A stretch of 64,000 nucleotides of DNA from an uncultured Tateyamaria sp. (GTDB lineage: Bacteria; Pseudomonadota; Alphaproteobacteria; Rhodobacterales; Rhodobacteraceae): contig NZ_CANNGP010000023.1 in assembly GCF_947504105.1 (NCBI RefSeq), forward strand, positions 1-64,000, read 5' to 3'. Below the pieces are notes generated by a model, which was given only the letters and a program-made list of their open reading frames with translations, ran no database searches and was not told the DNA's origin. The translations under genes were made by a program, and so were the position numbers. Below are positions 1-64,000 of the stretch, piece after piece (within the stretch, counting starts at the first letter, position 1; each line of letters begins with the position of its first letter).

Positions 1-197
1 CCGGACACAAGACCGCTTCTGAAAAGGTACACGCAATCCCATTTAACCCTTGCTATGCGGGTGCCATCCACACAAGTTATTCGCGACCAAGGGACCAATG
101 ACTGTTTTGGTCCCGCGGAGCAGACCTTATCCACTGGCCGGGCCGATGACCGCAAAGCGGACGAAGCGGCCAATGCTCGCTATGGACCAAAGGTCCG

Positions 198-1145
198 CTA
201 TCGCACGCGCGTTTCAAAGACCCTGATTGTTGATTGGATCTGACGTTTGAACGCCCGCTGCATGCGTTGATGGTCTCCAAAGCCGGTACTTCGGACAACA
301 CTTGCTGCAGGCATTCCCGACGCCAAACGATCCGCTGCCAAACGGACACGAACTGCCTCGACGAACTTAGTTGGCGACATGCCCATTTGTGCATTGAAGC
401 GTCGGGTCAGCGTCCTCGGTGTTGTGCCTGCAAAATCTGCCATTTCGGATAGCGTCCACGAACGGGCCGGGCTTTGAGCGATTTCATCAACAAGATCGGA
501 AAGCTGGCAGTTGGATGCAAACTGAGCAGACAGCACATCGTTGAACTGGCTCTGATCACCAGAGCGCGACAAGTGAACAAGCATACCTCGGGCGGCAGAC
601 AAAGCGGCTGCGGTGCCACAGTCCTGTTTCAAAATGTACAGGGCTAGATCAATCCCCGCCGTCACGCCGCCGGATGTGTGAATATGGCCATCTTGGACAT
701 ACAGCTTGTCAATTTCCCAATCGACTGTGGGAAAGCGCTTTTTGACGAACCGCTCTCTTTGCCAGTGCGTTGTTGCAGGGCGACCATCCAAAACGCCCGC
801 ATGTGCGAGCAACACTGAACCGGAGCAAATGCCCATCAAACGCTGGCCGCGCCAATTTGCCAGATAGGCTCGGAGGCATTCATCCTTCAGCGCATCGTCC
901 ACCCCCATGCCGCCAGGCACCAAAAGGTAGTTCGCTCCTGACGCATCTGACAATCCGACGTCCGGAGTGAGGCGCACGCCGCAGGCCGTCGTGACCGACG
1001 CTCCATTTGAGGACACATATCTCAGGCGGTAGGCCTGTTTCCCGTTACTTTGTGCATTGCTGAAGACATGGGTGGGCCCGCTCACATCCAGCAGTGTCAC
1101 GCCGTCAAAGAGAAGCACGTCGATGTGGAAAGGCGCTTTGTCCAT
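198..1145 (-). CDS. GlxA-family AraC-type transcriptional regulator
   Basis: The 315-residue protein has a DJ-1/PfpI-like N-terminal domain (residues about 7-180, with the nucleophile-elbow motif GICSGS) followed by an AraC/XylS helix-turn-helix region (about 215-315, with SEMADFAGTTPRTLTRRF). This is the two-domain layout of GlxA-type regulators, which are cytoplasmic DNA-binding proteins that often control amine, amino-acid or small-molecule genes. The domain calls follow from the sequence; the target is unknown. It is divergent from the EamA exporter at 1232 with a short shared promoter region, so control of that exporter is a reasonable inference. The C-terminus ends in a slightly unusual IQSTIRVFETRVR where family members usually have a GVSPxxYRxRF-like end. 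Confidence 0.88.
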   Translation of the reverse strand: MDKAPFHIDVLLFDGVTLLDVSGPTHVFSNAQSNGKQAYRLRYVSSNGASVTTACGVRLTPDVGLSDASGANYLLVPGGMGVDDALKDECLRAYLANWRGQRLMGICSGSVLLAHAGVLDGRPATTHWQRERFVKKRFPTVDWEIDKLYVQDGHIHTSGGVTAGIDLALYILKQDCGTAAALSAARGMLVHLSRSGDQSQFNDVLSAQFASNCQLSDLVDEIAQSPARSWTLSEMADFAGTTPRTLTRRFNAQMGMSPTKFVEAVRVRLAADRLASGMPAASVVRSTGFGDHQRMQRAFKRQIQSTIRVFETRVR

Positions 1146-1231
1146 AATTGACTAAACTATGTCCAAAAAGACGACTGCAAAAGCGTTATCGTCAGGCAAC
1201 AGATCCCTATACTGGAAACACCGGCCTTCGG

Positions 1232-2161
1232 ATGACACACAAAGACCCTCAACAGGCATTAACGCGCGATACAGCAAGCGTGATCGGCCCAACCCTTGCC
1301 CTGCTGACAGCGTTGATTTTTGCGACCAGCAGCATCGCGGCAAAAATCGCCACATTTGAACTTGAAGCCCTGACGATCATTCTTGTCCGCTCCTCGATTG
1401 CCGCCGTGGTTTTGCTCGCCGTTATGCTGTTTCAAGCCAGATCAGTGTTCCGCATCAGCATACGAGACATTCCGGCAATCGCCGTTCTGGGGGTTGTGGG
1501 TATCGTGGCGACACTTTGGTTTCTGTTGCAAGCACTGACATACACGACGGTCACAAGCACCGCTCTGATCGGTGCGACGGCTCCAATCGTGACAGCGGTT
1601 TCTGCGGCTATCGTGTTCAAGGAGCGGCTGCCGCGTGCGGCCTATCTAGGCGTCGTAACATCATTTGCCGGGGTCATCCTTCTGATCACGGATGGTCGGA
1701 TCGCGGACTTGCGGGAGTTATCTTTCAACCGTGGTGATCTGTTGATGTTCGGGAACGTCGTCAGCTCTGCGATTTACGCACTGACGATCAAAAGCCTCAG
1801 CGTAAAGTATGCTTCTTTGACACTCACGTTTTACATGACGATTGCGGCTATTCTCGCCTTGTTGATCTTGGTCGACTTCGATCAGGTTCGCGAGGTCTCC
1901 TCAGCTTCGGCAACCAGCATCTGGGCCTTGCTATATCTGGGCATCGTGACATCAGCCATCGGGTACTTTCTTTACAATTATACCGTCAAAATCGTCGGCC
2001 CGACTGTCATGTCCTGCACAGTTTTCAGCGCTATGCCGGTCTTTGTGATGATACTCGCGTGGGTCATGCTGGGGAAGGTCATCGCGTCGTTCGAGGTCAT
2101 CAGTTCAGCATTGATTTCTGTGGGACTGTTCTTCGTTCTGAGACCAAACAGCAGGGCGTAG
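1232..2161 (+). CDS. DMT-superfamily (EamA) transporter
   Basis: An inner-membrane protein of 309 residues with about ten hydrophobic segments arranged as two EamA repeats, typical of drug/metabolite exporters. I start it at the ATG at 1232 (MTHKDPQQ), because the reading frame upstream to a TTG at 1148 is rich in Lys/Arg and lacks family character. Hydrophobic segments start at about residue 17 (IGPTLALLTALIF) and run to the C-terminus (SVGLFFVLRP). Substrate cannot be told from sequence. It is divergent from the GlxA-type regulator at 198-1145, a common arrangement for a regulator and its exporter. Confidence 0.85.
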   Translation: MTHKDPQQALTRDTASVIGPTLALLTALIFATSSIAAKIATFELEALTIILVRSSIAAVVLLAVMLFQARSVFRISIRDIPAIAVLGVVGIVATLWFLLQALTYTTVTSTALIGATAPIVTAVSAAIVFKERLPRAAYLGVVTSFAGVILLITDGRIADLRELSFNRGDLLMFGNVVSSAIYALTIKSLSVKYASLTLTFYMTIAAILALLILVDFDQVREVSSASATSIWALLYLGIVTSAIGYFLYNYTVKIVGPTVMSCTVFSAMPVFVMILAWVMLGKVIASFEVISSALISVGLFFVLRPNSRA

Positions 2162-2433
2162 CCTACACAATACGACTGGGCCATGAACATAAAGCCGCCG
2201 TTCGTTGATCGCGCGGCATCGGTCGTTTTTGGGCACGGAGCAGCCTTTCGCAAAACGCTCCCACACCCCCTTGGCTCCGCCGCTCGCCACAAGTTCAACG
2301 TCACCTCTTCCCTATAACTTGGCGACCGGTCCCAATGAACAACCCAAGACTACCGGCACCCAAACGCATCCCGCACTGGACAACGTCCGTCAACGTGTCG
2401 CAAATGCTGCAATCAATGCAAAGGGCGCGCACC

Positions 2434-2571
2434 ATGTTCGGATTGATCCGCACACCTATCCTGATCCTGATCGCCTTCCTGGCGGGCCTGATGTTTGAAC
2501 GTAGCCAGGGGGCAGAGGCGTGCACGGACCAAGGCGGCGTGATGCGTGACGGAGTATGCTGGAATGAGTGA
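2434..2571 (+). CDS. Small single-pass membrane/periplasmic protein (45 aa)
   Basis: A 45-residue reading frame, [10 protein letters not shown]...CWNE, with one N-terminal hydrophobic segment (residues about 6-19) and a short C-terminal part with two cysteines in the pattern [13 protein letters not shown]. Its stop overlaps the rimM start by eight bases (ATGAGTGA), so the two are probably translationally coupled. I start it at ATG 2434 because the hydrophobic segment begins there; an upstream in-frame ATG exists at 2335. Function is unknown. The Cys pair could form a disulfide if the tail is periplasmic; that is inference. Confidence 0.6.
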
Positions 2572-3073
2572 TGATGTGATCTGTGTCGGCGTGATCAGCG
2601 GCGCCTACGGTGTGCATGGCGAGGTCCGGATAAAGTCATTCTGCGCCCTGCCCGAGGACATCGAAACCTATAGCCCGCTCACGACCGAAGACGGCAAGCG
2701 TTCGTTTTCCCTTGCGCTCATACGCCCCATGAAAAACGGCTTCGTCGCCCGCATCGCCGAGGTTGCGATCAAGGAAGAGGCCGACGCGCTCAAAGGAACG
2801 CAGCTTTTTGCCCGCCGCGATCAGCTACCTCACCTGCCGGATGATGAATTCTACTACACGGATCTCGTGGGGCTTGAGGTGTTCGACACCGGCGGCACAT
2901 CGCTTGGCCACGTGAAATCCGTACAGAACCACGGCGCCAGCGACCTGCTTGAGGTGCACATGCCCGGGGCCACGGCGACGGTCCTCTTGCCCTTCACCAA
3001 GGCCGCCGTGCCGACCGTGGATCTTGCTGCAGGACGCATCGTGGTCGACCCACCCGATGGTCTTTTTGACTGA
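2564..3073 (+). CDS. rimM: Ribosome maturation factor RimM
   Basis: A 169-residue protein matching RimM, the 30S assembly factor that binds S19 and helps 16S rRNA processing. The N-terminal RimM domain shows [14 protein letters not shown]; the C-terminal PRC-barrel half contains [12 protein letters not shown] and ends in [10 protein letters not shown]. The start chosen is ATG 2564 (MSDDVICVG); an in-frame ATG 18 bases upstream lies inside the preceding small gene. rimM, trmD and rplS are neighbours in most proteobacteria. Here a decayed gene lies between rimM and trmD, and rpsP is not upstream in this window. Confidence 0.96.
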
Positions 3074-3084
3074 TCGCAAGGCGC

Positions 3085-3928
3085 CTGATTGCGCATGTGG
3101 GTTTTCACAAAACGGGGACCACCTCCATTCAAAAGACGCTGAACGCCAATCGAACCGTCTTGGATGGGCGTCTCCATATATGTCTGCGCACCGATATGCT
3201 GGCTTTGTGCGAAGCGGCCCGCAAATGGTCCGTCAAGCGCAGCCACGTCAATCTCGCATATGTCCGATACGAGGCGGCAGAGCTGCTTTCATCGTGGCGT
3301 GATGATTGCTCGATGCTGATCAGCTCAGAAGACTTGAGCGGTCACATGCTAGGCCGCCGTGGCCTCACCACATACGACGCTGCGCCCGTTCTGGCAGAGG
3401 CTCTGATTTCAGCCTAGGCTGCGGCCCGACCGGATGTTGATATCACGCTCGCCTACACAACCCGAGCAGCGACGCCCTGGTTGCGCAGTTGCTACACGCA
3501 ACACCTGCGCGCCACGCGCATTACAGTGTCCGAAACGGGCTACACCCAGGCATATGCCGAGTCTGCTGGTCTTGATGGGATCATTGCCCGCGTACGGGAC
3601 AAGACCAAACACACAAACGTTCAGACCTTTCCGCTAGAGATAGCCAGCGGGCTGCGTTTGGTCCGCTCGACCCGCTTCTGGATCTTGTCAGTCTGCCCCG
3701 GGCTGTTCGATCCCAAATTGCCCCACAGCCCCCCGCGAATGTTGCCATGTCGCAAGACGCACGGGACGCGCTGCTTGCCTTGAACCGCTCTGACATCAAC
3801 GGCGATGCCTACCGAAAGGCGCGCAACGCATTGAAAAAAACGACGCACGTGACCGCCTGCGCCGTTGCCTTTGTACCCTGACCAACGGCATAGACACAGC
3901 GCATCGAACAGATAGAACCTGCTTATGA
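3085..3928 (+). pseudogene. Decayed sulfotransferase-like gene between rimM and trmD
   Basis: The 5' part reads LIAHVGFHKTGTTSIQKTL, a 5'-phosphosulfate-binding-type loop (HKTGTT) as in PAPS-dependent sulfotransferase-like proteins of this group. There is no ATG start; a GTG at 3097 is the only start codon. An in-frame TAG at 3415-3417 interrupts the frame (probably CAG before), and the same frame continues with TLAYTTRAATPWLRS. Near 3640 one base is missing: adding one base after CTAGAG restores LEDSQRAAFGPLDPLLDLV in another frame. A second slip is likely at the run of seven A at 3834-3840; one more A would let the frame run to a TGA at 3926-3928 that overlaps the trmD ATG. Non-functional. 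Confidence 0.8.
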
Positions 3929-4722
3929 CCGCACCTTCAAAATCCCATGGCCGCAAAGTCATTCGCCCGACCCTGAAACCGGCCTCACTGATGGATGAAG
4001 CGCCAGACTTCGTCGGCGTCTGGCAAGCGCGGATTGTCACGCTTTTCCCTGAAACCTTTCCGGGCGTGCTGGGTGCATCACTAACAGGCAAGGCTTTGCA
4101 GGACGGCAAGTGGCAATTGCACACGCACGATCTGCGCACCCACGGAATCGGCAAGCACCGCAATGTAGACGACACTCCGGCGGGCGGTGGAGCCGGCATG
4201 GTGCTGCGCGCCGACGTGGTCAGTGCCGCGCTGACAGAGGCGCAAGCGCATGCCCGCGGACGCTGGCCCATCCTCTACCTGTCTCCACGCGGACAGCGTT
4301 TTGACCAAGCCATGGCCCGCGATCTGGCCCGCTGTGACGGTGTCACCATGCTGTGCGGTCGCTTCGAAGGCGTGGACGAACGGGTGCTTGAACACTGGGG
4401 CATTACCGAAGTCTCGCTTGGGGATTTCGTGATGACCGGAGGCGAGATCGCCGCGCAAGCCATGCTCGATGCAACCGTGCGTCTTCTGCCCGGCGTGCTG
4501 GGCAATGCCGACAGCGCGGTCGAGGAAAGCCATTCGAACGGCCTTCTGGAACACCCGCAATACACCCGCCCCGCCACATGGGAAGGGCGCGACGTTCCCG
4601 ATATCCTGATGTCCGGTCATCACGGCAAGGTGGCAGAATGGCGGCGGGAGATGTCAGAGAAGCTGACACGCGAGCGGCGGCCCGACCTATGGACACGCTA
4701 CAAGGATCGCGGCGGTGACTGA
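3925..4722 (+). CDS. trmD: tRNA (guanine-N1)-methyltransferase TrmD
   Basis: TrmD makes m1G37 in tRNAs with G at 36 and prevents +1 frameshifting. The 265-residue protein shows the trefoil-knot SAM site motifs GGGAGMVL, LCGRFEGVDERV and GDFVMTGGE, and a C-terminal domain ending RRPDLWTRYKDRGGD. An N-terminal extension of about 30 residues (MTAPSKSHGRK...) precedes the usual start ARIVTLFPE; a start nearer the core at the Met before DEAPDF is an alternative. The ATG at 3925 overlaps the restored end of the upstream pseudogene (ATGA), and the 3' end overlaps the GST gene by eight bases. Confidence 0.97.
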   Translation: MTAPSKSHGRKVIRPTLKPASLMDEAPDFVGVWQARIVTLFPETFPGVLGASLTGKALQDGKWQLHTHDLRTHGIGKHRNVDDTPAGGGAGMVLRADVVSAALTEAQAHARGRWPILYLSPRGQRFDQAMARDLARCDGVTMLCGRFEGVDERVLEHWGITEVSLGDFVMTGGEIAAQAMLDATVRLLPGVLGNADSAVEESHSNGLLEHPQYTRPATWEGRDVPDILMSGHHGKVAEWRREMSEKLTRERRPDLWTRYKDRGGD

Positions 4723-5365
4723 GGCACTGACGCTGTATGGATATCACCACAGCGTCTACACGTGGGCGGCACGGATGACGCTGCATACCACCGGCGTTGG
4801 CTGGCGCGATGTCGAAGTGAACCCGTTTGCTGCCGCACCCGAAGACCAAAAGCTGCCACACCCATTCGGACGCGTCCCCGTGTTGGATCACGACAGCTTC
4901 CGCATCTACGAAACCCGCGCGATCACAGACTATATCGACGCGCAGTTTGGACAGGACCGCCTGACACCACATGATCTACGGGCCAGGGCGCGCATGAACC
5001 AGGTGATCGGCATCATCGACAGCTATGCCCACATCCCACTGGTCCGACAGGTTTTTTCGCACAGCGTGTTTCGCCCTTGGGCAAATGAACCAAGCGACCC
5101 GGACGCAATCAAGGCAGGCTTGGACGCCGCCACGACCGCCCTCTCCGCTCTGGAGGATATTGCGGCAGAAGGGCTGGTTCTGACGGGTGAAACGCTCAGC
5201 CTCGCGGACTGCCACCTCGCTCCGATGATGGCCTACTTCAGCGCTGCACCCGCCGGGGACGACGCTCTACGCACCAAGCCAGCGCTGACGCAATGGTGGG
5301 ACCGAACCCGGCGCGCGACGGCGCTTGCTGAAACATGGCCCGTTGGACCTGTGCAAAAGCCTTGA
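4715..5365 (+). CDS. Glutathione S-transferase family protein
   Basis: This 216-residue protein has a GST fold: an N-terminal thioredoxin-like domain with LYGYHHSVYTWAARMTLH, a cis-Pro region at GRVPVLDHD and the glutathione-binding YETRAI element, followed by an all-helical C-terminal domain with SLADCHLAPMMAYF. The start is GTG at 4715, eight bases before the trmD stop, so expression is likely coupled to trmD. Substrate is unknown. It is cytoplasmic by lack of a signal peptide. The trmD-GST coupling is a local arrangement rather than a functional pathway I can name. Confidence 0.85.
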   Translation: MTEALTLYGYHHSVYTWAARMTLHTTGVGWRDVEVNPFAAAPEDQKLPHPFGRVPVLDHDSFRIYETRAITDYIDAQFGQDRLTPHDLRARARMNQVIGIIDSYAHIPLVRQVFSHSVFRPWANEPSDPDAIKAGLDAATTALSALEDIAAEGLVLTGETLSLADCHLAPMMAYFSAAPAGDDALRTKPALTQWWDRTRRATALAETWPVGPVQKP

Positions 5366-5390
5366 TTGCTGCGCTTTGCCCTCCTATACA
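5362..5390 (+). promoter_or_regulatory. Predicted sigma-70 promoter for rplS-rpmE
   Basis: TTGATT at 5362-5367 and TATACA at 5385-5390 are separated by exactly 17 bases, a near-consensus housekeeping promoter. Its -35 starts at the very end of the GST gene. Transcription would start near 5397, giving rplS a leader of about 200 nucleotides. Confidence 0.6.
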
Positions 5391-5425
5391 CCGCCCATTC
5401 CGACTCGGGACTTCCTGATCGGGGG

Positions 5426-5468
5426 TTTGGCTTGTGGCACTTTCTTCAGTGCTTCTACGCAGGCCAAA
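5426..5468 (+). ncRNA. Folded leader element upstream of rplS
   Basis: In the predicted 5' leader of rplS, TTTGGCTTG (5426-5434) can pair with CAGGCCAAA (5460-5468) over nine base pairs with one G-U, and inside it GCACT (5437-5441) pairs with AGTGC (5448-5452) around a TTCTTC loop. There is no following T-run, so it is not a simple terminator. A cis-regulatory role in L19/L31 expression is inference; I do not recognise it as a named family. Confidence 0.4.
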
Positions 5469-5595
5469 CAAAGTGAGACAAGGAATGATGACCTGACCTC
5501 TGGCGGGCGCAATGGCGGACCCGGTGAAGACACAGAGCTCTGAGGCGCGACAAACCTTCGTGGAAAAACCACGAGCATCATAGGAGTGATGGTCA

Positions 5596-5985
5596 ATGGA
5601 CCTGATCGCACAGCTAGAGGCGGAACAGATTGCCGCCCTGGGGAAAGACATCCCCGACTTCAAAGCCGGTGACACCATCCGCGTCGGCTACAAGGTGACC
5701 GAAGGCACGCGCACCCGTGTGCAGAACTACGAAGGCGTCTGCATCGCCCGCAACAACGGCTCAGGCATCGCCGGTTCGTTCACCGTTCGCAAGATTTCGT
5801 TTGGCGAAGGCGTGGAACGTGTGTTCCCGCTGTTTTCGACCAACATCGACAGCATCACCGTGGTCCGCCGCGGTCGCGTGCGTCGCGCCAAACTGTACTA
5901 CCTCCGCACCCGCCGCGGCAAATCGGCCCGGATCGCGGAAGTCTCCAACTACAAACCCAAGAAGTCCGAAGGAGCCGAGGCATGA
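5596..5985 (+). CDS. rplS: Large ribosomal subunit protein bL19
   Basis: This 129-residue protein is L19, which sits at the 30S-50S interface. Diagnostic stretches are [14 protein letters not shown], the [13 protein letters not shown] loop and [18 protein letters not shown], and the basic C-terminus [15 protein letters not shown] Shine-Dalgarno (AGGAG) lies just upstream of ATG 5596. The stop overlaps the rpmE start by four bases (ATGA). The C-terminal extension [12 protein letters not shown] is normal for alphaproteobacteria. Confidence 0.98.
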
Positions 5986-6203
5986 AGGCCGATACGCATC
6001 CCGACTACCACATCATCGACGTCAAGATGACGGACGGCACAGTGGTTCAAATGAAATCGACATGGGGCAAAGAAGGCGACCAGCTGTCGCTCGACATCGA
6101 CCCCTCCGTGCACCCCGCATGGACCGGCGGTTCGTCCCGCCTGATGGACACCGGCGGCCGTGTGTCCAAGTTCAAGAACAAATACGCCGGTCTGGGCTTC
6201 TAA
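5982..6203 (+). CDS. rpmE: Large ribosomal subunit protein bL31
   Basis: A 73-residue L31 with the conserved N-terminal [10 protein letters not shown] and the C-terminal [12 protein letters not shown]. It lacks the CxxC zinc-binding cysteines of the Zn-containing type, so it is the zinc-independent kind in that sense. It overlaps rplS by ATGA and is followed by an intrinsic terminator, which closes the operon. Confidence 0.97.
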
Positions 6204-6226
6204 AGCATCCACGCCACGTAAAAGAC

Positions 6227-6255
6227 AAAGCCGCTCCAACGGGGGCGGCTTTTTT
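6227..6255 (+). terminator. Rho-independent terminator after rpmE
   Basis: AAAGCCGC (6227-6234) pairs with GCGGCTTT (6245-6252) around a GC-rich loop, followed by a run of T. It lies 24 bases after the rpmE stop. Confidence 0.85.
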
Positions 6256-6328
6256 CGTTCCGGGCCAAAGCATCTTGCCGCGCGGCTCCGCCGTCGCGAT
6301 AGTATCCCGATCCATCTGGGGGACGGCG

Positions 6329-6715
6329 ATGCGCACCGCATCACTCATCTTGGCACTCTTGATCGCGGCCACACCGGCCGCGACCCAGGCGGATATCCAA
6401 ACCGCCACCAAACGCACCAAGTCCGGTCAATTCGATGCACAAGGCCAAGTGCGCTGCGCTCAAGAAGTCGGACAGGTCCTCGGTGCCTGTGACGCTTCGG
6501 TCGCCCGCGCGACAGGATCGGCAGCGGTGGTTGTGACCTTTCCCAACGGCTTTGCGCGCATGCTGACATTCTCGGACGGCGCATTCCTGCGCGACAATGC
6601 AACAATGTCAGGGGTCGGCACAGACACGGAATGGCAATTGACCAACGGCACCTACCATATTCGGGTGGATGACCAGCGCTTCGACATCCCCGAAACGCTG
6701 GTCACTGCAGATTAG
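6329..6715 (+). CDS. Exported hypothetical protein, 128 aa
   Basis: The frame starts at ATG 6329 with a typical signal peptide (MRTASLILALLIAATPAATQA) and continues for about 107 mature residues with two cysteines (VRCAQEVGQVLGAC). Probably periplasmic. The reading frame is open for a long way upstream through rplS and rpmE, but the signal peptide fixes the start. I do not recognise the family. It converges with the sugar dehydrogenase gene and the two stops overlap by four bases, leaving no room for a terminator between them. Confidence 0.7.
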   Translation: MRTASLILALLIAATPAATQADIQTATKRTKSGQFDAQGQVRCAQEVGQVLGACDASVARATGSAAVVVTFPNGFARMLTFSDGAFLRDNATMSGVGTDTEWQLTNGTYHIRVDDQRFDIPETLVTAD

Positions 6716-8004
6716 CCGCCGGGCGTCAGCTTATAGATCGTACCTTCGTCGATGGACGTGTACAGGCTGCCATCCGGCCCCATGACCACCGACCGGAACC
6801 GGCCCGACTCCATCGGCAGGGTCATCTCGGTCACGTCCTCCACATCCGCAACATCTTCGTTGAATTGGATCACGTCGAGGCGTTGCCCAATGGGCGTGCC
6901 GCCAAATCCGATCCCCATGATGCCGACAACCATCGCGTCGTTCCAATCGCCCCAGGCGTCCCCCTCCAGGAACGCGGCCGAGGACATCCCTTGCGACCAG
7001 CCGTTGTTGTTCCAGACCGGTGGCATGGCATCAGGATAGGTGTCGAAATCGGTCATCGGCATGAACGCCGCACGCTCGTACCGGTTCATGCCCTCTTCCT
7101 GGTTGGGGCTGTAGCCACAGTAGTTGTCCGGGCAATCGCCACGCCCAGCCACGTTCGGGCGCGGGTCCCACCCGGCATTGCCACCGTTTTCCAGAATGGT
7201 GATTTCATCCGAATGCCATGGCCCGTGTTCTGCCGTGATGGCCTGCCCCGTCTCGGGGTGGAACGCGATACCCTGCACGTTGCGGTGCCCATAAGTGTAC
7301 GTCCGCGCGTCAAAGCCTTCGGGCGGGCTGTTGTCGGCATGGGCATTGCCGTCAGTATCGATCCGGATCACTTTCGATCCCATCATCGTCGGGCTCTGCG
7401 GCACCTCGCCATTATGGGTGTCACCCGTTGTCAGCCACAACGCGCCATCCGCGCTGAACCGCACGCGACCGCCATTATGCGCTCCGGGTCCCCCGAACGG
7501 GTGATCAGACGCCGCCATTTTGTAGGGCACATCGTCGATGATATCCGTCCGATCCGACACGCTGGCAAAATCATCGCTGACCGTAAATCGCATCAGCCGG
7601 TTGGTGTGCGGGTCCGACATGTTCGATGTGGAATAGACATAGATGCGCCGGTTGTCGGCAAAGTCGGGGTCAAAGGCGACGCCCATCATGCCCGCCTGCC
7701 CTTCACAGAACAGGTCAGCGCCATTGGCCGCATATCCGACCGTGTCGGCAACGCCGTAAAGCGCAGTCACAGTTCCATCCGGCATCCGCACGGACAGCCC
7801 CTTGCACTTTTCCGTAAACAGCATCGTGCCATCGTCGAGGAACGCCATGTCCCAAGGGTTTTCGAGGCCATCAAGCACAACCTCGTGCGTCAGACTGGTG
7901 GTGTTCATGCCGCTCTGGGCCAGCAGCGGCGATGATGAAATAGCCGTCGCCGCAAGCAGTGATGCAATGACCGATAGTTTGGAATGCGTGGTATAACCGG
8001 ACAT
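6712..8004 (-). CDS. PQQ-dependent sugar dehydrogenase (soluble type)
   Basis: A 430-residue secreted protein resembling the soluble aldose/glucose dehydrogenase family (YliI/Asd type), a six-bladed beta-propeller that binds PQQ and oxidises sugars in the periplasm. A signal peptide covers about residues 1-29 (cleavage after SSPLLAQ). Family-like segments are GLENPWDMAFL, GPGAHNGGRVRF, YGHRNVQGIAFHPETG and ITAEHGPWHSDE. A cytochrome c gene lies immediately upstream on the same strand, the expected electron acceptor, but that gene is frameshifted. Sugar specificity cannot be told from sequence. Confidence 0.85.
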   Translation of the reverse strand: MSGYTTHSKLSVIASLLAATAISSSPLLAQSGMNTTSLTHEVVLDGLENPWDMAFLDDGTMLFTEKCKGLSVRMPDGTVTALYGVADTVGYAANGADLFCEGQAGMMGVAFDPDFADNRRIYVYSTSNMSDPHTNRLMRFTVSDDFASVSDRTDIIDDVPYKMAASDHPFGGPGAHNGGRVRFSADGALWLTTGDTHNGEVPQSPTMMGSKVIRIDTDGNAHADNSPPEGFDARTYTYGHRNVQGIAFHPETGQAITAEHGPWHSDEITILENGGNAGWDPRPNVAGRGDCPDNYCGYSPNQEEGMNRYERAAFMPMTDFDTYPDAMPPVWNNNGWSQGMSSAAFLEGDAWGDWNDAMVVGIMGIGFGGTPIGQRLDVIQFNEDVADVEDVTEMTLPMESGRFRSVVMGPDGSLYTSIDEGTIYKLTPGG

Positions 8005-8166
8005 AGTTTCCTCCCTTAAATGGTGTCATTCGCCATCCGGAGGGTGCTCTTTGTTTTTATGTCCGGACAAGCCAGACTTTCACGGTATGGTGGCGCCATA
8101 CGCTGGTCAATGTTTAGTTTACCCAAGGGCAACTTTACGCCGGTGCGTCCATACGGATACGAATGT

Positions 8167-8533
8167 TCAATCGAATGCCGTCGCCACGTAGACCGAAATA
8201 TTGACAATATCCTCGTCCGACAGCCGCTTGGCATGAGAGATCATCAGGATCGAATTGGGCCCAATCTTTTCACCGGCGCGATACCTTTCAAGCTGCGTGG
8301 CGATATAGGCAGGGTCCAGGTCAGCAAGTGCAGGATAGCTTGAGGCCCCTTGTGCCTTGTTGCCATGGCAAGCCCTGCACGATTTTCGAAAGATGTCCTG
8401 CGCCGCGTCCACGTCGATCACTTGGTCTTCGGATATCGCGGCGGCGCTGGGCGCTGCTGTCCGTCGTGGTATCCGCCCAAGTGGCGCACGCCCAAACGCT
8501 GATCGCAACGGTCAAAAGGCAGCGTATTAGCAT
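8167..8533 (-). pseudogene. Frameshifted class I cytochrome c
   Basis: The mature part carries one heme motif CRACH and a likely Met ligand in ILMISHAKRLSD, typical of small periplasmic cytochromes c. The signal peptide (MLIRCLLTVAISVWACATWA) is in a different frame: reading from ATG 8533 the frame runs into ADTTTDSSAQRRRD, while the mature frame reads SAAAISEDQVIDVD at the same place. One extra base (or two missing) near 8450 separates them. Removing one C gives a continuous 121-residue export-ready cytochrome. Either a true disabling mutation or a sequencing error; the remaining sequence is well preserved. Confidence 0.75.
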
Positions 8534-8816
8534 CGGCACGGGTCTCCTCTGCTTGCACAATCCCTCAGTAGTAGAAGGTCCAGCGCAATTCGTCCAATGC
8601 CCGTCCGCGTCGGGAACGCGATCGGGTGGTCTATGGACTGCTAGGAGAGGTGGGGATTTTGCACCAAAGACACCTCGCTCATCCCGTCTGCCTCCAGAAC
8701 AGGCGGACCCACATCCAATGCCAGCTGCTGCGGTAAAAATATTAACAGTTCCTGAATCCGCCGCTGTAACCCATTGAAATTTCTAAGGCTGGAACATGTC
8801 CCACGCCGGGACACCC

Positions 8817-9461
8817 CTACCGCGACAGGGCCGCAGCCTCCTTCGCCAAGGCCTCGATCCCGGCCCAATCCCCGGCTGCGACCAGGTCCTTGGGGGCGAC
8901 CCAGGATCCACCGGCACAGACCACATTTGGCAGGCTCAGATAGCTATTCGCATTCCCCATGCTCACCCCACCCGTCGGGCAGAACGATATCTGCGGCAAG
9001 GGCGCACCAATGGCCTTCAAAGCAGGTGCCCCGCCTGATGCCTCAGCCGGAAAAAACTTGAGCATATCGTATCCACGTTCGAACAGGCACATCGCCTCGG
9101 AAGCCGTGGCAGCCCCCGGCAATAAGGGCAAATCCTCGGCCTCGCAGGCCGCAATCAGTGCCTCGGTGGCACCGGGCGACACCCCAAACTGCGCGCCAGC
9201 CTCCTTGGCCGCCTTCACGTCATCCGGCGTGACCAACGTCCCTGCACCAACAACGCCACCTGGCACCTTGGACATCGCTGCGATCACATCCAATGCAGCT
9301 GGGGTGCGCAGCGTCACTTCAAGCGCCGGTAGCCCACCCGCCACCAATGCTTCGGCCAGTGGCCGCGCATGGGCGACGTCATCGACCACAAGCACCGGCA
9401 CGATCGGGGCCAGGTCACAGATTTCGCGGGCGCGCACGGCAGCAGCTTTGGCAGTCAGCAT
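8817..9461 (-). CDS. eda: KDPG/KHG aldolase (Entner-Doudoroff)
   Basis: The 214-residue protein is 2-keto-3-deoxy-6-phosphogluconate aldolase, splitting KDPG into pyruvate and glyceraldehyde-3-phosphate. Seen are VPVLVVDD, the Glu motif LEVTLRTPAALD, VGAGTL and the Schiff-base Lys in MLKFFPAE, and the phosphate-binding CPTGGV. It follows edd directly: the edd stop and the eda ATG abut as TGAATG. Together they form the lower Entner-Doudoroff route, the main sugar pathway in roseobacters. Confidence 0.96.
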   Translation of the reverse strand: MLTAKAAAVRAREICDLAPIVPVLVVDDVAHARPLAEALVAGGLPALEVTLRTPAALDVIAAMSKVPGGVVGAGTLVTPDDVKAAKEAGAQFGVSPGATEALIAACEAEDLPLLPGAATASEAMCLFERGYDMLKFFPAEASGGAPALKAIGAPLPQISFCPTGGVSMGNANSYLSLPNVVCAGGSWVAPKDLVAAGDWAGIEALAKEAAALSR

Positions 9462-11276
9462 TCAAAAGTCTCCAAATACGGTTGCGCCAGTATTGGCGGA
9501 CCCGACGGTATTACGGAAGGCGTGGAACATGTCGCGCCCAGCCCCCCATTGGTTGGCCGAAAGATCAGCCGTGGCATGAGGGCGGTCAAGCACACCTTCA
9601 GTCAGAACTTCAAGTTGCCCCGCCTCGGCGTCAACGCGGATCAGGTCGCCGTCCCGCACTTGCGCGATCACACCCCCATCCAGCGCCTCGGGGCAAACAT
9701 GGATGGCGGATGGCACCTTGCCCGATGCGCCGGACATGCGGCCATCCGTGACCAGCGCCACCTTCTGCCCACGGCCCTGCATGATGCCCAGTAGCGGTGT
9801 CAGGCTGTGCAATTCCGGCATCCCATTGGCCCTGGGTCCCTGGAACCGAACCACGATAACAAAATCACCTTCGTTGAATTCGCCAGCCTTGAACGCGGCC
9901 TTCACGTCGTCTTGTTCATGGAACACGCGCGCCGGGGCTTCAACGATCCGGTGTTCCGGTGCCACGGCCGAGATTTTCATGACCCCTGTTCCCAAGTTGC
10001 CGGCAAGGCGGCTCAGACCGCCGGTTTCCTGAAACGGATCAGACGCAGGGCGTACGATCTTTTCATTCAGGCTTTTACCCGCGCCCGCTTCCCAGGTCAG
10101 TGCACCGTCGATCAGCTTGGGTTCCTGCGTATAGTTCTCAAGCCCCTCACCCGCGACTGTCTGAGTGTCATCGTGCAGCAAGCCTGCGCCCAAAAGCTCG
10201 CCAATCATGAAGCCAAGACCACCCGCCGCGTGGAAGTGGTTCACGTCCGCCAAGCCATTGGGATAGACGCGCGCGATCAGCGGTGTCACTTCCGACAAGT
10301 CGCAGAAGTCTTCCCAATCCAACACAATGCCCCCGGCCCGCGCCATGGCGATCAAGTGGATCAACAAGTTGGTCGACCCACCCGTCGCACTCAGGCCAAC
10401 GATCCCATTCACGAACGCCTTCTCATCCAGGATATTGCAGACCGGCGTGTAGTTGTTGCCCAGAGCCGACAAGGACAGCGCGCGCTTGGCCCCTTCAACT
10501 GTCAGCGCGTCGCGCAGCGGGGTGTTCGGGTTGACGAAGGACGAGCCCGGCAGATGCAGGCCCATGAATTCCATCAGCATCTGGTTGGTGTTGGCCGTGC
10601 CATAGAAGGTACAGGTGCCCGGACCATGGTAGGCGGCCATCTCTGACGCGAGCAATTCCTCACGCGTCGCTTCGCCCGCCGCGAACCTCTGGCGGACCTT
10701 GGCCTTTTCATCATTGGACAAGCCGCTGGTCATCGGACCTGCAGGGAGGAAAACAGCTGGCATGTGACCAAAGGATTGGGCCGCGATGATCAAACCCGGC
10801 ACGATCTTGTCGCAGACGCCCAGAAAGACGGCGGCATCGAAGACATTGTGGGACAGCGCCACACCGGTCGCCATAGCGATCACGTCACGCGAGAACAGAC
10901 TCAACTCCATGCCTGCCTCACCTTGGGTCACACCGTCGCACATGGCGGGCACACCGCCCGCCACTTGCGCAGTTCCGCCCTCCGCCCGGATCGCGTCGCG
11001 GATCAGGGTCGGGTAGGTCTCGAACGGCTGATGTGCCGACAGCATGTCATTGTAGGCCGTGACAATCCCAAGATTGCCAACGCTTGCTTCGGCCAGCCGG
11101 GACTGGTCAGGACCAGCCGCGGCAAACGCATGGGCCTGGCCGCTACAGGACAGGTGCGCGCGGGCCGGACCTTGGGACTTGGCGGTAGCCATCCGATCCA
11201 GATACCGACGTCGTGTCGGTGCGCTGCGTTCGATCACACGTTCAGTCACGCGCTCAAGTGTAGGGTGCAGGGGCAT
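9462..11276 (-). CDS. edd: Phosphogluconate dehydratase
   Basis: A 604-residue IlvD/Edd-family dehydratase converting 6-phosphogluconate to KDPG using a [4Fe-4S] cluster. Signature segments are [39 protein letters not shown], the Cys in [14 protein letters not shown], and the C-terminal [18 protein letters not shown]. Length agrees with the family (about 600). It is first in the edd-eda operon; a LacI-type operator lies about 54 bases before its ATG. Confidence 0.97.
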
Positions 11277-11329
11277 CGTGCTCTCCTATCTCCTCATCTC
11301 GGTTTGGCCACATCTTATCACAAGGCGCC

Positions 11330-11343
11330 TGATAGCGCTAACA
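11330..11343. promoter_or_regulatory. LacI-family-type operator upstream of edd
   Basis: TGATAGCGCTAACA fits the LacI-family pattern TGNNAGCGCTNNCA with a central AGCGCT palindrome. It sits 54 bases upstream of edd and 126 upstream of mipZ. Gluconate-type LacI regulators of edd-eda use such sites in other bacteria. No LacI-family gene is in this window, so the regulator would be elsewhere. Confidence 0.6.
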
Positions 11344-11468
11344 GCTTCGTTGTGCAATCACCGCGCCACGGTGCCGCAGGAAAGTTTCCATGCCCGCTTT
11401 CAAAGGGTGCGAACACAACATATAGTGGCCCAAAATTCGCAAAGCGGATGTGCGGTAAGGGGACAATC

Positions 11469-12278
11469 ATGGCGCATATCATTGTTGTCGGCAACGAAAA
11501 GGGCGGGGCTGGCAAGTCCACCGTGTCGATGCATGTGGCCACGGCATTGGCGCGCGCAGGCAAGAAAGTCAGCGCACTTGATCTCGACCTGCGGCAGCGG
11601 ACGTTTGGACGCTATGTCGAAAACCGCCACGGGTTTCTGGCCTCGGCTGACCTAGACTTGCCGTCACCCGATGTGCACGACTTGCCCGAGATCGACGCGG
11701 CGCAGCTGAAGCCCGGCGAAAATATCTATGATCATCGGCTCAGCGCAGCAGTAGCGACGCTCGAACCCGACAATGACTTTATCCTGATCGATTGCCCCGG
11801 CTCTCACACCCGCCTTAGTCAGGTCGCGCATTCCCTGGCAGACACCCTGATCACGCCCCTGAACGACAGTTTCGTCGATTTCGACCTGTTGGCACGTATC
11901 GATGCAACGGGTGAGAAAATCCTTGGACCGTCGGTCTATTCCGAGATGGTTTGGAACGCCCGTCAGCTCCGCGCCCAGGCGGGTTTGAAACCCATAGATT
12001 GGATCGTGCTGCGCAACCGCATGGGGGCCCAACGCATGGTAAACAAGGAAAAGATGGAACGGGCGATCAGGATGCTCGCCCAGCGGATCGGGTTCCGCAT
12101 CGCACCCGGTTTTTCCGAACGGGTGATTTTCCGTGAACTGTTCCCACGCGGGCTGACCTTGCTTGACCTCAAGGACATTGGGGTCAAGCAACTCAACATC
12201 TCGAACGTGGCCGCCCGGCAGGAATTGCGCGATTTGATGAAGGCGCTGAACCTACCCGAGGTCGAAATCGACTTTTGA
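11469..12278 (+). CDS. mipZ: Division-plane positioning ATPase MipZ
   Basis: This 269-residue ParA/MinD-type ATPase matches Caulobacter MipZ, which forms bipolar gradients from the ParB-parS complex and inhibits FtsZ away from midcell. Seen are the deviant Walker A VVGNEKGGAGKST, the MipZ-like DLDLRQRTFGRY, the switch FILIDCPG and the NDSFVDFDLLARID and RVIFRELFPRGLTLLDL segments that are characteristic of MipZ rather than of plasmid ParA. The start at ATG 11469 is chosen by homology; the frame is open far upstream inside edd antisense. Its 3' end overlaps the convergent MarR gene by 27 bases. Confidence 0.93.
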   Translation: MAHIIVVGNEKGGAGKSTVSMHVATALARAGKKVSALDLDLRQRTFGRYVENRHGFLASADLDLPSPDVHDLPEIDAAQLKPGENIYDHRLSAAVATLEPDNDFILIDCPGSHTRLSQVAHSLADTLITPLNDSFVDFDLLARIDATGEKILGPSVYSEMVWNARQLRAQAGLKPIDWIVLRNRMGAQRMVNKEKMERAIRMLAQRIGFRIAPGFSERVIFRELFPRGLTLLDLKDIGVKQLNISNVAARQELRDLMKALNLPEVEIDF

Positions 12279-12779
12279 CCCCGAGCCGCGCTGCGCAAGA
12301 CGCAGCAACAAGCGGCGCAGGGTATCCGCCTCTTCATCGGACATCCCGTCTGTCAGGGCTGGATCATAGGCCTGCACAACCCGTTTTAAATCACCATAGA
12401 TTTGCTGCCCCACCACCGTCAGCGTCAGATACTTCCAGCGGCGATCCTGCTTGGCACGCGTGCGTGTCAGGCATCGACGCCCTGCCAGCCTTTGTACCTC
12501 GCGACTGATCTTGGTCTTGTGCATCCGCGCCCATGCGCCAATGTCGCTGGCCGTCATGCGGCCATAGATGCCCAGGTAAAACAGCACGCGCCATTCCTTG
12601 CGCAGCGTTCCATACTTGTCTTTGTAGACCTTCTGGAACTCCAGACTCGACGCCTCAACCGCTTGGTTCAGCAAGTAGGGTAGGAACTGTCGAACATCGA
12701 AATCATTTGGGGGGCATCGCTTATTAGCTGCAAAAACACCTGTTACATCAACAATCAATGCTGCAAGAAGGATCGCCAT
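12252..12779 (-). CDS. MarR-family regulator, likely of homogentisate genes
   Basis: A winged-helix MarR protein of about 175 residues. The recognisable domain begins at FDVRQFLPYLLNQAVEASS and includes the HTH segment MTASDIGAWARMHKTKISREVQRL and the wing RAKQDRRWKYLTLT. The start is uncertain: ATG 12779 is given; a TTG at 12758 (LIVDVTGVF) is an alternative, and the hydrophobic N-terminal stretch MAILLAALIV is unlike MarR proteins. It is divergent from the broken hmgA, the usual place for a regulator of the homogentisate pathway; it would sense homogentisate or a related acid (inference). Confidence 0.75.
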   Translation of the reverse strand: MAILLAALIVDVTGVFAANKRCPPNDFDVRQFLPYLLNQAVEASSLEFQKVYKDKYGTLRKEWRVLFYLGIYGRMTASDIGAWARMHKTKISREVQRLAGRRCLTRTRAKQDRRWKYLTLTVVGQQIYGDLKRVVQAYDPALTDGMSDEEADTLRRLLLRLAQRGSGSKVDFDLG

Positions 12780-12846
12780 GAACCGCCAGGCGGCGCCACA
12801 TCCCTGATCCACACCCCTTTCCAGTGCCGGTATCACTGACGGGTAC

Positions 12847-13888
12847 ATGCCCGGTTTCGGCGACAATTTCGAAACCGAGGCGTTGCACGGAGCGCTGCGT
12901 GAAGCCATGAACTCGCACCGGAAATGCACTTACGGGCTTTATGGTGAGCAACTAGGCCGCACCACATTTACCGATGTGCGGCCCGAACGGACGTGGTGCT
13001 ATCGCATCCGCCCGTCCGTAAAACATTCCGGTCAGTACAATCGCATGGACCTGCCCGATTGGAAATCCGCGCTACACATCCGCGAAGACTTGGCAAGCCT
13101 GGGTCTGCACCGCTGGAACCCCTTGCCACACATCAATTGGGGCCTGACATGGCTGACCGGCATGCGCACCATGACGGCAGCGAACAAGGGGCAAGTTCGA
13201 ACTCCCGGGGCGCGGCCCTATCAGGGCCAACTGCATAGCAAACCCGCGCGACTTCAAGGCCCCCGTGGCCGCATTCGAAGACGGCAAGGTCCAGTTGACG
13301 CTGACCATCAAGTGGTACGGACAGCTCTACGAGACAGCGATTGGCCACTCTCCGCTCGATGTTGTGGCGTGGCACGGCAACTATGCGCCCATGAGATACA
13401 ATCTGAAAACCTATTGTCCGGCGGGGACCATCCTGTTCGGCCACCCGGATCCGTCAATATTTGCAGTGCTCACCGCACCGTCGGGTCAGCCGGGCGTGAA
13501 CAATATCGACTTGGTCCTATTCCGCGAACGCTGGAGAGTGACCGAAGACACGTTCCGTCTGCCGTGGTATCATAAGAACATCATGTCTGAGTTGATGGGC
13601 AACATCTATGGCCAGTACGATGCGAAGCCGAAGGGGTTCGTGCCCGGAGGCATGTCGCTCCACAACATGATGCTGGCGCACGACCCCTACAAAAACGCAT
13701 TCGAAGGGACCAGCAACGCAAACCTTGAACCGCGTAAGCTGGAAAATACCATGTCCTTCATGTTCGGAACCCGCTTTCCCCAGCACCTGACCCAATTCAC
13801 GGCGCAAGGAGCGCCGCTGCAGGATGACTACATCGACTACTGGACGGACATCGAAAAGAAGTTCAACGGGACACCGGGCAAAAAATGA
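12847..13888 (+). pseudogene. hmgA: Homogentisate 1,2-dioxygenase, internally deleted and frameshifted
   Basis: The N-terminal part (12847 to about 13180) reads MPGFGDNFETEALHGAL, YRIRPSVKHSGQYNRMDLP and [11 protein letters not shown], all HmgA. It then jumps, with a change of frame, to [24 protein letters not shown], which in intact enzymes lies about 80-90 residues further on. The missing piece is the central cupin segment, so roughly 250 bases were lost at about 13181-13195. From there the second frame is open to TGA 13888 and keeps the iron-site region ([27 protein letters not shown]). The enzyme cannot be functional as read, although neighbours fahA and the regulator look intact. Confidence 0.9.
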
Positions 13889-14058
13889 TGACGTATCTTG
13901 GATACTTCATGGGCGCCTTCATTGTCTTCGTGCTGGGGTTTATCCTCTGGGCGTGGTGGCAGAAATTCGTCAACGACCGCCCCGACCGCTACGGGAAGGG
14001 ACGCGGCCATGATCCGCGCGGACCCGAGCGCGGACAGTGGGACAGACCTGACAAGTGA
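13885..14058 (+). CDS. Small membrane protein (57 aa)
   Basis: The frame starts at ATG 13885, overlapping the hmgA stop (ATGA), and encodes 57 residues: one hydrophobic segment ([21 protein letters not shown], residues about 4-24) followed by a hydrophilic, Arg/Asp/Gly-rich tail ([15 protein letters not shown]). Single-pass membrane topology is likely. Function unknown. Its stop overlaps the next small gene (GTGA), so hmgA, this gene and the next look translationally chained. Confidence 0.6.
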
Positions 14059-14240
14059 TCGAATTCCTGTCTTCCCTCTCCTGGATTGGCTGGCTTCTGA
14101 TGGCTCTTGCCGGGTTCACAGTTTGGCACCTTCCGAGCATTATCAAGATGGCATTTTTTGGCGACCGCGTTTCCAAGGCGCGCCCTATACGTCATGGAAC
14201 AGACCGGCCAGATCTGGACTTAGACCGCTCTGACCCCTGA
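14055..14240 (+). CDS. Small membrane protein (61 aa)
   Basis: A GTG start at 14055 overlaps the preceding stop as GTGA. The 61-residue product has an N-terminal hydrophobic segment (LSSLSWIGWLLMALAGFTVWHL) and a charged tail rich in Asp/Arg (GTDRPDLDLDRSDP). Likely single-pass membrane protein of unknown function. It precedes fahA by 24 bases in the same direction, so it is probably part of the homogentisate operon. Confidence 0.6.
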   Translation: MIEFLSSLSWIGWLLMALAGFTVWHLPSIIKMAFFGDRVSKARPIRHGTDRPDLDLDRSDP

Positions 14241-14264
14241 CAAAAGAACAAGGACCTAAATATA

Positions 14265-15521
14265 ATGACGCTCCTTTCGTCGTGGGTGCCCGGCGCCAAC
14301 AGCGCTGACACCGACTTTCCGCTGAACAACCTGCCTTACGGGGTGTTTTCCACCGGCACGCTGGACGCGCGATGCGGCGTGGCCATTGGGGACATGATCC
14401 TCGACATGTACGCTGCCGAAGAACAGGGGATCATTGACCTTGCCGACGAACCCCTGTTCGAACTGCCATTCTGGAACGAGTTGATGGAGCAAGGCCCCGC
14501 CGTCTGGACAGCCCTGCGCAACCGCCTGACGGATCTGCTGACCGAAGGGGCAAGAGATCAGGGCCTGGTCGAGCCACTGCTTGTTCCGATGATTGACGCC
14601 ACGCTGCACATGCCTCTGGTTGTCTCGGAATTCACCGACTTCTACGCAGGCCGCCACCACGCCACCAATGTGGGCACAATGTTTCGAGGCCCCGAAAACG
14701 CGCTCCCGCCCAACTGGCTGCATATCCCAATTGGCTATAACGGACGTGCATCGTCTGTGGTTGTGTCGGGCACCGACATCCGCCGCCCGTGGGGCCAGCT
14801 GAAATCCCCCGACCACGACACACCCGCCTTCCTCCCGTCCCGGCGTTTCGATCTGGAACTGGAAATGGGTGCTATCGTTGGCATGGCTTCGGACGGACCG
14901 ATCACGGTGGACGAGGCCGACGCAGCCATCTTTGGCTATGTCCTACTGAACGATTGGTCCGCACGCGACATTCAAGCGTGGGAATACCAACCGCTCGGCC
15001 CCTTCCAAGCAAAGGCAACCGCCACATCAATCAGCCCGTGGATTGTGACCAAGGCGGCACTAGCGCCTTTCCGAACCTCGACACCAGACCGAGAATTCGC
15101 ACTGCTCGATCACCTCAAGGATACCGGCCCGATGCTCTATGACATCAACCTGAGCGTCACACTTGCCCCGGACGGCAAAGAGGCCACGACCATCGCGCAA
15201 ACCAACTACCGCGAGATGTACTACTCCTCGGCCCAGCAACTGGCGCATCACAGCACCTCGGGCTGCCCGATGAATGTAGGTGATCTGCTGGGCTCCGGCA
15301 CCATCTCCGGCCCGACGAAACCGGAACGCGGCAGCCTGTTGGAACTCAGCTGGGGCGGCAAGGACCCCATCACACTCTACACCGGAGAGACACGTACCTT
15401 CCTCGAAGACGGCGACACGCTGACACTTGCGGGGCACGCACAAGGCGACGGGTATCGCATCGGCTTCGGCACGTGCACGGGAACACTTTTGGCAGCGCTG
15501 GAAGACCCTTACAAACGCTGA
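14265..15521 (+). CDS. fahA: Fumarylacetoacetase
   Basis: The 418-residue protein hydrolyses fumarylacetoacetate to fumarate and acetoacetate, the last step of tyrosine/phenylalanine catabolism. Seen are the N-terminal SH3-like domain (FPLNNLPYGVFS), the FAH core with FTDFYAGRHHATNVGTMFRG, the metal-site LELEMGAIVG and NDWSARDIQAWEYQPLGPF, and LLGSGTISGPTKPERGSLLELSW. Length matches the family (about 420). It is intact although the upstream hmgA is broken. No maleylacetoacetate isomerase is seen next to it. Confidence 0.96.
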   Translation: MTLLSSWVPGANSADTDFPLNNLPYGVFSTGTLDARCGVAIGDMILDMYAAEEQGIIDLADEPLFELPFWNELMEQGPAVWTALRNRLTDLLTEGARDQGLVEPLLVPMIDATLHMPLVVSEFTDFYAGRHHATNVGTMFRGPENALPPNWLHIPIGYNGRASSVVVSGTDIRRPWGQLKSPDHDTPAFLPSRRFDLELEMGAIVGMASDGPITVDEADAAIFGYVLLNDWSARDIQAWEYQPLGPFQAKATATSISPWIVTKAALAPFRTSTPDREFALLDHLKDTGPMLYDINLSVTLAPDGKEATTIAQTNYREMYYSSAQQLAHHSTSGCPMNVGDLLGSGTISGPTKPERGSLLELSWGGKDPITLYTGETRTFLEDGDTLTLAGHAQGDGYRIGFGTCTGTLLAALEDPYKR

Positions 15522-15831
15522 CCCGTTCATTTCACCAACCAAACCGCGGGGTTCTGGGCAGCGCCCCGGTCCGACACCCGCAAGACAGACCAACATGCGC
15601 AACAGGCACGGCCGCACCCGGCGCGATCACGGCTAGGGTGCTGGCGCCCACATGTTCCACCATCCCGATGACACCACAACGCTGTGTGATTGACGCACAA
15701 ACGCAGTGCGAGGGATTTCGTGCACCCTGCCCTTGCGCGGCGCCTCGAAATTTGGAACCCTCGCCAGACATCTCTGGCACAGATTCACATCTCAAGGGCC
15801 GCTGACATCCACTTCCACGAAGGGGAAGGAC
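15522..15831. other. Intergenic stretch after fahA
   Basis: No convincing gene. It begins with a GC-rich element around 15545-15575 (GGGTTCTGGGCAGCGCCCCGG) that resembles the GGGGCTCTGCCCC-type elements of proteobacterial intergenic regions and the one at 42955-42985. A purine-rich ribosome-binding site (AAGGGGAAGG) precedes the short frame at 15832. Confidence 0.5.
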
Positions 15832-15921
15832 ATGAACAAGCGTCTTCAGGACAGTATTGCGGAAGGTTTCGGTCGATGGCTGGAGGATTTCGCAACCGTT
15901 GGGCGTGGTGGCCGGGCGTGA
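15832..15921 (+). CDS. Short peptide (29 aa) coupled to a deaminase gene
   Basis: The frame MNKRLQDSIAEGFGRWLEDF... of 29 residues starts at ATG 15832 behind a strong ribosome-binding site (AAGGGGAAGGAC) and ends in a GTGA overlap with the amidohydrolase start at 15918. It is amphipathic rather than hydrophobic and looks like the N-terminus of something larger or a leader peptide. Function unknown; it may serve to load ribosomes for the downstream GTG start. Confidence 0.4.
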   Translation: MNKRLQDSIAEGFGRWLEDFATVGRGGRA

Positions 15922-17096
15922 CAGATATTCTGGTTCCCACCTCTCTGGTCGCTCAGCCCGGCCGTTTTGGCGGTGTGACAAGCGGCGACTGTCTGCGGGG
16001 CGCACCCGTTGTGAAAGATGGGCGGCTGATTGCACTTGATACGCCAAGAGGCGACACCGCCTGCATGGTGATACCCAAGCTGGTCGAGCCGCATTGCCAT
16101 CTCGACAAATGCCACACGATCAGTCGATTGGGTCAGGTGGGGGGCGACCTGCATCACGCGCTCGCCAGCCAACGCACCGACAAGGTGCATTGGAACGAAG
16201 ACGACATTCGCCAGCGTGCAACACAGGGATTGACCGAAGCTCATCAGAATGGCTGCACGCTGATCCGCAGCCACGTGGACTGGGGCGATGATCCTGCGCC
16301 GTCGCTCTCGTGGTCCGTGCTGGTCGAATTGGCCGAGGATCACCCAAGCCTGCAACTCGCGGCCCTGACCAGCATCGAGCAGTGGACGAATCCGGATTTC
16401 GGTAAAACAGTGGGCAAGGTATTGGCCTTCACCGACGGTGTCTTGGGTGCGTTTGTCCACGGACATGAAAATGCACGTGAAGGGTTGGAGGCACTGTTTA
16501 CCACCGCAACCCAACACGGCCTGATGCTGGATTTCCACGTGGATGAAGGGTTGGGATCGCTCAACGGGTTGGAAATGATCGCCGATGTCGCACTCGAAAC
16601 CATGTTTGATCGCCCGATCCTGTGTGGCCATTGCGTCAGCCTGATGGACAGACCTTCGCACGAAGTAAAACGCATCTCCGACAAACTGGCGCGCGCGGGG
16701 ATTACGGTCTGTGCACTGCCCATCACCAACCTCTATCTGCAAGGTCGTGCCGATGGCACGCCGGACCGGCGCGGGATCACACGGCTGAGAGAACTGCGGG
16801 AAGCGGGCGTGTCCATCATTGCAGGGTCCGACAATGTCGCGGACGCGTTTTGCCCGCTTGGTGCGCATGATCCGCGCGCCGCATTGGCGCTCGCCTGCGT
16901 CGCGGCGCATTTGGACCCTCCCTTTGGTGATTGGTTGCCCGCAATCACAACGGATGCGGCGCGCGCGCTCGGAGCAGCAACTGTTACCGTCGACGACACC
17001 GAATTGACCGACATGCTGACGTGCGATGTCACGCACACTGCTGATCTGCTATCTGGCCGTGTGCCGCTGCGACCGGCGATTGAGACGCTCATGTGA
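15918..17096 (+). CDS. Cytosine-deaminase-like amidohydrolase
   Basis: A 392-residue metal-dependent amidohydrolase of the CodA/cytosine deaminase kind. Metal and catalytic motifs appear in order: EPHCHLDKCHT, IRSHVDW, DFHVDEG, the CGHC His, and the late Asp in IAGSDNVADAF. The start is GTG 15918 (MTDILVPTSL), coupled to a 29-residue upstream frame. CodA-like enzymes deaminate cytosine or related cyclic amidines; the exact substrate here is not certain. It lies upstream of a solute-binding protein in the same direction but with a 380-base gap. Confidence 0.8.
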   Translation: MTDILVPTSLVAQPGRFGGVTSGDCLRGAPVVKDGRLIALDTPRGDTACMVIPKLVEPHCHLDKCHTISRLGQVGGDLHHALASQRTDKVHWNEDDIRQRATQGLTEAHQNGCTLIRSHVDWGDDPAPSLSWSVLVELAEDHPSLQLAALTSIEQWTNPDFGKTVGKVLAFTDGVLGAFVHGHENAREGLEALFTTATQHGLMLDFHVDEGLGSLNGLEMIADVALETMFDRPILCGHCVSLMDRPSHEVKRISDKLARAGITVCALPITNLYLQGRADGTPDRRGITRLRELREAGVSIIAGSDNVADAFCPLGAHDPRAALALACVAAHLDPPFGDWLPAITTDAARALGAATVTVDDTELTDMLTCDVTHTADLLSGRVPLRPAIETLM

Positions 17097-17475
17097 TCTC
17101 ATATCGCTGGCAAGACCGACATCATTCGATGAGTACAAACCCGCTCCGAACTACAAAAGCAGGACCAGAAAATCTTGCGCCCCCGATGAACCGTTGAAAT
17201 GACCAATAACGCGTCGATATCCGGCCAAAAGGCGGTTTTGGGCCCGGGAATGGCGTGAAATCACAAAAGAGTCGAAATCCTGTCGACTATCCCTTTCTGT
17301 GCAACTCCGACGACGGGGTTGACGCCATGCGCCCGATCGTTTGAACTTTGGGCGTCCCCCGGGAAGGGGTGGCGAAAAAAACGCAGGTTAACTGCAACAC
17401 CAAAAAGGTCGGGCACTCACCCCGGCCGAATAAGGGCGCGGACAAACGTTCGTGACGCCAACAGAGAGGAAGAAC
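17097..17475. other. Long intergenic region before a solute-binding protein gene
   Basis: No gene is supported. It contains a perfect inverted repeat AGTCGA (17270-17275) / TCGACT (17283-17288) with a seven-base spacer, which could be an operator for the downstream gene, and a ribosome-binding site (AGAGAGGAAG) just before ATG 17476. Confidence 0.4.
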
Positions 17476-19143
17476 ATGACCTTTGTAACCCGTACCGGCA
17501 AGCCGCTGCCGCAATCCATCTTGGATTCGGCTGGCAAAGTCGGCACCGATCCGATCAACCGCCGCGAATTCCTGGCCACGGCCAGCAGCTTTGGCGCAAC
17601 AGCCGCCGTTGCCTATGGCATGCTGGGCATGACGGCCCCCGCCGCACAGGCAGCAGGGCACAAGGAAGGCGGCGTCGTTCGGTACCAGACCGAAGTGCGC
17701 GCACTCAAAGACCCGCGGACCTATGACTGGTCACAGATCGCCAACTTCTCGCGTGGTTGGCTGGAATATCTGGTGACCTACGAAAACGATGGCACGTTCC
17801 AGCCGTCGCTACTGGAAAGCTGGGAAATCAATGACGACGCCACCGTCTACACCCTGAATGTCCGCAAGGGCGTCAAGTGGAACAATGGCGACGATTTCAC
17901 GGCCGAGGACGTGGCCCGCAACATCACTGGCTGGTGCGAAAAAGAGCTCGAGGGCAACTCGATGGCTGGTCGCTTCAACACGCTGATCGACCCCGACACC
18001 AGCAAAGCCATCGAAGGTGCGATTGAAGTGGTCGACAGCCACACGGTCAAACTGAACCTGCCTGCATCTGACATCTCGCTGATCGCAGGCATGGCAGACT
18101 ACCCGGCGGCGATCGTGCACAGCTCCTACACGGCTGATACAGCACTCAGCAACCCGATCGGCACAGGCCCCTACCTGCCTGAATCGCTCGAAGTGGGTGT
18201 GAAAGGCGTGCTTGTCCGTAACGCGGATCACACGTGGTGGGGCACTGAAGTCTCAGGTGGACCCTACCTAGATCGCATCGAGTATATCGACTATGGCACC
18301 GACCCCGCAGCTTGGATGGCAGCGTCCGAAGCGGATGAAGTCGATATGAACTACTCTGTGGACGGCGATTTCGTCGACTTGATCGCATCGATCGACGGCT
18401 GGGTTCAGAACGACATCGTGACGGCGGCGACCATCGTGGTCCGACCGAACCAGCTGGCTGAAGTAGATGGCAAGAAGATCTACGAAGACGAACGCGTCCG
18501 TCGCGCCATCACCATGGCCGTCGACAACAACATCCTGCTCGAACTGGGCATCGGCGGTCGCGGCGAATTGGCCGAGAACCACCACGTCGCACCGTTCCAC
18601 CCGGAATATGCCGAACTGCCCCCGATGGAGGTTGACCCCGCAGGCGCCAAGGCCCTGATGGATGAGGCCGGCATGGGCGATTTCGAGCACGAGCTGATCT
18701 CGATCGACGATGGCTACCGCAAGGACACCACCGACGCGGTCGCAGCTCAGCTGCGCGACGCGGGGATCAACGTCAAACGGACCGTTCTGCCCGGATCGAC
18801 CTTTTGGAACGATTGGGCCAAGTACCCGTTCAGCTCAACCAACTGGAACCACCGCCCGCTGGGCGTCCAGATCTGGGCGCTGGCCTACCGCTCGGGCGAA
18901 GCGTGGAACGAGTTTGGTTGGTCCAACCCCGAGTTCGACGAGAACCTGAAAAAGGCGCTGGCGACAGCGGATGTTGAAGAACGCCGCAAACTGATGGCCA
19001 TCGGCCAGAAGATGATCCAGGACGCGGGCGTTACGATCCAGCCCTACTGGCGGTCGCTGACAAACCACACCAAGGAAGGTCTGGTGGGTGGCGCGCACCA
19101 CATCACCTATGAATTCCGTCCGGCACAGGTTGCCTGGACCTGA
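17476..19143 (+). CDS. Tat-exported ABC peptide-type solute-binding protein
   Basis: A 555-residue SBP family 5 (DppA/OppA-like) protein. The N-terminus carries a twin-arginine signal ([14 protein letters not shown] followed by a hydrophobic segment, cleavage likely after APAAQAAG). Family segments are [45 protein letters not shown] and [12 protein letters not shown]. It would bind peptides, opines or other organic ligands in the periplasm. No permease or ATPase gene is next to it on either side, so it is an orphan that must use a transporter encoded elsewhere. A terminator follows directly. Confidence 0.9.
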
Positions 19144-19163
19144 TCCAAGGGATCACGGAATTG

Positions 19164-19194
19164 AAAGGGGCCGCCACCGTGCGGCCCCTTTTTG
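19164..19194 (+). terminator. Rho-independent terminator after the solute-binding protein
   Basis: AAGGGGCCGC (19165-19174) pairs perfectly with GCGGCCCCTT (19181-19190) around a six-base loop, followed by a T-run. It shows that the solute-binding protein is monocistronic at its 3' end. Confidence 0.92.
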
Positions 19195-19257
19195 TGTAAA
19201 TTGCTAGAACCAGAACGCGATACCCTGGGCATCCCATCGCAATTCTACCAGCAGTTT

Positions 19258-19306
19258 AAGGGACGGTGGGCGGGGCGTCTTTGGCGCAGCCAAACAGCGT
19301 CCGACC
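19258..19306. repeat. Dispersed hairpin repeat, copy A
   Basis: GGACGGTGGGCGGGGCGTC is followed by the stem TTTGGC-GCA-GCCAAA and CAGCGTCCGACC. It shares its flanks with copies at 44697, 52628 and 60159, but has its own stem sequence. It lies just 3' of the small dehydrogenase-domain gene that ends the box operon. Confidence 0.6.
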
Positions 19307-19313
19307 AACGGTG

Positions 19314-19781
19314 TCAGATCACTGCGAGCCGATCCGCTGGGAAATACAGAAGGCGCACGGCCGCCTCCATGTCTGCGCGCAAGTCTTCCCGCATCTCTTC
19401 ATGCAAGCGCATCACCAACGCATCACCGGTCACCTCGGTACGTGGCTCTTTCGCAAACCACGCCTCTTCACAGATCAGGTCCTCGAACAGCGGATCGATC
19501 ACGGCACCGCCGCCTCCGGGATATCGGTAGTATCCCCAGCCAAACCGTTTTCCTAAACGGCCCTCAGCTACCATACGCGACAATACGGGTGTAACATCCA
19601 CGCCGTTACGGGCCCTTAGCACCGCATCCAGACCGACAAGGTCCTGCGTCTCGCAAGGTCCCAGACCATATCCCCACGCCACCAGCGCCTCATCCAGTTC
19701 CCAGGGGGTCGTATGTCGATAGAGCAATCGTTCGCAAACGCACCAGAACGCATTTTGCAACGGCGCAACACGCGCGCTCAA
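19314..19781 (-). CDS. Small 3-hydroxyacyl-CoA dehydrogenase C-terminal-domain protein
   Basis: The 155-residue product resembles only the C-terminal helical domain of 3-hydroxyacyl-CoA dehydrogenases (PWELDEALVAWGYGLGPCETQDLVGLD, MVAEGRLGKRFGWGYYRYPGG). The NAD-binding Rossmann domain is absent, so it probably does not catalyse the reaction alone. It starts with TTG 19781, overlapping the boxR stop (TTGA), and is the last gene of the box operon. It could be a truncated remnant or a stand-alone partner of an enoyl-CoA/dehydrogenase system; I cannot decide. Confidence 0.65.
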   Translation of the reverse strand: MSARVAPLQNAFWCVCERLLYRHTTPWELDEALVAWGYGLGPCETQDLVGLDAVLRARNGVDVTPVLSRMVAEGRLGKRFGWGYYRYPGGGGAVIDPLFEDLICEEAWFAKEPRTEVTGDALVMRLHEEMREDLRADMEAAVRLLYFPADRLAVI

Positions 19782-20674
19782 GGTCCCAACCCTTCCAGGA
19801 AACGCTGCTTGGCAATAATGGCCAGCAATTCGTTCACTGACATGGACACGGGCTTGGCCGACGTATCGACCTGCGCCAAGGCCCGTTCATATGCCGGGCT
19901 ACGTGTGCTCAATAACGCCTTCAGCTGCTCCATAGCCGCCGGGTTGCCCGCCATGGGGCGCACATCACCCTGGGCACGCACACGGGCCATGTGCTCGCCC
20001 GCGCTGGTGCGGACCCATATGGTGTGGAAGCGCTCCAACACCATGTCATAGGTGGTCTTGTCCCCGACGATACCACCGGCCACGGCAAGGATCAGCTTGT
20101 CATGGCGGGCCACCACCTGCGACACGGCCTCGGCCTCAAGCGCACGATACCCGTCCTGACCATACAAACCCATAACCTCAGACAAGGGCATACCGGCATT
20201 GACCTCAATCTCTTGATTCAGCTCGACAAAAGGGATCTTCAGCTTGTCGGCCGCCATGCGGCCCAAGGTCGATTTGCCTGCCCCACGCAAACCGACCAGA
20301 CAAATACGCTGGGCGCGTAGCGCCATCGGGTTCTGCGGCGCCAACAGGGCCCGCACACGTCCTTGGACCTGTGCCGGAGCTGCCTGGTAAAGGCGCGCCA
20401 CACGTGCCACGTCACCGTCCATCGGGGCGGCCTCCGACAGCAAATCCTCGATCCGGACATTCAGGGCTGTCGCCACACGCTCGAGCAGAATGACGGAAAT
20501 ATTGCCTTCCCCCGCCTCCAACTGGGCAAGGTAACGGGGTGATACGCCCGATCGCTCGGACAAGGCGCGTCGGGGTAATCCCAACGCCTCGCGTGCCGCA
20601 CGAACGCGGGTAGCGAGGCGCGCGATCATGGGAATTGCTCCGTCGGGTATGGGTCTTGGTGATGTCATGCGCAC
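19778..20674 (-). CDS. boxR: BoxR/BzdR-type regulator (XRE HTH fused to shikimate-kinase-like domain)
   Basis: The 298-residue protein has an N-terminal XRE helix-turn-helix (residues about 17-75: REALGLPRRALSERSGVSPRYLAQLE) and a C-terminal shikimate-kinase-like domain (about 125-298, P-loop LVGLRGAGKSTLG). This fusion is the hallmark of BoxR/BzdR, repressors of benzoate pathways that respond to benzoyl-CoA. It is encoded within the box operon downstream of the thioesterase. Known family operators contain TGCA repeats; matching sites lie upstream of boxC and of the benzoate-CoA ligase gene. Confidence 0.92.
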   Translation of the reverse strand: MRMTSPRPIPDGAIPMIARLATRVRAAREALGLPRRALSERSGVSPRYLAQLEAGEGNISVILLERVATALNVRIEDLLSEAAPMDGDVARVARLYQAAPAQVQGRVRALLAPQNPMALRAQRICLVGLRGAGKSTLGRMAADKLKIPFVELNQEIEVNAGMPLSEVMGLYGQDGYRALEAEAVSQVVARHDKLILAVAGGIVGDKTTYDMVLERFHTIWVRTSAGEHMARVRAQGDVRPMAGNPAAMEQLKALLSTRSPAYERALAQVDTSAKPVSMSVNELLAIIAKQRFLEGLGP

Positions 20675-20727
20675 ATTTTCTGGTGTTATCAGGAAGTTGT
20701 AGGGCGCATCGCGCTCTGATCAACAAA

Positions 20728-21150
20728 TCAAATGTCGCGAATGTGTGGAGCAAGCACAGCACGCAGCTCAGGCGGGGCTGATTGGCTCTTGAATTGGTCG
20801 GCAATTATGAAGACGCAGGTGAACGTACCCTCAAAGCACAACACACCATCCTGCCGCCCGTCCACGCGGAAGGTGACAGACTTTTCGCCCAGACGGCTGG
20901 GCCAAACCGCACACATCAGGCGATGACGCGGCGTGACAGGCGACCGGAAATCCATGCTCATATGAACAAAGGGCGTGCCAATGTTGCGATCCAGTTCAAG
21001 CTGATACCAGCCATCTCCGCCCAAATGCGCTTCCCACCACGCATTTATGGCGTCCAACGCAAACCATGGTAGCCGGGCGGTATAGGCAATCCTGGCCGGG
21101 TCACAATCACCCCAAGTGACCCGGATTTCATGTTCGAAAACTGCACTCAA
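20728..21150 (-). CDS. Hot-dog acyl-CoA thioesterase
   Basis: A 140-residue 4-hydroxybenzoyl-CoA-thioesterase-like protein: VTWGDCDPARIAYTARLPWFALDA contains the catalytic Asp region of this family (D17 in the DPARI motif). In the box operon it probably releases CoA from benzoyl-CoA or other dead-end thioesters to free trapped CoA. Its start overlaps the flavodoxin stop (ATGA), and boxR follows about 50 bases downstream. Confidence 0.88.
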   Translation of the reverse strand: MSAVFEHEIRVTWGDCDPARIAYTARLPWFALDAINAWWEAHLGGDGWYQLELDRNIGTPFVHMSMDFRSPVTPRHRLMCAVWPSRLGEKSVTFRVDGRQDGVLCFEGTFTCVFIIADQFKSQSAPPELRAVLAPHIRDI

Positions 21151-21608
21151 GCAGCTTTGTCCGCCGCCATCAGGCCCATGATCCCCTGCACCCAGGGCAA
21201 GGCCACATCCTCGGGCATGTCAAACCCCGACGCATCATGCAGGCCACGTTCACCAACCTGAACAGCGCCTTGCGCTTTCAGAATCTCGCTCAGTTTCATG
21301 GACCCATGATTGAACGTCTCGGCAAAGACCATGTCGCCCAACCCGAAAATGGCAAAACGGACCCCGTTCAGGTCCGGCTTGCCTTCGGTCAACGCCTCTT
21401 CAAACGGCAGCGCGGTCGATGGCAGATCGCCATTGCCATATGTCGAAGTTACGATGATATAGAACGCATCCTTCTCCATCGCGGCAGGGTCTACGTCAGC
21501 AAGGCTCTGGATGTCGCAGTCGAACCCCTCGCCCAGTTCCGTCTCGATGTCTTCGCATAACATCTCGGAATTGCCCGTCTCGGACCCGTAGTAAATTCCA
21601 ACTTTCAT
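21147..21608 (-). CDS. Flavodoxin-domain protein in the box operon
   Basis: The 153-residue protein is a short-chain flavodoxin/MioC-like domain: phosphate loop YYGSETGNSEM, FMN-stacking stretches VTSTYGNGDLPS and FGLGDMVFAETF. It should carry FMN and transfer electrons in the cytoplasm. It sits between a Cys-rich small protein and a thioesterase, all downstream of boxB. BoxB needs reductant, usually from the iron-sulfur flavoprotein BoxA; no BoxA is seen, so this flavodoxin is a plausible replacement electron donor (inference). Confidence 0.85.
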   Translation of the reverse strand: MKVGIYYGSETGNSEMLCEDIETELGEGFDCDIQSLADVDPAAMEKDAFYIIVTSTYGNGDLPSTALPFEEALTEGKPDLNGVRFAIFGLGDMVFAETFNHGSMKLSEILKAQGAVQVGERGLHDASGFDMPEDVALPWVQGIMGLMAADKAA

Positions 21609-21618
21609 TCAACGCTCC

Positions 21619-21795
21619 CTAATGCACGCGTTCGGGTTCCGCGGCCTTGTATCGGCGGCACATTTCGTCTTGCTCGTCCCGCGTCAGCATCATGTAAAGC
21701 GCAAGGCACATTCCGGTGCATCCGTCGCATTCCAGCGCACAAAATGGGCGCCGGACCGGTGCATCGTCTGTCAGGGCTGTTCTGTCGATCTGCAT
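21619..21795 (-). CDS. Cys-rich small protein (58 aa) next to boxB
   Basis: I place the start at ATG 21795, preceded by GGAGG at the right distance; an ATG four codons earlier overlaps the boxB stop. The 58-residue product has a compact cysteine motif CALECDGCTGMC (CX3CX2CX3C) and one more Cys (EMCRRY). That pattern suggests metal or iron-sulfur binding. No transmembrane segment. Located between boxB and the flavodoxin, it may act in electron delivery to, or metal loading of, BoxB; this is inference, as I do not recognise the family. Confidence 0.65.
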   Translation of the reverse strand: MQIDRTALTDDAPVRRPFCALECDGCTGMCLALYMMLTRDEQDEMCRRYKAAEPERVH

Positions 21796-21806
21796 AACAT
21801 CCTCCA

Positions 21807-23255
21807 TCAGGCCATATGCAGCTTAACATATTCGAAATCCCCTGGCTTGTTGTCGATGCCCACACGGGGCGGCGAAATCCAGCTGGCATATTTTCCGGGC
21901 TCATAGCACGGCTTCATCAAGGACTGGATAAAGGCGCCGTCTTCCTTGGTCGGCAGCCATTCAGACGCACGCGCATCCCACTCTTCCTGGCTGACAAAAC
22001 TGCCGTCCGGCGTGATCGGCTGGTTCGCAAAGATACCGATTTTCCGGTGGAACCCCTCATGAGGCAGCTTCAGTTCAAACTCGATGCCCGTGCGCGAAAT
22101 CTGCTTGTTCCAACGGCGCAAGCCACCGGAAGCATCGCGCACATAGTCGTCGCGCAGACGCATGTTGATCGCCGTCAGGGCAGGCACATCCTCGGTTACG
22201 ATCTTGCCATCGACGATGCTCGCCACCTTGTAGGTGTCACCTGTCAGCTTGTGATCATCCTCGATCCGCTGCTCCATGTAGCGGCCCTTGATACCGGCAT
22301 TAAAGGCATTCGCGGCGTTCGTACTGACCTCTTGCCCGAACAGATCAAGAGACAGGGTATAGTGCAGGTTCAGCTTCTTCTGGATCGTGGGCAGGTCAAT
22401 CACACCCAGATCGCGGATCTTGTCGATGTCATAGGGATCGTCGATGCCGTTGGCTTTCATCGCTTCAAGCGTCGCCTGAACGGTCCGGGTCACGCCTGTC
22501 TCGCCCACAAACATGTGGTGCGCTTCCTCGGTCAACATGAAGCGGCAGGTGCGTGACAGCGGGTCAAAGCCGGACTGCGCAAGGCTTTCCAACTGCATCT
22601 TGCCGTCACGGTCCGTGAAATAGGTGAACATGAAGAAGGACAACCAGTCCGGTGTCTCTTCGTTGAAGGCGCCCAGCATCCGAGGCGCATCCTCGTTGCC
22701 CGATGACCGCACCAACATGTCATCGGCTTCCTCACGCCCATCCTTGCCGAAATATTTTTGGAGCAGATAGACCATCGCCCAAAGATGTCGGCCTTCCTCG
22801 ACATTCACCTGAAACAGATTCCTCATGTCGTAAAGCGACGGCGCGGTCAGCCCCAGAAAGCGTTGCTGTTCAACCGACCCCGGCTCGGTATCCCCCTGGA
22901 TCACGATCAGACGTTTGAGCATGTTGCGATACTCGCCCGGCACCTCCTGCCACGCAGGCTCACCATAATGCTCACCCATCGGAATACGGCGGTCCTCAAC
23001 CGCGGGGGCCAGCAGAACGCCCCAGAGATATTCTGGCATCTTCACATAGTCGAACTTGGCCCAACCCTTCGGGTCCACGCTGACCGCAGTGCGCAGATAG
23101 ACCATGCTTTCCTGAAAATGCTGCGGAATCAGGTCGTTCCACCAGTTGATGTAACCGGGGTGCCATTTCTCAAGTGCCTTCAGCACCTTGCGGTCCTGAC
23201 TCAGACCCACGTTGTTGGGGATTTGGGTGTCATAGCTGACATTCATCACAGTCAT
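21807..23255 (-). CDS. boxB: Benzoyl-CoA 2,3-epoxidase, oxygenase subunit BoxB
   Basis: The 482-residue protein is BoxB, a class I di-iron enzyme that converts benzoyl-CoA with O2 to the 2,3-epoxide. Ligand-type helices are visible: FQVNVEEGRHLWAM and RFMLTEEAHHMFVGETG, each with the E..H pattern of di-iron proteins, and WWNDLIPQHFQESMVYLRTA near the N-terminus. I start at ATG 23255 behind GGAGGAG; the frame extends 14 codons upstream. boxC precedes it by about 50 bases. No boxA reductase is adjacent. Confidence 0.95.
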   Translation of the reverse strand: MTVMNVSYDTQIPNNVGLSQDRKVLKALEKWHPGYINWWNDLIPQHFQESMVYLRTAVSVDPKGWAKFDYVKMPEYLWGVLLAPAVEDRRIPMGEHYGEPAWQEVPGEYRNMLKRLIVIQGDTEPGSVEQQRFLGLTAPSLYDMRNLFQVNVEEGRHLWAMVYLLQKYFGKDGREEADDMLVRSSGNEDAPRMLGAFNEETPDWLSFFMFTYFTDRDGKMQLESLAQSGFDPLSRTCRFMLTEEAHHMFVGETGVTRTVQATLEAMKANGIDDPYDIDKIRDLGVIDLPTIQKKLNLHYTLSLDLFGQEVSTNAANAFNAGIKGRYMEQRIEDDHKLTGDTYKVASIVDGKIVTEDVPALTAINMRLRDDYVRDASGGLRRWNKQISRTGIEFELKLPHEGFHRKIGIFANQPITPDGSFVSQEEWDARASEWLPTKEDGAFIQSLMKPCYEPGKYASWISPPRVGIDNKPGDFEYVKLHMA

Positions 23256-23306
23256 GTCTTCTTCTCCTCCATCCGCGGTGGGCAATCTGCCTACCAACTG
23301 CGCGGG

Positions 23307-24965
23307 TTACACCCGCTCCATGTTGAAATCACCGCGCACACCGGTCCCGTACCGCTGCAACGCACCATCTTCGCCAACCGCATTGGGCCGGTTGAAAATC
23401 CAGTTCTGCCACGCAGTGAGGCGGCCAAAGATGCGCGTCTCCATCGTCTCAGGCCCGGCAAAGCGCAGGTTCGCCTCCATCCCCGTCATGGCATCGGGTG
23501 AGAAGCTCACACGTTCCTCAAGGAAGATGCGAATTTCATCCTCCCAATCGATGTCATCAAGGATTTCCGTCACAAGCCCCGCGTCATCAGCCTCCTCGGC
23601 ATCAAGCGCCTCGCCAATCTGATCGCGCAGCCCCGTGGCATCGTCGGATCCGTAGAATCGTGTCTGCAACCGGGTCAGATCATTGCCCATCGGGTAGGCT
23701 CCGAAATTCCCTTCGCTCAAGGTGATGGTCGCAAGGAGCCGATTGTCCCCTTCGAATTCGTCTTCCATCATGTAGGAGCGATCGACCGCCCAAAGCAGCT
23801 CAGCCAGTACACCAGCAAAGCAGCTCCCATGCTCAACCAGCGCCACCAATGACCGCGAGGTTACATCGACCCGCTTCAACACCCGCTTCCAGTAGTGCCG
23901 GATTTCATTGCACAGCCAGTGATCCCGGTTGTCGAGGATCAGCGCCTCATGCGCCAGAACAGCCTCCGGATCACCTTGGCTCCGGATCACCCACAGGCCA
24001 GCCCCCATCTCGTTCAAGCGCAGATGGAGAATGGCGTCCTCCAACTCCCGCGCCAAACGCAAGATGTAGGACTGATCACCTTCCGCCACCAACGTATCAA
24101 CATCCGCAGGGGCATCGCCCTCCGGCCCTTTGATCAAAACCTCCGCCCGCCGCGCTGCGCGATCCACGGTCACCTCAACCAGCCCATAGGTCACCGAGCC
24201 ATCGTCAGACACCGTCCGCTCAATCGGCCCCAGCACAATCCCCCGCGCCACATCCGGCTTGTCCGACGCCGCGGCAAACTCCACCGCCCGCGCCGCCACG
24301 ACCTCGTCAAAGCGGGCATTGGGCACGGCCTCATCCACCAGCTTCCACTGTACGGCCCGCTTGCCCTTTACCCCTTCCTCGGTCGAACAAAACACATCCG
24401 CCCGATCCCGCCGTACCATCCGCTTGTCCGTTACGCGGGTCAGGCCACCTGTCCCCGGCAACACCGCCAGCAGCGGCACCTCGGGCAAAGCGACCGAAGA
24501 GGTCGAGTCATCCGTCAGCATGATATGATTGCACGCCAGCGCCAGCTCATACCCCCCACCGGCACAAGCCCCTTTGACCGCTGCCACATATTTCTGCCCG
24601 CTCTCTGCCTCAGCCGCTTCATAGGCATTGCGCGTTTCATTCGTGAACTTGCAGAAATTGACCTTGTGGGAATGCGCCGCACCACCCAACATCCGAATAT
24701 TGGCGCCTGCGCAAAACACCCGGTCCTTGGCGGATTTCATCACGACCACCTTCACCTCCGGATGCTCAAACCGCATCCGCTGCACCACATCATTCAACTC
24801 AATATCGACGCCCAGATCGTAGGAATTCAGCTTCAACTGATACCCATCGAACAATCCGCCATCTTCATCCACATCCATCCACAGGGTCGCCACCGGACCC
24901 TCATACTCCACACGCCAATGGCGATAGCGGGACGGGTCAGTGCGAAAGTCGATGGTCTGGGTCAT
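23307..24965 (-). CDS. boxC: 2,3-epoxybenzoyl-CoA dihydrolase BoxC
   Basis: BoxC opens the 2,3-epoxybenzoyl-CoA ring hydrolytically, giving 3,4-dehydroadipyl-CoA semialdehyde and formate. The 552-residue protein belongs to the crotonase superfamily but is longer than usual, with crotonase-like segments VKVVVMKSAKDRVFCAGANIRML, AAVKGACAGGGYELALACNHIML and LPGTGGL, and a long C-terminal part ending FNRPNAVGEDGALQRYGTG. It is the first gene of the box operon and has candidate operators directly upstream. Confidence 0.95.
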   Translation of the reverse strand: MTQTIDFRTDPSRYRHWRVEYEGPVATLWMDVDEDGGLFDGYQLKLNSYDLGVDIELNDVVQRMRFEHPEVKVVVMKSAKDRVFCAGANIRMLGGAAHSHKVNFCKFTNETRNAYEAAEAESGQKYVAAVKGACAGGGYELALACNHIMLTDDSTSSVALPEVPLLAVLPGTGGLTRVTDKRMVRRDRADVFCSTEEGVKGKRAVQWKLVDEAVPNARFDEVVAARAVEFAAASDKPDVARGIVLGPIERTVSDDGSVTYGLVEVTVDRAARRAEVLIKGPEGDAPADVDTLVAEGDQSYILRLARELEDAILHLRLNEMGAGLWVIRSQGDPEAVLAHEALILDNRDHWLCNEIRHYWKRVLKRVDVTSRSLVALVEHGSCFAGVLAELLWAVDRSYMMEDEFEGDNRLLATITLSEGNFGAYPMGNDLTRLQTRFYGSDDATGLRDQIGEALDAEEADDAGLVTEILDDIDWEDEIRIFLEERVSFSPDAMTGMEANLRFAGPETMETRIFGRLTAWQNWIFNRPNAVGEDGALQRYGTGVRGDFNMERV

Positions 24966-25000
24966 GAATCACATGCGCCTTGCGAGGTCGAAAGTGGCAC

Positions 25001-25010
25001 TATGCTACAT
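25001..25010. promoter_or_regulatory. Half-conserved MarR-type operator upstream of boxC
   Basis: TATGCTACAT is identical to the ten-base core of the palindrome at 31356-31372 upstream of the hydroxycinnamate operon. It lies about 35 bases upstream of boxC. It suggests that the MarR protein of the island may also touch the box promoter. Confidence 0.4.
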
Positions 25011-25058
25011 TAAAGAACTGCTAAAATGCACAATATGCCTCTTCATGGGGTATTTTAT

Positions 25059-25072
25059 TGCACTTTACTGCA
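25059..25072. promoter_or_regulatory. Candidate BoxR operator upstream of boxC
   Basis: TGCA-CTTTAC-TGCA, a direct TGCA-N6-TGCA repeat, matches the operator type reported for BzdR/BoxR regulators. It overlaps the stop codon of the upstream alpha/beta hydrolase and lies about 95 bases from boxC. A close copy is at 27480. Confidence 0.6.
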
Positions 25073-25877
25073 CCTCCGAGAGGGCATCTTCCAGGGCGAT
25101 CAATGTCTCGCAGAACCCTGCCACCGCGGGCGTCACGACCTCGGGCGTATCCTGATGCGGCGCGTGCCCTGCACCATCCACGATCAGTGCTTCAACGGGG
25201 GAATAGGCCCGTTCCTCGACCTCGCGCACCTGTGCCAACGTGCCATAGGCATCCTCTGCCCCCTGTACGACCAGCGCCGGAATGCGCCAGTGATCGATGG
25301 CATCACCCACATTCCAATCGGCGAACCCGGGATCGGTCCAAGCATCGTGCCAGCCGTAAAAGGCCACCGCAGGATCATCGTGATGGCGCACCAACCGGTC
25401 TTTCAGGTTGCCTGTTTCATAGGCCACCTTCGCCGCGCGAATGGCCTCCAACCCCTCAGGCTCCGTAAAGAAGTGCGGCGCGATCAGGATCAGCCCCCGC
25501 ACACGCATGTCAGACACCGTCCCAGCATAGATGCCCGCAATTGTTGCGCCGTCCGAATGGCCCAGCAACACGGCATTTTCGATCCCGACCGCATCCATGA
25601 ACGGCCCCAGAACATCCACTGCCTCGCGGCTCATATAGTCCAGCGGGCGCGGCAAAGGAACGGTCGAGGATCGACCATATCCCGCACGGGAATAGGCCAT
25701 CACGCCCATGCCGGTCGCCGCGGCCAGCTCGGCAGGCCAGTCCCGCCACAGACCGACAGATCCAAGCCCCTCATGCAGCATTACCAGCGTTGGCGCGTCA
25801 CCGGGCGCAGGTCCCCAACACGCATAATCCAGCACCTGCCCCGCAACCAAAACCGTACCCGCCGACCACTCCATCAC
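25065..25877 (-). CDS. Alpha/beta hydrolase
   Basis: A 270-residue alpha/beta-hydrolase-fold protein with the oxyanion region LHEGLGSVGLWRDWP, nucleophile elbow LGHSDGATIA, and the catalytic His in VDGAGHAPHQD. In this operon it could cleave an aromatic ester or a pathway intermediate (for example the lactone or thioester forms), but the substrate is not recognisable. Its start overlaps the stop of the benzoate-CoA ligase gene (ATGA), and its stop overlaps a TGCA-type operator. Confidence 0.85.
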   Translation of the reverse strand: MMEWSAGTVLVAGQVLDYACWGPAPGDAPTLVMLHEGLGSVGLWRDWPAELAAATGMGVMAYSRAGYGRSSTVPLPRPLDYMSREAVDVLGPFMDAVGIENAVLLGHSDGATIAGIYAGTVSDMRVRGLILIAPHFFTEPEGLEAIRAAKVAYETGNLKDRLVRHHDDPAVAFYGWHDAWTDPGFADWNVGDAIDHWRIPALVVQGAEDAYGTLAQVREVEERAYSPVEALIVDGAGHAPHQDTPEVVTPAVAGFCETLIALEDALSEVQ

Positions 25878-27400
25878 ACATCCTCACGCAGCTTGAATCG
25901 TTGGATCTTGCCCGTCGCCGTTTTGGGCAGGCTGTCCACGCACTCGACCCAACGCGGGTACTTCCACTTGCCCACGCGGTCCTTCACATGATCCTTCAGC
26001 ATCTCTTCCAACCCATCAGGCCGCACGCCATGGGGCACGACAAAGGCCTTGGGCTTGTCCAACCCATCCGCATCCTTCATCGCAACCACCGCGCATTCCA
26101 AAACGGACGCATGAGACGTAATCGCCTGCTCCACCTCGAAGGGGCTGACCCAGATGCCGGACACCTTGAACATGTCATCCGTCCGCCCGCAGTAGACATA
26201 TCGCCCGTCCGCGCGGCGCTCATATTTGTCGCCGGTTCGCGTCCATACGCCCTCAAATGTTTCGCGTGTTTTGTCGCGTTGGTTCCAATAGCCGCCCGCA
26301 GCAGAGGCCCCGTTGACCAGCAACTCGCCCACTTCGCCCGTACCAACATCCGCGCCATGCTCATCCACCAGCCGCACGTCATAGCCCGGCACAGGCACGC
26401 CTGAAGTGCCGTAAACAACATCATCCGGTGCATTCGACAGAAAGATATGCAGCATCTCGGTCGATCCAACCCCATCCAGGATCGGCACGCCGGTCAGCTT
26501 TTCCCATCGGGTGCCAACATCCTCCGGCAGCGCCTCTCCGGCAGAAATGCACCTGCGCAACGGCGCATCGGGCGTTCCTTCCGCCTCCATATGCGCAACC
26601 ATGGCCGCATAAAGCGTTGGCACGCCACAGAATACGGTCGGCTGTGCGTCGGCAATCACTTGTACCATCACATCCGGCGTGGGCCGCCCGCCAAAGATCA
26701 CAACGGTCGCCCCAACTGACATGGGAAAGGTCATCGCATTGCCCAGGCCATAGGCGAAAAAGAATTTGGCAGCGGAAAACACCACATCGTCTTCGCGCAC
26801 CTGCAAGACCTGCGCACCATAGGTGTCTGCCGTCGCCCGCAGCGCCGAATGGATGTGAGACACCCCCTTGGGCTGCCCGGTCGAGCCCGAGGAATAGAGC
26901 CAGAAGGCCGTCTCGTCGTCCTTGGCCTCAAACGGGTCAATCGGCCCGTCAGCCCTAGTCATGAAACTGTCGTAGGTCTCGGCCCCATCCCGGGCACCGC
27001 CAATCACCACGACCCGACGCAGGAACGGATTGTCCGCCAGAACAGGCGCCACAACCTTCCACAAAGCCTCAGAAACAATCAACATCGTGGCGCGACTGTC
27101 GCGCAGGATCGCGTCATAGACAGGGGTCGCCAGCAACGTGTTCAGGGGCACCGGAATGACCCCAGCCTTGAGCGCGCCCCAGAACAGGATCGGAAACTCG
27201 ATCTGGTCCAGCACCAGCATGGCAACCCGTTCCTCGGGCCGGATATCCGCCGCTAGAAACGCTGCCCCAGCGCGCCCTGATGCGTCAGCCAGCGCGCCAT
27301 ATGTCAGGCTGCGCCCTGTGCCGACCTCGCGAAAGGCAAGCTTGGCGCCCCGCCCCTCGGTGACATGTCGATCCACGAAATACGATGCCGCGTTTGCCAT
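25874..27400 (-). CDS. Benzoate-CoA ligase family protein
   Basis: The 508-residue adenylate-forming enzyme activates an aromatic acid with ATP and CoA. The AMP-binding motif is LYSSGSTGQPKGVSH; later motifs are VPTLYAAMV, LDGVGSTEMLHIFLSN, the hinge region RTGDKYERRADGRYVYCGR and the C-terminal catalytic Lys in LPKTATGKIQRFKLR. Length and the GSTEMLHIF motif agree with benzoate-CoA ligases that feed box pathways. It is followed by an alpha/beta hydrolase and then the box genes, and a TGCA-type operator lies 80 bases upstream. Confidence 0.93.
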   Translation of the reverse strand: MANAASYFVDRHVTEGRGAKLAFREVGTGRSLTYGALADASGRAGAAFLAADIRPEERVAMLVLDQIEFPILFWGALKAGVIPVPLNTLLATPVYDAILRDSRATMLIVSEALWKVVAPVLADNPFLRRVVVIGGARDGAETYDSFMTRADGPIDPFEAKDDETAFWLYSSGSTGQPKGVSHIHSALRATADTYGAQVLQVREDDVVFSAAKFFFAYGLGNAMTFPMSVGATVVIFGGRPTPDVMVQVIADAQPTVFCGVPTLYAAMVAHMEAEGTPDAPLRRCISAGEALPEDVGTRWEKLTGVPILDGVGSTEMLHIFLSNAPDDVVYGTSGVPVPGYDVRLVDEHGADVGTGEVGELLVNGASAAGGYWNQRDKTRETFEGVWTRTGDKYERRADGRYVYCGRTDDMFKVSGIWVSPFEVEQAITSHASVLECAVVAMKDADGLDKPKAFVVPHGVRPDGLEEMLKDHVKDRVGKWKYPRWVECVDSLPKTATGKIQRFKLREDV

Positions 27401-27479
27401 GCGTCCCCTCCCAAAGACTCATGAAGATGCTTTATCCTGCATCCCGCGCCCAATTGCCGCAACCGCCCGCCGGGCAGTG

Positions 27480-27493
27480 CGCAATTTACTGCA
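27480..27493. promoter_or_regulatory. Candidate BoxR operator upstream of the benzoate-CoA ligase gene
   Basis: CGCA-ATTTAC-TGCA differs from the site upstream of boxC (TGCA-CTTTAC-TGCA) only at two positions. As there, it overlaps the TAA of the upstream gene. Two such similar sites at two promoters in one island support a shared regulator, probably BoxR. Confidence 0.5.
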
Positions 27494-28358
27494 ACCCAAG
27501 CAAGCGTGCCGCATTATCCTTCAAGATACCGGGCCGCACCTCATCCTTGATGTCGATACTATCAAAATCGTTCAACCACCGCTCTGGCGCAATCATGGGC
27601 CAGTCCGACCCAAACAACATCTTCTTGCGCAGGATCGAGTTGCAGTATCGCACAAGGATCGGCGGAAAATACTTCGGCGACCAGCCGGACAGGTCGATAT
27701 AGACATTCGGCTTGTGCTGCGCGACGGCCAACGCCTCTTCCTGCCAAGGGAATGACGGATGGGCCAGGATGATCTTCAGGTCAGGAAAATCCACAGCCAC
27801 ATCATCCATATACATCGGATTGGAATATTTCAGGCGCATCCCGTTGCCCCCGCGCATGCCCGAGCCCACACCCGTCTGGCCCGTATGAAACAGCGCAATC
27901 CCGCCCTCATCCTCGATCGCCCGGTAAAGGTCATAGGCCATGCGATCATTGGCATAGAACCCCTGCATGGTCGGATGAAACTTGAACCCCTTGATGCCAA
28001 AGTCGCGTATCAGTCGCTTGGCTTCGCGCACTCCCATCTTGCCCTTCCATGGGTCGATGCTGGCAAAAGGGATCAGGATATCGCTGTTCTCCGCTGCAAT
28101 CTCGGCGACCTCTTCATTGGCGTAACGGCGATAGCCCGTCTCCCGCTCTGCATCGACGGGAAAGATAACAGCGGCGATGTTCTGCGCCCGGTAATGGGCC
28201 GCCGTCTCCGGCACTGTCGGCGGATGTTTCCAAGGCGCACGGAAATACTCCGCCATGGTCGACTGCAATTCGTCGTAACCGTCATCCGCATGACACCCGC
28301 ACGGCTCTTCCGCATGGGTGTGGATGTCGATGGCGCGGATCTTTTTCAGATCAATCAT
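27486..28358 (-). CDS. Amidohydrolase-2 family protein
   Basis: A 290-residue TIM-barrel amidohydrolase of the ACMSD/4-oxalomesaconate-hydratase-like kind. Metal-site motifs are AIDIHTHAE at the N-terminus, KGFKFHPTMQG, ALFHTG, LAHPSFPW and FGSDWP at the C-terminus. In hydroxycinnamate clusters such proteins are thought to cleave or deacetylate a side-chain intermediate; that role here is inference. Its start overlaps the feruloyl-CoA synthase stop (ATGA), indicating a common transcript with the hydratase and regulator. Confidence 0.85.
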   Translation of the reverse strand: MIDLKKIRAIDIHTHAEEPCGCHADDGYDELQSTMAEYFRAPWKHPPTVPETAAHYRAQNIAAVIFPVDAERETGYRRYANEEVAEIAAENSDILIPFASIDPWKGKMGVREAKRLIRDFGIKGFKFHPTMQGFYANDRMAYDLYRAIEDEGGIALFHTGQTGVGSGMRGGNGMRLKYSNPMYMDDVAVDFPDLKIILAHPSFPWQEEALAVAQHKPNVYIDLSGWSPKYFPPILVRYCNSILRKKMLFGSDWPMIAPERWLNDFDSIDIKDEVRPGILKDNAARLLGLQ

Positions 28359-30127
28359 AGAACAATACTCGCAGGGTCGTTGTCGTCATAAAGCCGGTCC
28401 ACCAGATGGGCCCGGCGCTCCAGCAGCTTGGCAAAATTGAGGTTGCCCTTGGCCGTCACCTCACCCGCCCCGATGTCAGGCAGCTCCGCCATGACCAGGG
28501 CGCGCGCCACAACGCGGGCGGACCCTGAGACGGCTTCAGATTGAGCATAAATACGCTGGCATATGTTACGTGATGCTGCGCAGCATAGCGCACCGTTGAC
28601 AGCCACTCCGTCCATCGCATCGGGCCCTGGAACCACCAACATCCCGACCTCATCTCGTCCAGCCCCACAGATCACCACGTCCCGTGCCAGCGGGCCAAGC
28701 AGCGCCAGCATCTCCAACCGGATTTGCGCCGCCTGCACCCATGTTCCTGTGCTCAGCTTGAAGTCTTCGGACAACCGCCCATCAAAGCGCAAGCCCTTGG
28801 CCATGTCGTCTCGGTCAGCAAAACGCATCGCATCTCCCGTGATAAAAAAGCCTTCATCATCAAATGCTTCTTCGGTTTTCTCAGGGGCATCGTAGTAGCC
28901 AGAGAACACGTTGCCCCCTTTCACCCGCACATCCATGCGCCCCGTTCCATCGTCAATCAGCTTCACGGTCACACCCGTCATCGGCACGCCCACAATGCCC
29001 GCCCCCTTGGCCGGCACGTGCTGCAACAGCGCGGCGGGTGCCGTCTCGGTCAGGCCCCAGCTTGACGTGATCAACGGCATCCGCCCAGCCGTTTCAATTG
29101 CCATACGCTCAAGTATGTTCCACGTCTCCTGTGGCAGCGATGCCCCGGCATAAAAGATCATGTCGAGGTCACGGAAATACGTCTCGCGCAGCGCCGCATC
29201 TGCTTCCATCGCTGTCACCAACTGCGCAAAGCCAACCGGCACGTTGAACGATATCGTCCCTGACACCCGCCCCAAATTCTCAACCGTCCGGCCAAACCTG
29301 GCCGGGATCGGCGCGCCATCATCAATGTACAGCGTGCCCCCATTCGCCAGCACCAGATTGAAGTTGTGCGAGCCGCCAAACACATGGTTCCACGGCAGCC
29401 AATCCACCAACACCGGCGGGCGGGTAGAAACAAACGGCAAACCATCCCGGATCTGCGCCTGATTGGTGGTCATCATGCCATGGGTTGTCACCACGGCCTT
29501 GGGGTCGGATGTAGAGCCGGAGGTCAAAAGCAGCTTCGCCACGCTTCCGGGCCCAACACTGGCATGGGCCGCATCCACATCCGCCGGCCCGGTCAAACCA
29601 TCCAATGCAGCCGCACGTCCAGACACCACATGCGACACCAGCTTGGGGCAGTCAAACACATCCAGCGCAGGGCCAAACGCGTCATCATCGGCGGCATAGA
29701 CCAGCGCGGGCTGCACCAGGTCGCGCACATATTCCAGCCGTCCCCGCGCCGCCGGGATCAGACTGTACTGCGCGGCTACAGGCGCAGTCACCAGCCCAAC
29801 ATATTGCGCGGCCAGCGTCAGCAAAGCATGGTTAACCGAATTGCCCGACAGGATCAGGATCGGCCCATCAACCCCACGCGCCAAAAGCCCAGCGGCCAGA
29901 TCACGCACCCGCGTAAGCGCCTCACCATAAGTTACTGTATTCCACCCAGCCCCCGATCGCTCAGCCAGAAACATAGCATCCGGTGTCTGCGCCGCCCATC
30001 GATCCAGCCACACGCCCGTAGAGCGATCGACAGCAGACATCTCGTATCCGGACCGCAACAGGATCGACCCATCGGCACGATCCTCCCGCACCACCTTGTG
30101 CGGCCGCAGGTCCAGATGATCCGTCAC
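28355..30127 (-). CDS. Feruloyl-CoA synthase-like ligase
   Basis: The 590-residue AMP-forming ligase activates hydroxycinnamic acids such as ferulate to CoA esters. The AMP-binding motif is LLTSGSTSDPKAVVTTH; other landmarks are DWLPWNHVFGGSHNFN, TSSWGLTETAPAALLQH, and AEVTAKGNLN-type C-terminus (GEVTAKGNLNFAK). Both DWLPWNHTFGG-type and long length are typical of Fcs proteins. It overlaps both the MarR gene upstream and the amidohydrolase downstream by ATGA, so the block is one tightly coupled operon. Confidence 0.92.
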   Translation of the reverse strand: MTDHLDLRPHKVVREDRADGSILLRSGYEMSAVDRSTGVWLDRWAAQTPDAMFLAERSGAGWNTVTYGEALTRVRDLAAGLLARGVDGPILILSGNSVNHALLTLAAQYVGLVTAPVAAQYSLIPAARGRLEYVRDLVQPALVYAADDDAFGPALDVFDCPKLVSHVVSGRAAALDGLTGPADVDAAHASVGPGSVAKLLLTSGSTSDPKAVVTTHGMMTTNQAQIRDGLPFVSTRPPVLVDWLPWNHVFGGSHNFNLVLANGGTLYIDDGAPIPARFGRTVENLGRVSGTISFNVPVGFAQLVTAMEADAALRETYFRDLDMIFYAGASLPQETWNILERMAIETAGRMPLITSSWGLTETAPAALLQHVPAKGAGIVGVPMTGVTVKLIDDGTGRMDVRVKGGNVFSGYYDAPEKTEEAFDDEGFFITGDAMRFADRDDMAKGLRFDGRLSEDFKLSTGTWVQAAQIRLEMLALLGPLARDVVICGAGRDEVGMLVVPGPDAMDGVAVNGALCCAASRNICQRIYAQSEAVSGSARVVARALVMAELPDIGAGEVTAKGNLNFAKLLERRAHLVDRLYDDNDPASIVL

Positions 30128-30582
30128 CCCTGCCCCTCGATCCGCATCAGCGCTTTCTTCACGGCAGCAATCTCGACCTCGCGCAGCCCGTCCAGCATAC
30201 GCCGATCATGCGCACGCACCGCCGCCCGCGCCTTTTCGTAGACCTGCCGCCCCGCCAACGTGCACTGCAAGGCATAGGCCCGGCGGTCCGTCTCGCTCGG
30301 GGCACGCGTCACCCATCCCGCCTCTTCCAGCTGATCCACATAAACCACCACATTCGCCCGCTCCACGGACAGCGCCTCGGCCAACTGACTAGGGCGCAGG
30401 CCCGGGTTCTCAACAATCATCGACAGGGCGGAAAAGGTCAGCATGCGCAGCCCGAACGGTTCCAACGTCCGTGCCAGATCCGCCTGCAACACGTTAAACG
30501 CCCGCTTCATGTTATAACCGACAAAGTCGCGCAGCGCCGCGTCCGACGCGCCACCCCCGGGCTTCTCCTTTGGCTTTTCCAT
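30124..30582 (-). CDS. MarR-family regulator of the hydroxycinnamate operon
   Basis: A 152-residue winged-helix protein with FGLRMLTFSALSMIVENPGLRPSQLAEALSVERANVVVYVDQLEEAGWVTR and the wing SETDRRAYALQ. MarR proteins in such clusters (CouR, FerR, HcaR types) repress until a hydroxycinnamoyl-CoA binds. ATG 30582 is chosen because it overlaps the upstream hydratase stop; a GTG one codon earlier is possible. Palindromes that fit a MarR site are at 31356 and, imperfectly, at 34696 and 25001. Confidence 0.9.
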   Translation of the reverse strand: MEKPKEKPGGGASDAALRDFVGYNMKRAFNVLQADLARTLEPFGLRMLTFSALSMIVENPGLRPSQLAEALSVERANVVVYVDQLEEAGWVTRAPSETDRRAYALQCTLAGRQVYEKARAAVRAHDRRMLDGLREVEIAAVKKALMRIEGQG

Positions 30583-31343
30583 CACCGGAACCTCGGGCTG
30601 CGTTTTTCAAGAAATGCCGCCAAACCTTCGGCAGCATCGGGCGAGGCCTGCGACAACGCCGTGGCAAGGCTTTCGACAAACAGCCCGTCCTGCCGCGACA
30701 TGTCTGCAATCCGCGCAATCCCCTGGATCATCATATAATTCGACAGCGGCGCATTCCCGGCAATCTGCGCAGCAATTTCCATCGCGCGGAGCAAAGCCTC
30801 TCCGGCCCCAACCGCGTAATGCGCCAACCCGAGCGCCACGGCCTCGTCGGTTCCATATTTGCGCCCGGTCAGCATCATTTCGGTCATCCGGTCCGGCCCC
30901 AGTATGCGACCAACGCGCACCGTCGCCCCGCCGCCCACAAAGATGCCGCGCCGCCCCTCAGGCAGCTGAAAAATGCACTCCGGCTCGGCAATGCGCACAT
31001 GGGTCGACGTGGCCAGTTCCAGCCCCCCGCCAATCACCGCACCGGTCATGGCCGACACGACAGGCAGCCCGCTGCCCTGCACTTTGTCCATCACCGCATG
31101 CCACCCGCGCGAATGGTGCAATGTGCCCTCGGCATCGCGCGCCACATGCTCCGACAGGTCCAGACCAGCACAGTAGTGCCCGCCCGCCCCGGTGATGACC
31201 GCAACACGCACCCCTTCTGGCGGTGCGGAAAAGAACGCATCAATCTCGGCCAGAAGCCCGTCCGACATGGCGTTGCGCTTGTCCGGGCGATTCAGCGTCA
31301 GGACAGCAATCGCCTCTTGAACATCCACCAATAAATCCGGCAT
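30582..31343 (-). CDS. Enoyl-CoA hydratase/isomerase family protein
   Basis: This 253-residue crotonase-fold protein has AVLTLNRPDKRNAMSDGL, the oxyanion segments HYCAGLDLSEH and SAMTGAVIGGGLELATS, and FQLPEGRRGIFVGGGAT. Next to a feruloyl-CoA synthase it most likely hydrates feruloyl-/coumaroyl-CoA, either as hydratase-lyase giving an aromatic aldehyde or as the first step of a beta-oxidative route. Which of the two cannot be told from sequence. No vanillin-type aldehyde dehydrogenase is in the window. A perfect palindrome lies 13 bases before its start. Confidence 0.88.
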   Translation of the reverse strand: MPDLLVDVQEAIAVLTLNRPDKRNAMSDGLLAEIDAFFSAPPEGVRVAVITGAGGHYCAGLDLSEHVARDAEGTLHHSRGWHAVMDKVQGSGLPVVSAMTGAVIGGGLELATSTHVRIAEPECIFQLPEGRRGIFVGGGATVRVGRILGPDRMTEMMLTGRKYGTDEAVALGLAHYAVGAGEALLRAMEIAAQIAGNAPLSNYMMIQGIARIADMSRQDGLFVESLATALSQASPDAAEGLAAFLEKRSPRFR

Positions 31344-31355
31344 GCACGCCCCTTT

Positions 31356-31372
31356 AGTTATGCTACATAACT
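31356..31372. promoter_or_regulatory. Palindromic MarR-type operator
   Basis: AGTTATG-CTA-CATAACT is a perfect 7+3+7 inverted repeat 13 bases upstream of the first gene of the hydroxycinnamate operon, whose second gene encodes a MarR regulator. Autoregulation is the simple reading. Confidence 0.7.
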
Positions 31373-31483
31373 ACCCAAACACAGCTCACCCGATTCCAGC
31401 AAGCCTGCCGTTGACGGTCCATTAAGGTTAACGTACCGCGCGCGCCCTTAACCCCGCTCGACACACTGAAACCGCCCAAACCG

Positions 31484-31511
31484 GTGTACGGGGGGTGCAC
31501 AGGGGGTGTAC
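31484..31511. repeat. Three 11-bp-phased GTRYAC repeats
   Basis: GTGTAC (31484), GTGCAC (31495) and GTGTAC (31506) are spaced exactly 11 bases apart within a G-rich context (GGGTGTACGG). The array lies between the end of dctM and the hydroxycinnamate operon, about 140 bases upstream of the latter. Its role is unknown. Confidence 0.5.
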
Positions 31512-31600
31512 GCATGGTGACGGACCCATCCCCCTTGTTTTCATGGCGTTAACACCCGTGTCAGGGAAAACCCGTCGCTCAGACCATCGAACGTTGCGCA

Positions 31601-32953
31601 TCAGGGGATCAGGAACAGCGTGATCGCCGGGAAAGCAACCAGCAGAATCACCCGGAAAATGTCGGATCCCACAAAGAACATGACGGCCTTGTAGGTCTCG
31701 GTCATCGGCGTCTCCCGGTCCATCGCGTTGATGATGAATAGGTTCATGCCCACCGGCGGCGTGATCAATCCAACCTCCACCACGATCAGCACCAGAATGC
31801 CAAACCAGATCGCCACATGCTCGGGCGTCAGCCCGAAATCGAGGCCCGAGATGACGGGGAAAAAGATCGGCACCGTCAGCAGGATCATCGACAAGCTGTC
31901 CATCACGCAACCAAAGATCAGGTAGAACAGAAGGATGACGCTCAACACCAGAATGGGCGTAAATCCCTGGGACAAAACGAAATCGGCCAGCCATTGCGGT
32001 GCGCCGGACAGGGCGAGGAAGTTGTTGTAGAGCGACGCGCCCAACACGATGAAAAAGATCATGGCAGTGGTCTTCGCCGTTCCGATCAGCGCCTCTCCCA
32101 ACACCCGCCAGGTCAGGTTGCCGCTCATCAGTGCAACCAGCCCCGTGCCCGCAGCACCCACCGCAGCGCCTTCCGTCGGGGTGAACCACCCGGCATAGAT
32201 ACCGCCCACAACCAGTGCGAAAATCGCCAGAACCGGCCATGTCTCGGCCAGCGCCTTCCAGCGTTCTGCCATCGGCACCGCCGCGCGCGTGCCCGCACTG
32301 TCCGGGTACAAACGCACATAGATCGAGATGGTGATGACATAGCCAATGGCGGCCAGAATGCCCGGAATAAAGGCGGCAAGGAACAGCTTTGCAATGTTCT
32401 GCTCCGTGATGATCGCATAGATCACCAAGATCACCGATGGTGGGATCAGGATACCCAGCGTGCCGCCCGCAGCCAGGGTCGCGGTCGAGAACCCCCCTGA
32501 ATACCCGTATCTTTTCAGCTCCGGCAACGCCACGCGGCTCATCGTGGCCGCAGTCGCCAGTGACGATCCGCATATCGCACCAAAGCCGGCGCAAGCCCCC
32601 ACAGATGCCATCGCAACCCCACCGCGGCGGTGGCCCAGGAAGCTCTCTGCCGCTTTGAACAGGGCAGTCGACATGCCCGACAGGGTTGCGAACTGCCCCA
32701 TCAGCAGAAACATCGGTATGATGGTTAACGAGTAGTTAGAGAATGTGGTGTATGTCTCGGATTTCAGTTTGGCGAGGATCGGCGTCGGGTTGCCGTTCAT
32801 CGCGAATATCCAGCCCAGCAGGCCCATCAGGAACATGGCCAATCCAATGGGCGCCCGCAAAAAAATCAGGCCCAGCAAAATGGGGAACGACCAGAACCCA
32901 AGCTCCAGCCGGGTCAAGCCCAGAAATTGGACAATCTCGCGAATCCAGTCCAT
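31601..32953 (-). CDS. TRAP transporter large permease, DctM family
   Basis: A 450-residue inner-membrane protein with about 12 hydrophobic segments, including GLIFLRAPIGLAMFLMGLLGW, the conserved PPSVILVIYAI, GAAVGAAGTGLVAL and LITPPVGMNLF. It is the ion-coupled transport subunit of a TRAP system. The gene follows dctQ by six bases. In this position, before aromatic catabolic genes, it likely imports hydroxycinnamates or benzoates, as TarPQM does in Rhodopseudomonas; that substrate assignment is inference from context. Confidence 0.93.
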   Translation of the reverse strand: MDWIREIVQFLGLTRLELGFWSFPILLGLIFLRAPIGLAMFLMGLLGWIFAMNGNPTPILAKLKSETYTTFSNYSLTIIPMFLLMGQFATLSGMSTALFKAAESFLGHRRGGVAMASVGACAGFGAICGSSLATAATMSRVALPELKRYGYSGGFSTATLAAGGTLGILIPPSVILVIYAIITEQNIAKLFLAAFIPGILAAIGYVITISIYVRLYPDSAGTRAAVPMAERWKALAETWPVLAIFALVVGGIYAGWFTPTEGAAVGAAGTGLVALMSGNLTWRVLGEALIGTAKTTAMIFFIVLGASLYNNFLALSGAPQWLADFVLSQGFTPILVLSVILLFYLIFGCVMDSLSMILLTVPIFFPVISGLDFGLTPEHVAIWFGILVLIVVEVGLITPPVGMNLFIINAMDRETPMTETYKAVMFFVGSDIFRVILLVAFPAITLFLIP

Positions 32954-32959
32954 GTGCCG

Positions 32960-33526
32960 TTAACCCTCTGGCAAGATTTGGCGATCCGTCGCGGCTTCGA
33001 CCAGCCGCGCCCAGGCGCAGTAAACAGCCGTCAGGCTCGCAATGGTCGCAGCACCCACGCTTGCCGCATAGGCCCACCAGACCGGAAACTGCAGGAACAG
33101 CGTCGTCTCGCCATTGCCCAGATAGCGCAGCATGCCTTCGTACAAACGCAAGGCGATGAACACGATGACAGCGGCCAGCACCACCTCCCAAAAGGCGCGC
33201 AACCAGCCCAATGGGCGGCGCGGCATGGCCGAGGTGAACACATCCACAGTCGCGTGATTGCCATAGAATTGGCAGACCGGAAAGAACGCGAAAATGGCAA
33301 AGGCAACGCCCGCTTCGGTCAGCTCGTAGGTGCCGTTGATCTCGTCCACGCCGGACGCAACCAGCCACTCGCCCAGCGACACCAGCCAACCATCGGCCAT
33401 GGAATGCCCCAGCTTGGACAGCTCGCGCCCGATGATGGACAGGGTGGTCAACAGGATCAAAACCAGCAGAACGATCCCCCCGATCACCGCCGACATCCGC
33501 GACAGCCATTTCACCACCTCGTGCAT
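32960..33526 (-). CDS. TRAP transporter small permease, DctQ family
   Basis: A 188-residue membrane protein with four hydrophobic segments (IGGIVLLVLILLTTLSIIGRE, FFPVCQFYG region, EVVLAAVIVFIALRLYEG and SVGAATIASLTAVYCAW). The pattern IIGRELSKLGHS after the first segment is typical of DctQ. It pairs with DctM in the membrane and lies between dctP and dctM in the usual order. Confidence 0.92.
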   Translation of the reverse strand: MHEVVKWLSRMSAVIGGIVLLVLILLTTLSIIGRELSKLGHSMADGWLVSLGEWLVASGVDEINGTYELTEAGVAFAIFAFFPVCQFYGNHATVDVFTSAMPRRPLGWLRAFWEVVLAAVIVFIALRLYEGMLRYLGNGETTLFLQFPVWWAYAASVGAATIASLTAVYCAWARLVEAATDRQILPEG

Positions 33527-33598
33527 ATCCGCCTCATTTTATTGGAAAATCGGGCCGCAGCATCTCTGCCACGGCCCGATTTCAAAGGTTAAAAAGGA

Positions 33599-34636
33599 TC
33601 AGCCTTCGTAGGCATCCATCAGCGCGCGCGCTTCATCGATCAGGGCCTGACCGTCGATGCCTTTGCTTTCCATATCAGCCACCCACTCGTCATAGATGGG
33701 TTGGGCCGCGGCACGCCATGCCTCCAGATCATCGCCAGACACGGTCACGATGCTATTGCCATTGTCCACCGCTGCCTGACGGGCAGGACCATCTGAATCC
33801 GCCTGCGTCCCACCAGCAAAGATGCTGAACTCTAGACCGGAGTTGTCATCAATGACCTTCTGCAGATCGGCAGGCAGCGACTCGTAGCGATCCTTATTCA
33901 TCGCCAGCACAAAAGTCAGCGTATACAGGGCGTTACCTTCGAACTCGGTGTGATTTCCCACCAGCTCCGGCACCTTCAACGCGGCAGTCACCTCCCACGG
34001 AATGGTCGTGCCGTCGATCACACCCTTGCTCAGCCCTTCGGGCACCGCAGGAACGGGCATGCCAACGGGGGTAGACCCCATCTTTTCAAGCAGGCTGTTC
34101 ACGGTGCGCGACCCGCCGCGGATCTTCAGACCCGCCATGTCTGCGGGCGTTTTCACTTCCTTGTTCACATGGATCATGCCCGGTCCGTGCACCCATGTTC
34201 CCAGGATGTGCACGTCCTTGAACTCTGTATCTTTCATATGTTTTTCAAACATTTGCCAGTAGGCGGATGACATTGCACGGGCGTCCGTCATCATGAAGGG
34301 CAGCTCGAACACCTCCGTGCTGGGATACCGTCCCGGAGTGTACCCAACCACCGTCCAGACGATATCGGCCACACCATCAATGGCCTGATCCATCAGCTCT
34401 GGCGGACGACCTCCAAGCTGCATCGACGGATAGCGATCCACTTTGATGCGGCCGTCCGAGGCGGCCTCAACATTGTCGGCCCAGACATCTAGCACCAGCT
34501 TGGGCACGTTGGCTTGTGCGGGCAGGAACTGGTGCAGGTTCAGTGTAACCTCTTGCGCCAGCGCGGCAGTGCCGGACCCGATGGCGAACGCCGCGGCGCC
34601 CACCATGTTCAGAAACAATTTGCGTGTGAGTGACAT
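33599..34636 (-). CDS. TRAP transporter substrate-binding protein, DctP family
   Basis: A 345-residue periplasmic protein with signal peptide (MSLTRKLFLNMVGAAAFAIG...ALA). Conserved features are LNLHQFLPAQANVPKLVLD, GRIKVDRYPSMQLGG, the ligand-carboxylate Arg in GLKIRGGSRTVNSLLEKMGSTPVGMPVPAVPEGLSKGVIDGTTIPW. Ligand is not given by sequence; the neighbours suggest aromatic acids. A sequence resembling the MarR palindrome (GTTATG-CAA-CGCAAC) lies about 60 bases upstream of its start. Confidence 0.92.
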   Translation of the reverse strand: MSLTRKLFLNMVGAAAFAIGSGTAALAQEVTLNLHQFLPAQANVPKLVLDVWADNVEAASDGRIKVDRYPSMQLGGRPPELMDQAIDGVADIVWTVVGYTPGRYPSTEVFELPFMMTDARAMSSAYWQMFEKHMKDTEFKDVHILGTWVHGPGMIHVNKEVKTPADMAGLKIRGGSRTVNSLLEKMGSTPVGMPVPAVPEGLSKGVIDGTTIPWEVTAALKVPELVGNHTEFEGNALYTLTFVLAMNKDRYESLPADLQKVIDDNSGLEFSIFAGGTQADSDGPARQAAVDNGNSIVTVSGDDLEAWRAAAQPIYDEWVADMESKGIDGQALIDEARALMDAYEG

Positions 34637-34695
34637 GAATTTCCTCCCTTATCCGGTCGGGCACGTGCGGCCTGACTCGCTCTTCCAGAGAGATT

Positions 34696-34711
34696 GTTAT
34701 GCAACGCAACT
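34696..34711. promoter_or_regulatory. Imperfect MarR-type site upstream of dctP
   Basis: GTTATG-CAA-CGCAACT matches the operator at 31356 in its left half and most of the right half (CATAACT versus CGCAACT). It lies 60 bases before dctP, which would put the transporter under the same regulator as the ligase operon. Confidence 0.4.
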
Positions 34712-34762
34712 AAATCTGTCACCCGCCTTTGTAACTATATCGCCGCTTTTGGCCGATGCCTG

Positions 34763-37177
34763 TCAGGCACGCGGACGGGTCGTCTCGGGATCATAAGGAC
34801 CGGGTGCAATGACCCTGCAACGCACGGTCTCACCCAGCATATCCACCGTGATTTCAGTGCCTTGCGCTGCCAGATCGGGGCGCACAAAGGCGTAGGCAAG
34901 GCTCATCCCCACCCGGTGCCCCCAATCGCCCGAGGTCACAGTCCCCACGACACTGTTATCCTGCATCACAGATGCCCCTGGTTGAGCATGTGAGGTGGTG
35001 CAGTCGATCTGCAAACTCACCAGCTTGGCCACCGGTCCCTTGGCTTGCCTGACTTCAAGCGCCGCCTTGCCCAAGAAATCCTTGTCCATCTTAACGAACC
35101 GGTCCAGCCCGGTCTCAAACGGGTCGAACTCTGTGATCAGGTCGGCCTTCCAATGCAGATACCCTTTCTCCATCCGCATGGACTCGACCGCCCGCGCCCC
35201 GAACAGGCGCAGCCCATGCGCCTCTCCCGCCGCGCGGAGTGCCAGGTAGGCCGCGTATAACTGGTTGTTCGGCACATGGATTTCATAGGCCAGCTCACCC
35301 GAAAAGCTGACTGACATCACGACCGCAGGGGCAATCCCCACAAAGGCGTGGCGCACCGACAACCAGGGAAACGCGGCCGCTGACCAATCGCCACGAGAGG
35401 CGGCTGACAGCACATCCCGCGCCTTCGGTCCCGCCAGAACAAGGATCGTCCAGTCGTTCGTAAGCGACTGAAACGACACGTCAAACCCGTCCGCATGTGC
35501 GCGCAGCCAATCCATGTCGTGCCATTCGGCGGCCGCCGCCGACCCATACCAGACAGGCTCATCAGGGATGTTGGCAATCGTCGCCTCACCCTTCACGCAA
35601 CCATGTTCATTCAGCAGATAGCCAAGGCCCACCTTGCCCGCTTTCCGCGTCACCCGCCCACAGATCACGTGGTCAAGGAAGTCGTGTGCATCCGGCCCCG
35701 TGATCTCAATCCGGTTGAACCCGTTGACCTCAGCCAGGCCAACACCGGTCTGCACCGCCTTTACTTCCTCGGCCACGACATCAAACGCTTCGTCAAACTG
35801 GAACCCGTGCGTCACTTCAAAGTCAGGCGATGGCTTGAAATACTCCGCCCGCTCCCAGCCATTCACGACCGTGAATTCCGCCCCCTCTGCCGCCAATACA
35901 GGGGTCAAAGGCGTGGTTTTCATGGGCCTCCCGGCGGGCCGATGTTCATTCGGGAAATGGAACCGAAACTCGTTCTGATAATCCTCTATCGCCTTCAGCG
36001 CCGTCAGTTCGACATTGCAATGCCCTGTGAACCGGCGAGGGTCGAGGCACCATGTGTCATAGCACGCTTCGCCATGCACGATCTGCTGGGCCAACAGCCA
36101 ACCATGACCACCCCCTTCACCCAGCCCAGCGCGCAAGCCTATGATACAAAAGGCATTCCGCTTGCCCGGGATGGGTCCGACCAGCGGCGCCCCGTCGATA
36201 GTGTAGGTGATCGGTCCGTTGACGACGTTCTTGATCCCCACCTCTGTCAGCGCAGGCATTCGCTCAAACGCGCCCTCCAGCACATCCGTGATCCGGTCCA
36301 GATCGTCCGGGCACAGATCATTGGAAAAGTCGGGCGAAATCCCGTCCATCCCCCAAGTCTTGCAATCCTGTTCGTAGAAGCCCAACAGCAATCCGTTCTT
36401 TTCCTGACGGCAGTAATAGTCGCTGATCGGGCAACGCAGTAGCGGCATGCGATGTCCGGCAGCAACGATGCCGGGAATCTCGTCCGTGACGAAATACTGA
36501 TGCTCCATAGACGTCACAGGGTGATGGATACCCATCATCGCGCCCACCTCGTTCACCCGATACCCACAGGCGTTCACGACCACTTCGCAGGCGATATCGC
36601 CCTTATCTGTACGAACGATCCAACTGTCGTCCTTCAACTGCGTCAGGCCAGTCACATTCGTCTGCCGGTACACCTCGGCCCCGGCCTTGCGCGCCCGTCG
36701 CGCAAGCGCCTGGCAAAGCGAAGCGGGGTCAATATCCCCGTCATTGCCGTCCCAAAGCCCACCCAGCAGATTGTCGGTCGAGATCAGTGGATGCCTGCGC
36801 GCGCATTCCTCGGCGTCGATCACCTCGAACTCCACCCCCATGCCCCGCGCCATCGAAGCGAAATGGCGATACCCATCCATCTGCGCCTCGGTGTTCGCCA
36901 ACCGGATGCCGCCATCTCCGTGATTGTACTGCACCGGATAATCCGGATCGTCGCGCAATTCCTGATAGAGGTTTATGGAATGCGTCTTCAGCCCTACCAT
37001 CGTCTGGTTCATGCCAAAGTTCGTCACCTGCGCCGCCGAATGCCACGTGGTGCCGCTGGTCAGTTCATCCCGCTCAACCAGCACCACATCGGTCCATCCT
37101 TCCTGTGTGAGGTGATACAGGGTGGAACACCCGGCAATGCCACCGCCAATCACAACGGCACGGGTCTGGGTTTTCAT
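34763..37177 (-). CDS. FAD oxidoreductase with GcvT domain (dimethylglycine/sarcosine dehydrogenase-like)
   Basis: An 804-residue protein with an N-terminal DAO-type FAD domain (VVIGGGIAGCSTLYHLTQEGW, the HSAAQVTNFG segment where FAD attaches or stacks in this family) and a C-terminal GcvT/aminomethyltransferase part (about 430-804; GFNRIEITGPDAHDFLDHVICGRV, FEAGFDRFV-like FETGLDRFVKMDKDFLG). Such enzymes demethylate N-methylated glycines and pass the C1 unit to tetrahydrofolate. The start is ATG 37177 (MKTQTRAVV). It is divergent from an MttB homologue, which fits methylamine/betaine demethylation. Confidence 0.9.
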   Translation of the reverse strand: MKTQTRAVVIGGGIAGCSTLYHLTQEGWTDVVLVERDELTSGTTWHSAAQVTNFGMNQTMVGLKTHSINLYQELRDDPDYPVQYNHGDGGIRLANTEAQMDGYRHFASMARGMGVEFEVIDAEECARRHPLISTDNLLGGLWDGNDGDIDPASLCQALARRARKAGAEVYRQTNVTGLTQLKDDSWIVRTDKGDIACEVVVNACGYRVNEVGAMMGIHHPVTSMEHQYFVTDEIPGIVAAGHRMPLLRCPISDYYCRQEKNGLLLGFYEQDCKTWGMDGISPDFSNDLCPDDLDRITDVLEGAFERMPALTEVGIKNVVNGPITYTIDGAPLVGPIPGKRNAFCIIGLRAGLGEGGGHGWLLAQQIVHGEACYDTWCLDPRRFTGHCNVELTALKAIEDYQNEFRFHFPNEHRPAGRPMKTTPLTPVLAAEGAEFTVVNGWERAEYFKPSPDFEVTHGFQFDEAFDVVAEEVKAVQTGVGLAEVNGFNRIEITGPDAHDFLDHVICGRVTRKAGKVGLGYLLNEHGCVKGEATIANIPDEPVWYGSAAAAEWHDMDWLRAHADGFDVSFQSLTNDWTILVLAGPKARDVLSAASRGDWSAAAFPWLSVRHAFVGIAPAVVMSVSFSGELAYEIHVPNNQLYAAYLALRAAGEAHGLRLFGARAVESMRMEKGYLHWKADLITEFDPFETGLDRFVKMDKDFLGKAALEVRQAKGPVAKLVSLQIDCTTSHAQPGASVMQDNSVVGTVTSGDWGHRVGMSLAYAFVRPDLAAQGTEITVDMLGETVRCRVIAPGPYDPETTRPRA

Positions 37178-37307
37178 AGCAATGCTCCGGCTCTGAATAC
37201 GTGCCGGAACAATGGGGACAACGCCAGCGCGGTCAATCACAGCACCTCACCTTCACTGTTCTGAAAACATGTATTTGCCGTCATCAAATTCAAAGCGGAG
37301 GACTTGC

Positions 37308-37334
37308 ATGCGCGCCAAACATCGCAACCCCTGA
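37308..37334 (+). CDS. Possible 8-residue leader peptide upstream of mttB-like gene
   Basis: A strong GGAGG at 37297-37301 is followed at correct spacing by ATG CGC GCC AAA ... TGA, coding MRAKHRNP. The mttB-like ATG comes five bases after the stop and has no good ribosome-binding site itself. The short frame may serve translational coupling. Weak evidence because of its size. Confidence 0.3.
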   Translation: MRAKHRNP

Positions 37335-37338
37335 TCGC

Positions 37339-38862
37339 ATGTCCGATCCCAAACCCATGCGCAAAGGACGCTCAGCCCGGAAGAAAGCCCGGGCTGCAGG
37401 CCCACCGACGAACCCGGCCCCGCCAGGACAGTCCGGCGGCCAGTATCGCCCCCTGTCGGACACAGATCTAAAAAGCATCTACAACGCTGCCCTGCGTCTT
37501 TTGACCGATCTGGGGATGGGAGAGGTTTCTGACCGCTTGCGCGCAACACTCAAACAGGCCGGAGCACAGACGCTGCCAAATGGGCGCGTCGCCCTGCCGC
37601 GCACCCTGGTGGAAGAGGCTATTGATCAGACGCCCAAAACATTCCCCCTGCATGGCCGCGATCCCGCCCGCACCATCGAAGTTGGTGGGGACGCGGTCCA
37701 CTTCGGCACCGGCGGGGCCGCAGTCCAAACACTTGATCGGCAAACCCGGTCCTACCGACCTTCAACGCTCAAGGACCTGCATGATTTCACCCGGCTCCAA
37801 GACACGCTCACCAATGTCAGCTGGTTCACCCGCTGCTGCATCGCGGGTGACATGCCGGATGAATGGCTGCTGGATATCAACACCGCCTACGCGCTGATGC
37901 GCAACACCACCAAACCCGTTGCAACGGCCTTCACACTGGCGGAGCACGTCGCCCCCATCGTCCACATGTTCGAAATGGTGGCGGGGGGCGATGGTGCCTT
38001 TGCAAAACGCCCCTTCGTCAAGGCGCATATCAGCCCCGTCATATCGCCTATGCGCTTTGGGGCAGATGCGGTCGAAACGGTCTATGCCTGCATTGCCCAC
38101 AACATCCCGCTCAGTTGCATCACGGCCGCGCAAGCCGGGGCCACGGCGCCTGCGACACTCGCCGGTTTCCTCGCCCAATCGCTGGCCGAAACGCTGGCCA
38201 GCCTGGTCATGGTGCACGCCATCAAACCGGGCCACCCCATGGTGTTCTCGAACTGGCCGCTGGTCATCGACCTGCGCACCGGCGCCTTCGCAGGCGGGGG
38301 TGGAGAGATCGCCGTGATGAACGCCGCCTCGGCCCAGATCGTCAACCACCTCGGCCTCGTGTCAGGCGTGGCCGCCTCCATGACGGATGCCAAGGCGCTC
38401 GACGCGCAATACGGGCAGGAAAAGGGGCTGACCTCGCTTGCGGCGGCCCTCGCCGGGGGCAACCTGATCTACGAAAGCTCCGGCATGACAGCGGCCCTGC
38501 TTGGGGCAAGTTTCGAAGCCTTCGTGCTGGATGACGAGATGCACGCCAGCACATACCGCATCCTGCGTGGCGTCGAAGTATCAGAAGGCACGCTCGACCT
38601 TGCGGGCATCCATGCGGCGGTTCTGGGCGAAGGCCACTTCCTTGGCGGGCCTGCCACCATCGCCGCGATGGAGCGCGACTATGTCTACCCCACCCTCGCC
38701 GACCGCGAGACGCCAAAGACATGGGAAGACACGGGCGCACTCACGGCTTGGGACCGGGCAGCCGCGCAGGTGGACGACATCCTTGCCAATCACCACCCAT
38801 CCTATATCGATAACAGAACCGATGCCGCCATCCGTGCGGCGTTCGACATCCGATATCCCTGA
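37339..38862 (+). CDS. MttB-family methyltransferase (non-pyrrolysine)
   Basis: A 507-residue member of the trimethylamine methyltransferase superfamily. Family-like parts are YNAALRLLTDLGMGEVSDRL, VHFGTGGAAVQTLDRQTRSYRPS, PISPVISPMRF-like HISPVISPMRFGADAVE and HEMHASTYRI-like DDEMHASTYRILRGVEVSE. No in-frame amber codon is present, so it is the non-Pyl type (as in glycine betaine methyltransferase). Such enzymes transfer a methyl group to a corrinoid protein, but none is encoded nearby. It is divergent from a dimethylglycine-dehydrogenase-like gene, suggesting a role in betaine or related quaternary-amine use (inference). Confidence 0.85.
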   Translation: MSDPKPMRKGRSARKKARAAGPPTNPAPPGQSGGQYRPLSDTDLKSIYNAALRLLTDLGMGEVSDRLRATLKQAGAQTLPNGRVALPRTLVEEAIDQTPKTFPLHGRDPARTIEVGGDAVHFGTGGAAVQTLDRQTRSYRPSTLKDLHDFTRLQDTLTNVSWFTRCCIAGDMPDEWLLDINTAYALMRNTTKPVATAFTLAEHVAPIVHMFEMVAGGDGAFAKRPFVKAHISPVISPMRFGADAVETVYACIAHNIPLSCITAAQAGATAPATLAGFLAQSLAETLASLVMVHAIKPGHPMVFSNWPLVIDLRTGAFAGGGGEIAVMNAASAQIVNHLGLVSGVAASMTDAKALDAQYGQEKGLTSLAAALAGGNLIYESSGMTAALLGASFEAFVLDDEMHASTYRILRGVEVSEGTLDLAGIHAAVLGEGHFLGGPATIAAMERDYVYPTLADRETPKTWEDTGALTAWDRAAAQVDDILANHHPSYIDNRTDAAIRAAFDIRYP

Positions 38863-38872
38863 AAGGCGCGCC

Positions 38873-39274
38873 ATGACTGTCAAAGACACCCAATCGATGA
38901 TTGCAGGTATGACGCCGATCATCGTCCCCGGCGACTGGGTATTCTGTTCAGTGACCGGCGCGGACACCATCCCACCCGACGCATTCGCGGTGATCCAGGA
39001 AGCCGAAGGCACAACCCTGATCCTGCCCGAAGCAACGGCCAAGGCGGGCGGCTACCAAAGCAGCGCGGTCATGCAACTGATCACGCTTCAAGTGAATTCC
39101 GACCTCGAAGGCGTCGGCCTTACCGCCGCCGTTGCAACTGCACTGGCGGCACAGGACATCCCTTGCAACGTGATCGCTGGATATCACCACGACCATATCT
39201 TTGTGCCCAAGGCGCAGGCGGGGCTTGCGTATGCTGCGCTGCTGGATGTCCAGCACACCGCCAAGCAACACTGA
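38873..39274 (+). CDS. ACT-domain protein
   Basis: A 133-residue protein with an N-terminal DUF2241-like part (PGDWVFCSV, EAEGTTLILPEATA) and a C-terminal ACT-like half (LEGVGLTAAVATALAAQDIPCNVIAGYHHDHIFVP). ACT domains bind small ligands, often amino acids. Ten bases separate it from the MttB-like gene upstream, so they are probably co-transcribed. Function unknown. Confidence 0.8.
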   Translation: MTVKDTQSMIAGMTPIIVPGDWVFCSVTGADTIPPDAFAVIQEAEGTTLILPEATAKAGGYQSSAVMQLITLQVNSDLEGVGLTAAVATALAAQDIPCNVIAGYHHDHIFVPKAQAGLAYAALLDVQHTAKQH

Positions 39275-39393
39275 TTTGCACATTCCTTTGACTGTAGATC
39301 TTTCGGGGTGAACTGCGTCCCGAAAACCTTCTGGGGCACGGTATCGGTGTCGCGCGGACAGCACCCTGCCCCATAACTCAAAGACGCCACACC

Positions 39394-40617
39394 TCAGCGC
39401 TCGGCAAACTCATCAGAAAGAGAGGTGCTGAGAATCTGATGGCGGTCCAACACGTACAGCAGGGCTGCCGCTACTATTGCAATTACAGCCCCGATCATTG
39501 CCACACCCTGATATCCGGTCAGACTGGACCCAACCGCAAAGATCGCTGATGCAATAATCGCCCCGCCAAAGTGGTTGACCGACAACAAAGAACTGCCTGC
39601 ACCGGCCCGGTCAGCCACAAGGTTTTGCACATACCCAATAGGTATCGACAGAATGATCCCCGCACCAATTCCCGCAGGAAGAACAAGCCACCATGCAAGC
39701 TTTACGGAAGGCATAAAGCCCAAAACCGCAAGAAAGCTGCCGTAAATTGCCACACCAATCAGGATAAGAAGCGACGGAGAAAGCACACGCAGAAATCGAA
39801 CTGTGAGCATCATCACGGGAATCTCGATAAACGCTATGAGACCCGCAAACAAAGCGACGTCCGCCTCCGCACCTCCAAGATTGTTCAGAATGAGCAAACC
39901 CAACAGGATGTTATAGAGGCCGTTGGTCGCAGAAATCACACAGATCAGCACCATACGCACAAGTAGGCCCGGCTCCATGAGTTCAGACAAGGATGCCAGC
40001 AATCCGTTGCCAGACTTCTTGGTCCGGGACAGCGTATGATTACCACGCCAAAGCGTCACCACGACCAACAGTGCAACGATGTTTGCGCCCGCGACCACGG
40101 CATATGCCCCCATGACGTCAACACCTTTCGCAAGCGCGTAACCCCATATCACTGGGGTCAGTGCATATGCACCGGAAAACGTCGCACGAGACAGCGTTGC
40201 CGCATATGGCCGGTCGAGACTTGGGTTTTCGTTTGCCGCGACGACAGATATGGCGAAATACTGTGTAAAGGCCGTTGCGCCGACGGGAAACAACACCACG
40301 TGAACCAAAAGAAACGCAAGTTTCGAAGGGGCAAAGAACATCAATACCCCGGCAACCGACCCAATAATCAACGCGGCCAATAGGGCTTCTCGGAAGCGTC
40401 CGGTTTGGTCGGTATAAATCCCAACAAGTATGGACGCCACGACGCTGAAGAATGCGCCACCGGTCACAATTGCCGCGTATGCCGCGTCAGAAAAACCGAC
40501 CTTTTCGATCCCAATGATGGATTGAAAGGGACCGATCGCTGCCGCCCCGATGCCCATCAGGATCAAACCGGCAAGTGCAACCTGAAGCAGTCTGTCAGTA
40601 AGCGCCGTCTTAATCAT
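39394..40617 (-). CDS. MFS transporter
   Basis: A 407-residue protein with about 12 hydrophobic segments. The motif GIYTDQTGRFREALLAALI is the loop 2-3 signature of the major facilitator superfamily, and the layout resembles sugar-efflux SetA-type members (VLFPVGATAFTQYFAIS). GC content in this gene appears somewhat lower than that of its neighbours, with more AT-rich codons. Substrate unknown. Confidence 0.88.
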   Translation of the reverse strand: MIKTALTDRLLQVALAGLILMGIGAAAIGPFQSIIGIEKVGFSDAAYAAIVTGGAFFSVVASILVGIYTDQTGRFREALLAALIIGSVAGVLMFFAPSKLAFLLVHVVLFPVGATAFTQYFAISVVAANENPSLDRPYAATLSRATFSGAYALTPVIWGYALAKGVDVMGAYAVVAGANIVALLVVVTLWRGNHTLSRTKKSGNGLLASLSELMEPGLLVRMVLICVISATNGLYNILLGLLILNNLGGAEADVALFAGLIAFIEIPVMMLTVRFLRVLSPSLLILIGVAIYGSFLAVLGFMPSVKLAWWLVLPAGIGAGIILSIPIGYVQNLVADRAGAGSSLLSVNHFGGAIIASAIFAVGSSLTGYQGVAMIGAVIAIVAAALLYVLDRHQILSTSLSDEFAER

Positions 40618-40717
40618 GATGCCAATACGTTCGGTCCGGGTTCAGTACCGCGCGATGCCGCGCTGCTCTTGCCGACGCCCAAGCGGCACTTTCAGTGTCT
40701 GCAACGTGGTATGAGAA

Positions 40718-40794
40718 TGGTGGCGTGGGGGAGACTTGAACTCCCGACCTCTCGATTATGAGTCGAGCGCTCTAACCAGCTGAGCTACCGCGCC
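40718..40794 (-). tRNA. tRNA with CAT anticodon (Met or Ile2)
   Basis: The 77-nt gene (CCA encoded at 40718-40720) starts GGCGCGG and folds as a cloverleaf: D arm GCTC/GAGC, anticodon stem CTCGA/TCGAG with loop CTCATAA, T arm GGGAG TTCAAGT CTCCC. The anticodon CAT reads AUG (elongator Met) or, if lysidine-modified, AUA. There is one C-A mismatch at acceptor position 5-68 (GGCGCGG with CCACGCC). Confidence 0.92.
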
Positions 40795-40841
40795 ATGGAC
40801 GCGTGACCTATGCCAGCGCCTCAGAGTCGTCAAGCCAGAAA

Positions 40842-41891
40842 TCAGGACTTTGTCGACCGGACTGTTTCGATCATCAGCGCCACGTTGTCCGGGTCCGCAT
40901 CCGGTGTGATTCCGTGGCCCAGGTTGAAGATGTGCGGCCCCTTGGAAAAGGCCTGCACGATGGCGCGCGTCTCGTCCACCAAGGCCTGACCGCCCGTCAC
41001 CATGTGGGATGAGGCCAGGTTGCCCTGCACACAGCCAGCTGTCTGCACATTGGCAGCGGCCCACTCAGGCGACACCGAATTGTCCAGCGCCACGCAGTCC
41101 ACGCCCGTCGCTTTGTGGAAACCGATGTACCCGTCCCCAGCCTCGCGCGGGAAACCAATCACCGGGATATGCGGATGCCGCGCCTTGAGCGCTGCGGTGA
41201 TCTCGGCACAGGGGGCAACGGCGTATTTCTGAAACGCCGGGCCCTTCAGCGACCCCGCCCAGCTGTCAAAGATCTTCACGACCTCGGCCCCAGCTTCGAT
41301 CTGCGCCGACAGGTATTCGATGGTGGCGGCCGTGATCCGGGCCAAAAGCGCCTCAAAGGCGGCCACATTCCCTTGCATCAGCGCATGCGCTGGGCCTTGG
41401 TCCGGTGTGCCCCGTCCCGCAATCATGTAGGTGGCAACCGTCCACGGCGCCCCCGCAAAGCCAATCAGCGTAGTCTCTTCCGGCAGCTCCCGCCGCAGAA
41501 TGCGTACCGTCTCGTAGATCGGGTTCAGTGTCTCGTGAATGTCATCCAACGGCTTCAACGCGTCCACACCCGCCTGATCGGTGATGGTCGACAGGCGCGG
41601 CCCTTCACCCGTCACAAACCACAAATCCGCGCCCAGCGCCTGGGGCACCAGCAAAATGTCAGCAAACAGAATGGCCGCATCGAAGCCGTAGCGCCGGATC
41701 GGCTGCAACGTGACTTCGGCAGCCAATGCCGGGTTGTAACACAGCGACAGGAAATCACCGGCTTGCGCCCGCGTGGCCTTGTACTCCGGCAGATACCGCC
41801 CAGCCTGTCGCATCATCCAGATGGGTGGCGTCGGCAACACTTCACCCGCCAAAGCCCGCAAAATAGTCTTGCCGGTCCCGCCATCTTTCAT
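40842..41891 (-). CDS. hemE: Uroporphyrinogen decarboxylase
   Basis: HemE decarboxylates uroporphyrinogen III to coproporphyrinogen III. The signature [16 protein letters not shown] and the second signature [13 protein letters not shown] are both present. I start at ATG 41891 ([14 protein letters not shown]), 349 residues, because family members begin with KTILRAL; the frame is open a further 17 codons upstream through the palindrome at 41922. It is divergent from hemC. Confidence 0.96.
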
Positions 41892-41921
41892 CACACACGC
41901 CCCTGTCTCTTCGTTTCCAGT

Positions 41922-41939
41922 TGTCAACATAAGTTGACA
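41922..41939. promoter_or_regulatory. Perfect palindrome between hemE and hemC
   Basis: TGTCAAC-ATAA-GTTGACA is a perfect 7+4+7 inverted repeat in the divergent hemE-hemC spacer. It also fits the TGT-N12-ACA pattern of PpsR/CrtJ sites, known at tetrapyrrole genes of Rhodobacter. Both promoters would be controlled from it. Confidence 0.6.
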
Positions 41940-41957
41940 CATCTAAAAGATAAAGTC

Positions 41958-42914
41958 ATGACCGTGCGCCTACCAACTCCATCCGCCCCACTCAAGATCG
42001 GAACCCGCGGATCGCCCCTCGCCCTTGCCCAAGCCCATGAGACGCGCCAGCGTCTGAGCAGCGCGTTCGACCTGCCGGAAGAGTCGTTCGAAGTCGTGGT
42101 GATCAGGGTCACAGGCGACAATCGCTCGATGATCGCCGCGGACCGCCCGCTCAAGGAGATCGGAAACAAGGGCCTGTTCACACGCGAAATTGAAGATGCG
42201 TTGCTCGATGGCAGCATCGACATCGCCGTGCACTCGACAAAAGACATGCCCACGATCCAGCCGGATGGGCTGATCCTTGACACGTTCCTGCCGCGCGAGG
42301 ATGTCCGCGACGCCTTCATTTCACCCGGCCTGACGCGGATCGCTGACCTCGCCGAAGGTGCCACGGTCGGCACCTCATCCCTGCGCCGCCGGGCGCAACT
42401 CCTGCACAAGCGCCCCGACCTGAACGTGGTCGAGTTCCGCGGCAACGTACAGACCCGGCTTCAGAAACTGGCGGATGGTGTAGCGGACTGCACATTCCTC
42501 GCCCACGCAGGGCTGAACCGGTTGAACATGACCGACGTACCCGCCACCCCCATCGAACCAACCGACATGCTGCCCGCCATCGCCCAAGGGGCCATCGGCA
42601 TCGAACGGCGCTTGGATGACACCAACACGGCCGAGATGCTGTTGGCCATCCACGACACCCCAACAGGCCAGCGCCTCGCCGCCGAACGACAGTTCCTGTT
42701 CACGCTCGATGGCTCGTGCGAAACACCCATCGCCGGACTTGCCACGCTTGACGGGGACGTACTGACACTCACCGGCGAAGTCCTGCGCCCCGACGGATCT
42801 GACGCCATTCGCGGCATCCGACAAGGGCCCATTGCCGATGGCGCGACCATGGGCACCGACCTCGCCCAAGACCTTCTGAAATCCGCTGGCCCCGGCTTCT
42901 TCGACTGGCACTGA
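41958..42914 (+). CDS. hemC: Hydroxymethylbilane synthase (porphobilinogen deaminase)
   Basis: HemC joins four porphobilinogens into hydroxymethylbilane. The 318-residue protein shows IGTRGSPLALAQAHE, DIAVHSTKDMPT, VGTSSLRRRAQL, and the dipyrromethane-cofactor Cys in LDGSCETPIAGLA (C254). The start is ATG 41958. It is divergent from hemE, sharing a palindromic regulatory region; hemF lies 2 kb downstream on the other strand. Confidence 0.97.
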   Translation: MTVRLPTPSAPLKIGTRGSPLALAQAHETRQRLSSAFDLPEESFEVVVIRVTGDNRSMIAADRPLKEIGNKGLFTREIEDALLDGSIDIAVHSTKDMPTIQPDGLILDTFLPREDVRDAFISPGLTRIADLAEGATVGTSSLRRRAQLLHKRPDLNVVEFRGNVQTRLQKLADGVADCTFLAHAGLNRLNMTDVPATPIEPTDMLPAIAQGAIGIERRLDDTNTAEMLLAIHDTPTGQRLAAERQFLFTLDGSCETPIAGLATLDGDVLTLTGEVLRPDGSDAIRGIRQGPIADGATMGTDLAQDLLKSAGPGFFDWH

Positions 42915-43108
42915 TCCCATTTCACTTTGCTAAGTAAACTTCGGGGGAGGTCGCAGACCGGGGGCAGAGCCCCAATAAACGGCGCAGTTGGCCACCCGAC
43001 CCTTCGGGGAGGATTTTTTTAAAACAGGGAAGGATGGACCGGCGCCACTTTTCTCATCAACAAGTTCCGACCTTGACCGACTCAGGCGCAAAGCAGCACG
43101 CTTGCACC

Positions 43109-44695
43109 ATGCCCACACCGCGCCGCCATCTGCCCACGCATGAGGTCGAAAACCAGCCTGATCCGCTGGGTGACGTGAACCTGTTTACAGACGATCCCAT
43201 TCTGGTGACGGTCGCACCCGATCACCTGAAGGAGTACGGCGCGGCATTGGGGCGGGCCGACACACGGGCAACAGGACAAGCTGCCAATCGGCATACGCCG
43301 GAACTGACCCTCTTCGATGCAGGCGGGCGTCGCCTTGATGAGGTGACATTTCATCCCGCCTATCATCAGATGATGACGCTCAGCCAAGGCTCAGGCTACG
43401 CTGCCACCGCCTGGGATGGCGGCAGCCATGTGGACCATGCTGCGATGGTCTACATGGCCAGCCAGGTCGAGCCGGGGCATTGCTGCCCGCTGACGATGAC
43501 CTATGCCGCAGTGCCTGCCCTGCAAGCAGATGCAAAACTGGCCGCGATATGGGTGCCGAAACTCAAGGCCCGTTCCTACGACCCCCGCGTCCTGCCAATT
43601 GATCAAAAGACATCCGCGACGCTGGGCATGGCCATGACAGAAAAACAGGGTGGCTCTGATGTGCGTACGAACAGCACAAAAGCGATACACGCCGGAGATC
43701 ATTGGCGCCTCACCGGCCACAAGTGGTTCTGCTCGGCGCCCATGTCGGACGGTTTCCTGACGCTTGCACAAACGGACCAAGGGTTGACCTGTTTCCTCGT
43801 CCCGCGCTGGCTCGACGGCGACCGGAACGCGATCCACCTCATGCGGCTCAAGGACAAGCTGGGCAACAAGGCCAACGCCTCGTCAGAAATCGAATATCAC
43901 AACGCCCTCGCTTATCAGCTCGGCAACGAAGGGCGCGGCGTCCAGACCATCATCGAAATGGTGCACCACACACGGCTGGACACCGCCATCGCACCTGCGG
44001 GGCTCATGCGTGGCGCGCTGACCCACGCCATGCACTGGGCGCGGCATAGACGCGCATTCCAGAAAACCCTGATCGACCAGCCGTTGATGGGGACGGTGCT
44101 GGCCGACCTGATCCTTGACTGGCAGGCTGCGACCCACCTTGGGCTGCATGTCGCCGCAGCCTTCGATGATCCAAATGCGCGCCCCTTTTCCCGCATCGCT
44201 GTGGCCCTCGCCAAGTTTCTCAACAACAAGCTGTGCCCGCGCGTGACGCTCGAAGCAATGGAGGTGCTCGGTGGGATGGGGTATGTCGAAGATACGCCCA
44301 TGCCGATGTACTACCGCGAAGCCCCCCTCAACAGCATCTGGGAAGGATCAGGCAACGTGATCTGTCTCGACATCCTGCGCACGCTGGCACGCGAGCCTGA
44401 GGCAGATGCCGCTCTGACCGCAGACCTCGATAGTGCCACCGGGCAGGATGCCCGCTACGATCAGGCCCTCAAAGACCACCGCGCCCGCTGGCCCGCCCTG
44501 CCTGCCGAACACGAGGCGCGCACCTTTGCCGAACGCACCGCGCTTCTTCTGGCGGCATCTGTCCTGATCCGCCACGCCCCCTCTGCCGTGGCTGACGGGT
44601 TCATCAGTACCCGCATCCACGCACCATTCGGTCAGATCGCTGGCAGCGCCACTGGCCTCGACATTGCAAGCATCCTGGCAAGTTTCGAAAGCTGA
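43109..44695 (+). CDS. Acyl-CoA dehydrogenase, AidB-like
   Basis: A 528-residue flavoprotein of the acyl-CoA dehydrogenase superfamily that resembles AidB/isovaleryl-CoA dehydrogenase-like proteins: MAMTEKQGGSDVRTN, WRLTGHKWFCSAPMSDGFL, RLKDKLGNKANASSEIEY, LEAMEVLGGMGYVEDTPMPMYYREAPLNSIWEGSGNV. The C-terminal extension is typical of AidB. The start is ATG 43109 (MPTPRRHL). AidB binds DNA and protects from alkylation in E. coli; whether that applies here is unknown. Confidence 0.88.
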   Translation: MPTPRRHLPTHEVENQPDPLGDVNLFTDDPILVTVAPDHLKEYGAALGRADTRATGQAANRHTPELTLFDAGGRRLDEVTFHPAYHQMMTLSQGSGYAATAWDGGSHVDHAAMVYMASQVEPGHCCPLTMTYAAVPALQADAKLAAIWVPKLKARSYDPRVLPIDQKTSATLGMAMTEKQGGSDVRTNSTKAIHAGDHWRLTGHKWFCSAPMSDGFLTLAQTDQGLTCFLVPRWLDGDRNAIHLMRLKDKLGNKANASSEIEYHNALAYQLGNEGRGVQTIIEMVHHTRLDTAIAPAGLMRGALTHAMHWARHRRAFQKTLIDQPLMGTVLADLILDWQAATHLGLHVAAAFDDPNARPFSRIAVALAKFLNNKLCPRVTLEAMEVLGGMGYVEDTPMPMYYREAPLNSIWEGSGNVICLDILRTLAREPEADAALTADLDSATGQDARYDQALKDHRARWPALPAEHEARTFAERTALLLAASVLIRHAPSAVADGFISTRIHAPFGQIAGSATGLDIASILASFES

Positions 44696-44696
44696 A

Positions 44697-44744
44697 AGGG
44701 TCGGCGGGCGGGCGCCTTTGCGCAAAGCGCAAACAGAGCCGCCC
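44697..44744. repeat. Dispersed hairpin repeat, copy B
   Basis: GGTCGGCGGGCGGGCGCC is followed by the stem TTTGCGC-AAA-GCGCAAA and CAGAGCCGCC. The flanks GGGCGGGCGCCTTTG and CAAACAGAGCCGC are identical to copy D at 60159, while the stem bases differ on both sides in a compensating way. It lies directly after the acyl-CoA dehydrogenase stop. Confidence 0.65.
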
Positions 44745-44910
44745 GACGACGCCCACGAAACCGCGCCCCATCGGACACGAGGGTGCCACGCGCAGGGTTA
44801 AAATAGGCATATCGCACCGAACGGCGCTCAACTCACTGAAAATACGGCACATTCACAGACCGGTTAAACTTCAGACAAGGCCTCGAACACCTTGTCCCCG
44901 CGGGGACAGA

Positions 44911-45804
44911 TCACACCCACTTCGCCAAAGGCGGCAAAGACATCAGCACAGCGTTGGCGTCATGCCCGGTCTCAAGCCCAAACTTGGTGCCCCGATCATA
45001 GACCAGATTGTACTCGGCATAGAGCCCGCGATGCACCAGCTGCTTGTGCTTGTGATCCTCGTCCCAATCCTGCACCCGGCGTTTCTCGACCAGCGGCACA
45101 TAGGCTGGCAAAAAGGCCCTTCCAATGTCCTGGGTCAACGCGAAATCCGCCTCCCAATCGCCGGTGCAATGGTCGTCCATGAAGATGCCACCAACACCCC
45201 GCGCGCGATTGCGGTGAGGGATAAAGAAATACTCATCCGCCCATTCCTTGAGACGCGGATAATGCGTGTCCCCGTGGGGATCCAGATGTGCTTTCTGCTG
45301 GGCATGAAAATGCGCCGTGTCATCCGCGTATTCGATGCAGGGGTTCAGGTCAGACCCGCCGCCAAACCACCACGCATGGGGCGTCCAGAACATGCGGGTA
45401 TTCATATGCACCGCCGGACAATGCGGGTTCTGCATGTGGGCCACAAGGCTGATGCCCGAAGCCCAGAACCGCGGGTCATCCTTCATCCCTGGAATACCCT
45501 TGCGGGCCGCCATCGCATTCTGCGCCCGTTCCCCCAACGTGCCATAGACCGTCGAGACGTTCACACCGACTTTTTCGAACACACGGCCACCCCGCATCAC
45601 GCTCATCAATCCGCCACCCGCATCAGAGCCATCATCGGAGGTGCGCTTGGTTTCCGTCACCTCGAACCGACCTGGTGTGCCATCAGACATCGGGCCTGTG
45701 CCGTGGTTGTTCTCCAAGCCTTCGAACGCAGCAACAATGTCGTCCCGCAACTGACGGAACCATGCGGCGGCACGGGCTTTCTGGGTGTCGAACTGTTCAG
45801 TCAT
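44911..45804 (-). CDS. hemF: Oxygen-dependent coproporphyrinogen III oxidase
   Basis: HemF oxidatively decarboxylates coproporphyrinogen III to protoporphyrinogen IX using O2. The 297-residue protein shows GGRVFEKVGVNVSTVYG, HMNTRMFWTPHAWWFGGGSDLNP, FFIPHRNRARGVGGIFMDD and the C-terminal YNLVYDRGTKFGLETGHDANAVLMSLPP. Length matches the family (about 300). The gene is flanked by CCCCGCGGGG palindromes at 44896 and 45848. Confidence 0.97.
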   Translation of the reverse strand: MTEQFDTQKARAAAWFRQLRDDIVAAFEGLENNHGTGPMSDGTPGRFEVTETKRTSDDGSDAGGGLMSVMRGGRVFEKVGVNVSTVYGTLGERAQNAMAARKGIPGMKDDPRFWASGISLVAHMQNPHCPAVHMNTRMFWTPHAWWFGGGSDLNPCIEYADDTAHFHAQQKAHLDPHGDTHYPRLKEWADEYFFIPHRNRARGVGGIFMDDHCTGDWEADFALTQDIGRAFLPAYVPLVEKRRVQDWDEDHKHKQLVHRGLYAEYNLVYDRGTKFGLETGHDANAVLMSLPPLAKWV

Positions 45805-45871
45805 GGCACACTGTCCTGTTTGGTTGACAGTTTTCTAGCCCACACGTCCCCGCGGGGCCAAGGGCAAAACT

Positions 45872-46675
45872 CTAATGCGCCGGAGCCTCGACCGGGTCGA
45901 GCAGACTGCGGCCACCGTCTACGGTCATCACATCCCCAGTCATGAAACCGGAGCCGTCCGACGCGAGAAACTGAACCGCGTCCACCAACTCGGTTGGGCT
46001 GGCAATACGGTGGAGCGGGGTGCGTCCCTCTATCTCATCGCGCCAGTCGGGATGATCGCCGATCGAGGCTTTGAGCGAGGCCGACATGACCGATCCGAAG
46101 GCTACCGCGTTCACGCGGATGCGTTTCGGCGCAAGGGCAAGGGCCATGGAACGGGTCATCTGCTCAAGCCCGGCCGACGCTATGGAATAACCCAAAAGCT
46201 CGGGCCGGGTTTGGTGCGCTGCAATGGAACTGAGGTTGATGATGGACCCGACGCACGCGGCATCCTCGTTGCCCTTGGCCTGTTTGATCATGCGTCGCGC
46301 GACTTGCTGACTCAGCCGCAGGGCGGTCATCAGGTTCTGTTCAAGCAGGGTTTCAACCGACTTGTCCTCGGGATCAAGCGCATCGGTCTCCATCACCTGG
46401 CGGGAGGCGTTCACAAGGATGTCCACCTGATCGAACGCATCAATGGTGGCCGAGATGAGGTTGGCAATGGTCAGGCGTTGCCGCAGATCACCGGCGAAGT
46501 ACCGGATGTTGCCTTCTTCCGCGACATCACCCAGTTCATCGGTCAACCGTTTTTCGTCCATGTCGGCGCACATGACGTTGGCCCCACGGTCTGCAAAATG
46601 CCGCGCGATGGCGAGACCGATGCCATTGGCAGCACCCGTCACAATCGCGGTCTTACCGTTGATGGAAAAGGACAT
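45872..46675 (-). CDS. SDR-family protein lacking the catalytic Lys
   Basis: A 267-residue short-chain dehydrogenase/reductase with the cofactor motif TGAANGIGLAIA and NLSSIAAHQTRPE, but at the active site it reads YSIASAGLEQM: the Tyr is present and the Lys normally four residues later (YxxxK) is Ser. The C-terminal FMTGDVMTVDGGRSLLDP is SDR-like. It may be inactive or use another residue. Its start lies three bases after the rsmC-like stop, so the two are co-transcribed. Confidence 0.85.
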   Translation of the reverse strand: MSFSINGKTAIVTGAANGIGLAIARHFADRGANVMCADMDEKRLTDELGDVAEEGNIRYFAGDLRQRLTIANLISATIDAFDQVDILVNASRQVMETDALDPEDKSVETLLEQNLMTALRLSQQVARRMIKQAKGNEDAACVGSIINLSSIAAHQTRPELLGYSIASAGLEQMTRSMALALAPKRIRVNAVAFGSVMSASLKASIGDHPDWRDEIEGRTPLHRIASPTELVDAVQFLASDGSGFMTGDVMTVDGGRSLLDPVEAPAH

Positions 46676-46678
46676 GGG

Positions 46679-47662
46679 CTACCCCTTGTTTTTCTTTGGC
46701 CGTTCAGCCCGCACCAGTTTGAACCGCGCATCGCCGTCCAGATCAACCACTTTGGTGAAATGAGACGTAAGGGCATCCTCGTAGGGCAGATGTCGGTTGG
46801 CGACCATCCAAAGCGCCCCGTGGGGACGCAGGATGCGGGCGGCGTTGGCGATGAAGGAACGCCCCAAGGATGGATCAGCGCTGCGAGACTTGTGGAAAGG
46901 CGGGTTCATGATGACCGCATCAACCTTTTCGGGCGGCATCCATACGGTAGCGTCCGCCCAGTGGAATTGCGCGCGAGGGTCCGTCACATTGTGACGGGCA
47001 CATTGCAGCGCCATGTCGTGCGCTTCGACAAGATGAACCGCTTTGACATCGCGGGTCAGGATGTGGGCAGAGAGATAGCCCCAACCTGCGCCGAGATCGG
47101 CAACCGAGCCCACCATGGCTTCGGGCAATGCCGCGACCAGCATTTCAGACGCGGGATCGACACCATCGGCCGAGAAAACGCCTGGGGCGGTCCAAAACCC
47201 ACCCGGATGCAGTTCGGGGCCGCGTGCCCAGTCGGAAAAATCGGCACCACCAGCCATCCAATAGATCTTGCCATGCGCCTTGGAGATGGGTGCGCCCACC
47301 TCGATCCGCTTGCGCAGCGCTTTCAACATGGAATCCGCGCCATCCGTCTTTTGCCCATCGACGATCACAGGGCCATTGGTTTGCGCCATCGCGGCTGCGA
47401 CGAGGGATTGCGCCTCGGCCCGCGCGCGGGTCAGGCAAACGATGCTGGCGGCAAAGCGGGTGTCTTTGGGAAGTTCGGGTGAGACGGTGTAACCCATACG
47501 TTCAAACCGGTCGCACACCATGACCAAGGGCGACACGACGCGCACGCGGTCCTTGGGAAGCGCGGACAGGTCGGCATCCTCGGGCGGGTGCAGAACGGCC
47601 ACGGGGCCGTCGCCCCATGCGTCCATCGCATCGAGCGCCAGAGGCAGACGATCACCTAGCAC
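46679..47662 (-). CDS. rsmC: RsmC-like 16S rRNA (guanine-N2) methyltransferase
   Basis: A 327-residue protein with a degenerate N-terminal methyltransferase-like domain and a C-terminal catalytic domain: SAM motif SVADLGAGWGYLSAHIL, and the NPPFH motif (VDAVIMNPPFHKS) of N-methyltransferases acting on guanine in rRNA. This two-domain layout is RsmC/RlmG; RsmC-type (m2G1207) is the more likely. It is directly followed by the SDR gene and preceded by clpS. Confidence 0.82.
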   Translation of the reverse strand: MLGDRLPLALDAMDAWGDGPVAVLHPPEDADLSALPKDRVRVVSPLVMVCDRFERMGYTVSPELPKDTRFAASIVCLTRARAEAQSLVAAAMAQTNGPVIVDGQKTDGADSMLKALRKRIEVGAPISKAHGKIYWMAGGADFSDWARGPELHPGGFWTAPGVFSADGVDPASEMLVAALPEAMVGSVADLGAGWGYLSAHILTRDVKAVHLVEAHDMALQCARHNVTDPRAQFHWADATVWMPPEKVDAVIMNPPFHKSRSADPSLGRSFIANAARILRPHGALWMVANRHLPYEDALTSHFTKVVDLDGDARFKLVRAERPKKNKG

Positions 47663-47671
47663 GTAGGCGGC

Positions 47672-48025
47672 CTATTCCTCTTTTTCCATTGTGCATTGCA
47701 GCGGGTGCTGATGCCTGCGGGCAAAGTCCATGACCTGTCCCACCTTGGTTTCGGCAATCTCGTGGCTGAAAACGCCCACAACGGCGAGCCCCTTCTTGTG
47801 CACGGTCAGCATGATTTCGAACGCCTGTGCGTGATTGAGGCCAAAAAACCGTTCCAACACATGCACCACGAATTCCATGGGTGTGTAGTCGTCGTTCAAA
47901 AGCAGCACCTTGTAGAGCGGCGGGCGCTTGGTCTTGGGCTTGGTTTCGGTGACAATGGCGGTATCGCCATCCTCATCCGCCGGACCTGCCGACTTGGGTG
48001 CCATCATGTGCATGTCAGACTGCAT
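47672..48025 (-). CDS. clpS: ATP-dependent Clp protease adaptor ClpS
   Basis: ClpS delivers N-degron substrates to ClpAP. The 117-residue protein shows [34 protein letters not shown] and the C-terminal [29 protein letters not shown]. The start ATG 48025 has AGGA at good spacing; an ATG four codons upstream is also possible. The N-terminal extension before KTKRPPLYK is longer than in E. coli, as is usual in alphaproteobacteria. Confidence 0.96.
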
Positions 48026-48105
48026 GCGCGTCCTCATAAACGGGAATCTCTTGGTGAGCTTGGATCACCCTATATAACGCAAGCGCGTATTTAGGAAAGA
48101 GGGCG

Positions 48106-48834
48106 GTGCGGGAATGTCGCGTCATGGTGATCCCAATGGGCTTTGAAACCGCGTGTATCGCGTTCGATGCAGACGATACGCTTTGGCACAATGAGCGCGT
48201 GTTCAAGCTGACGCAGGAGCGGTTCGCAGAATTGCTGGCCCCGCACGCAGATGTGCCGGACCTGGATGCGCAATTGCTGGCTGCCGAGCGCCGGAACATC
48301 GGGCACTATGGTTTCGGCGTGAAGGGCTTTGTCCTGTCGATGATCGAAACGGCGCTTGAGGTTACCGAAAACCGGGTGCCGGGAAATGTCATCGGCGACC
48401 TGATTGCAGCAGGTCAGGAGATGCTACATCACCCCATTGACTTGCTGCCACATGCGGACGAGGCGGTCGCCCGCGCCAAGGAACATGGCCCCGTCCTGTT
48501 GATCACGAAGGGCGATCTGCTGGATCAGGAACGCAAGCTGGCGCAATCCGGCCTGAGTGATCTGTTTGACGGGGTCGAGATCGTGTCGAACAAGACCCCG
48601 GCTGTCTATGCCCGCATATTCGACCGCTTTGGTGGCGCAGACCGCGGCATGATGATTGGCAATTCGATGAAATCCGATGTGCGCCCAATGATTGATGCGG
48701 GCGGTTTCGGTGTTTTTGTGCCCCATGATCTGGCCTGGGATCTCGAGGCCGCCGATGCGCCCGAGGGGCACCCGCGATACGCCGCCCTTCCCAATTTGGG
48801 TGCCCTGCCCGACTTTCTGAAAACGCGGCGGTAA
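48106..48834 (+). CDS. HAD-superfamily hydrolase
   Basis: A 242-residue phosphatase-like protein with motif I FDADDTLWHNE, motif II LLITKGD, and motif III/IV region GMMIGNSMKSDVRP. Substrate is unknown. The start is GTG 48106 behind AGGAAAGAGG; ATG 48124 is an alternative giving a start closer to the catalytic Asp. It is divergent from clpS. Confidence 0.85.
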   Translation: MRECRVMVIPMGFETACIAFDADDTLWHNERVFKLTQERFAELLAPHADVPDLDAQLLAAERRNIGHYGFGVKGFVLSMIETALEVTENRVPGNVIGDLIAAGQEMLHHPIDLLPHADEAVARAKEHGPVLLITKGDLLDQERKLAQSGLSDLFDGVEIVSNKTPAVYARIFDRFGGADRGMMIGNSMKSDVRPMIDAGGFGVFVPHDLAWDLEAADAPEGHPRYAALPNLGALPDFLKTRR

Positions 48835-49041
48835 GCCGCCGCCACATTCTTGCCACAATCGCCCTTTTGGGGCCATGCGCTGCCGCATCCCCCATATGTT
48901 GTTTGATGCGCGTGCAGAAAAACGGAAACGTGAGCCGCATCAACACTTTATCGAAAATGCGACCTGTGTTAGCTTCGCGGCAATTACAAAAAAGGTCAGC
49001 CGAATAATCGGCGGCCAGAGGCAGACATAGGCAGGTTTACC

Positions 49042-50487
49042 GTGAAGGTTCGGCGCGCACAGCCGGCCCGGCTAGGGCTTATTATTTTTGCATTGTTGTG
49101 GATGGTGGTCATTGTGCCCGCCTCTGTCATGGCGGCACCTTATGCGGCGTTCGTGATGGACACCCGTACGGGTGAAGTTCTGCATTCCCGCAATGCAGAC
49201 ACGCAGTTGCACCCCGCATCACTGACCAAGATGATGACGCTATACGTCGTTTTTCAGGCGGTGGAACGGGGCGAGATCACCATGGACACCGAGGTGAAGG
49301 TTTCAAAAAAGGCCGCTGCCGAGGTTCCGTCGAAGCTGGGCCTGAAGGCCGGATCGAGCATCAAGTTGCGCTATCTGGTGCGCGCCTCTGCCGTGAAGTC
49401 AGCCAATGATGCGGCCACGACCATCGCCGAGGCGATCTCGGGTTCTGAAGCTGCATTTGCCCGTCGCATGAACCGCACCGCCAAATCGCTGGGCATGACC
49501 CGCACGACCTTCAAGAACGCCCATGGCCTGACCGAGAGTGGCCACATGTCCACGGCCCGCGACATGTCGACCCTTGGGCGGCACCTGCTGTACGATTATC
49601 CGCAGTATTACAACCTGTTCTCGCGCACCTCGACCAATGCGGGCATTGCCAATGTGAACAACACGAACCGTCGGATGCTGGCCAACTACAAAGGCGCGGA
49701 CGGGATCAAGACCGGTTATACCCGTGCGGCCGGTTTCAACCTTGTTGCATCGGCCGAACGCGGGAACGAGCGCATCATCGCAACCGTCTTTGGCGGCAAA
49801 TCCACCGCATCGCGCAACGCCAAGGTGGCTGAGCTGCTGGATCTTGGGTTCCGCCGTGCGCCCAGCCGTGCGCCGCTGCGCAAGCCGTCCAAGCCCAGCT
49901 ATGTGCCCGGGGATGAATCGGTTATCATTGCGGGCAATCAGGACGCCCCCAGGGGCGCTGGCAAGATCATTCGCCTAAGCGGCGCGGTCAAGACAAGCTA
50001 CCGTCCGAAGATGCGTCCGGGCACCGCAGCCCCTGTTCTGGTCGCAGAAGCACCTGTGGCGTCGACCGTATTGCCGGATGACATCCAGACCGCGTTGGTC
50101 GCGGCGCAGGTCACCGAGACAACGGCACCAGCGGCAGCCGCTGCGGTCTCCGCCGCGCTGGCACCGACTGTCCGGCCCGAAGCACGTCCCACGCAGGTTG
50201 CGCTGCAGGCCGAACCCGAAGTCGTGACCCGCGTATCGACATCCGGTGGCCGCCATTGGGGCGTGAACGTGGGCCGCTACGGCAGCCGCTACAAGGCCGA
50301 AAAGGTTTTGTTGCAAACCGCCCTGGCCGAGATGTCATCGCTGGATGGCAGCTTGCGCAAGGTTGTACGCCGTCCCACGGGCTTTGACGCGAACTTTATG
50401 GGCATGACCCGTGATGGGGCCGACCTGGCCTGTCGCCGCTTGCAATCGCGCAACGTGACCTGCTTCATGATCGGACCGCAATCCTAG
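49042..50487 (+). CDS. D-alanyl-D-alanine carboxypeptidase with C-terminal SPOR-like domain
   Basis: The 481-residue protein is a low-molecular-weight PBP (DacA/DacF type). Active-site motifs are in order: SxxK in HPASLTKMM, SxN in VKSANDAATT, KTG in GIKTGYTRAAG. A signal or anchor helix covers residues about 7-27. The C-terminal about 80 residues (SGGRHWGVNVGRYGSRYKAEKVLLQ) resemble a SPOR peptidoglycan-binding domain. The start is GTG 49042. It trims peptidoglycan in the periplasm; the SPOR part would target it to the septum. Confidence 0.93.
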   Translation: MKVRRAQPARLGLIIFALLWMVVIVPASVMAAPYAAFVMDTRTGEVLHSRNADTQLHPASLTKMMTLYVVFQAVERGEITMDTEVKVSKKAAAEVPSKLGLKAGSSIKLRYLVRASAVKSANDAATTIAEAISGSEAAFARRMNRTAKSLGMTRTTFKNAHGLTESGHMSTARDMSTLGRHLLYDYPQYYNLFSRTSTNAGIANVNNTNRRMLANYKGADGIKTGYTRAAGFNLVASAERGNERIIATVFGGKSTASRNAKVAELLDLGFRRAPSRAPLRKPSKPSYVPGDESVIIAGNQDAPRGAGKIIRLSGAVKTSYRPKMRPGTAAPVLVAEAPVASTVLPDDIQTALVAAQVTETTAPAAAAAVSAALAPTVRPEARPTQVALQAEPEVVTRVSTSGGRHWGVNVGRYGSRYKAEKVLLQTALAEMSSLDGSLRKVVRRPTGFDANFMGMTRDGADLACRRLQSRNVTCFMIGPQS

Positions 50488-51293
50488 GCCCAATTCGCCG
50501 GATCGACGTTCAACAGCATGGAAAGCTGTTCGTAGACCTCGGGCTCTACGGCCTTCAGCCCATCGGGCTTTTCAAAGAACAGCTCGACCGCGACGGCAAA
50601 GAACTCTTCGTGGCTGGTGGCACCATAGGCGTCGATAACCGTGCGCCGTCCGGACTGCGTATTGGCAACATGGCGATCATAGGCTTCGACAATCACCTGC
50701 GCCCAGCGGACAAAGCTTTGGCCTTCGGCCATGGGTGGCGCGCCGTCGGTCTGGCCCGAGAGGTCATCCAGTTGATGCGCGAATTCATGCAGCACCACGT
50801 TCAAGCCGTCGCTGTCATTCAGCCCACCCTGCTGCACATCCCGCCACGACAACACCACAGGTCCGCGTGACCAGCTTTCGCCCAATCGCACCACCTCTTC
50901 CTCGGTCACCACGTAACCGTCCTGCTTGGTTTGCTTGGACTTGAATGCACCGGGATAGATCAACACGGTCGTCAGATGTTTGTACCAGGCATCTGTCCCC
51001 ACAACGAGCAGGGCGGCCTGCCCCGCAATGCTGAGCGCAATGTCATCCGTCACCTCGAGCCCGTCACATCCCACCAAGTCGACCTGATTGAGAAACAGCG
51101 CAACCTTGCCTTCGAATGACATCTTTAGCGAGGGTGGCAGTTTGCGAACAAGCGGCACCTGTGCCCGGATGATCCGCCACTCGGCCTCTGTCAGCCGCGA
51201 GGCAAGCACCTCTTGTTGCCATTGTCGTTTCGACCATGCGCGCCATGCCAGCGCACCGCCGATCAGCACCAGAAGTCCAAAGAACCAGTTCAT
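50484..51293 (-). CDS. mtfA: MtfA-like zinc peptidase (M90)
   Basis: A 269-residue protein with N-terminal membrane segment (MNWFFGLLVLIGGALAW) and the zinc-binding motif HEFAHQLD plus the downstream Glu in SHEEFFAVAVELFFE, as in MtfA/DUF980 peptidases. In E. coli MtfA binds the repressor Mlc and cleaves peptides; E. coli MtfA lacks the membrane segment seen here. It overlaps the LysR gene start (ATGA) and its stop overlaps the dacA-like gene by four bases. Confidence 0.88.
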   Translation of the reverse strand: MNWFFGLLVLIGGALAWRAWSKRQWQQEVLASRLTEAEWRIIRAQVPLVRKLPPSLKMSFEGKVALFLNQVDLVGCDGLEVTDDIALSIAGQAALLVVGTDAWYKHLTTVLIYPGAFKSKQTKQDGYVVTEEEVVRLGESWSRGPVVLSWRDVQQGGLNDSDGLNVVLHEFAHQLDDLSGQTDGAPPMAEGQSFVRWAQVIVEAYDRHVANTQSGRRTVIDAYGATSHEEFFAVAVELFFEKPDGLKAVEPEVYEQLSMLLNVDPANWA

Positions 51294-52165
51294 GTGCGCG
51301 CCGCCTTTCTGATCCAGCGGATGAAATCCCGCAGCGTCGGACGGAGAATGCCGGGACGCGTGACAAGGTAGTAGCCCGCACCATCGGTCGCATCCTCGTG
51401 CAGAACGACAAGCCGTCCGGCTGCAATATCGGCGGCAACGAAGTTGCGGACCGTAACGGCAAGCCCCTGCCCGTCCCGCGCGCCGTCGAGCATCAGGTTA
51501 CCAGGCACCTGTGTCACCGGCCCCCTGGGCATGTCGGCAACTCCGCGCTGGGACAACCACCTGGAGCTTTCCGTGGTCCCAATCTCTTCCAGCCACGGCA
51601 AGGCACCCAGACTTGAGGGGTCGGACACATCACGCCCCGCAACAAGGTGAGGTGCCGCAACCACCACCATCGAGGTTGGGACGAGAAGTTCACTCTCAAG
51701 CCCATCCCACCCCCCAACGCCATAGCGGATCGACAGATCGACACCGCCCGGCGACAGCGTCACGATGTCGGATGTTGGGTTGAGCACGAGATTGATTTCG
51801 GGATGCTTGGCGCGAAACTCGGACAGACGCGGCATTAGCCAGGCCGAGGCAAAGCTGGGCGTGGGCGAGATATGAAGCGGGCGCGCCGCCTCGGCCCCTG
51901 TTACAAGCGCCACGGCGCGCGCGATGCTGGCAAACCCGTCAGCACAGCCTTGGGCCAGAATTTCGCCATCCGGGGTCAAACGCATGGCCCGACCCGAACG
52001 ATCCAGCAAGCTGACGCCAAGATGCGCTTCAAGCGCGCGCAGTTGCTGGCTGACGGCGGCATGGCTGACAGACAGGGCCTGCCCCGCCGCAACAACGCTG
52101 CCGGTGTCGACAAAGGCGGCAAAGGCCCGGAGGGCTGCGAGGGGGGGAAGGCTACGCCATTCCAT
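51290..52165 (-). CDS. LysR-family transcriptional regulator (GcvA-like)
   Basis: A 291-residue LysR protein: HTH at residues about 8-60 (ALRAFAAFVDTGSVVAAGQALSVSHAAVSQQLRALEAHLGVSLLDRS) and a periplasmic-binding-like effector domain (LHISPTPSFASAWLMPRLSEF, LNPTSDIVTLSPGGVDLSIRYG). Segments resemble GcvA-type members. It overlaps mtfA by ATGA and is divergent from two small genes; its target is unknown. Confidence 0.9.
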   Translation of the reverse strand: MEWRSLPPLAALRAFAAFVDTGSVVAAGQALSVSHAAVSQQLRALEAHLGVSLLDRSGRAMRLTPDGEILAQGCADGFASIARAVALVTGAEAARPLHISPTPSFASAWLMPRLSEFRAKHPEINLVLNPTSDIVTLSPGGVDLSIRYGVGGWDGLESELLVPTSMVVVAAPHLVAGRDVSDPSSLGALPWLEEIGTTESSRWLSQRGVADMPRGPVTQVPGNLMLDGARDGQGLAVTVRNFVAADIAAGRLVVLHEDATDGAGYYLVTRPGILRPTLRDFIRWIRKAART

Positions 52166-52265
52166 ATGTCAGTTCAGCTTACACATGAGCATTCCAATTG
52201 AGTCGCATAAAGCGCGCACCGGATCAATATACAATCATGTTCCCTAACCGCCCAAGAGATGCCTC

Positions 52266-52394
52266 ATGCTTGACATTTACGCTCAAACTTTCATGATAGC
52301 GACCCGCCAGCGCCGCTGTGTCCGGGTCACCTTGCCCAAACTCCGCTGGTGGCAGGGCAAGCGCACCAAATGCGTCGACCTGGAACGGCTATGA
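52266..52394 (+). CDS. Small basic protein (42 aa)
   Basis: A 42-residue frame starting at ATG 52266 (MLDIYAQTFM...) rich in Arg/Lys and Trp (LPKLRWWQGKRTK). It ends in an ATGA overlap with the next gene, which argues for translation. Function unknown. Confidence 0.45.
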   Translation: MLDIYAQTFMIATRQRRCVRVTLPKLRWWQGKRTKCVDLERL

Positions 52395-52627
52395 ACGCGG
52401 TTCTGCGGCGCACCACCGAGACAAACACGATCAAGTGGGGCGCGTCGGTTATCCAGATCTTTGGTTATGGCGCAACGGCCATCGGGCTGGCACCATTGAA
52501 CATGTACCTGTTCCTGGCCGGGCTGATCGGCTGGCTGATCGTGGGCTGGCGTTGGAACGATATGGCGATGACGCTGATCCATGTCATCGCGCTGGCGGCC
52601 ATGGTGATCGGACTGGCCTTGACCTGA
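52391..52627 (+). CDS. Small two-pass membrane protein (78 aa)
   Basis: The frame from ATG 52391 codes 78 residues with a hydrophilic N-terminus (MNAVLRRTTETNTIKWG) and two or three hydrophobic segments (IFGYGATAIGLAPLNMYLFLAGLIGWLIVGW, MTLIHVIALAAMVIGLAL). Start overlaps the preceding small gene. Family unknown to me; I see no catalytic motif. Copy C of the hairpin repeat begins right after its stop. Confidence 0.65.
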   Translation: MNAVLRRTTETNTIKWGASVIQIFGYGATAIGLAPLNMYLFLAGLIGWLIVGWRWNDMAMTLIHVIALAAMVIGLALT

Positions 52628-52676
52628 AGGGACGGTGGGCGGGGTGTCGTTGACCCGAAACGGGGCAACGCACGTC
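52628..52676. repeat. Dispersed hairpin repeat, copy C
   Basis: GGGACGGTGGGCGGGGTGTC is followed by GTTGACCCG-AAA-CGGGGCAAC and CGCACGTCGCCC. The left flank matches copy A (AAGGGACGGTGGGCGGGG). Located directly after a small membrane protein gene and before the end of the convergent ABC operon. Confidence 0.6.
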
Positions 52677-52684
52677 GCCCTCTG

Positions 52685-54262
52685 TCAATGCGTGGCTTGC
52701 AAGAGCAGGCGCGTATAGTCGGTCTGGGGTCGTTCGAACAGGTCCGCTGCCACGCCCTGCTCCACGATATCCCCCTGTTTCATCACCAGCATCTTGTGGC
52801 TCATGGCCCGGACGACCTTGAGGTCATGCGAGATGAACAGGAAGGCCAGCCCATATTTCTCCTGCAGCCCACGCAGCAACTCAACGATCTGCACCTGCAC
52901 TGTCATGTCCAGCGCAGAGGTCGGTTCATCCAGCACCACCAGTTTGGGCCGCAGTACCATGGCGCGTGCAATGGCAATGCGTTGCCGCTGACCGCCAGAG
53001 AATTCATGCGGATAGCGATCCATGGTCATGGGATCGAGGCCTACCTCGGTCATCACCTCGGCCACCACCTCTCGCGCGCTGCGCCCATCGTCGATGCCGT
53101 GCACCCCCAGTCCTTCGGCGATGATCTGCATCGCAGTCATCCGGGGTGATAGGGATCCGAACGGGTCCTGGAATACGATCTGCATATCCTTGCGCAGCCG
53201 CCGCAGCTCGCGCACCGACCACGCCCGGATGTCCTGCCCCATGTAGACGATCCGCCCCTCGGACGAGATCAGCCGCATGATGGCCAGTGCCAGCGTGGTC
53301 TTACCCGACCCGCTTTCGCCCACGATGCCCACGGTTTCGCCCGCATGCACCCTGATCGTGGCATCGTTCACCGCTTTGACATGGCCTACCGTCTTTCGCA
53401 GCAGCCCTGCGGTGATCGGAAACCAGACCTTGAGGTTTTCCGTCTCGGCCACCAGTTCGGCGCCCTGCGGCACGGGGGCCGGGTGACCCGTGGGTTCGGC
53501 GCTGAGCAGCTTTTGCGTGTAGGGGTGCTGGGGCGCGTCGAAAATCTCTTTCGTCGGGCCGGTCTCCACGATCTCGCCATTCTGCATGACGCAGACGCGA
53601 TCCGCGATGCGCCGGACGATGCCAAGGTCGTGGGTGATGAACAGGAGGCCCATGCCTTCGGCCGCCTTGAGATCCGCCAGAAGGTCGAGGATTTGTGCCT
53701 GAATGGTGACATCAAGCGCCGTCGTAGGTTCATCAGCGATCAGCACGTCGGGCTTGTTGGCCAGCGCCATGGCGATCATCACGCGCTGGCGCTGCCCACC
53801 GGACAGCTCGTGGGGGTAGGCGTTCAAACGGCTTTCGGCATCGCGGATACCCACCTTGTCCAGCAGTTCCAGGATACGCGCGCGGGCAGCCTCCCCTGCG
53901 AGCCCCTGGTGCAGGGCGAGGCTTTCGCCCAGTTGCTTTGCGATGGTATGCAGCGGGTTCAGCGAGGTCATCGGTTCCTGGAAGATGAATGAAATGTCGT
54001 TGCCCCGCACTTTGCGCAGCAGCCGTTCATCGGCCCCGATCATTTCCTGATCGTCATAGGTGACGGAGCCGGTGACCTCGGCGCTATCGCCCAGCAGGGA
54101 CACGGTGGAGAGGGCCGAGACCGATTTGCCCGAGCCCGACTCGCCGACAAGCGCGACCGTCTCACCCCGGTCCACATGGAAGGACACGCCCTTGACCGCT
54201 TCGGTCAGTTGCCCGTCCTGGCGGAAGCCGACGCACAGGTCTTTGACTTGCAGTAGCGCCAT
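52685..54262 (-). CDS. yejF: ABC transporter ATP-binding protein with two NBDs (YejF-like)
   Basis: The 525-residue protein has two complete ATPase domains: Walker [13 protein letters not shown] and [12 protein letters not shown], signatures LSGGQRQRV and FSGGQRQRI, Walker B segments [13 protein letters not shown] and [13 protein letters not shown]. Each half is of the OppD/DppD type. It powers the importer made by the two permeases upstream. I start at ATG 54262 (MALLQVKDL), which shares one base with the permease stop (TAATG). Confidence 0.93.
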
Positions 54263-55443
54263 TAGGAGAAAGTCTTTCTTGGGTCGAACGCGTCGCGGAT
54301 GCCTTCGAAGATAAAGATCAGCAGGCTGAGCATCACGGCGAACACGGTAAAGGCGGTGAAGGCAAGCCACGGGGCCTGCAGGTTCTGTTTGGCTTGCAAC
54401 GTCAGTTCCCCAAGCGAGGGGGCAGAGGATGGCAGGCCGAACCCGAGGAAGTCGAGCACGGCCAGGGACGAGATTGTACCCGTGATGATGAACGGCAGCA
54501 TCGTCAGCGTCGCCACCATGGCGTTGGGCAGCATGTGCCGGAACATGATGGTCAGGTTGCTGACGCCCAGCGCCCGGGCCGCGCGGACATATTCGAGGTT
54601 CCGGGCGCGCAGGAATTCGGCGCGCACCACGCCCACGAGGCCCGTCCAGCCAAAGAGGATCAGAAGGAACACGAGCAGCCAGAAACTTCGGCCCAATATC
54701 GCGAACATGATGATGATGACGTAGAGGCTGGGGGTGGAGGACCAGATCTCGATGATCCGCTGGAAGATGAGGTCGGTGCGCCCACCAAAATAACCCTGGA
54801 TGGCCCCTGCGAAGATGCCGACGATGGCCGACGCCCCAGTGACCACGAGGGTGAACAGGACGGACAGGCGGAAGCCATGAATGACGCGGGCCAGCACATC
54901 GCGCTTGGTCCCGTCGGTGCCCAAGAGGTTCTCGCTGTTAGGTGCCAACGGGGCAGCACCTGGGCGATCCACAGCGGTGTCGAAACTGTAGGGAATGAGG
55001 GGCCAGATGGTCCAGCCCTTGGTGATCGCTTCGCCGTCGACTTCCCCGTCTTGCGCGTCTTCGATCACACCCTCGGGGTCATCGAAACACGTATCAAGCC
55101 CGCCCGACACGATCAGACATTCCACTTCCGGGTCACGGTAGCTGGCCTCGGTCCGGAAGTCGCCGCCAAAGGCGGTTTCTGGGTAGAAGTTCCAGATCGG
55201 CGTGTAGAATTCGCCCTGATACCGCACGAGGATCGGTTTGTCGTAAGCGATGAGTTCAGCCACCAACGACAAGCCGAACAGGATCGAGAAGATCCACAGC
55301 GACCAGTAGGCGCGGCGGTTCTTCTTGAAGTTCCGCCAGCGACGCTGGTTCAGCGGCGACAGGGAGAAGAACGGGCGGCGTGGGGCTGGCACCACCGCGG
55401 TTGGCGGGGCGTCCGTATTGGTCACGGGGTCTGGCATCGCCAT
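54262..55443 (-). CDS. yejE: ABC transporter permease, YejE-like
   Basis: A 393-residue inner-membrane permease with an N-terminal cytoplasmic and first-helix part (SIL FGLSLVAELIAYD), a large periplasmic loop rich in acidic residues with a Cys pair (VECLIVSGGLDTC), and the C-terminal transport domain with the EAA-type loop (RNLEYVRAARALGVSNLTIMFRHMLPN). This corresponds to YejE. Its start touches the yejB stop. Confidence 0.92.
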   Translation of the reverse strand: MAMPDPVTNTDAPPTAVVPAPRRPFFSLSPLNQRRWRNFKKNRRAYWSLWIFSILFGLSLVAELIAYDKPILVRYQGEFYTPIWNFYPETAFGGDFRTEASYRDPEVECLIVSGGLDTCFDDPEGVIEDAQDGEVDGEAITKGWTIWPLIPYSFDTAVDRPGAAPLAPNSENLLGTDGTKRDVLARVIHGFRLSVLFTLVVTGASAIVGIFAGAIQGYFGGRTDLIFQRIIEIWSSTPSLYVIIIMFAILGRSFWLLVFLLILFGWTGLVGVVRAEFLRARNLEYVRAARALGVSNLTIMFRHMLPNAMVATLTMLPFIITGTISSLAVLDFLGFGLPSSAPSLGELTLQAKQNLQAPWLAFTAFTVFAVMLSLLIFIFEGIRDAFDPRKTFS

Positions 55444-56534
55444 CAGCCCTCCCTCCGCTCAAAATCGATGCGGGGGTCAACCAACACGTACATCAGGTCC
55501 GAGATGATACCCACAAGCAGCCCCATGAGGCCAAAGATGTAGAGTGTGCCGAAAACGATCGGATAATCGCGGGCTACGGCCGCCTCGAACCCGAGCCGCC
55601 CCAGCCCGTCGAGCGAGAAGATGGTTTCGATGATCAGTGAGCCGCCAAAGAAGACACCGATGAACACGGCCGGGAAGCCCGCAATCACGATGAGCATGGC
55701 GTTGCGGAAGACGTGGCCATAGAGCACGCGGCGCTCAGACAGGCCCTTGGCGCGGGCGGTCATCACGTAGAGCTTCTTGATCTCGTCCAGAAAGCTGTTC
55801 TTGGTCAGCAGTGTCAGCGTGGCAAAAGCACCAATCGTACCTGCCAACACAGGAAGGGTGATGTGCCAGAAATAGTCGGCCACTCTGCCCAAGGCGCTGA
55901 GATTATCGAAATTGTCCGATGTGAGACCGCGCAGCGGGAAAATCTGGAAGTAACTTCCGCCTGCGAAGAGCACGAGCAACAGGATGGCGAACAGAAAACC
56001 GGGGATCGCATAGGCCGCGATGATGGCGCCCGAGGTCCAGGTGTCGAAGGGTGTGCCGTCCTTGACCGCCTTGCGAATGCCCAGCGGGATCGACACGAGA
56101 TATGCTATGAGCGTGGACCACAGCCCAAGCGTGATCGACACCGGCAGCTTTTCGACGATCAGGTCCACGACGCTGATAGATCGGAAGTAACTGTCGCCAA
56201 AGTCAAAGCGGGCATAGTTCCAGATCATGTTCAGAAAACGCTGTATGGGCGGTTTGTCGAACCCAAACTCAGCCTTTAGTTCCTCAATGAATTCGGGCGG
56301 CAACCCCCGCGCGCCCACGTATTCGCTGTTAGAAGCAGTATCGAGTTCATCGGCCCCCGCATCATTGTTGCCCCCGGCAAACCCACCAAAGACGTCGCCC
56401 CCACCCTGCGCGCGCGCAATGGCCTGTTCCACAGGACCACCGGGCACGAACTGCGTAAGGGTGAAGTTGACCAAAAGGATGCCCAGCAAGGTCGGGATGA
56501 CCAAGAGCAGCCGTCGCAGAATATAGGGGCCCAT
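55443..56534 (-). CDS. yejB: ABC transporter permease, YejB-like
   Basis: A 363-residue permease ([37 protein letters not shown] is the typical DppB/YejB beginning). The EAA-like loop is [27 protein letters not shown]. It has an insertion with Gly/Asn/Asp-rich sequence after the first helix ([17 protein letters not shown]), usual for YejB. Four bases separate it from yejA. Confidence 0.92.
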
Positions 56535-56538
56535 TGCC

Positions 56539-58491
56539 TTACCTCAGTGCGCCGGACGCTTTGAGGGCAGCGGCCTTGTCTTCGTTCACCCACCAGAAAT
56601 CGAGGTAGCCCAGGTTGTAAGGCGGGATGACGGCTGGATGTTCAAACATGTCGTAATATGCCACCCAGTGGTTTGGACTGTACCAGAGAGGCACCACAAA
56701 AAATTCATGGCGCAGCGCCCTGTCCAAGGCCATCACTGCCGCTTGTTCCTCTTCACGTGTTTCGGCGTGCAAGGATATGTCAATCAACTCGTCCACCAGA
56801 GGGCTGGCAAGACCGGCAGGGTTGAACAGAGAATATGCAGCATCCTCGGATCCATACCACTGACTCAGCCCAGTCCCCGTTCCAAGGAATGCGGCATAGC
56901 TGTCGTACAGTAAGTCATAGTCCCGGTCCCGTCTGCGTGCGGTGAATTGTGACGAGTCAACGCGTTCTAGCGTAATGTCGATACCCATATTGGAGACGTT
57001 GGAAACAAAATTCTCCATAACTCCAGTGAGCGTCGGGGACGACGCACTGTTGAACAGGAAGTTCAGCTTCAAAACCTCGCCATTTGCATTGCGGCGCAAG
57101 CCATCGTCCCCCACCTGCCAACCTGCATCATCCAGTAGACGCATCGCCTTGCGAAGGTTGCGTCGATCCCGCAAGGTTTCTGGATTGGATGTATGCGGCA
57201 TACGTGCTGGTTCAGTCAGCATCGCTTCGGGCACGAGGTCACCCAGAGACTGCAAAATATCCAGCTCAATGCCCTCTGGCGGCGCGTCAGCCATAACAGG
57301 CGTGCCTTGGCTAAAAGATGCGCGTTGCTTAAAGAGGCCGTTTTGCAGGCTTTCGTTGGTCCATTCGAAGTTGTAGCCAAAGGCAATCGCTTCTCTGACG
57401 CGGCGGTCTTTCAACGCATCTGATCCAAGGTTAAAGATGATGCCCGTGGGTGAAGGCGGCGTTCCGTCGCGCAGTTCTCTTTTCAGAACGGCCCCGGACT
57501 CGATCTTTGGAAAGTCGTATTGTGTGGCCCATATGCGGCTGTCGCCTTCCAGGCGGAATGTGTATTCACCCGCCTTGAACGCTTCGAAAGAGGCGGCGCT
57601 ATCCCCAAACAACTCGACTCTCATGCTGTCTAAATTGTTCCGGCCGACATTGAATGGTAGATCCTTGCCCCAATAGTCGAGGTTTCTTTTAAGCACGATG
57701 CGACGCGTGATATCAACGGTATCGACCATGTAAGCGCCCGACCCCGGTGAATTTTCGAGACGCGATTCGTTCAACTTGGCACCTGTCTCCTCGTACCATT
57801 TCTTGGACCAGGCGGGCACACCTCCCACTTGCTCAATAAGCGACCGACGGGAAATGCCGTCAGCAAAATAGAACTTGATCGTATGATCATCCAAAACTTC
57901 GACTTTCGGAATGCTTCTGCGCACAGACTCGGCGTAAGACTTGAACCCCTGATCCAGCAGCAAGTTGTGGCTGAAAGCGATATCATGGGCCGTTACCGGC
58001 GTTCCGTCCGAGAAGCGCGCTTCGGGCCGCATATAGAACTTCACCCATGAACGATCCTCAGGGTATTCTAGTCGCTCGCACAATAGACAGTAGTATTCGC
58101 CATATGTGTCCGCGGGCGCTGCACCCCCGCCGGGTGCTTCCCCAAGAAGACTTTCATACATCATGATCGAGAACAGATGTGCTCGGCCCTGGCGCGAAGC
58201 CGCGTTCATTGAGTCAAGCGTCCCGACAAACGCAATCGCCAATTCCCCACCCTTGGGTGCCTCGGGGTTCACGTAGTCGAAATGTGAGTAGTCCGCCGGG
58301 TAGGTCAGATCACCATAGAAGGAATACCCATGGGACGAGATGATATTCTCATCCCTCTCTGCCCGTGCCATGCCAGCCAGCGCCAGCGTTGCCAAAAGCC
58401 CAAGGATCCCCAGCCCTCCCCACAGGATGTGTTTGTTCCGTGTCTCTTTCACACGAGCCTGTGCCTGGGCACGTCTGCGGTTGGGTTGCAT
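56539..58491 (-). CDS. yejA: ABC transporter solute-binding protein, YejA-like
   Basis: The 650-residue periplasmic protein belongs to SBP family 5. A signal-anchor ([23 protein letters not shown]) follows a basic N-terminus. Family-like parts are [49 protein letters not shown] and [18 protein letters not shown]. YejA-type importers take up peptides such as microcin C and contribute to antimicrobial-peptide resistance in some bacteria; the ligand here is not known. First gene of yejABEF. Confidence 0.92.
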
Positions 58492-58624
58492 TGGTACTCT
58501 CCTGTTCGTGGCATTCAGGGCCGTCTTGTGATTGGAAGTAAGCTAAATGCGCAATGTGCCAATATGCAACTTGAGATTCCGTGATCACGATGCCCGGCAT
58601 GTGAGACCGTTGAAACAATTGGCA

Positions 58625-58659
58625 AGAAAAAAGCCGCAGGCGAGGCGCTTGCGGCTTTG
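58625..58659 (-). terminator. Rho-independent terminator after cycM
   Basis: On the minus strand AAAGCCGCA pairs with TGCGGCTTT (58630-58638 with 58650-58658), followed by a T-run (58625-58630 as A on plus). It lies 23 bases after the cycM stop. Confidence 0.85.
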
Positions 58660-58681
58660 ATCCGGTGGGAATTTGAAACAA

Positions 58682-59185
58682 TCAGTCGTCAATACTGTCG
58701 AGATAGGCGATCAGGTTGGCCCGATCCTCGATCTTCTTCATACCATTGTAGCCCATCGATGTTCCTGGCGCATAACCGCGCGGGTTCTCAAGAAAGGCGT
58801 TCAGATGCTCTGGTGTCCAAACGTCGACGACAGCGTTCAGCGCACCGGAATATCCAAAGCCTTCGGCGGTTTCTACGGTGCGGCCAACAACGCCATACAG
58901 GTATGGGCCGGCGCCGTTTGCGCCAGCTTCCAGCTTGTGGCAGGCGCTGCATTGACGGAACGCTTTTGCGCCTTTGGATGCATCAGCCGTGGCATAAACA
59001 TCAGCAAAAGCCACTTCGACCACCTCTTCCGCGCCCTCATCGGTGCCGGTGTCGATGGCGTATGCTTGCTCGCCGTGACCATCGACATGGTACAGTTCTT
59101 CGGCGGCCCATTTGCCGAGCAAAAGCACCAGCAACGCACCACAAAGGCTGGCCGCAATCTTGGTAAAGGTCATGGTGTCGAACAT
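58682..59185 (-). CDS. cycM: Membrane-anchored cytochrome c-552 (CycM)
   Basis: The 167-residue protein matches CycM of Paracoccus: start MFDTMTFTKIAASLCGALLVLLLG is an N-terminal membrane anchor, then a linker rich in Glu/Asp, then a class I cytochrome domain with FRQCSACH and Met ligand in GTSMGYNGMKK and end KIEDRANLIAYL. It carries electrons from the bc1 complex to the aa3 oxidase. It is divergent from pheA, as in related genomes. Confidence 0.95.
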   Translation of the reverse strand: MFDTMTFTKIAASLCGALLVLLLGKWAAEELYHVDGHGEQAYAIDTGTDEGAEEVVEVAFADVYATADASKGAKAFRQCSACHKLEAGANGAGPYLYGVVGRTVETAEGFGYSGALNAVVDVWTPEHLNAFLENPRGYAPGTSMGYNGMKKIEDRANLIAYLDSIDD

Positions 59186-59322
59186 TTGGCTTCCGATTCC
59201 GTGGCTTTTCATGTTGTTCCGGCGGGTATCTACGGCTTCCCCTTGTGACTGGCAAGGTATAGAAAGCGCGACCAATCGCCCTGCCCGACGATCGGTAGCG
59301 GGCCGGCAGCAAAGGACAAACG

Positions 59323-60153
59323 ATGTCGACACGGATTGCATTCCAGGGTGATCTGGGCGCCTACGGCCACGAAGCCGTTCTGAAAGCCCGGCCAGATGCC
59401 ACCCCGGTTCCCTGTCATGCTTTTGAAGATGTGATTGCCGCTGTGCGTGATGGCGCAGCCGACATGGCGATGCTTCCGGTGGAAAACACGACCTATGGTC
59501 GTGTGGCAGATATCCACCGCCTGCTGCCACAAAGCGGGTTGCACATCGTTGATGAGGCGTTTGTCCGTGTGCGTATCGCGCTGATGGCCCTTCCGGGCCA
59601 AACGCTGGACGATATATCACTTGTCCGCGCCCACCCGGTTTTGATCCCACAAGCGCGCGCTTATCTTGATACACACGGCATTGCAGCCGAGGCCGCCCCG
59701 GACAGCGCAGGCGCTGCGGCCGCCATCGCGAAAGCAAGCGAGATGGGCGTCGGAGCACTGGCGTCTTCCGTCGCTGCGGATATTCATGGCCTGAACGTCC
59801 TTGCCCGCGATATCGAGGATCAGGGACACAACACCACGCGCTTCTTGTTGATGGCGCCTGAGAAGGACACGGCCCGCCGCGCCGACACGATGATCACCAC
59901 GTTTGTCTTTGAAGTGCGGAACATTCCGGCTGCGCTCTACAAGGCCATGGGTGGATTTGCGACAAATGGCGTGAACATGACCAAGCTGGAAAGCTACATG
60001 GTCGGTGGCGCATTTACGGCCACGCAGTTTTACGCCGATGTCGAGGGACACCCCGACGATCCTGAGCTGGCACGGGCACTTGAGGAGCTGGACTACTTCA
60101 CCAACCGGCTCGACATCCTTGGGGTGTACCCGGCAGCGCCCGGTCGGGATTGA
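59323..60153 (+). CDS. pheA: Prephenate dehydratase
   Basis: PheA converts prephenate to phenylpyruvate in phenylalanine synthesis. The 276-residue protein has the N-terminal PDT domain (IAFQGDLGAYGHEA, MLPVENTTYGRVADIHRLL, and NTTRFLLM with the catalytic Thr) and the C-terminal ACT domain (VRNIPAALYKAMGGFATNGVNMTKLESYMVGG) with an ESY variant of the ESRP-type loop. No chorismate mutase domain is fused. It precedes repeat copy D. Confidence 0.96.
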   Translation: MSTRIAFQGDLGAYGHEAVLKARPDATPVPCHAFEDVIAAVRDGAADMAMLPVENTTYGRVADIHRLLPQSGLHIVDEAFVRVRIALMALPGQTLDDISLVRAHPVLIPQARAYLDTHGIAAEAAPDSAGAAAAIAKASEMGVGALASSVAADIHGLNVLARDIEDQGHNTTRFLLMAPEKDTARRADTMITTFVFEVRNIPAALYKAMGGFATNGVNMTKLESYMVGGAFTATQFYADVEGHPDDPELARALEELDYFTNRLDILGVYPAAPGRD

Positions 60154-60158
60154 TCACG

Positions 60159-60207
60159 GGGCGGTGGGCGGGCGCCTTTGACCCGTAAGGGTCAAACAGA
60201 GCCGCAC
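60159..60207. repeat. Dispersed hairpin repeat, copy D
   Basis: GGGCGGTGGGCGGGCGCC is followed by TTTGACCC-GTAA-GGGTCAAA and CAGAGCCGC. Flanks are the same as in copy B, while the stem is GACCC/GGGTC instead of GCGC/GCGC. It is 5 bases from the pheA stop and before the end of the convergent SRPBCC gene. Confidence 0.65.
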
Positions 60208-60217
60208 AGCGACAATA

Positions 60218-60685
60218 TCAAGCGCTGCGTTCCAGACGCTCTTCGAGCCCTTTGGCGTAATCTGCAACCCGCAGCTTGAAGCGCTTCGTCAGTGACGTCT
60301 TGGCCAGTTTCAACGACTGTATGAACAGCCGCGTGGACAGCGTCAGGGGCACAATGTCCAGTGCCAGCGCCATGCGCGTCCGGGTGCGTGACAGGGCCAG
60401 CAATTCGACTGAAAAGGTGCCGCTGATCCCTGCAGATGTGATATCGAACACCATCTCATTCGGCGCGTCGTAACGCGTAAGCTCAAGGTCCATTTCACGC
60501 CGACGACCACGCATCTTGAAATACACTTTCCAGCGCATGCCGACACCGGCTTGTGTCAAAGGATCCACCCGCTGCACCTCGGCACCGCGGCGCATCGCCT
60601 GACGTTCGAAACCGTCAAAATCGTTGAGGGCTGCGAACACCTTGTCGATATGCGCAGCCACGTCTTCCCGGGCCGAGAGCTTCAT
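60218..60685 (-). CDS. SRPBCC-family protein
   Basis: A 155-residue START/SRPBCC-fold protein: MKLSAREDVAAHIDKVFAALNDFDGFE at the N-terminus and the central GVGMRWKVYFKMRGRRREMDLELTRYD are typical of polyketide-cyclase/dehydrase-like lipid-binding folds. It has no catalytic motif that I can recognise. Between pheA and nudC, in the same orientation as nudC, 36 bases downstream. Function unknown. Confidence 0.8.
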   Translation of the reverse strand: MKLSAREDVAAHIDKVFAALNDFDGFERQAMRRGAEVQRVDPLTQAGVGMRWKVYFKMRGRRREMDLELTRYDAPNEMVFDITSAGISGTFSVELLALSRTRTRMALALDIVPLTLSTRLFIQSLKLAKTSLTKRFKLRVADYAKGLEERLERSA

Positions 60686-60721
60686 TTCATATGCCTGTTA
60701 TTTCCCGGATTCAGTCTCCCC

Positions 60722-61693
60722 TCAATCAAGGGTGTCCGCAAGCCAGTTCTCAAGTAAAAAGTGTGCAATTGCCCCTTTGCGTGCAGGCAGGACGGTTTTG
60801 TGTTCGCCTGCGAAGATCGCAAGCATCTCTTCGCGCGTGACCCATATGGCGTCTTCGATCTCGTTCGGATCGATCGTGATGTCACGTGTCAATGCTTCAC
60901 CTTGGCACCCAAACATCAACGAAGCCGGAAACGGCCATGGCTGGCTCGAGAGATATGCAACAGGCCCCACACGGATACCCGCCTCTTCAAACACTTCACG
61001 TCGCACTGCCGCTTCGAGGGTTTCGCCCGGTTCTACGAACCCGGCCAGCAACGAATACATACCCTCCGGCCATCCGGGCGACCGGCCCATCAGGACCGAG
61101 TTCCCATGGGTGATCAGCATGATAACCACCGGATCCGTGCGCGGGAAATGATGTGCGCCACAAGAGGGACAGGTGCGTTGCCAGCCCGCTTGGGTCATCT
61201 CCGACGCCGCGCCACACTTGGCGCAGAAGCCGTGGGTATCGTGCCACCCAAAGACGGCTTTGGTTGTCGCCGCGAGTTCGGCGTCGCGCGGTGACAGCCA
61301 TGTCATGGTGCGCCGCAATTCAGCAAAAACCTCATCTTCGGCACAGGCAGGGTGGTGTTGCTCTGTCGGGTCCAGAAACCCGCCCAACGTCGACAAGTCC
61401 AGATCATCTGGTGCCCAGCGGGACACATCCAAGGCAAAGCGCGGCGCACCATCTTCGCTCCCAAGAAACACGGCAGTTTTCATGTCTGCGACTTCACAAG
61501 CGGGGTGATCCATCGCAAGGCGCACCAAAGATGCCGGTCGGGTACGTTGGATCAACGGTTTGCCACGCCAAATCAGAACCGCGCGCGCCGTCGGATCAGC
61601 CAGCGCCCTGGCGATAGCCTCAGCATCGCCCCGCATCTCTGCCGCCCGGTCGAGGTGGGACCCCCCGAATGTCACGGTCTCAGCATGTTTCAT
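60722..61693 (-). CDS. nudC: NADH pyrophosphatase NudC
   Basis: The 323-residue enzyme hydrolyses NAD(H) to NMN(H) and AMP and can deNADylate RNA. The zinc ribbon (HGFCAKCGAASEM...CPSCGAHHFPR), the Nudix box (GFVEPGETLEAAVRREVFEEAGI) and the NudC-specific SQPWPFPASLM motif are all seen. ATG 61693 is chosen (MKHAETVTFGG); the frame is open upstream. Confidence 0.95.
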   Translation of the reverse strand: MKHAETVTFGGSHLDRAAEMRGDAEAIARALADPTARAVLIWRGKPLIQRTRPASLVRLAMDHPACEVADMKTAVFLGSEDGAPRFALDVSRWAPDDLDLSTLGGFLDPTEQHHPACAEDEVFAELRRTMTWLSPRDAELAATTKAVFGWHDTHGFCAKCGAASEMTQAGWQRTCPSCGAHHFPRTDPVVIMLITHGNSVLMGRSPGWPEGMYSLLAGFVEPGETLEAAVRREVFEEAGIRVGPVAYLSSQPWPFPASLMFGCQGEALTRDITIDPNEIEDAIWVTREEMLAIFAGEHKTVLPARKGAIAHFLLENWLADTLD

Positions 61694-61843
61694 GCCTGCC
61701 CTCGCATTTTCTTCATTTGCGCCTTGCTTGGCATGCGCCAGACGGTGACGCAATGGGACGGCGTATGGTCCAACGCGGATGTTTCCGAACCAGATGTTCT
61801 TTTTTGCTTGCCTTGAACTCAACCGTAGGGTGCAAGTTGCAAT

Positions 61844-63661
61844 ATGACCCTGCCGACCGCTTGTTTACGCATCGCCGCCACATCCGACGTCCATATGCAC
61901 CTCACCGGATGGGATGCACTGCGCAACACCCACACGCAAACCAAGGGTATGGATCGATTGGCGAACCTGATCCAAGACGCGCGCAGGACGGCTGCCGGCG
62001 GTTTTATTCTAGTCGATAACGGGGACGCACTGCAGGGTACTCCACTGGGCGATATTTGCGTGGATGCGCCAGAAAACCATCCATGGCCAGCCATTCTAAA
62101 CGCTCTGAACTATGACGCTGTCGGCCTCGGCAACCATGATTTTGATTTTGGGCTGCCGTTCCTGAACCAAGTGATGGGTCAGGCCCATTGTCCTGTGCTG
62201 TGCGCCAATGAGACAACCAATGCTGTCATATGTGCTGCCCCCTTCGCCATCGTTGAACGCAATGTCCTCTGTTCAGACGGTGAGGGTCGCCCGCTGCGTG
62301 TCGGGCTAACATCGGTCCTGCCGCCGCAAACCGCCGTGTGGAACCGGCGTTGTCTGGACGATGCAGTGCAATTCGAAGGCGGCGTCGAAGCCGCTGGCAA
62401 AGCAGTCTCAGCCTTGCGCGACGCAGGTGCGGACGTTGTTGTCTTCTTGTGCCACAGCGGACTGAACGACGGCGTCGATTCGACTGGCGAGAATTTTGGG
62501 GCGGCGATCGCTGCAGATGTGCCAGGCGTCGATGCAATGATCCTGGGACACACCCATCTGCGATTTCCTGGACCAGACCACTCAGGGCTCGACGGGGTGG
62601 ATGCCATCAACGGCACAGTGTTTGGTGTGCCAGGGGTGATGCCGGGACACGCAGGTACAGAACTGGGCGTGATTGATCTGACGCTGGTGCATGGGCGGAA
62701 CGGATGGCAGGTCGACGGGCATGCCGTGCGGCGTTCTGGTGTCCGCATCGATGATCCCCAGGATCAGACATTGGTGAATATCACCAGCCCTTTGGTTGAA
62801 GCCGCGCGGATGCATCTGGACAAGCCAATCGGGACGACACCCGAACACTTGCACACTTGGTTTTCGATGCTGCGCCCGTCCCCGACAGAAGCGTTGGTCG
62901 CGCGAGCGTTATCAGGCACGATTGCCAAAGCTGTCGCTGGCACGGACCTCGCCAACTTGCCCGTTCTGGCAAGTGTTGCACCGGCCGCACTGGGTGGCAG
63001 GGCAGGCCCGGACAACTATGTCAACATTCCATCAGGCCAATTGTGCGAACGTCACGTCGCCATGTTGTGCCCTTATCCCAATACGGTTTGGGCTGCTGTC
63101 CTAACCGGCGCAGACCTGCAGGACTGGATTGAGCGCAGCCTCGCCTTTTTCAATCCGGTCGATGGCGAAGGCGCTGCTTTGGTGAACCCTGACTCTCCGG
63201 CTTTCAACTTTGATGTGTTGCATGGAACGGAGGTGGAGGTGGATTTGCGCGCACCCGCAACGTTCGAAACCAATGGTCATCGCGTGCTGCCAGACGCATC
63301 TCGCGTGAGACAATTGGCGTATGGAGGCCAATCGGTGCACCGGCAAGATCGCTTCGTGGTCGCCATGACCAGTTATCGTGGTGCCGGTGGAGGTAATTAC
63401 CCTGGCATCGGTCCGCAGACAGAGATTGTGCAGACGAATGTGGAAGTGCGGCAAGCACTGCGGGCTGCAATGGCCGGGGACATACAGTCGGCCATTGTAC
63501 CTGGCTCGGACCCTTGGAGATTCACGCCCAACCAAGGCGTTCGCCGCATCATCCAGACATCACCGGTGGCAGAGGACTATCTGTCCTATATCTCGGACTT
63601 TGATCCGCGACCCTTGGGTTTGGACGAAAGCGGGTTTCTTCAGGTCCAAGTCTCGATATGA
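61844..63661 (+). CDS. 5'-nucleotidase / 2',3'-cyclic phosphodiesterase family protein
   Basis: A 605-residue two-domain protein: the N-terminal metallophosphoesterase (ATSDVHMHL, DNGDALQGTP, GNHDFDFG, HSGLNDG, GHTHLR) and the C-terminal nucleotide-binding domain (YVNIPSGQL, CPYPNTVWAAVLTGADLQDWIERS, TSYRGAGGGNYPG). This is the UshA/CpdB layout. Unlike periplasmic relatives it has no obvious signal peptide; the start at ATG 61844 is just before the first metal motif. It would act on nucleotides or cyclic nucleotides. Confidence 0.88.
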   Translation: MTLPTACLRIAATSDVHMHLTGWDALRNTHTQTKGMDRLANLIQDARRTAAGGFILVDNGDALQGTPLGDICVDAPENHPWPAILNALNYDAVGLGNHDFDFGLPFLNQVMGQAHCPVLCANETTNAVICAAPFAIVERNVLCSDGEGRPLRVGLTSVLPPQTAVWNRRCLDDAVQFEGGVEAAGKAVSALRDAGADVVVFLCHSGLNDGVDSTGENFGAAIAADVPGVDAMILGHTHLRFPGPDHSGLDGVDAINGTVFGVPGVMPGHAGTELGVIDLTLVHGRNGWQVDGHAVRRSGVRIDDPQDQTLVNITSPLVEAARMHLDKPIGTTPEHLHTWFSMLRPSPTEALVARALSGTIAKAVAGTDLANLPVLASVAPAALGGRAGPDNYVNIPSGQLCERHVAMLCPYPNTVWAAVLTGADLQDWIERSLAFFNPVDGEGAALVNPDSPAFNFDVLHGTEVEVDLRAPATFETNGHRVLPDASRVRQLAYGGQSVHRQDRFVVAMTSYRGAGGGNYPGIGPQTEIVQTNVEVRQALRAAMAGDIQSAIVPGSDPWRFTPNQGVRRIIQTSPVAEDYLSYISDFDPRPLGLDESGFLQVQVSI

Positions 63662-63676
63662 CTGATTGTGCACCTC

Positions 63677-63705
63677 TTGCACCGGATGGGTGCCCGCTTT
63701 ATATG
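63677..63705 (+). promoter_or_regulatory. Predicted promoter of the SRP RNA gene
   Basis: TTGCAC (63677-63682) and TATATG (63700-63705) are 17 bases apart. The predicted start point, 6-8 bases later, agrees with the 5' end of the RNA at 63711-63713. Confidence 0.6.
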
Positions 63706-63710
63706 ACCTC

Positions 63711-63808
63711 TTGAGAGGTTGGCGCGGGCAGGCGCCTCGCCAACCCGGTCAGATCCGGAAGGAAGCAGCCGTAACGAGCCCCGCTTGGGTCGTTGTCAAT
63801 CTCTCACC
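63711..63808 (+). ncRNA. ffs: Signal recognition particle RNA (4.5S)
   Basis: The conserved SRP domain IV core GGTCAGATCCGGAAGGAAGCAGCC is present (GGTCAGATCC with GGAAGGAAGCAGCC downstream), and the ends GAGAG (63713-63717) and CTCTC (63801-63805) pair to close the hairpin. It binds Ffh for co-translational targeting. The exact ends are estimated from the pairing. Confidence 0.93.
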
Positions 63809-63880
63809 AAAGCGCAGCGTGGTGCGCGTCGGCCCGGCAGCGCATCTGAAAGGCGCGGGAGGGCGGTCTACAATAGCAGA

Positions 63881-64000
63881 CTAGTCCTCAAGCAGCACTG
63901 GCCAGATCGCTTTGTTCCGGCGCGAGAATGCGCCGAGATGTCCGACGTTTTTAACCCCATGGTCCCGTGGATCGACGACGACCGGTTCAGTTCCATAGAC
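63881..64000 (-). CDS. Alpha/beta hydrolase, 3' end only
   Basis: The last 39 residues of a minus-strand gene running off the window: the end reads DPRDHGVKNVGHLGAFSRR and finishes IWPVLLED. GHLGAF near the C-terminus fits the catalytic-His region of an alpha/beta hydrolase often found next to ffs in this group. Partial; the start lies outside the window. Confidence 0.6.
   Translation of the reverse strand, partial: VYGTEPVVVDPRDHGVKNVGHLGAFSRRNKAIWPVLLED

Follow-up and report, generated by a model that had tools for sequence, protein, structure and literature searches.

The window, a stretch of 64,000 nucleotides from an uncultured Tateyamaria sp., carries on its minus strand a gene cluster of the aerobic benzoyl-CoA (box) pathway, which breaks down benzoate with oxygen, in the order boxC, boxB, a gene for a small Cys-rich protein (Cys58), a flavodoxin gene, a thioesterase gene and boxR. 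The features are the following:

25874..27400, minus strand: benzoate-CoA ligase (TIGR02262, 723 bits)
25065..25877, minus strand: alpha/beta hydrolase of the box operon, in its usual place between the ligase gene and boxC
23307..24965, minus strand: boxC, 2,3-epoxybenzoyl-CoA dihydrolase (TIGR03222, 964.8 bits, cut-off 712.3)
21807..23297, minus strand: boxB, di-iron benzoyl-CoA 2,3-epoxidase (TIGR03225, 894.4 bits, cut-off 499.1)
22083..22148, minus strand: BoxB residues 384-405 (numbered from TTG 23297), with the partner-tracking positions 390-402
22116-22118, minus strand: codon of BoxB R394, within residues 384-405
21619..21795, minus strand: Cys58, 58-residue CX3CX2CX3C protein (C19-X3-C23-X2-C26-X3-C30)
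21147..21608, minus strand: box flavodoxin, 153 aa, cindoxin-like (PF00258, 90.3 bits, cut-off 25)
20728..21150, minus strand: hotdog acyl-CoA thioesterase (PF13279, 42.9 bits, cut-off 25.5)
19778..20674, minus strand: boxR regulator, helix-turn-helix plus shikimate-kinase-like domain (NF006015, 352.1 bits, cut-off 204)

The open frame of boxB begins with TTG at 23297, and its likely start is the ATG at 23255. The boxB stop is separated from the Cys58 ATG by 11 nt and the Cys58 stop from the flavodoxin gene by 10 nt, while the thioesterase gene overlaps the flavodoxin gene by 4 nt, provided that it starts at TTG 21150. This spacing is operon-like. The gene set, its order and the overlaps or very short gaps are those described in the first-pass annotation of this DNA, and all of them were confirmed: every gene is present, with profile matches above the cut-offs. 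In many relatives, the thioesterase gene is found 3' of boxA or of the flavodoxin gene.

The boxB product belongs to the BoxB family, scoring above the curated cut-off of TIGR03225 with a match that spans profile positions 1-471 of 471, and its solved relative is 3per (1.6e-201). The residues that we take to be the di-iron ligands of BoxB (Glu120, Glu150, His153, Asp211, Glu240 and His243), placed via the 3per alignment, occupy positions that are identical in all 96 BoxB rows. The BoxA/BoxB system of Azoarcus (Aromatoleum) evansii shares the BoxB family and the conserved di-iron ligand positions, and its cluster holds boxC, boxR and benzoate-CoA ligase (PMC10803450), as does the cluster of the window. 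The A. evansii system differs in having BoxA, whereas the window has no BoxA and a flavodoxin in its slot; moreover, the BoxB residue at 3per position 373 is D in that system and R in the window.

BoxA is the usual reductase of BoxB, with FAD, two [4Fe-4S] clusters and NADPH. The absence of its gene from the 64 kb had been pointed out in the first-pass annotation, which named a co-regulated copy elsewhere in the genome as one finding that would speak against its reading. Across the entire assembly (4.76 Mb in 214 contigs, with a stated completeness of 100), no BoxA (TIGR03224) was found above the cut-off of 459.2. The top match, of 68.3 bits, covers only profile positions 199-395 and lies in a 578-aa frame whose N-terminal part fits a flavodoxin profile, which identifies it as a CysJ-like protein rather than BoxA. 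The same arrangement recurs in relatives of the same genus and in others, so a gap in the assembly is unlikely to be the cause. The operon of the window hence lacks the genome-encoded BoxA of a canonical BoxAB epoxidase. The phenylacetyl-CoA epoxidase PaaABCE with PaaE is a related di-iron enzyme acting on aryl-CoA, and its PaaE reductase is described as unlike BoxA (PMC4498308). The FNR-type NAD-binding domain (PF00175) gave five matches genome-wide and none on the contig of the window, so that the window does not resemble the PaaABCE/PaaE set-up in this respect.

The protein in the BoxA slot scores above the cut-off of Flavodoxin_1 (PF00258) and has the corresponding predicted fold. Its AF2 model (pLDDT 95.2) shows alternating strands and helices, and the leading Foldseek matches are flavodoxins and FMN domains. 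It contains the motifs GSETGNSE, STYGNGDLP and FGLGDMVF, which we take to be the P-loop, the 50s loop and the 90s loop, respectively; in the alignment the phosphate and flavin loops are typical-looking, the SAR116 P-loop excepted. FMN binding is putative. Comparison with six Tateyamaria gave dN/dS values of 0.03-0.12. The nearest solved flavodoxin is cindoxin (4oxx), both by sequence (2.5e-27) and by fold (Foldseek rank 1, E 1.5e-12, TM 0.88).

Cindoxin is an FMN protein that acts as one-electron carrier to the monooxygenase P450cin (PMC9687028). There the partner is a P450, whereas that of the box flavodoxin would be the di-iron epoxidase, boxB being the adjacent oxygenase gene. An NAD(P)-binding flavoprotein, presumably an adrenodoxin/FprA-type reductase whose profile relatives (e.g., GltD) are all below cut-off, is encoded within 3.5 kb of 41 of 50 related non-box flavodoxins (among the best 80 of 138 relatives). 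For this reason an adrenodoxin-type reductase gene was sought beside the box flavodoxin, and none was found in the window or in the fetched box loci (best E 0.028), which sets them apart from a cindoxin/cindoxin reductase/P450cin-type arrangement. The host genome has two matches to such reductases, weak and local (32-36% identity over about 155 residues). Other alphaproteobacterial pairs of a flavodoxin and a putative FAD-reductase (e.g., L093 and L099) have flavodoxins 46-57% identical and lie in operons that look catabolic and in some cases include Rieske-like oxygenase genes. These reductase-linked flavodoxins, 39 of 41 of which fall in a separate starred clade (among the best 80 of 138 relatives), bring their own reductase gene, in contrast with the box flavodoxins.

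The distribution of BoxA and flavodoxin was compared across genomes. BoxA is above cut-off in 56 of 62 BoxB-positive Rhodobacteraceae (56 of 61 without the genome of the window), with boxA at most 1 kb from boxB in 54 of those 56. A boxB-adjacent flavodoxin is present in four (G000, G240, G056 and G139), all of them without BoxA; this exclusion gives a Fisher p of 2e-6 over the 60 resolvable Rhodobacteraceae genomes, with kinship ignored. The other two are G102, whose contig stops 4 nt past the boxB match and in which neither BoxA nor flavodoxin was found elsewhere, and G220, in which a C-terminal fragment of BoxA lies next to a fragment of boxC. The scan of genome contigs for flavodoxins comprised the best 80 of 138 relatives, and its counts are lower bounds. 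In it a flavodoxin follows boxB in 30 box-linked loci (three of them, L070, L083 and L084, being G240, G056 and G139 again), and none of these 30 genomes has BoxA above cut-off; weak TIGR03224 matches, to the reductase half, occur in eight. The arrangement is shared by further Tateyamaria genomes and, among the same best 80 of 138, by Roseicyclus, Pacificoceanicola, a Pseudoprimorskyibacter MAG, Rhizobiaceae MAGs and SAR116. The comparison of neighborhoods proposed in the first-pass annotation thus revealed a recurrent replacement in gene order, in which the flavodoxin sits between boxB and thioesterase/boxR, where relatives carry boxA, in genomes that were searched and lack BoxA.

Taken from gene content and order, it is quite likely that a soluble, cindoxin-like flavodoxin has replaced BoxA in the same slot and supplies BoxB via an FPR. 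Electrons from NADPH would enter a housekeeping ferredoxin/flavodoxin-NADP reductase of the FPR type and move on to the flavodoxin, which would hand them singly to the di-iron center of BoxB, perhaps docking on segment 390-402. A likely advantage would be iron saving, given the eight cluster irons in BoxA and none in flavodoxin. An FPR (best match 2bgi) is present in 26 of the 31 host genomes; the five without a match at E 1e-20 are all SAR116 or SAR116-like, with 1.8-2.2 Mb. FPR is a common housekeeping gene, and its presence therefore argues only weakly for this route.

A flavodoxin beside a di-iron enzyme could also be a maintenance factor. NrdI, which is flavodoxin-like, activates class Ib ribonucleotide reductase, and the box flavodoxin might similarly load or re-reduce the di-iron site without being the turnover donor. 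The match to PF07972 (18.6 bits) points in this direction but is below the cut-off of 27, and cindoxin, MioC and the FMN domains of P450 reductases score far better. The di-iron ligand positions of BoxB are, moreover, unchanged, and such a role would leave BoxB with no known turnover donor, BoxA being absent. The results do not favor a role in loading the di-iron site, which the first-pass annotation had also raised, and we consider the maintenance explanation very improbable.

Donors unlinked to boxB do exist and are possible in Tateyamaria too, since BoxA and a flavodoxin next to boxB are both missing from 11 of the 31 additional BoxB genomes tested. These are nine genomes of one genus code (g308), which we take to be Bradyrhizobium-like, plus G458 and G593, and they rule against flavodoxin as the explanation for every BoxA-less BoxB. 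The nine g308 genomes have weak flavodoxin-profile matches (32-39 bits) inside frames of 1,078-1,130 aa; G458 and G593 have a better match away from boxB (108 and 112 bits). In the window, a general reductase or ferredoxin encoded elsewhere could likewise feed BoxB while the flavodoxin serves another step or oxygenase, and in SAR116 L123 the box operon is indeed followed directly downstream by two Rieske-oxygenase-like frames. The strict replacement in the slot beside boxB in several lineages, together with a BoxB column that tracks the partner, makes this very unlikely.

That column, 394, within the cluster 390-402, separates flavodoxin-type from alphaproteobacterial BoxA-type BoxB and marks a candidate docking patch. 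It is R, N or S in all 31 flavodoxin-type rows and G, K, E, T or Q in all 45 BoxA-type rows from alphaproteobacteria, these residue classes having been picked after the data were seen; kinship-independent support comes from only two of two supported pairs. N394 also occurs in one of eight betaproteobacterial BoxA-type rows. The 12 rows with neither donor have L (10), K (1) or N (1, L184), and the BoxB of G102, with partner not assigned, has A394. The Pacificoceanicola BoxB combines a flavodoxin with R394, though its nearest sequences (87-90% identity) are BoxA-type.

Phylogenetic analysis of BoxB used 96 rows. Same-genome duplicates, L133 (ambiguous bases break the frame), L051 (the contig stops after boxB) and L132 (too little boxB, also for the 31 flavodoxin-type loci) were left out, and the identical sequences L023/L056 (one genome) and L186/L075 were kept. 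The best tree has seven partner changes, at least two of them forced by starred branches, when residues 384-405 are removed, and five, at least one of them forced, when they are included. The BoxB tree does not reject a single origin of the flavodoxin-type enzymes (p-AU 0.297), and the flavodoxin-type lineages may therefore count as few events; likewise, the box group as a single clade in the flavodoxin tree is not rejected (p-AU 0.329).

The first-pass annotation had proposed a redox arm of flavodoxin, possibly with Cys58 as a second carrier, in place of BoxA. The flavodoxin part stands, as the likely BoxB donor; Cys58 was dropped as a general part of the replacement because its relatives occur in BoxA operons. 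Of 38 BoxA-type Rhodobacteraceae loci, 29 encode a related CX2CX2CX3C mini-protein between boxB and boxA, whereas 19 of the 31 flavodoxin-type loci are without one, including L133, counted as such because its 80-nt boxB-flavodoxin gap is too short. A small protein was called in 36 of 50 BoxA-type loci, but in seven of these (L156, L159, L160, L162, L165, L167 and L178) the call was BoxA's own N-terminus and was excluded from the count. At most 22 candidates were scored per genome, and the enrichment of the mini-protein with BoxB is partly by construction, because most of the profile came from boxB loci drawn in the same sample.

Joint replacement, with the mini-protein as obligate second carrier to BoxB, has in its favor that boxB is followed by both a Cys58-like gene and a flavodoxin gene, ahead of the rest of the operon, not just in the window but also in the DT_100 MAG (L084) and in 11 of the 13 other Tateyamaria loci, and that a ferredoxin-like Cys motif in BoxA operons makes a relay conceivable in both set-ups. 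The counts above nevertheless make it unlikely, as do the Tateyamaria loci L068 and L086, where the flavodoxin gene starts 10 nt past boxB, and metal binding by the mini-proteins is putative; the BoxA-context family matches no Pfam or NCBIfam model above cut-off.

Cys58 is probably a variant of a box-operon mini-protein family also found with BoxA, given the hhalign comparison of the Cys58 and BoxA-context alignments (prob 90.9, E 1.2e-6). The typical 4Fe-4S ferredoxin motif is CX2CX2CX3C; it is present in the BoxA-context homologues, whereas Cys58 has CX3CX2CX3C. The BoxA-context set (A3, 29 members) omits L013 and L021 and includes L057 and L059, which have their BoxA on a different contig. 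Fer4 gave a few weak matches in it (first member, 14.8 bits versus 27), and the first member gave a poor structure model (mean pLDDT 63.4, pTM 0.32). The 62-aa frame of Cys58 matched nothing in Pfam up to E 1, and no relative was found in the PDB (best E 1.3). Its dN/dS is 0.04-0.23 in the four computable of six Tateyamaria comparisons. Cys58-type proteins may relay electrons or be accessory in both set-ups, rather than substitute for BoxA.

BoxA has been treated as a required subunit. One genomic survey places clusters that lack either subunit, BoxA or BoxB, under incomplete context and, in one case, takes the missing BoxA to impede degradation (PMC10803450). Our comparison suggests that BoxA-less clusters with this flavodoxin, in marine groups such as roseobacters and SAR116, are probably functional and use another donor. 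In its broadest form, which we put forward as tentative and somewhat short of an even chance, the proposal is of a second, iron-sparing epoxidase system (NADPH to FPR to a dedicated cindoxin-like flavodoxin to BoxB) that would have arisen more than once in marine alphaproteobacteria through replacement of BoxA inside the operon, with the patch at 390-402 (key residue 394) re-tuned at each exchange and a conserved, hitherto undescribed mini-ferredoxin next to boxB serving either version. A single residue would then often predict the partner of an alphaproteobacterial BoxB, and many clusters that are at present regarded as incomplete for want of BoxA would in fact be complete. The exchange of redox partners on a di-iron epoxidase becomes directly testable, residue 394 being a candidate docking residue for mutation, and this may be an iron-saving Fe-S-to-flavodoxin exchange in a catabolic oxygenase. 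The small Cys-motif genes beside boxB in most of the BoxA-type Rhodobacteraceae loci compared also form a family of their own, one without a named model.

The box operon of the window lies on the minus strand, and its closely spaced genes encode, in order, a benzoate-CoA ligase, an alpha/beta hydrolase, BoxC, BoxB, a 58-residue Cys-rich protein (Cys58), a 153-residue flavodoxin, a hotdog thioesterase, and BoxR, which confirms the order from boxC to boxR given in the first-pass annotation. The scores of BoxB and BoxC are above the curated cut-offs of their models. For each turnover, BoxB requires two electrons, which BoxA normally passes on from NADPH; the first-pass annotation had proposed that the flavodoxin, possibly with Cys58, takes the place of BoxA as electron supply. 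The absence of BoxA was borne out across the whole assembly of the window's genome, where the best match to the BoxA model (TIGR03224) scored 68.3 bits against a cut-off of 459.2. This match is confined to the reductase half, and the frame that contains it is CysJ-like, with an N-terminal part that fits the flavodoxin profile.

Downstream of boxR, the following frame was observed:
19314-19781, minus strand, 155-residue frame matching only the 3-hydroxyacyl-CoA dehydrogenase C-terminal domain
Matches to this protein recur across Tateyamaria loci, and in two relatives (L117 and L186) its place is taken by a frame of about 690 residues with the look of an enoyl-CoA hydratase/dehydrogenase.

BoxB was found in 62 of the 295 Rhodobacteraceae genomes drawn. 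Besides the window's own genome, 56 of the 61 BoxB-positive genomes carry BoxA over the cut-off, no more than 626 nt from boxB in 54 and on another contig in two (genomes G080 and G213). Among the five without it, a flavodoxin occupies the boxA slot in G240, G056, and G139; the contig of G102 stops right after boxB, and G220 contains a broken BoxA piece. The flavodoxin profile gave four matches above 260 bits across the 62 genomes, in the window's genome, G240, G139, and G056; all four adjoin boxB, and all four genomes lack BoxA. A weaker relative (181 to 202 bits) occurs elsewhere in seven BoxA-positive genomes, and a few CysJ-like frames match at less than 65 bits. In G220, a boxC piece continues into a BoxA C-terminal piece (locus L208, 4706-5542), and a separate boxB with a small Cys-motif protein lies on another contig; this box locus is either rearranged or decaying, or reflects an assembly join.

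Contigs were scanned with the flavodoxin alignment, and the best 80 of 138 relatives were taken as loci, 30 of which are box-linked. No boxA was found in the fetched stretches of these 30 loci, and none of the 30 whole genomes has BoxA over the cut-off (eight have sub-cut-off matches to its reductase half). Three of the 30 (L070, L083, and L084) are G240, G056, and G139 counted again. The set includes 13 Tateyamaria, Roseicyclus, Pacificoceanicola onchidii, a Pseudoprimorskyibacter MAG, two Rhizobiaceae MAGs, four SAR116, and two alphaproteobacteria grouping with these. The nearest relatives among the best 80 are from Tateyamaria, the flavodoxin and BoxB of L061 being 97% and 99% identical to those of the window. 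Gene content and order thus show that BoxA has been replaced by a flavodoxin, which extends the proposal made for the window to a gene replacement in several lineages and represents a variant of the known box system. No report of this replacement was found in the accessible portions of the literature on box genes, BoxA/BoxB, roseobacters, cindoxin, and Tateyamaria, including those of PMC5489048, PMC9687028, PMC10803450, PMC4498308, and PMC9873259; an earlier description may exist.

In a broader draw, BoxB was present in 35 of 398 Pseudomonadota genomes, and 18 of the 31 BoxB-positive genomes tested have BoxA over the cut-off. Two of the other 13 (G501 and G525) have a flavodoxin adjoining boxB. 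The remaining 11 (nine of genus code g308, G458, and G593) have no BoxA over the cut-off in the genome, and neither donor was found beside boxB within 18 to 19 kb in six and about 1.5 kb on each side of boxB in five; therefore, BoxB without a linked donor also exists. We take the nine g308 genomes (6 to 9 Mb) to be Bradyrhizobium-like. The loci concerned are as follows:
L179-L182, L184, and L185, boxB with neither BoxA in the genome nor an adjacent flavodoxin

The window's protein is a short-chain flavodoxin, and it is under purifying selection (dN/dS of 0.03 to 0.12 in six comparisons, with dS above 1 in four). By both sequence (2.5e-27) and predicted fold, its nearest relative of solved structure is cindoxin (4oxx), which ranked first in the fold search (E value of 1.5e-12, TM score of 0.88, 39% identity; mean pLDDT of the model, 95.2). 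Cindoxin is described as an FMN donor that passes electrons from NADPH and cindoxin reductase to P450cin, its reductase being replaceable by E. coli flavodoxin reductase (PMC9687028). A putative FAD reductase gene, with only sub-cut-off matches to GltD-type models, lies within 3.5 kb in 41 of the 50 non-box-linked flavodoxin loci, in operons with aldehyde dehydrogenase-like, thiamine-enzyme-like, or Rieske-like genes (named by eye from sequence); no such gene was found beside the box flavodoxins. FPR was found in 26 of the 31 host genomes; the other five are SAR116 or SAR116-like and measure 1.8 to 2.2 Mb. In the window's own genome, its best solved match is 2bgi (1.9e-120), presumably the Rhodobacter capsulatus enzyme. 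The chain, for which we infer every electron-transfer step, would run from NADPH through FPR and the flavodoxin to BoxB. A loose donor such as BoxA is easily exchanged, and a plausible reason for the replacement would be the saving of eight cluster irons in iron-poor seawater.

Two Rieske oxygenase-looking frames (by eye) lie directly downstream of the flavodoxin-bearing box operon in a SAR116 locus (L123, 8412-10070), and similar frames, also judged by eye, accompany reductase-linked flavodoxins in L099, L106, L119, and L120. Related flavodoxins whose surroundings contain no box genes and no putative reductase gene occur in L115, L122, and L126 (Hyphomicrobium) and in L074, L079, and L111.

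We set 31 flavodoxin-type BoxB rows (30 distinct sequences) against 45 BoxA-type rows from alphaproteobacteria (44 distinct). Of the 496 columns, a single one divides the two sets without exception: position 394 (counted from TTG 23297) is R/N/S in the former and G/K/E/T/Q in the latter, these residue classes having been chosen post hoc from an alignment already inspected. The columns that come closest to this separation are grouped at 390-402, a candidate docking patch where the donor may make contact; the di-iron ligand positions are unchanged. Betaproteobacterial BoxA-type rows (n = 8) have E or G at 394, with one N. In the 12 rows whose boxB adjoins neither donor gene, the residue is L in ten, K in one, and N in one. 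Pacificoceanicola BoxB (L082) is nearest to BoxA-type sequences (87 to 90% identity) and falls among them in the tree, yet it combines R394 with a flavodoxin gene. G394 occurs in three BoxA-type rows (L022, L026, and L175) that the tree places among the flavodoxin-type rows. The best tree built without residues 384-405 has seven partner-type changes, at least two on well-supported branches; residue 394 agrees in both of the independent pairs that have support, a number too small to reach significance.

The proposed part of Cys58 in the redox replacement had to be corrected. Of 38 BoxA-type Rhodobacteraceae loci, 29 have a small frame with CX2CX2CX3C separating boxB from boxA, and the mini-protein is missing from 19 of the 31 flavodoxin-type loci, so its presence does not depend on the flavodoxin. 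The BoxA-context loci are as follows:
L009-L038, L056, and L161-L175, mini-protein between boxB and boxA (for example, L009, 3055-3231)
These proteins are mostly 49 to 67 residues long, often with an N terminus similar to that of the Tateyamaria form, and profile-profile comparison relates the two (probability of 90.9, E value of 1.2e-6). No Pfam or NCBIfam model matched at its cut-off, which leaves the mini-protein in no named family; it resembles a mini-ferredoxin. The dN/dS values of 0.04 to 0.29 in the computable comparisons, several with saturated dS, support real genes. The profile matches 47 of the 295 genomes, 40 of 62 BoxB-positive and 7 of 233 BoxB-negative (one weakly); the Fisher p of 2e-26 ignores kinship and overstates the link because boxB loci of the same draw had supplied most of the sequences in the profile. 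Barring a weak thioesterase match (L202), no box genes were found in about 12 kb around the mini-protein in six BoxB-negative genomes (L200-L205), and in L200 and L203 it adjoins a similar gene.
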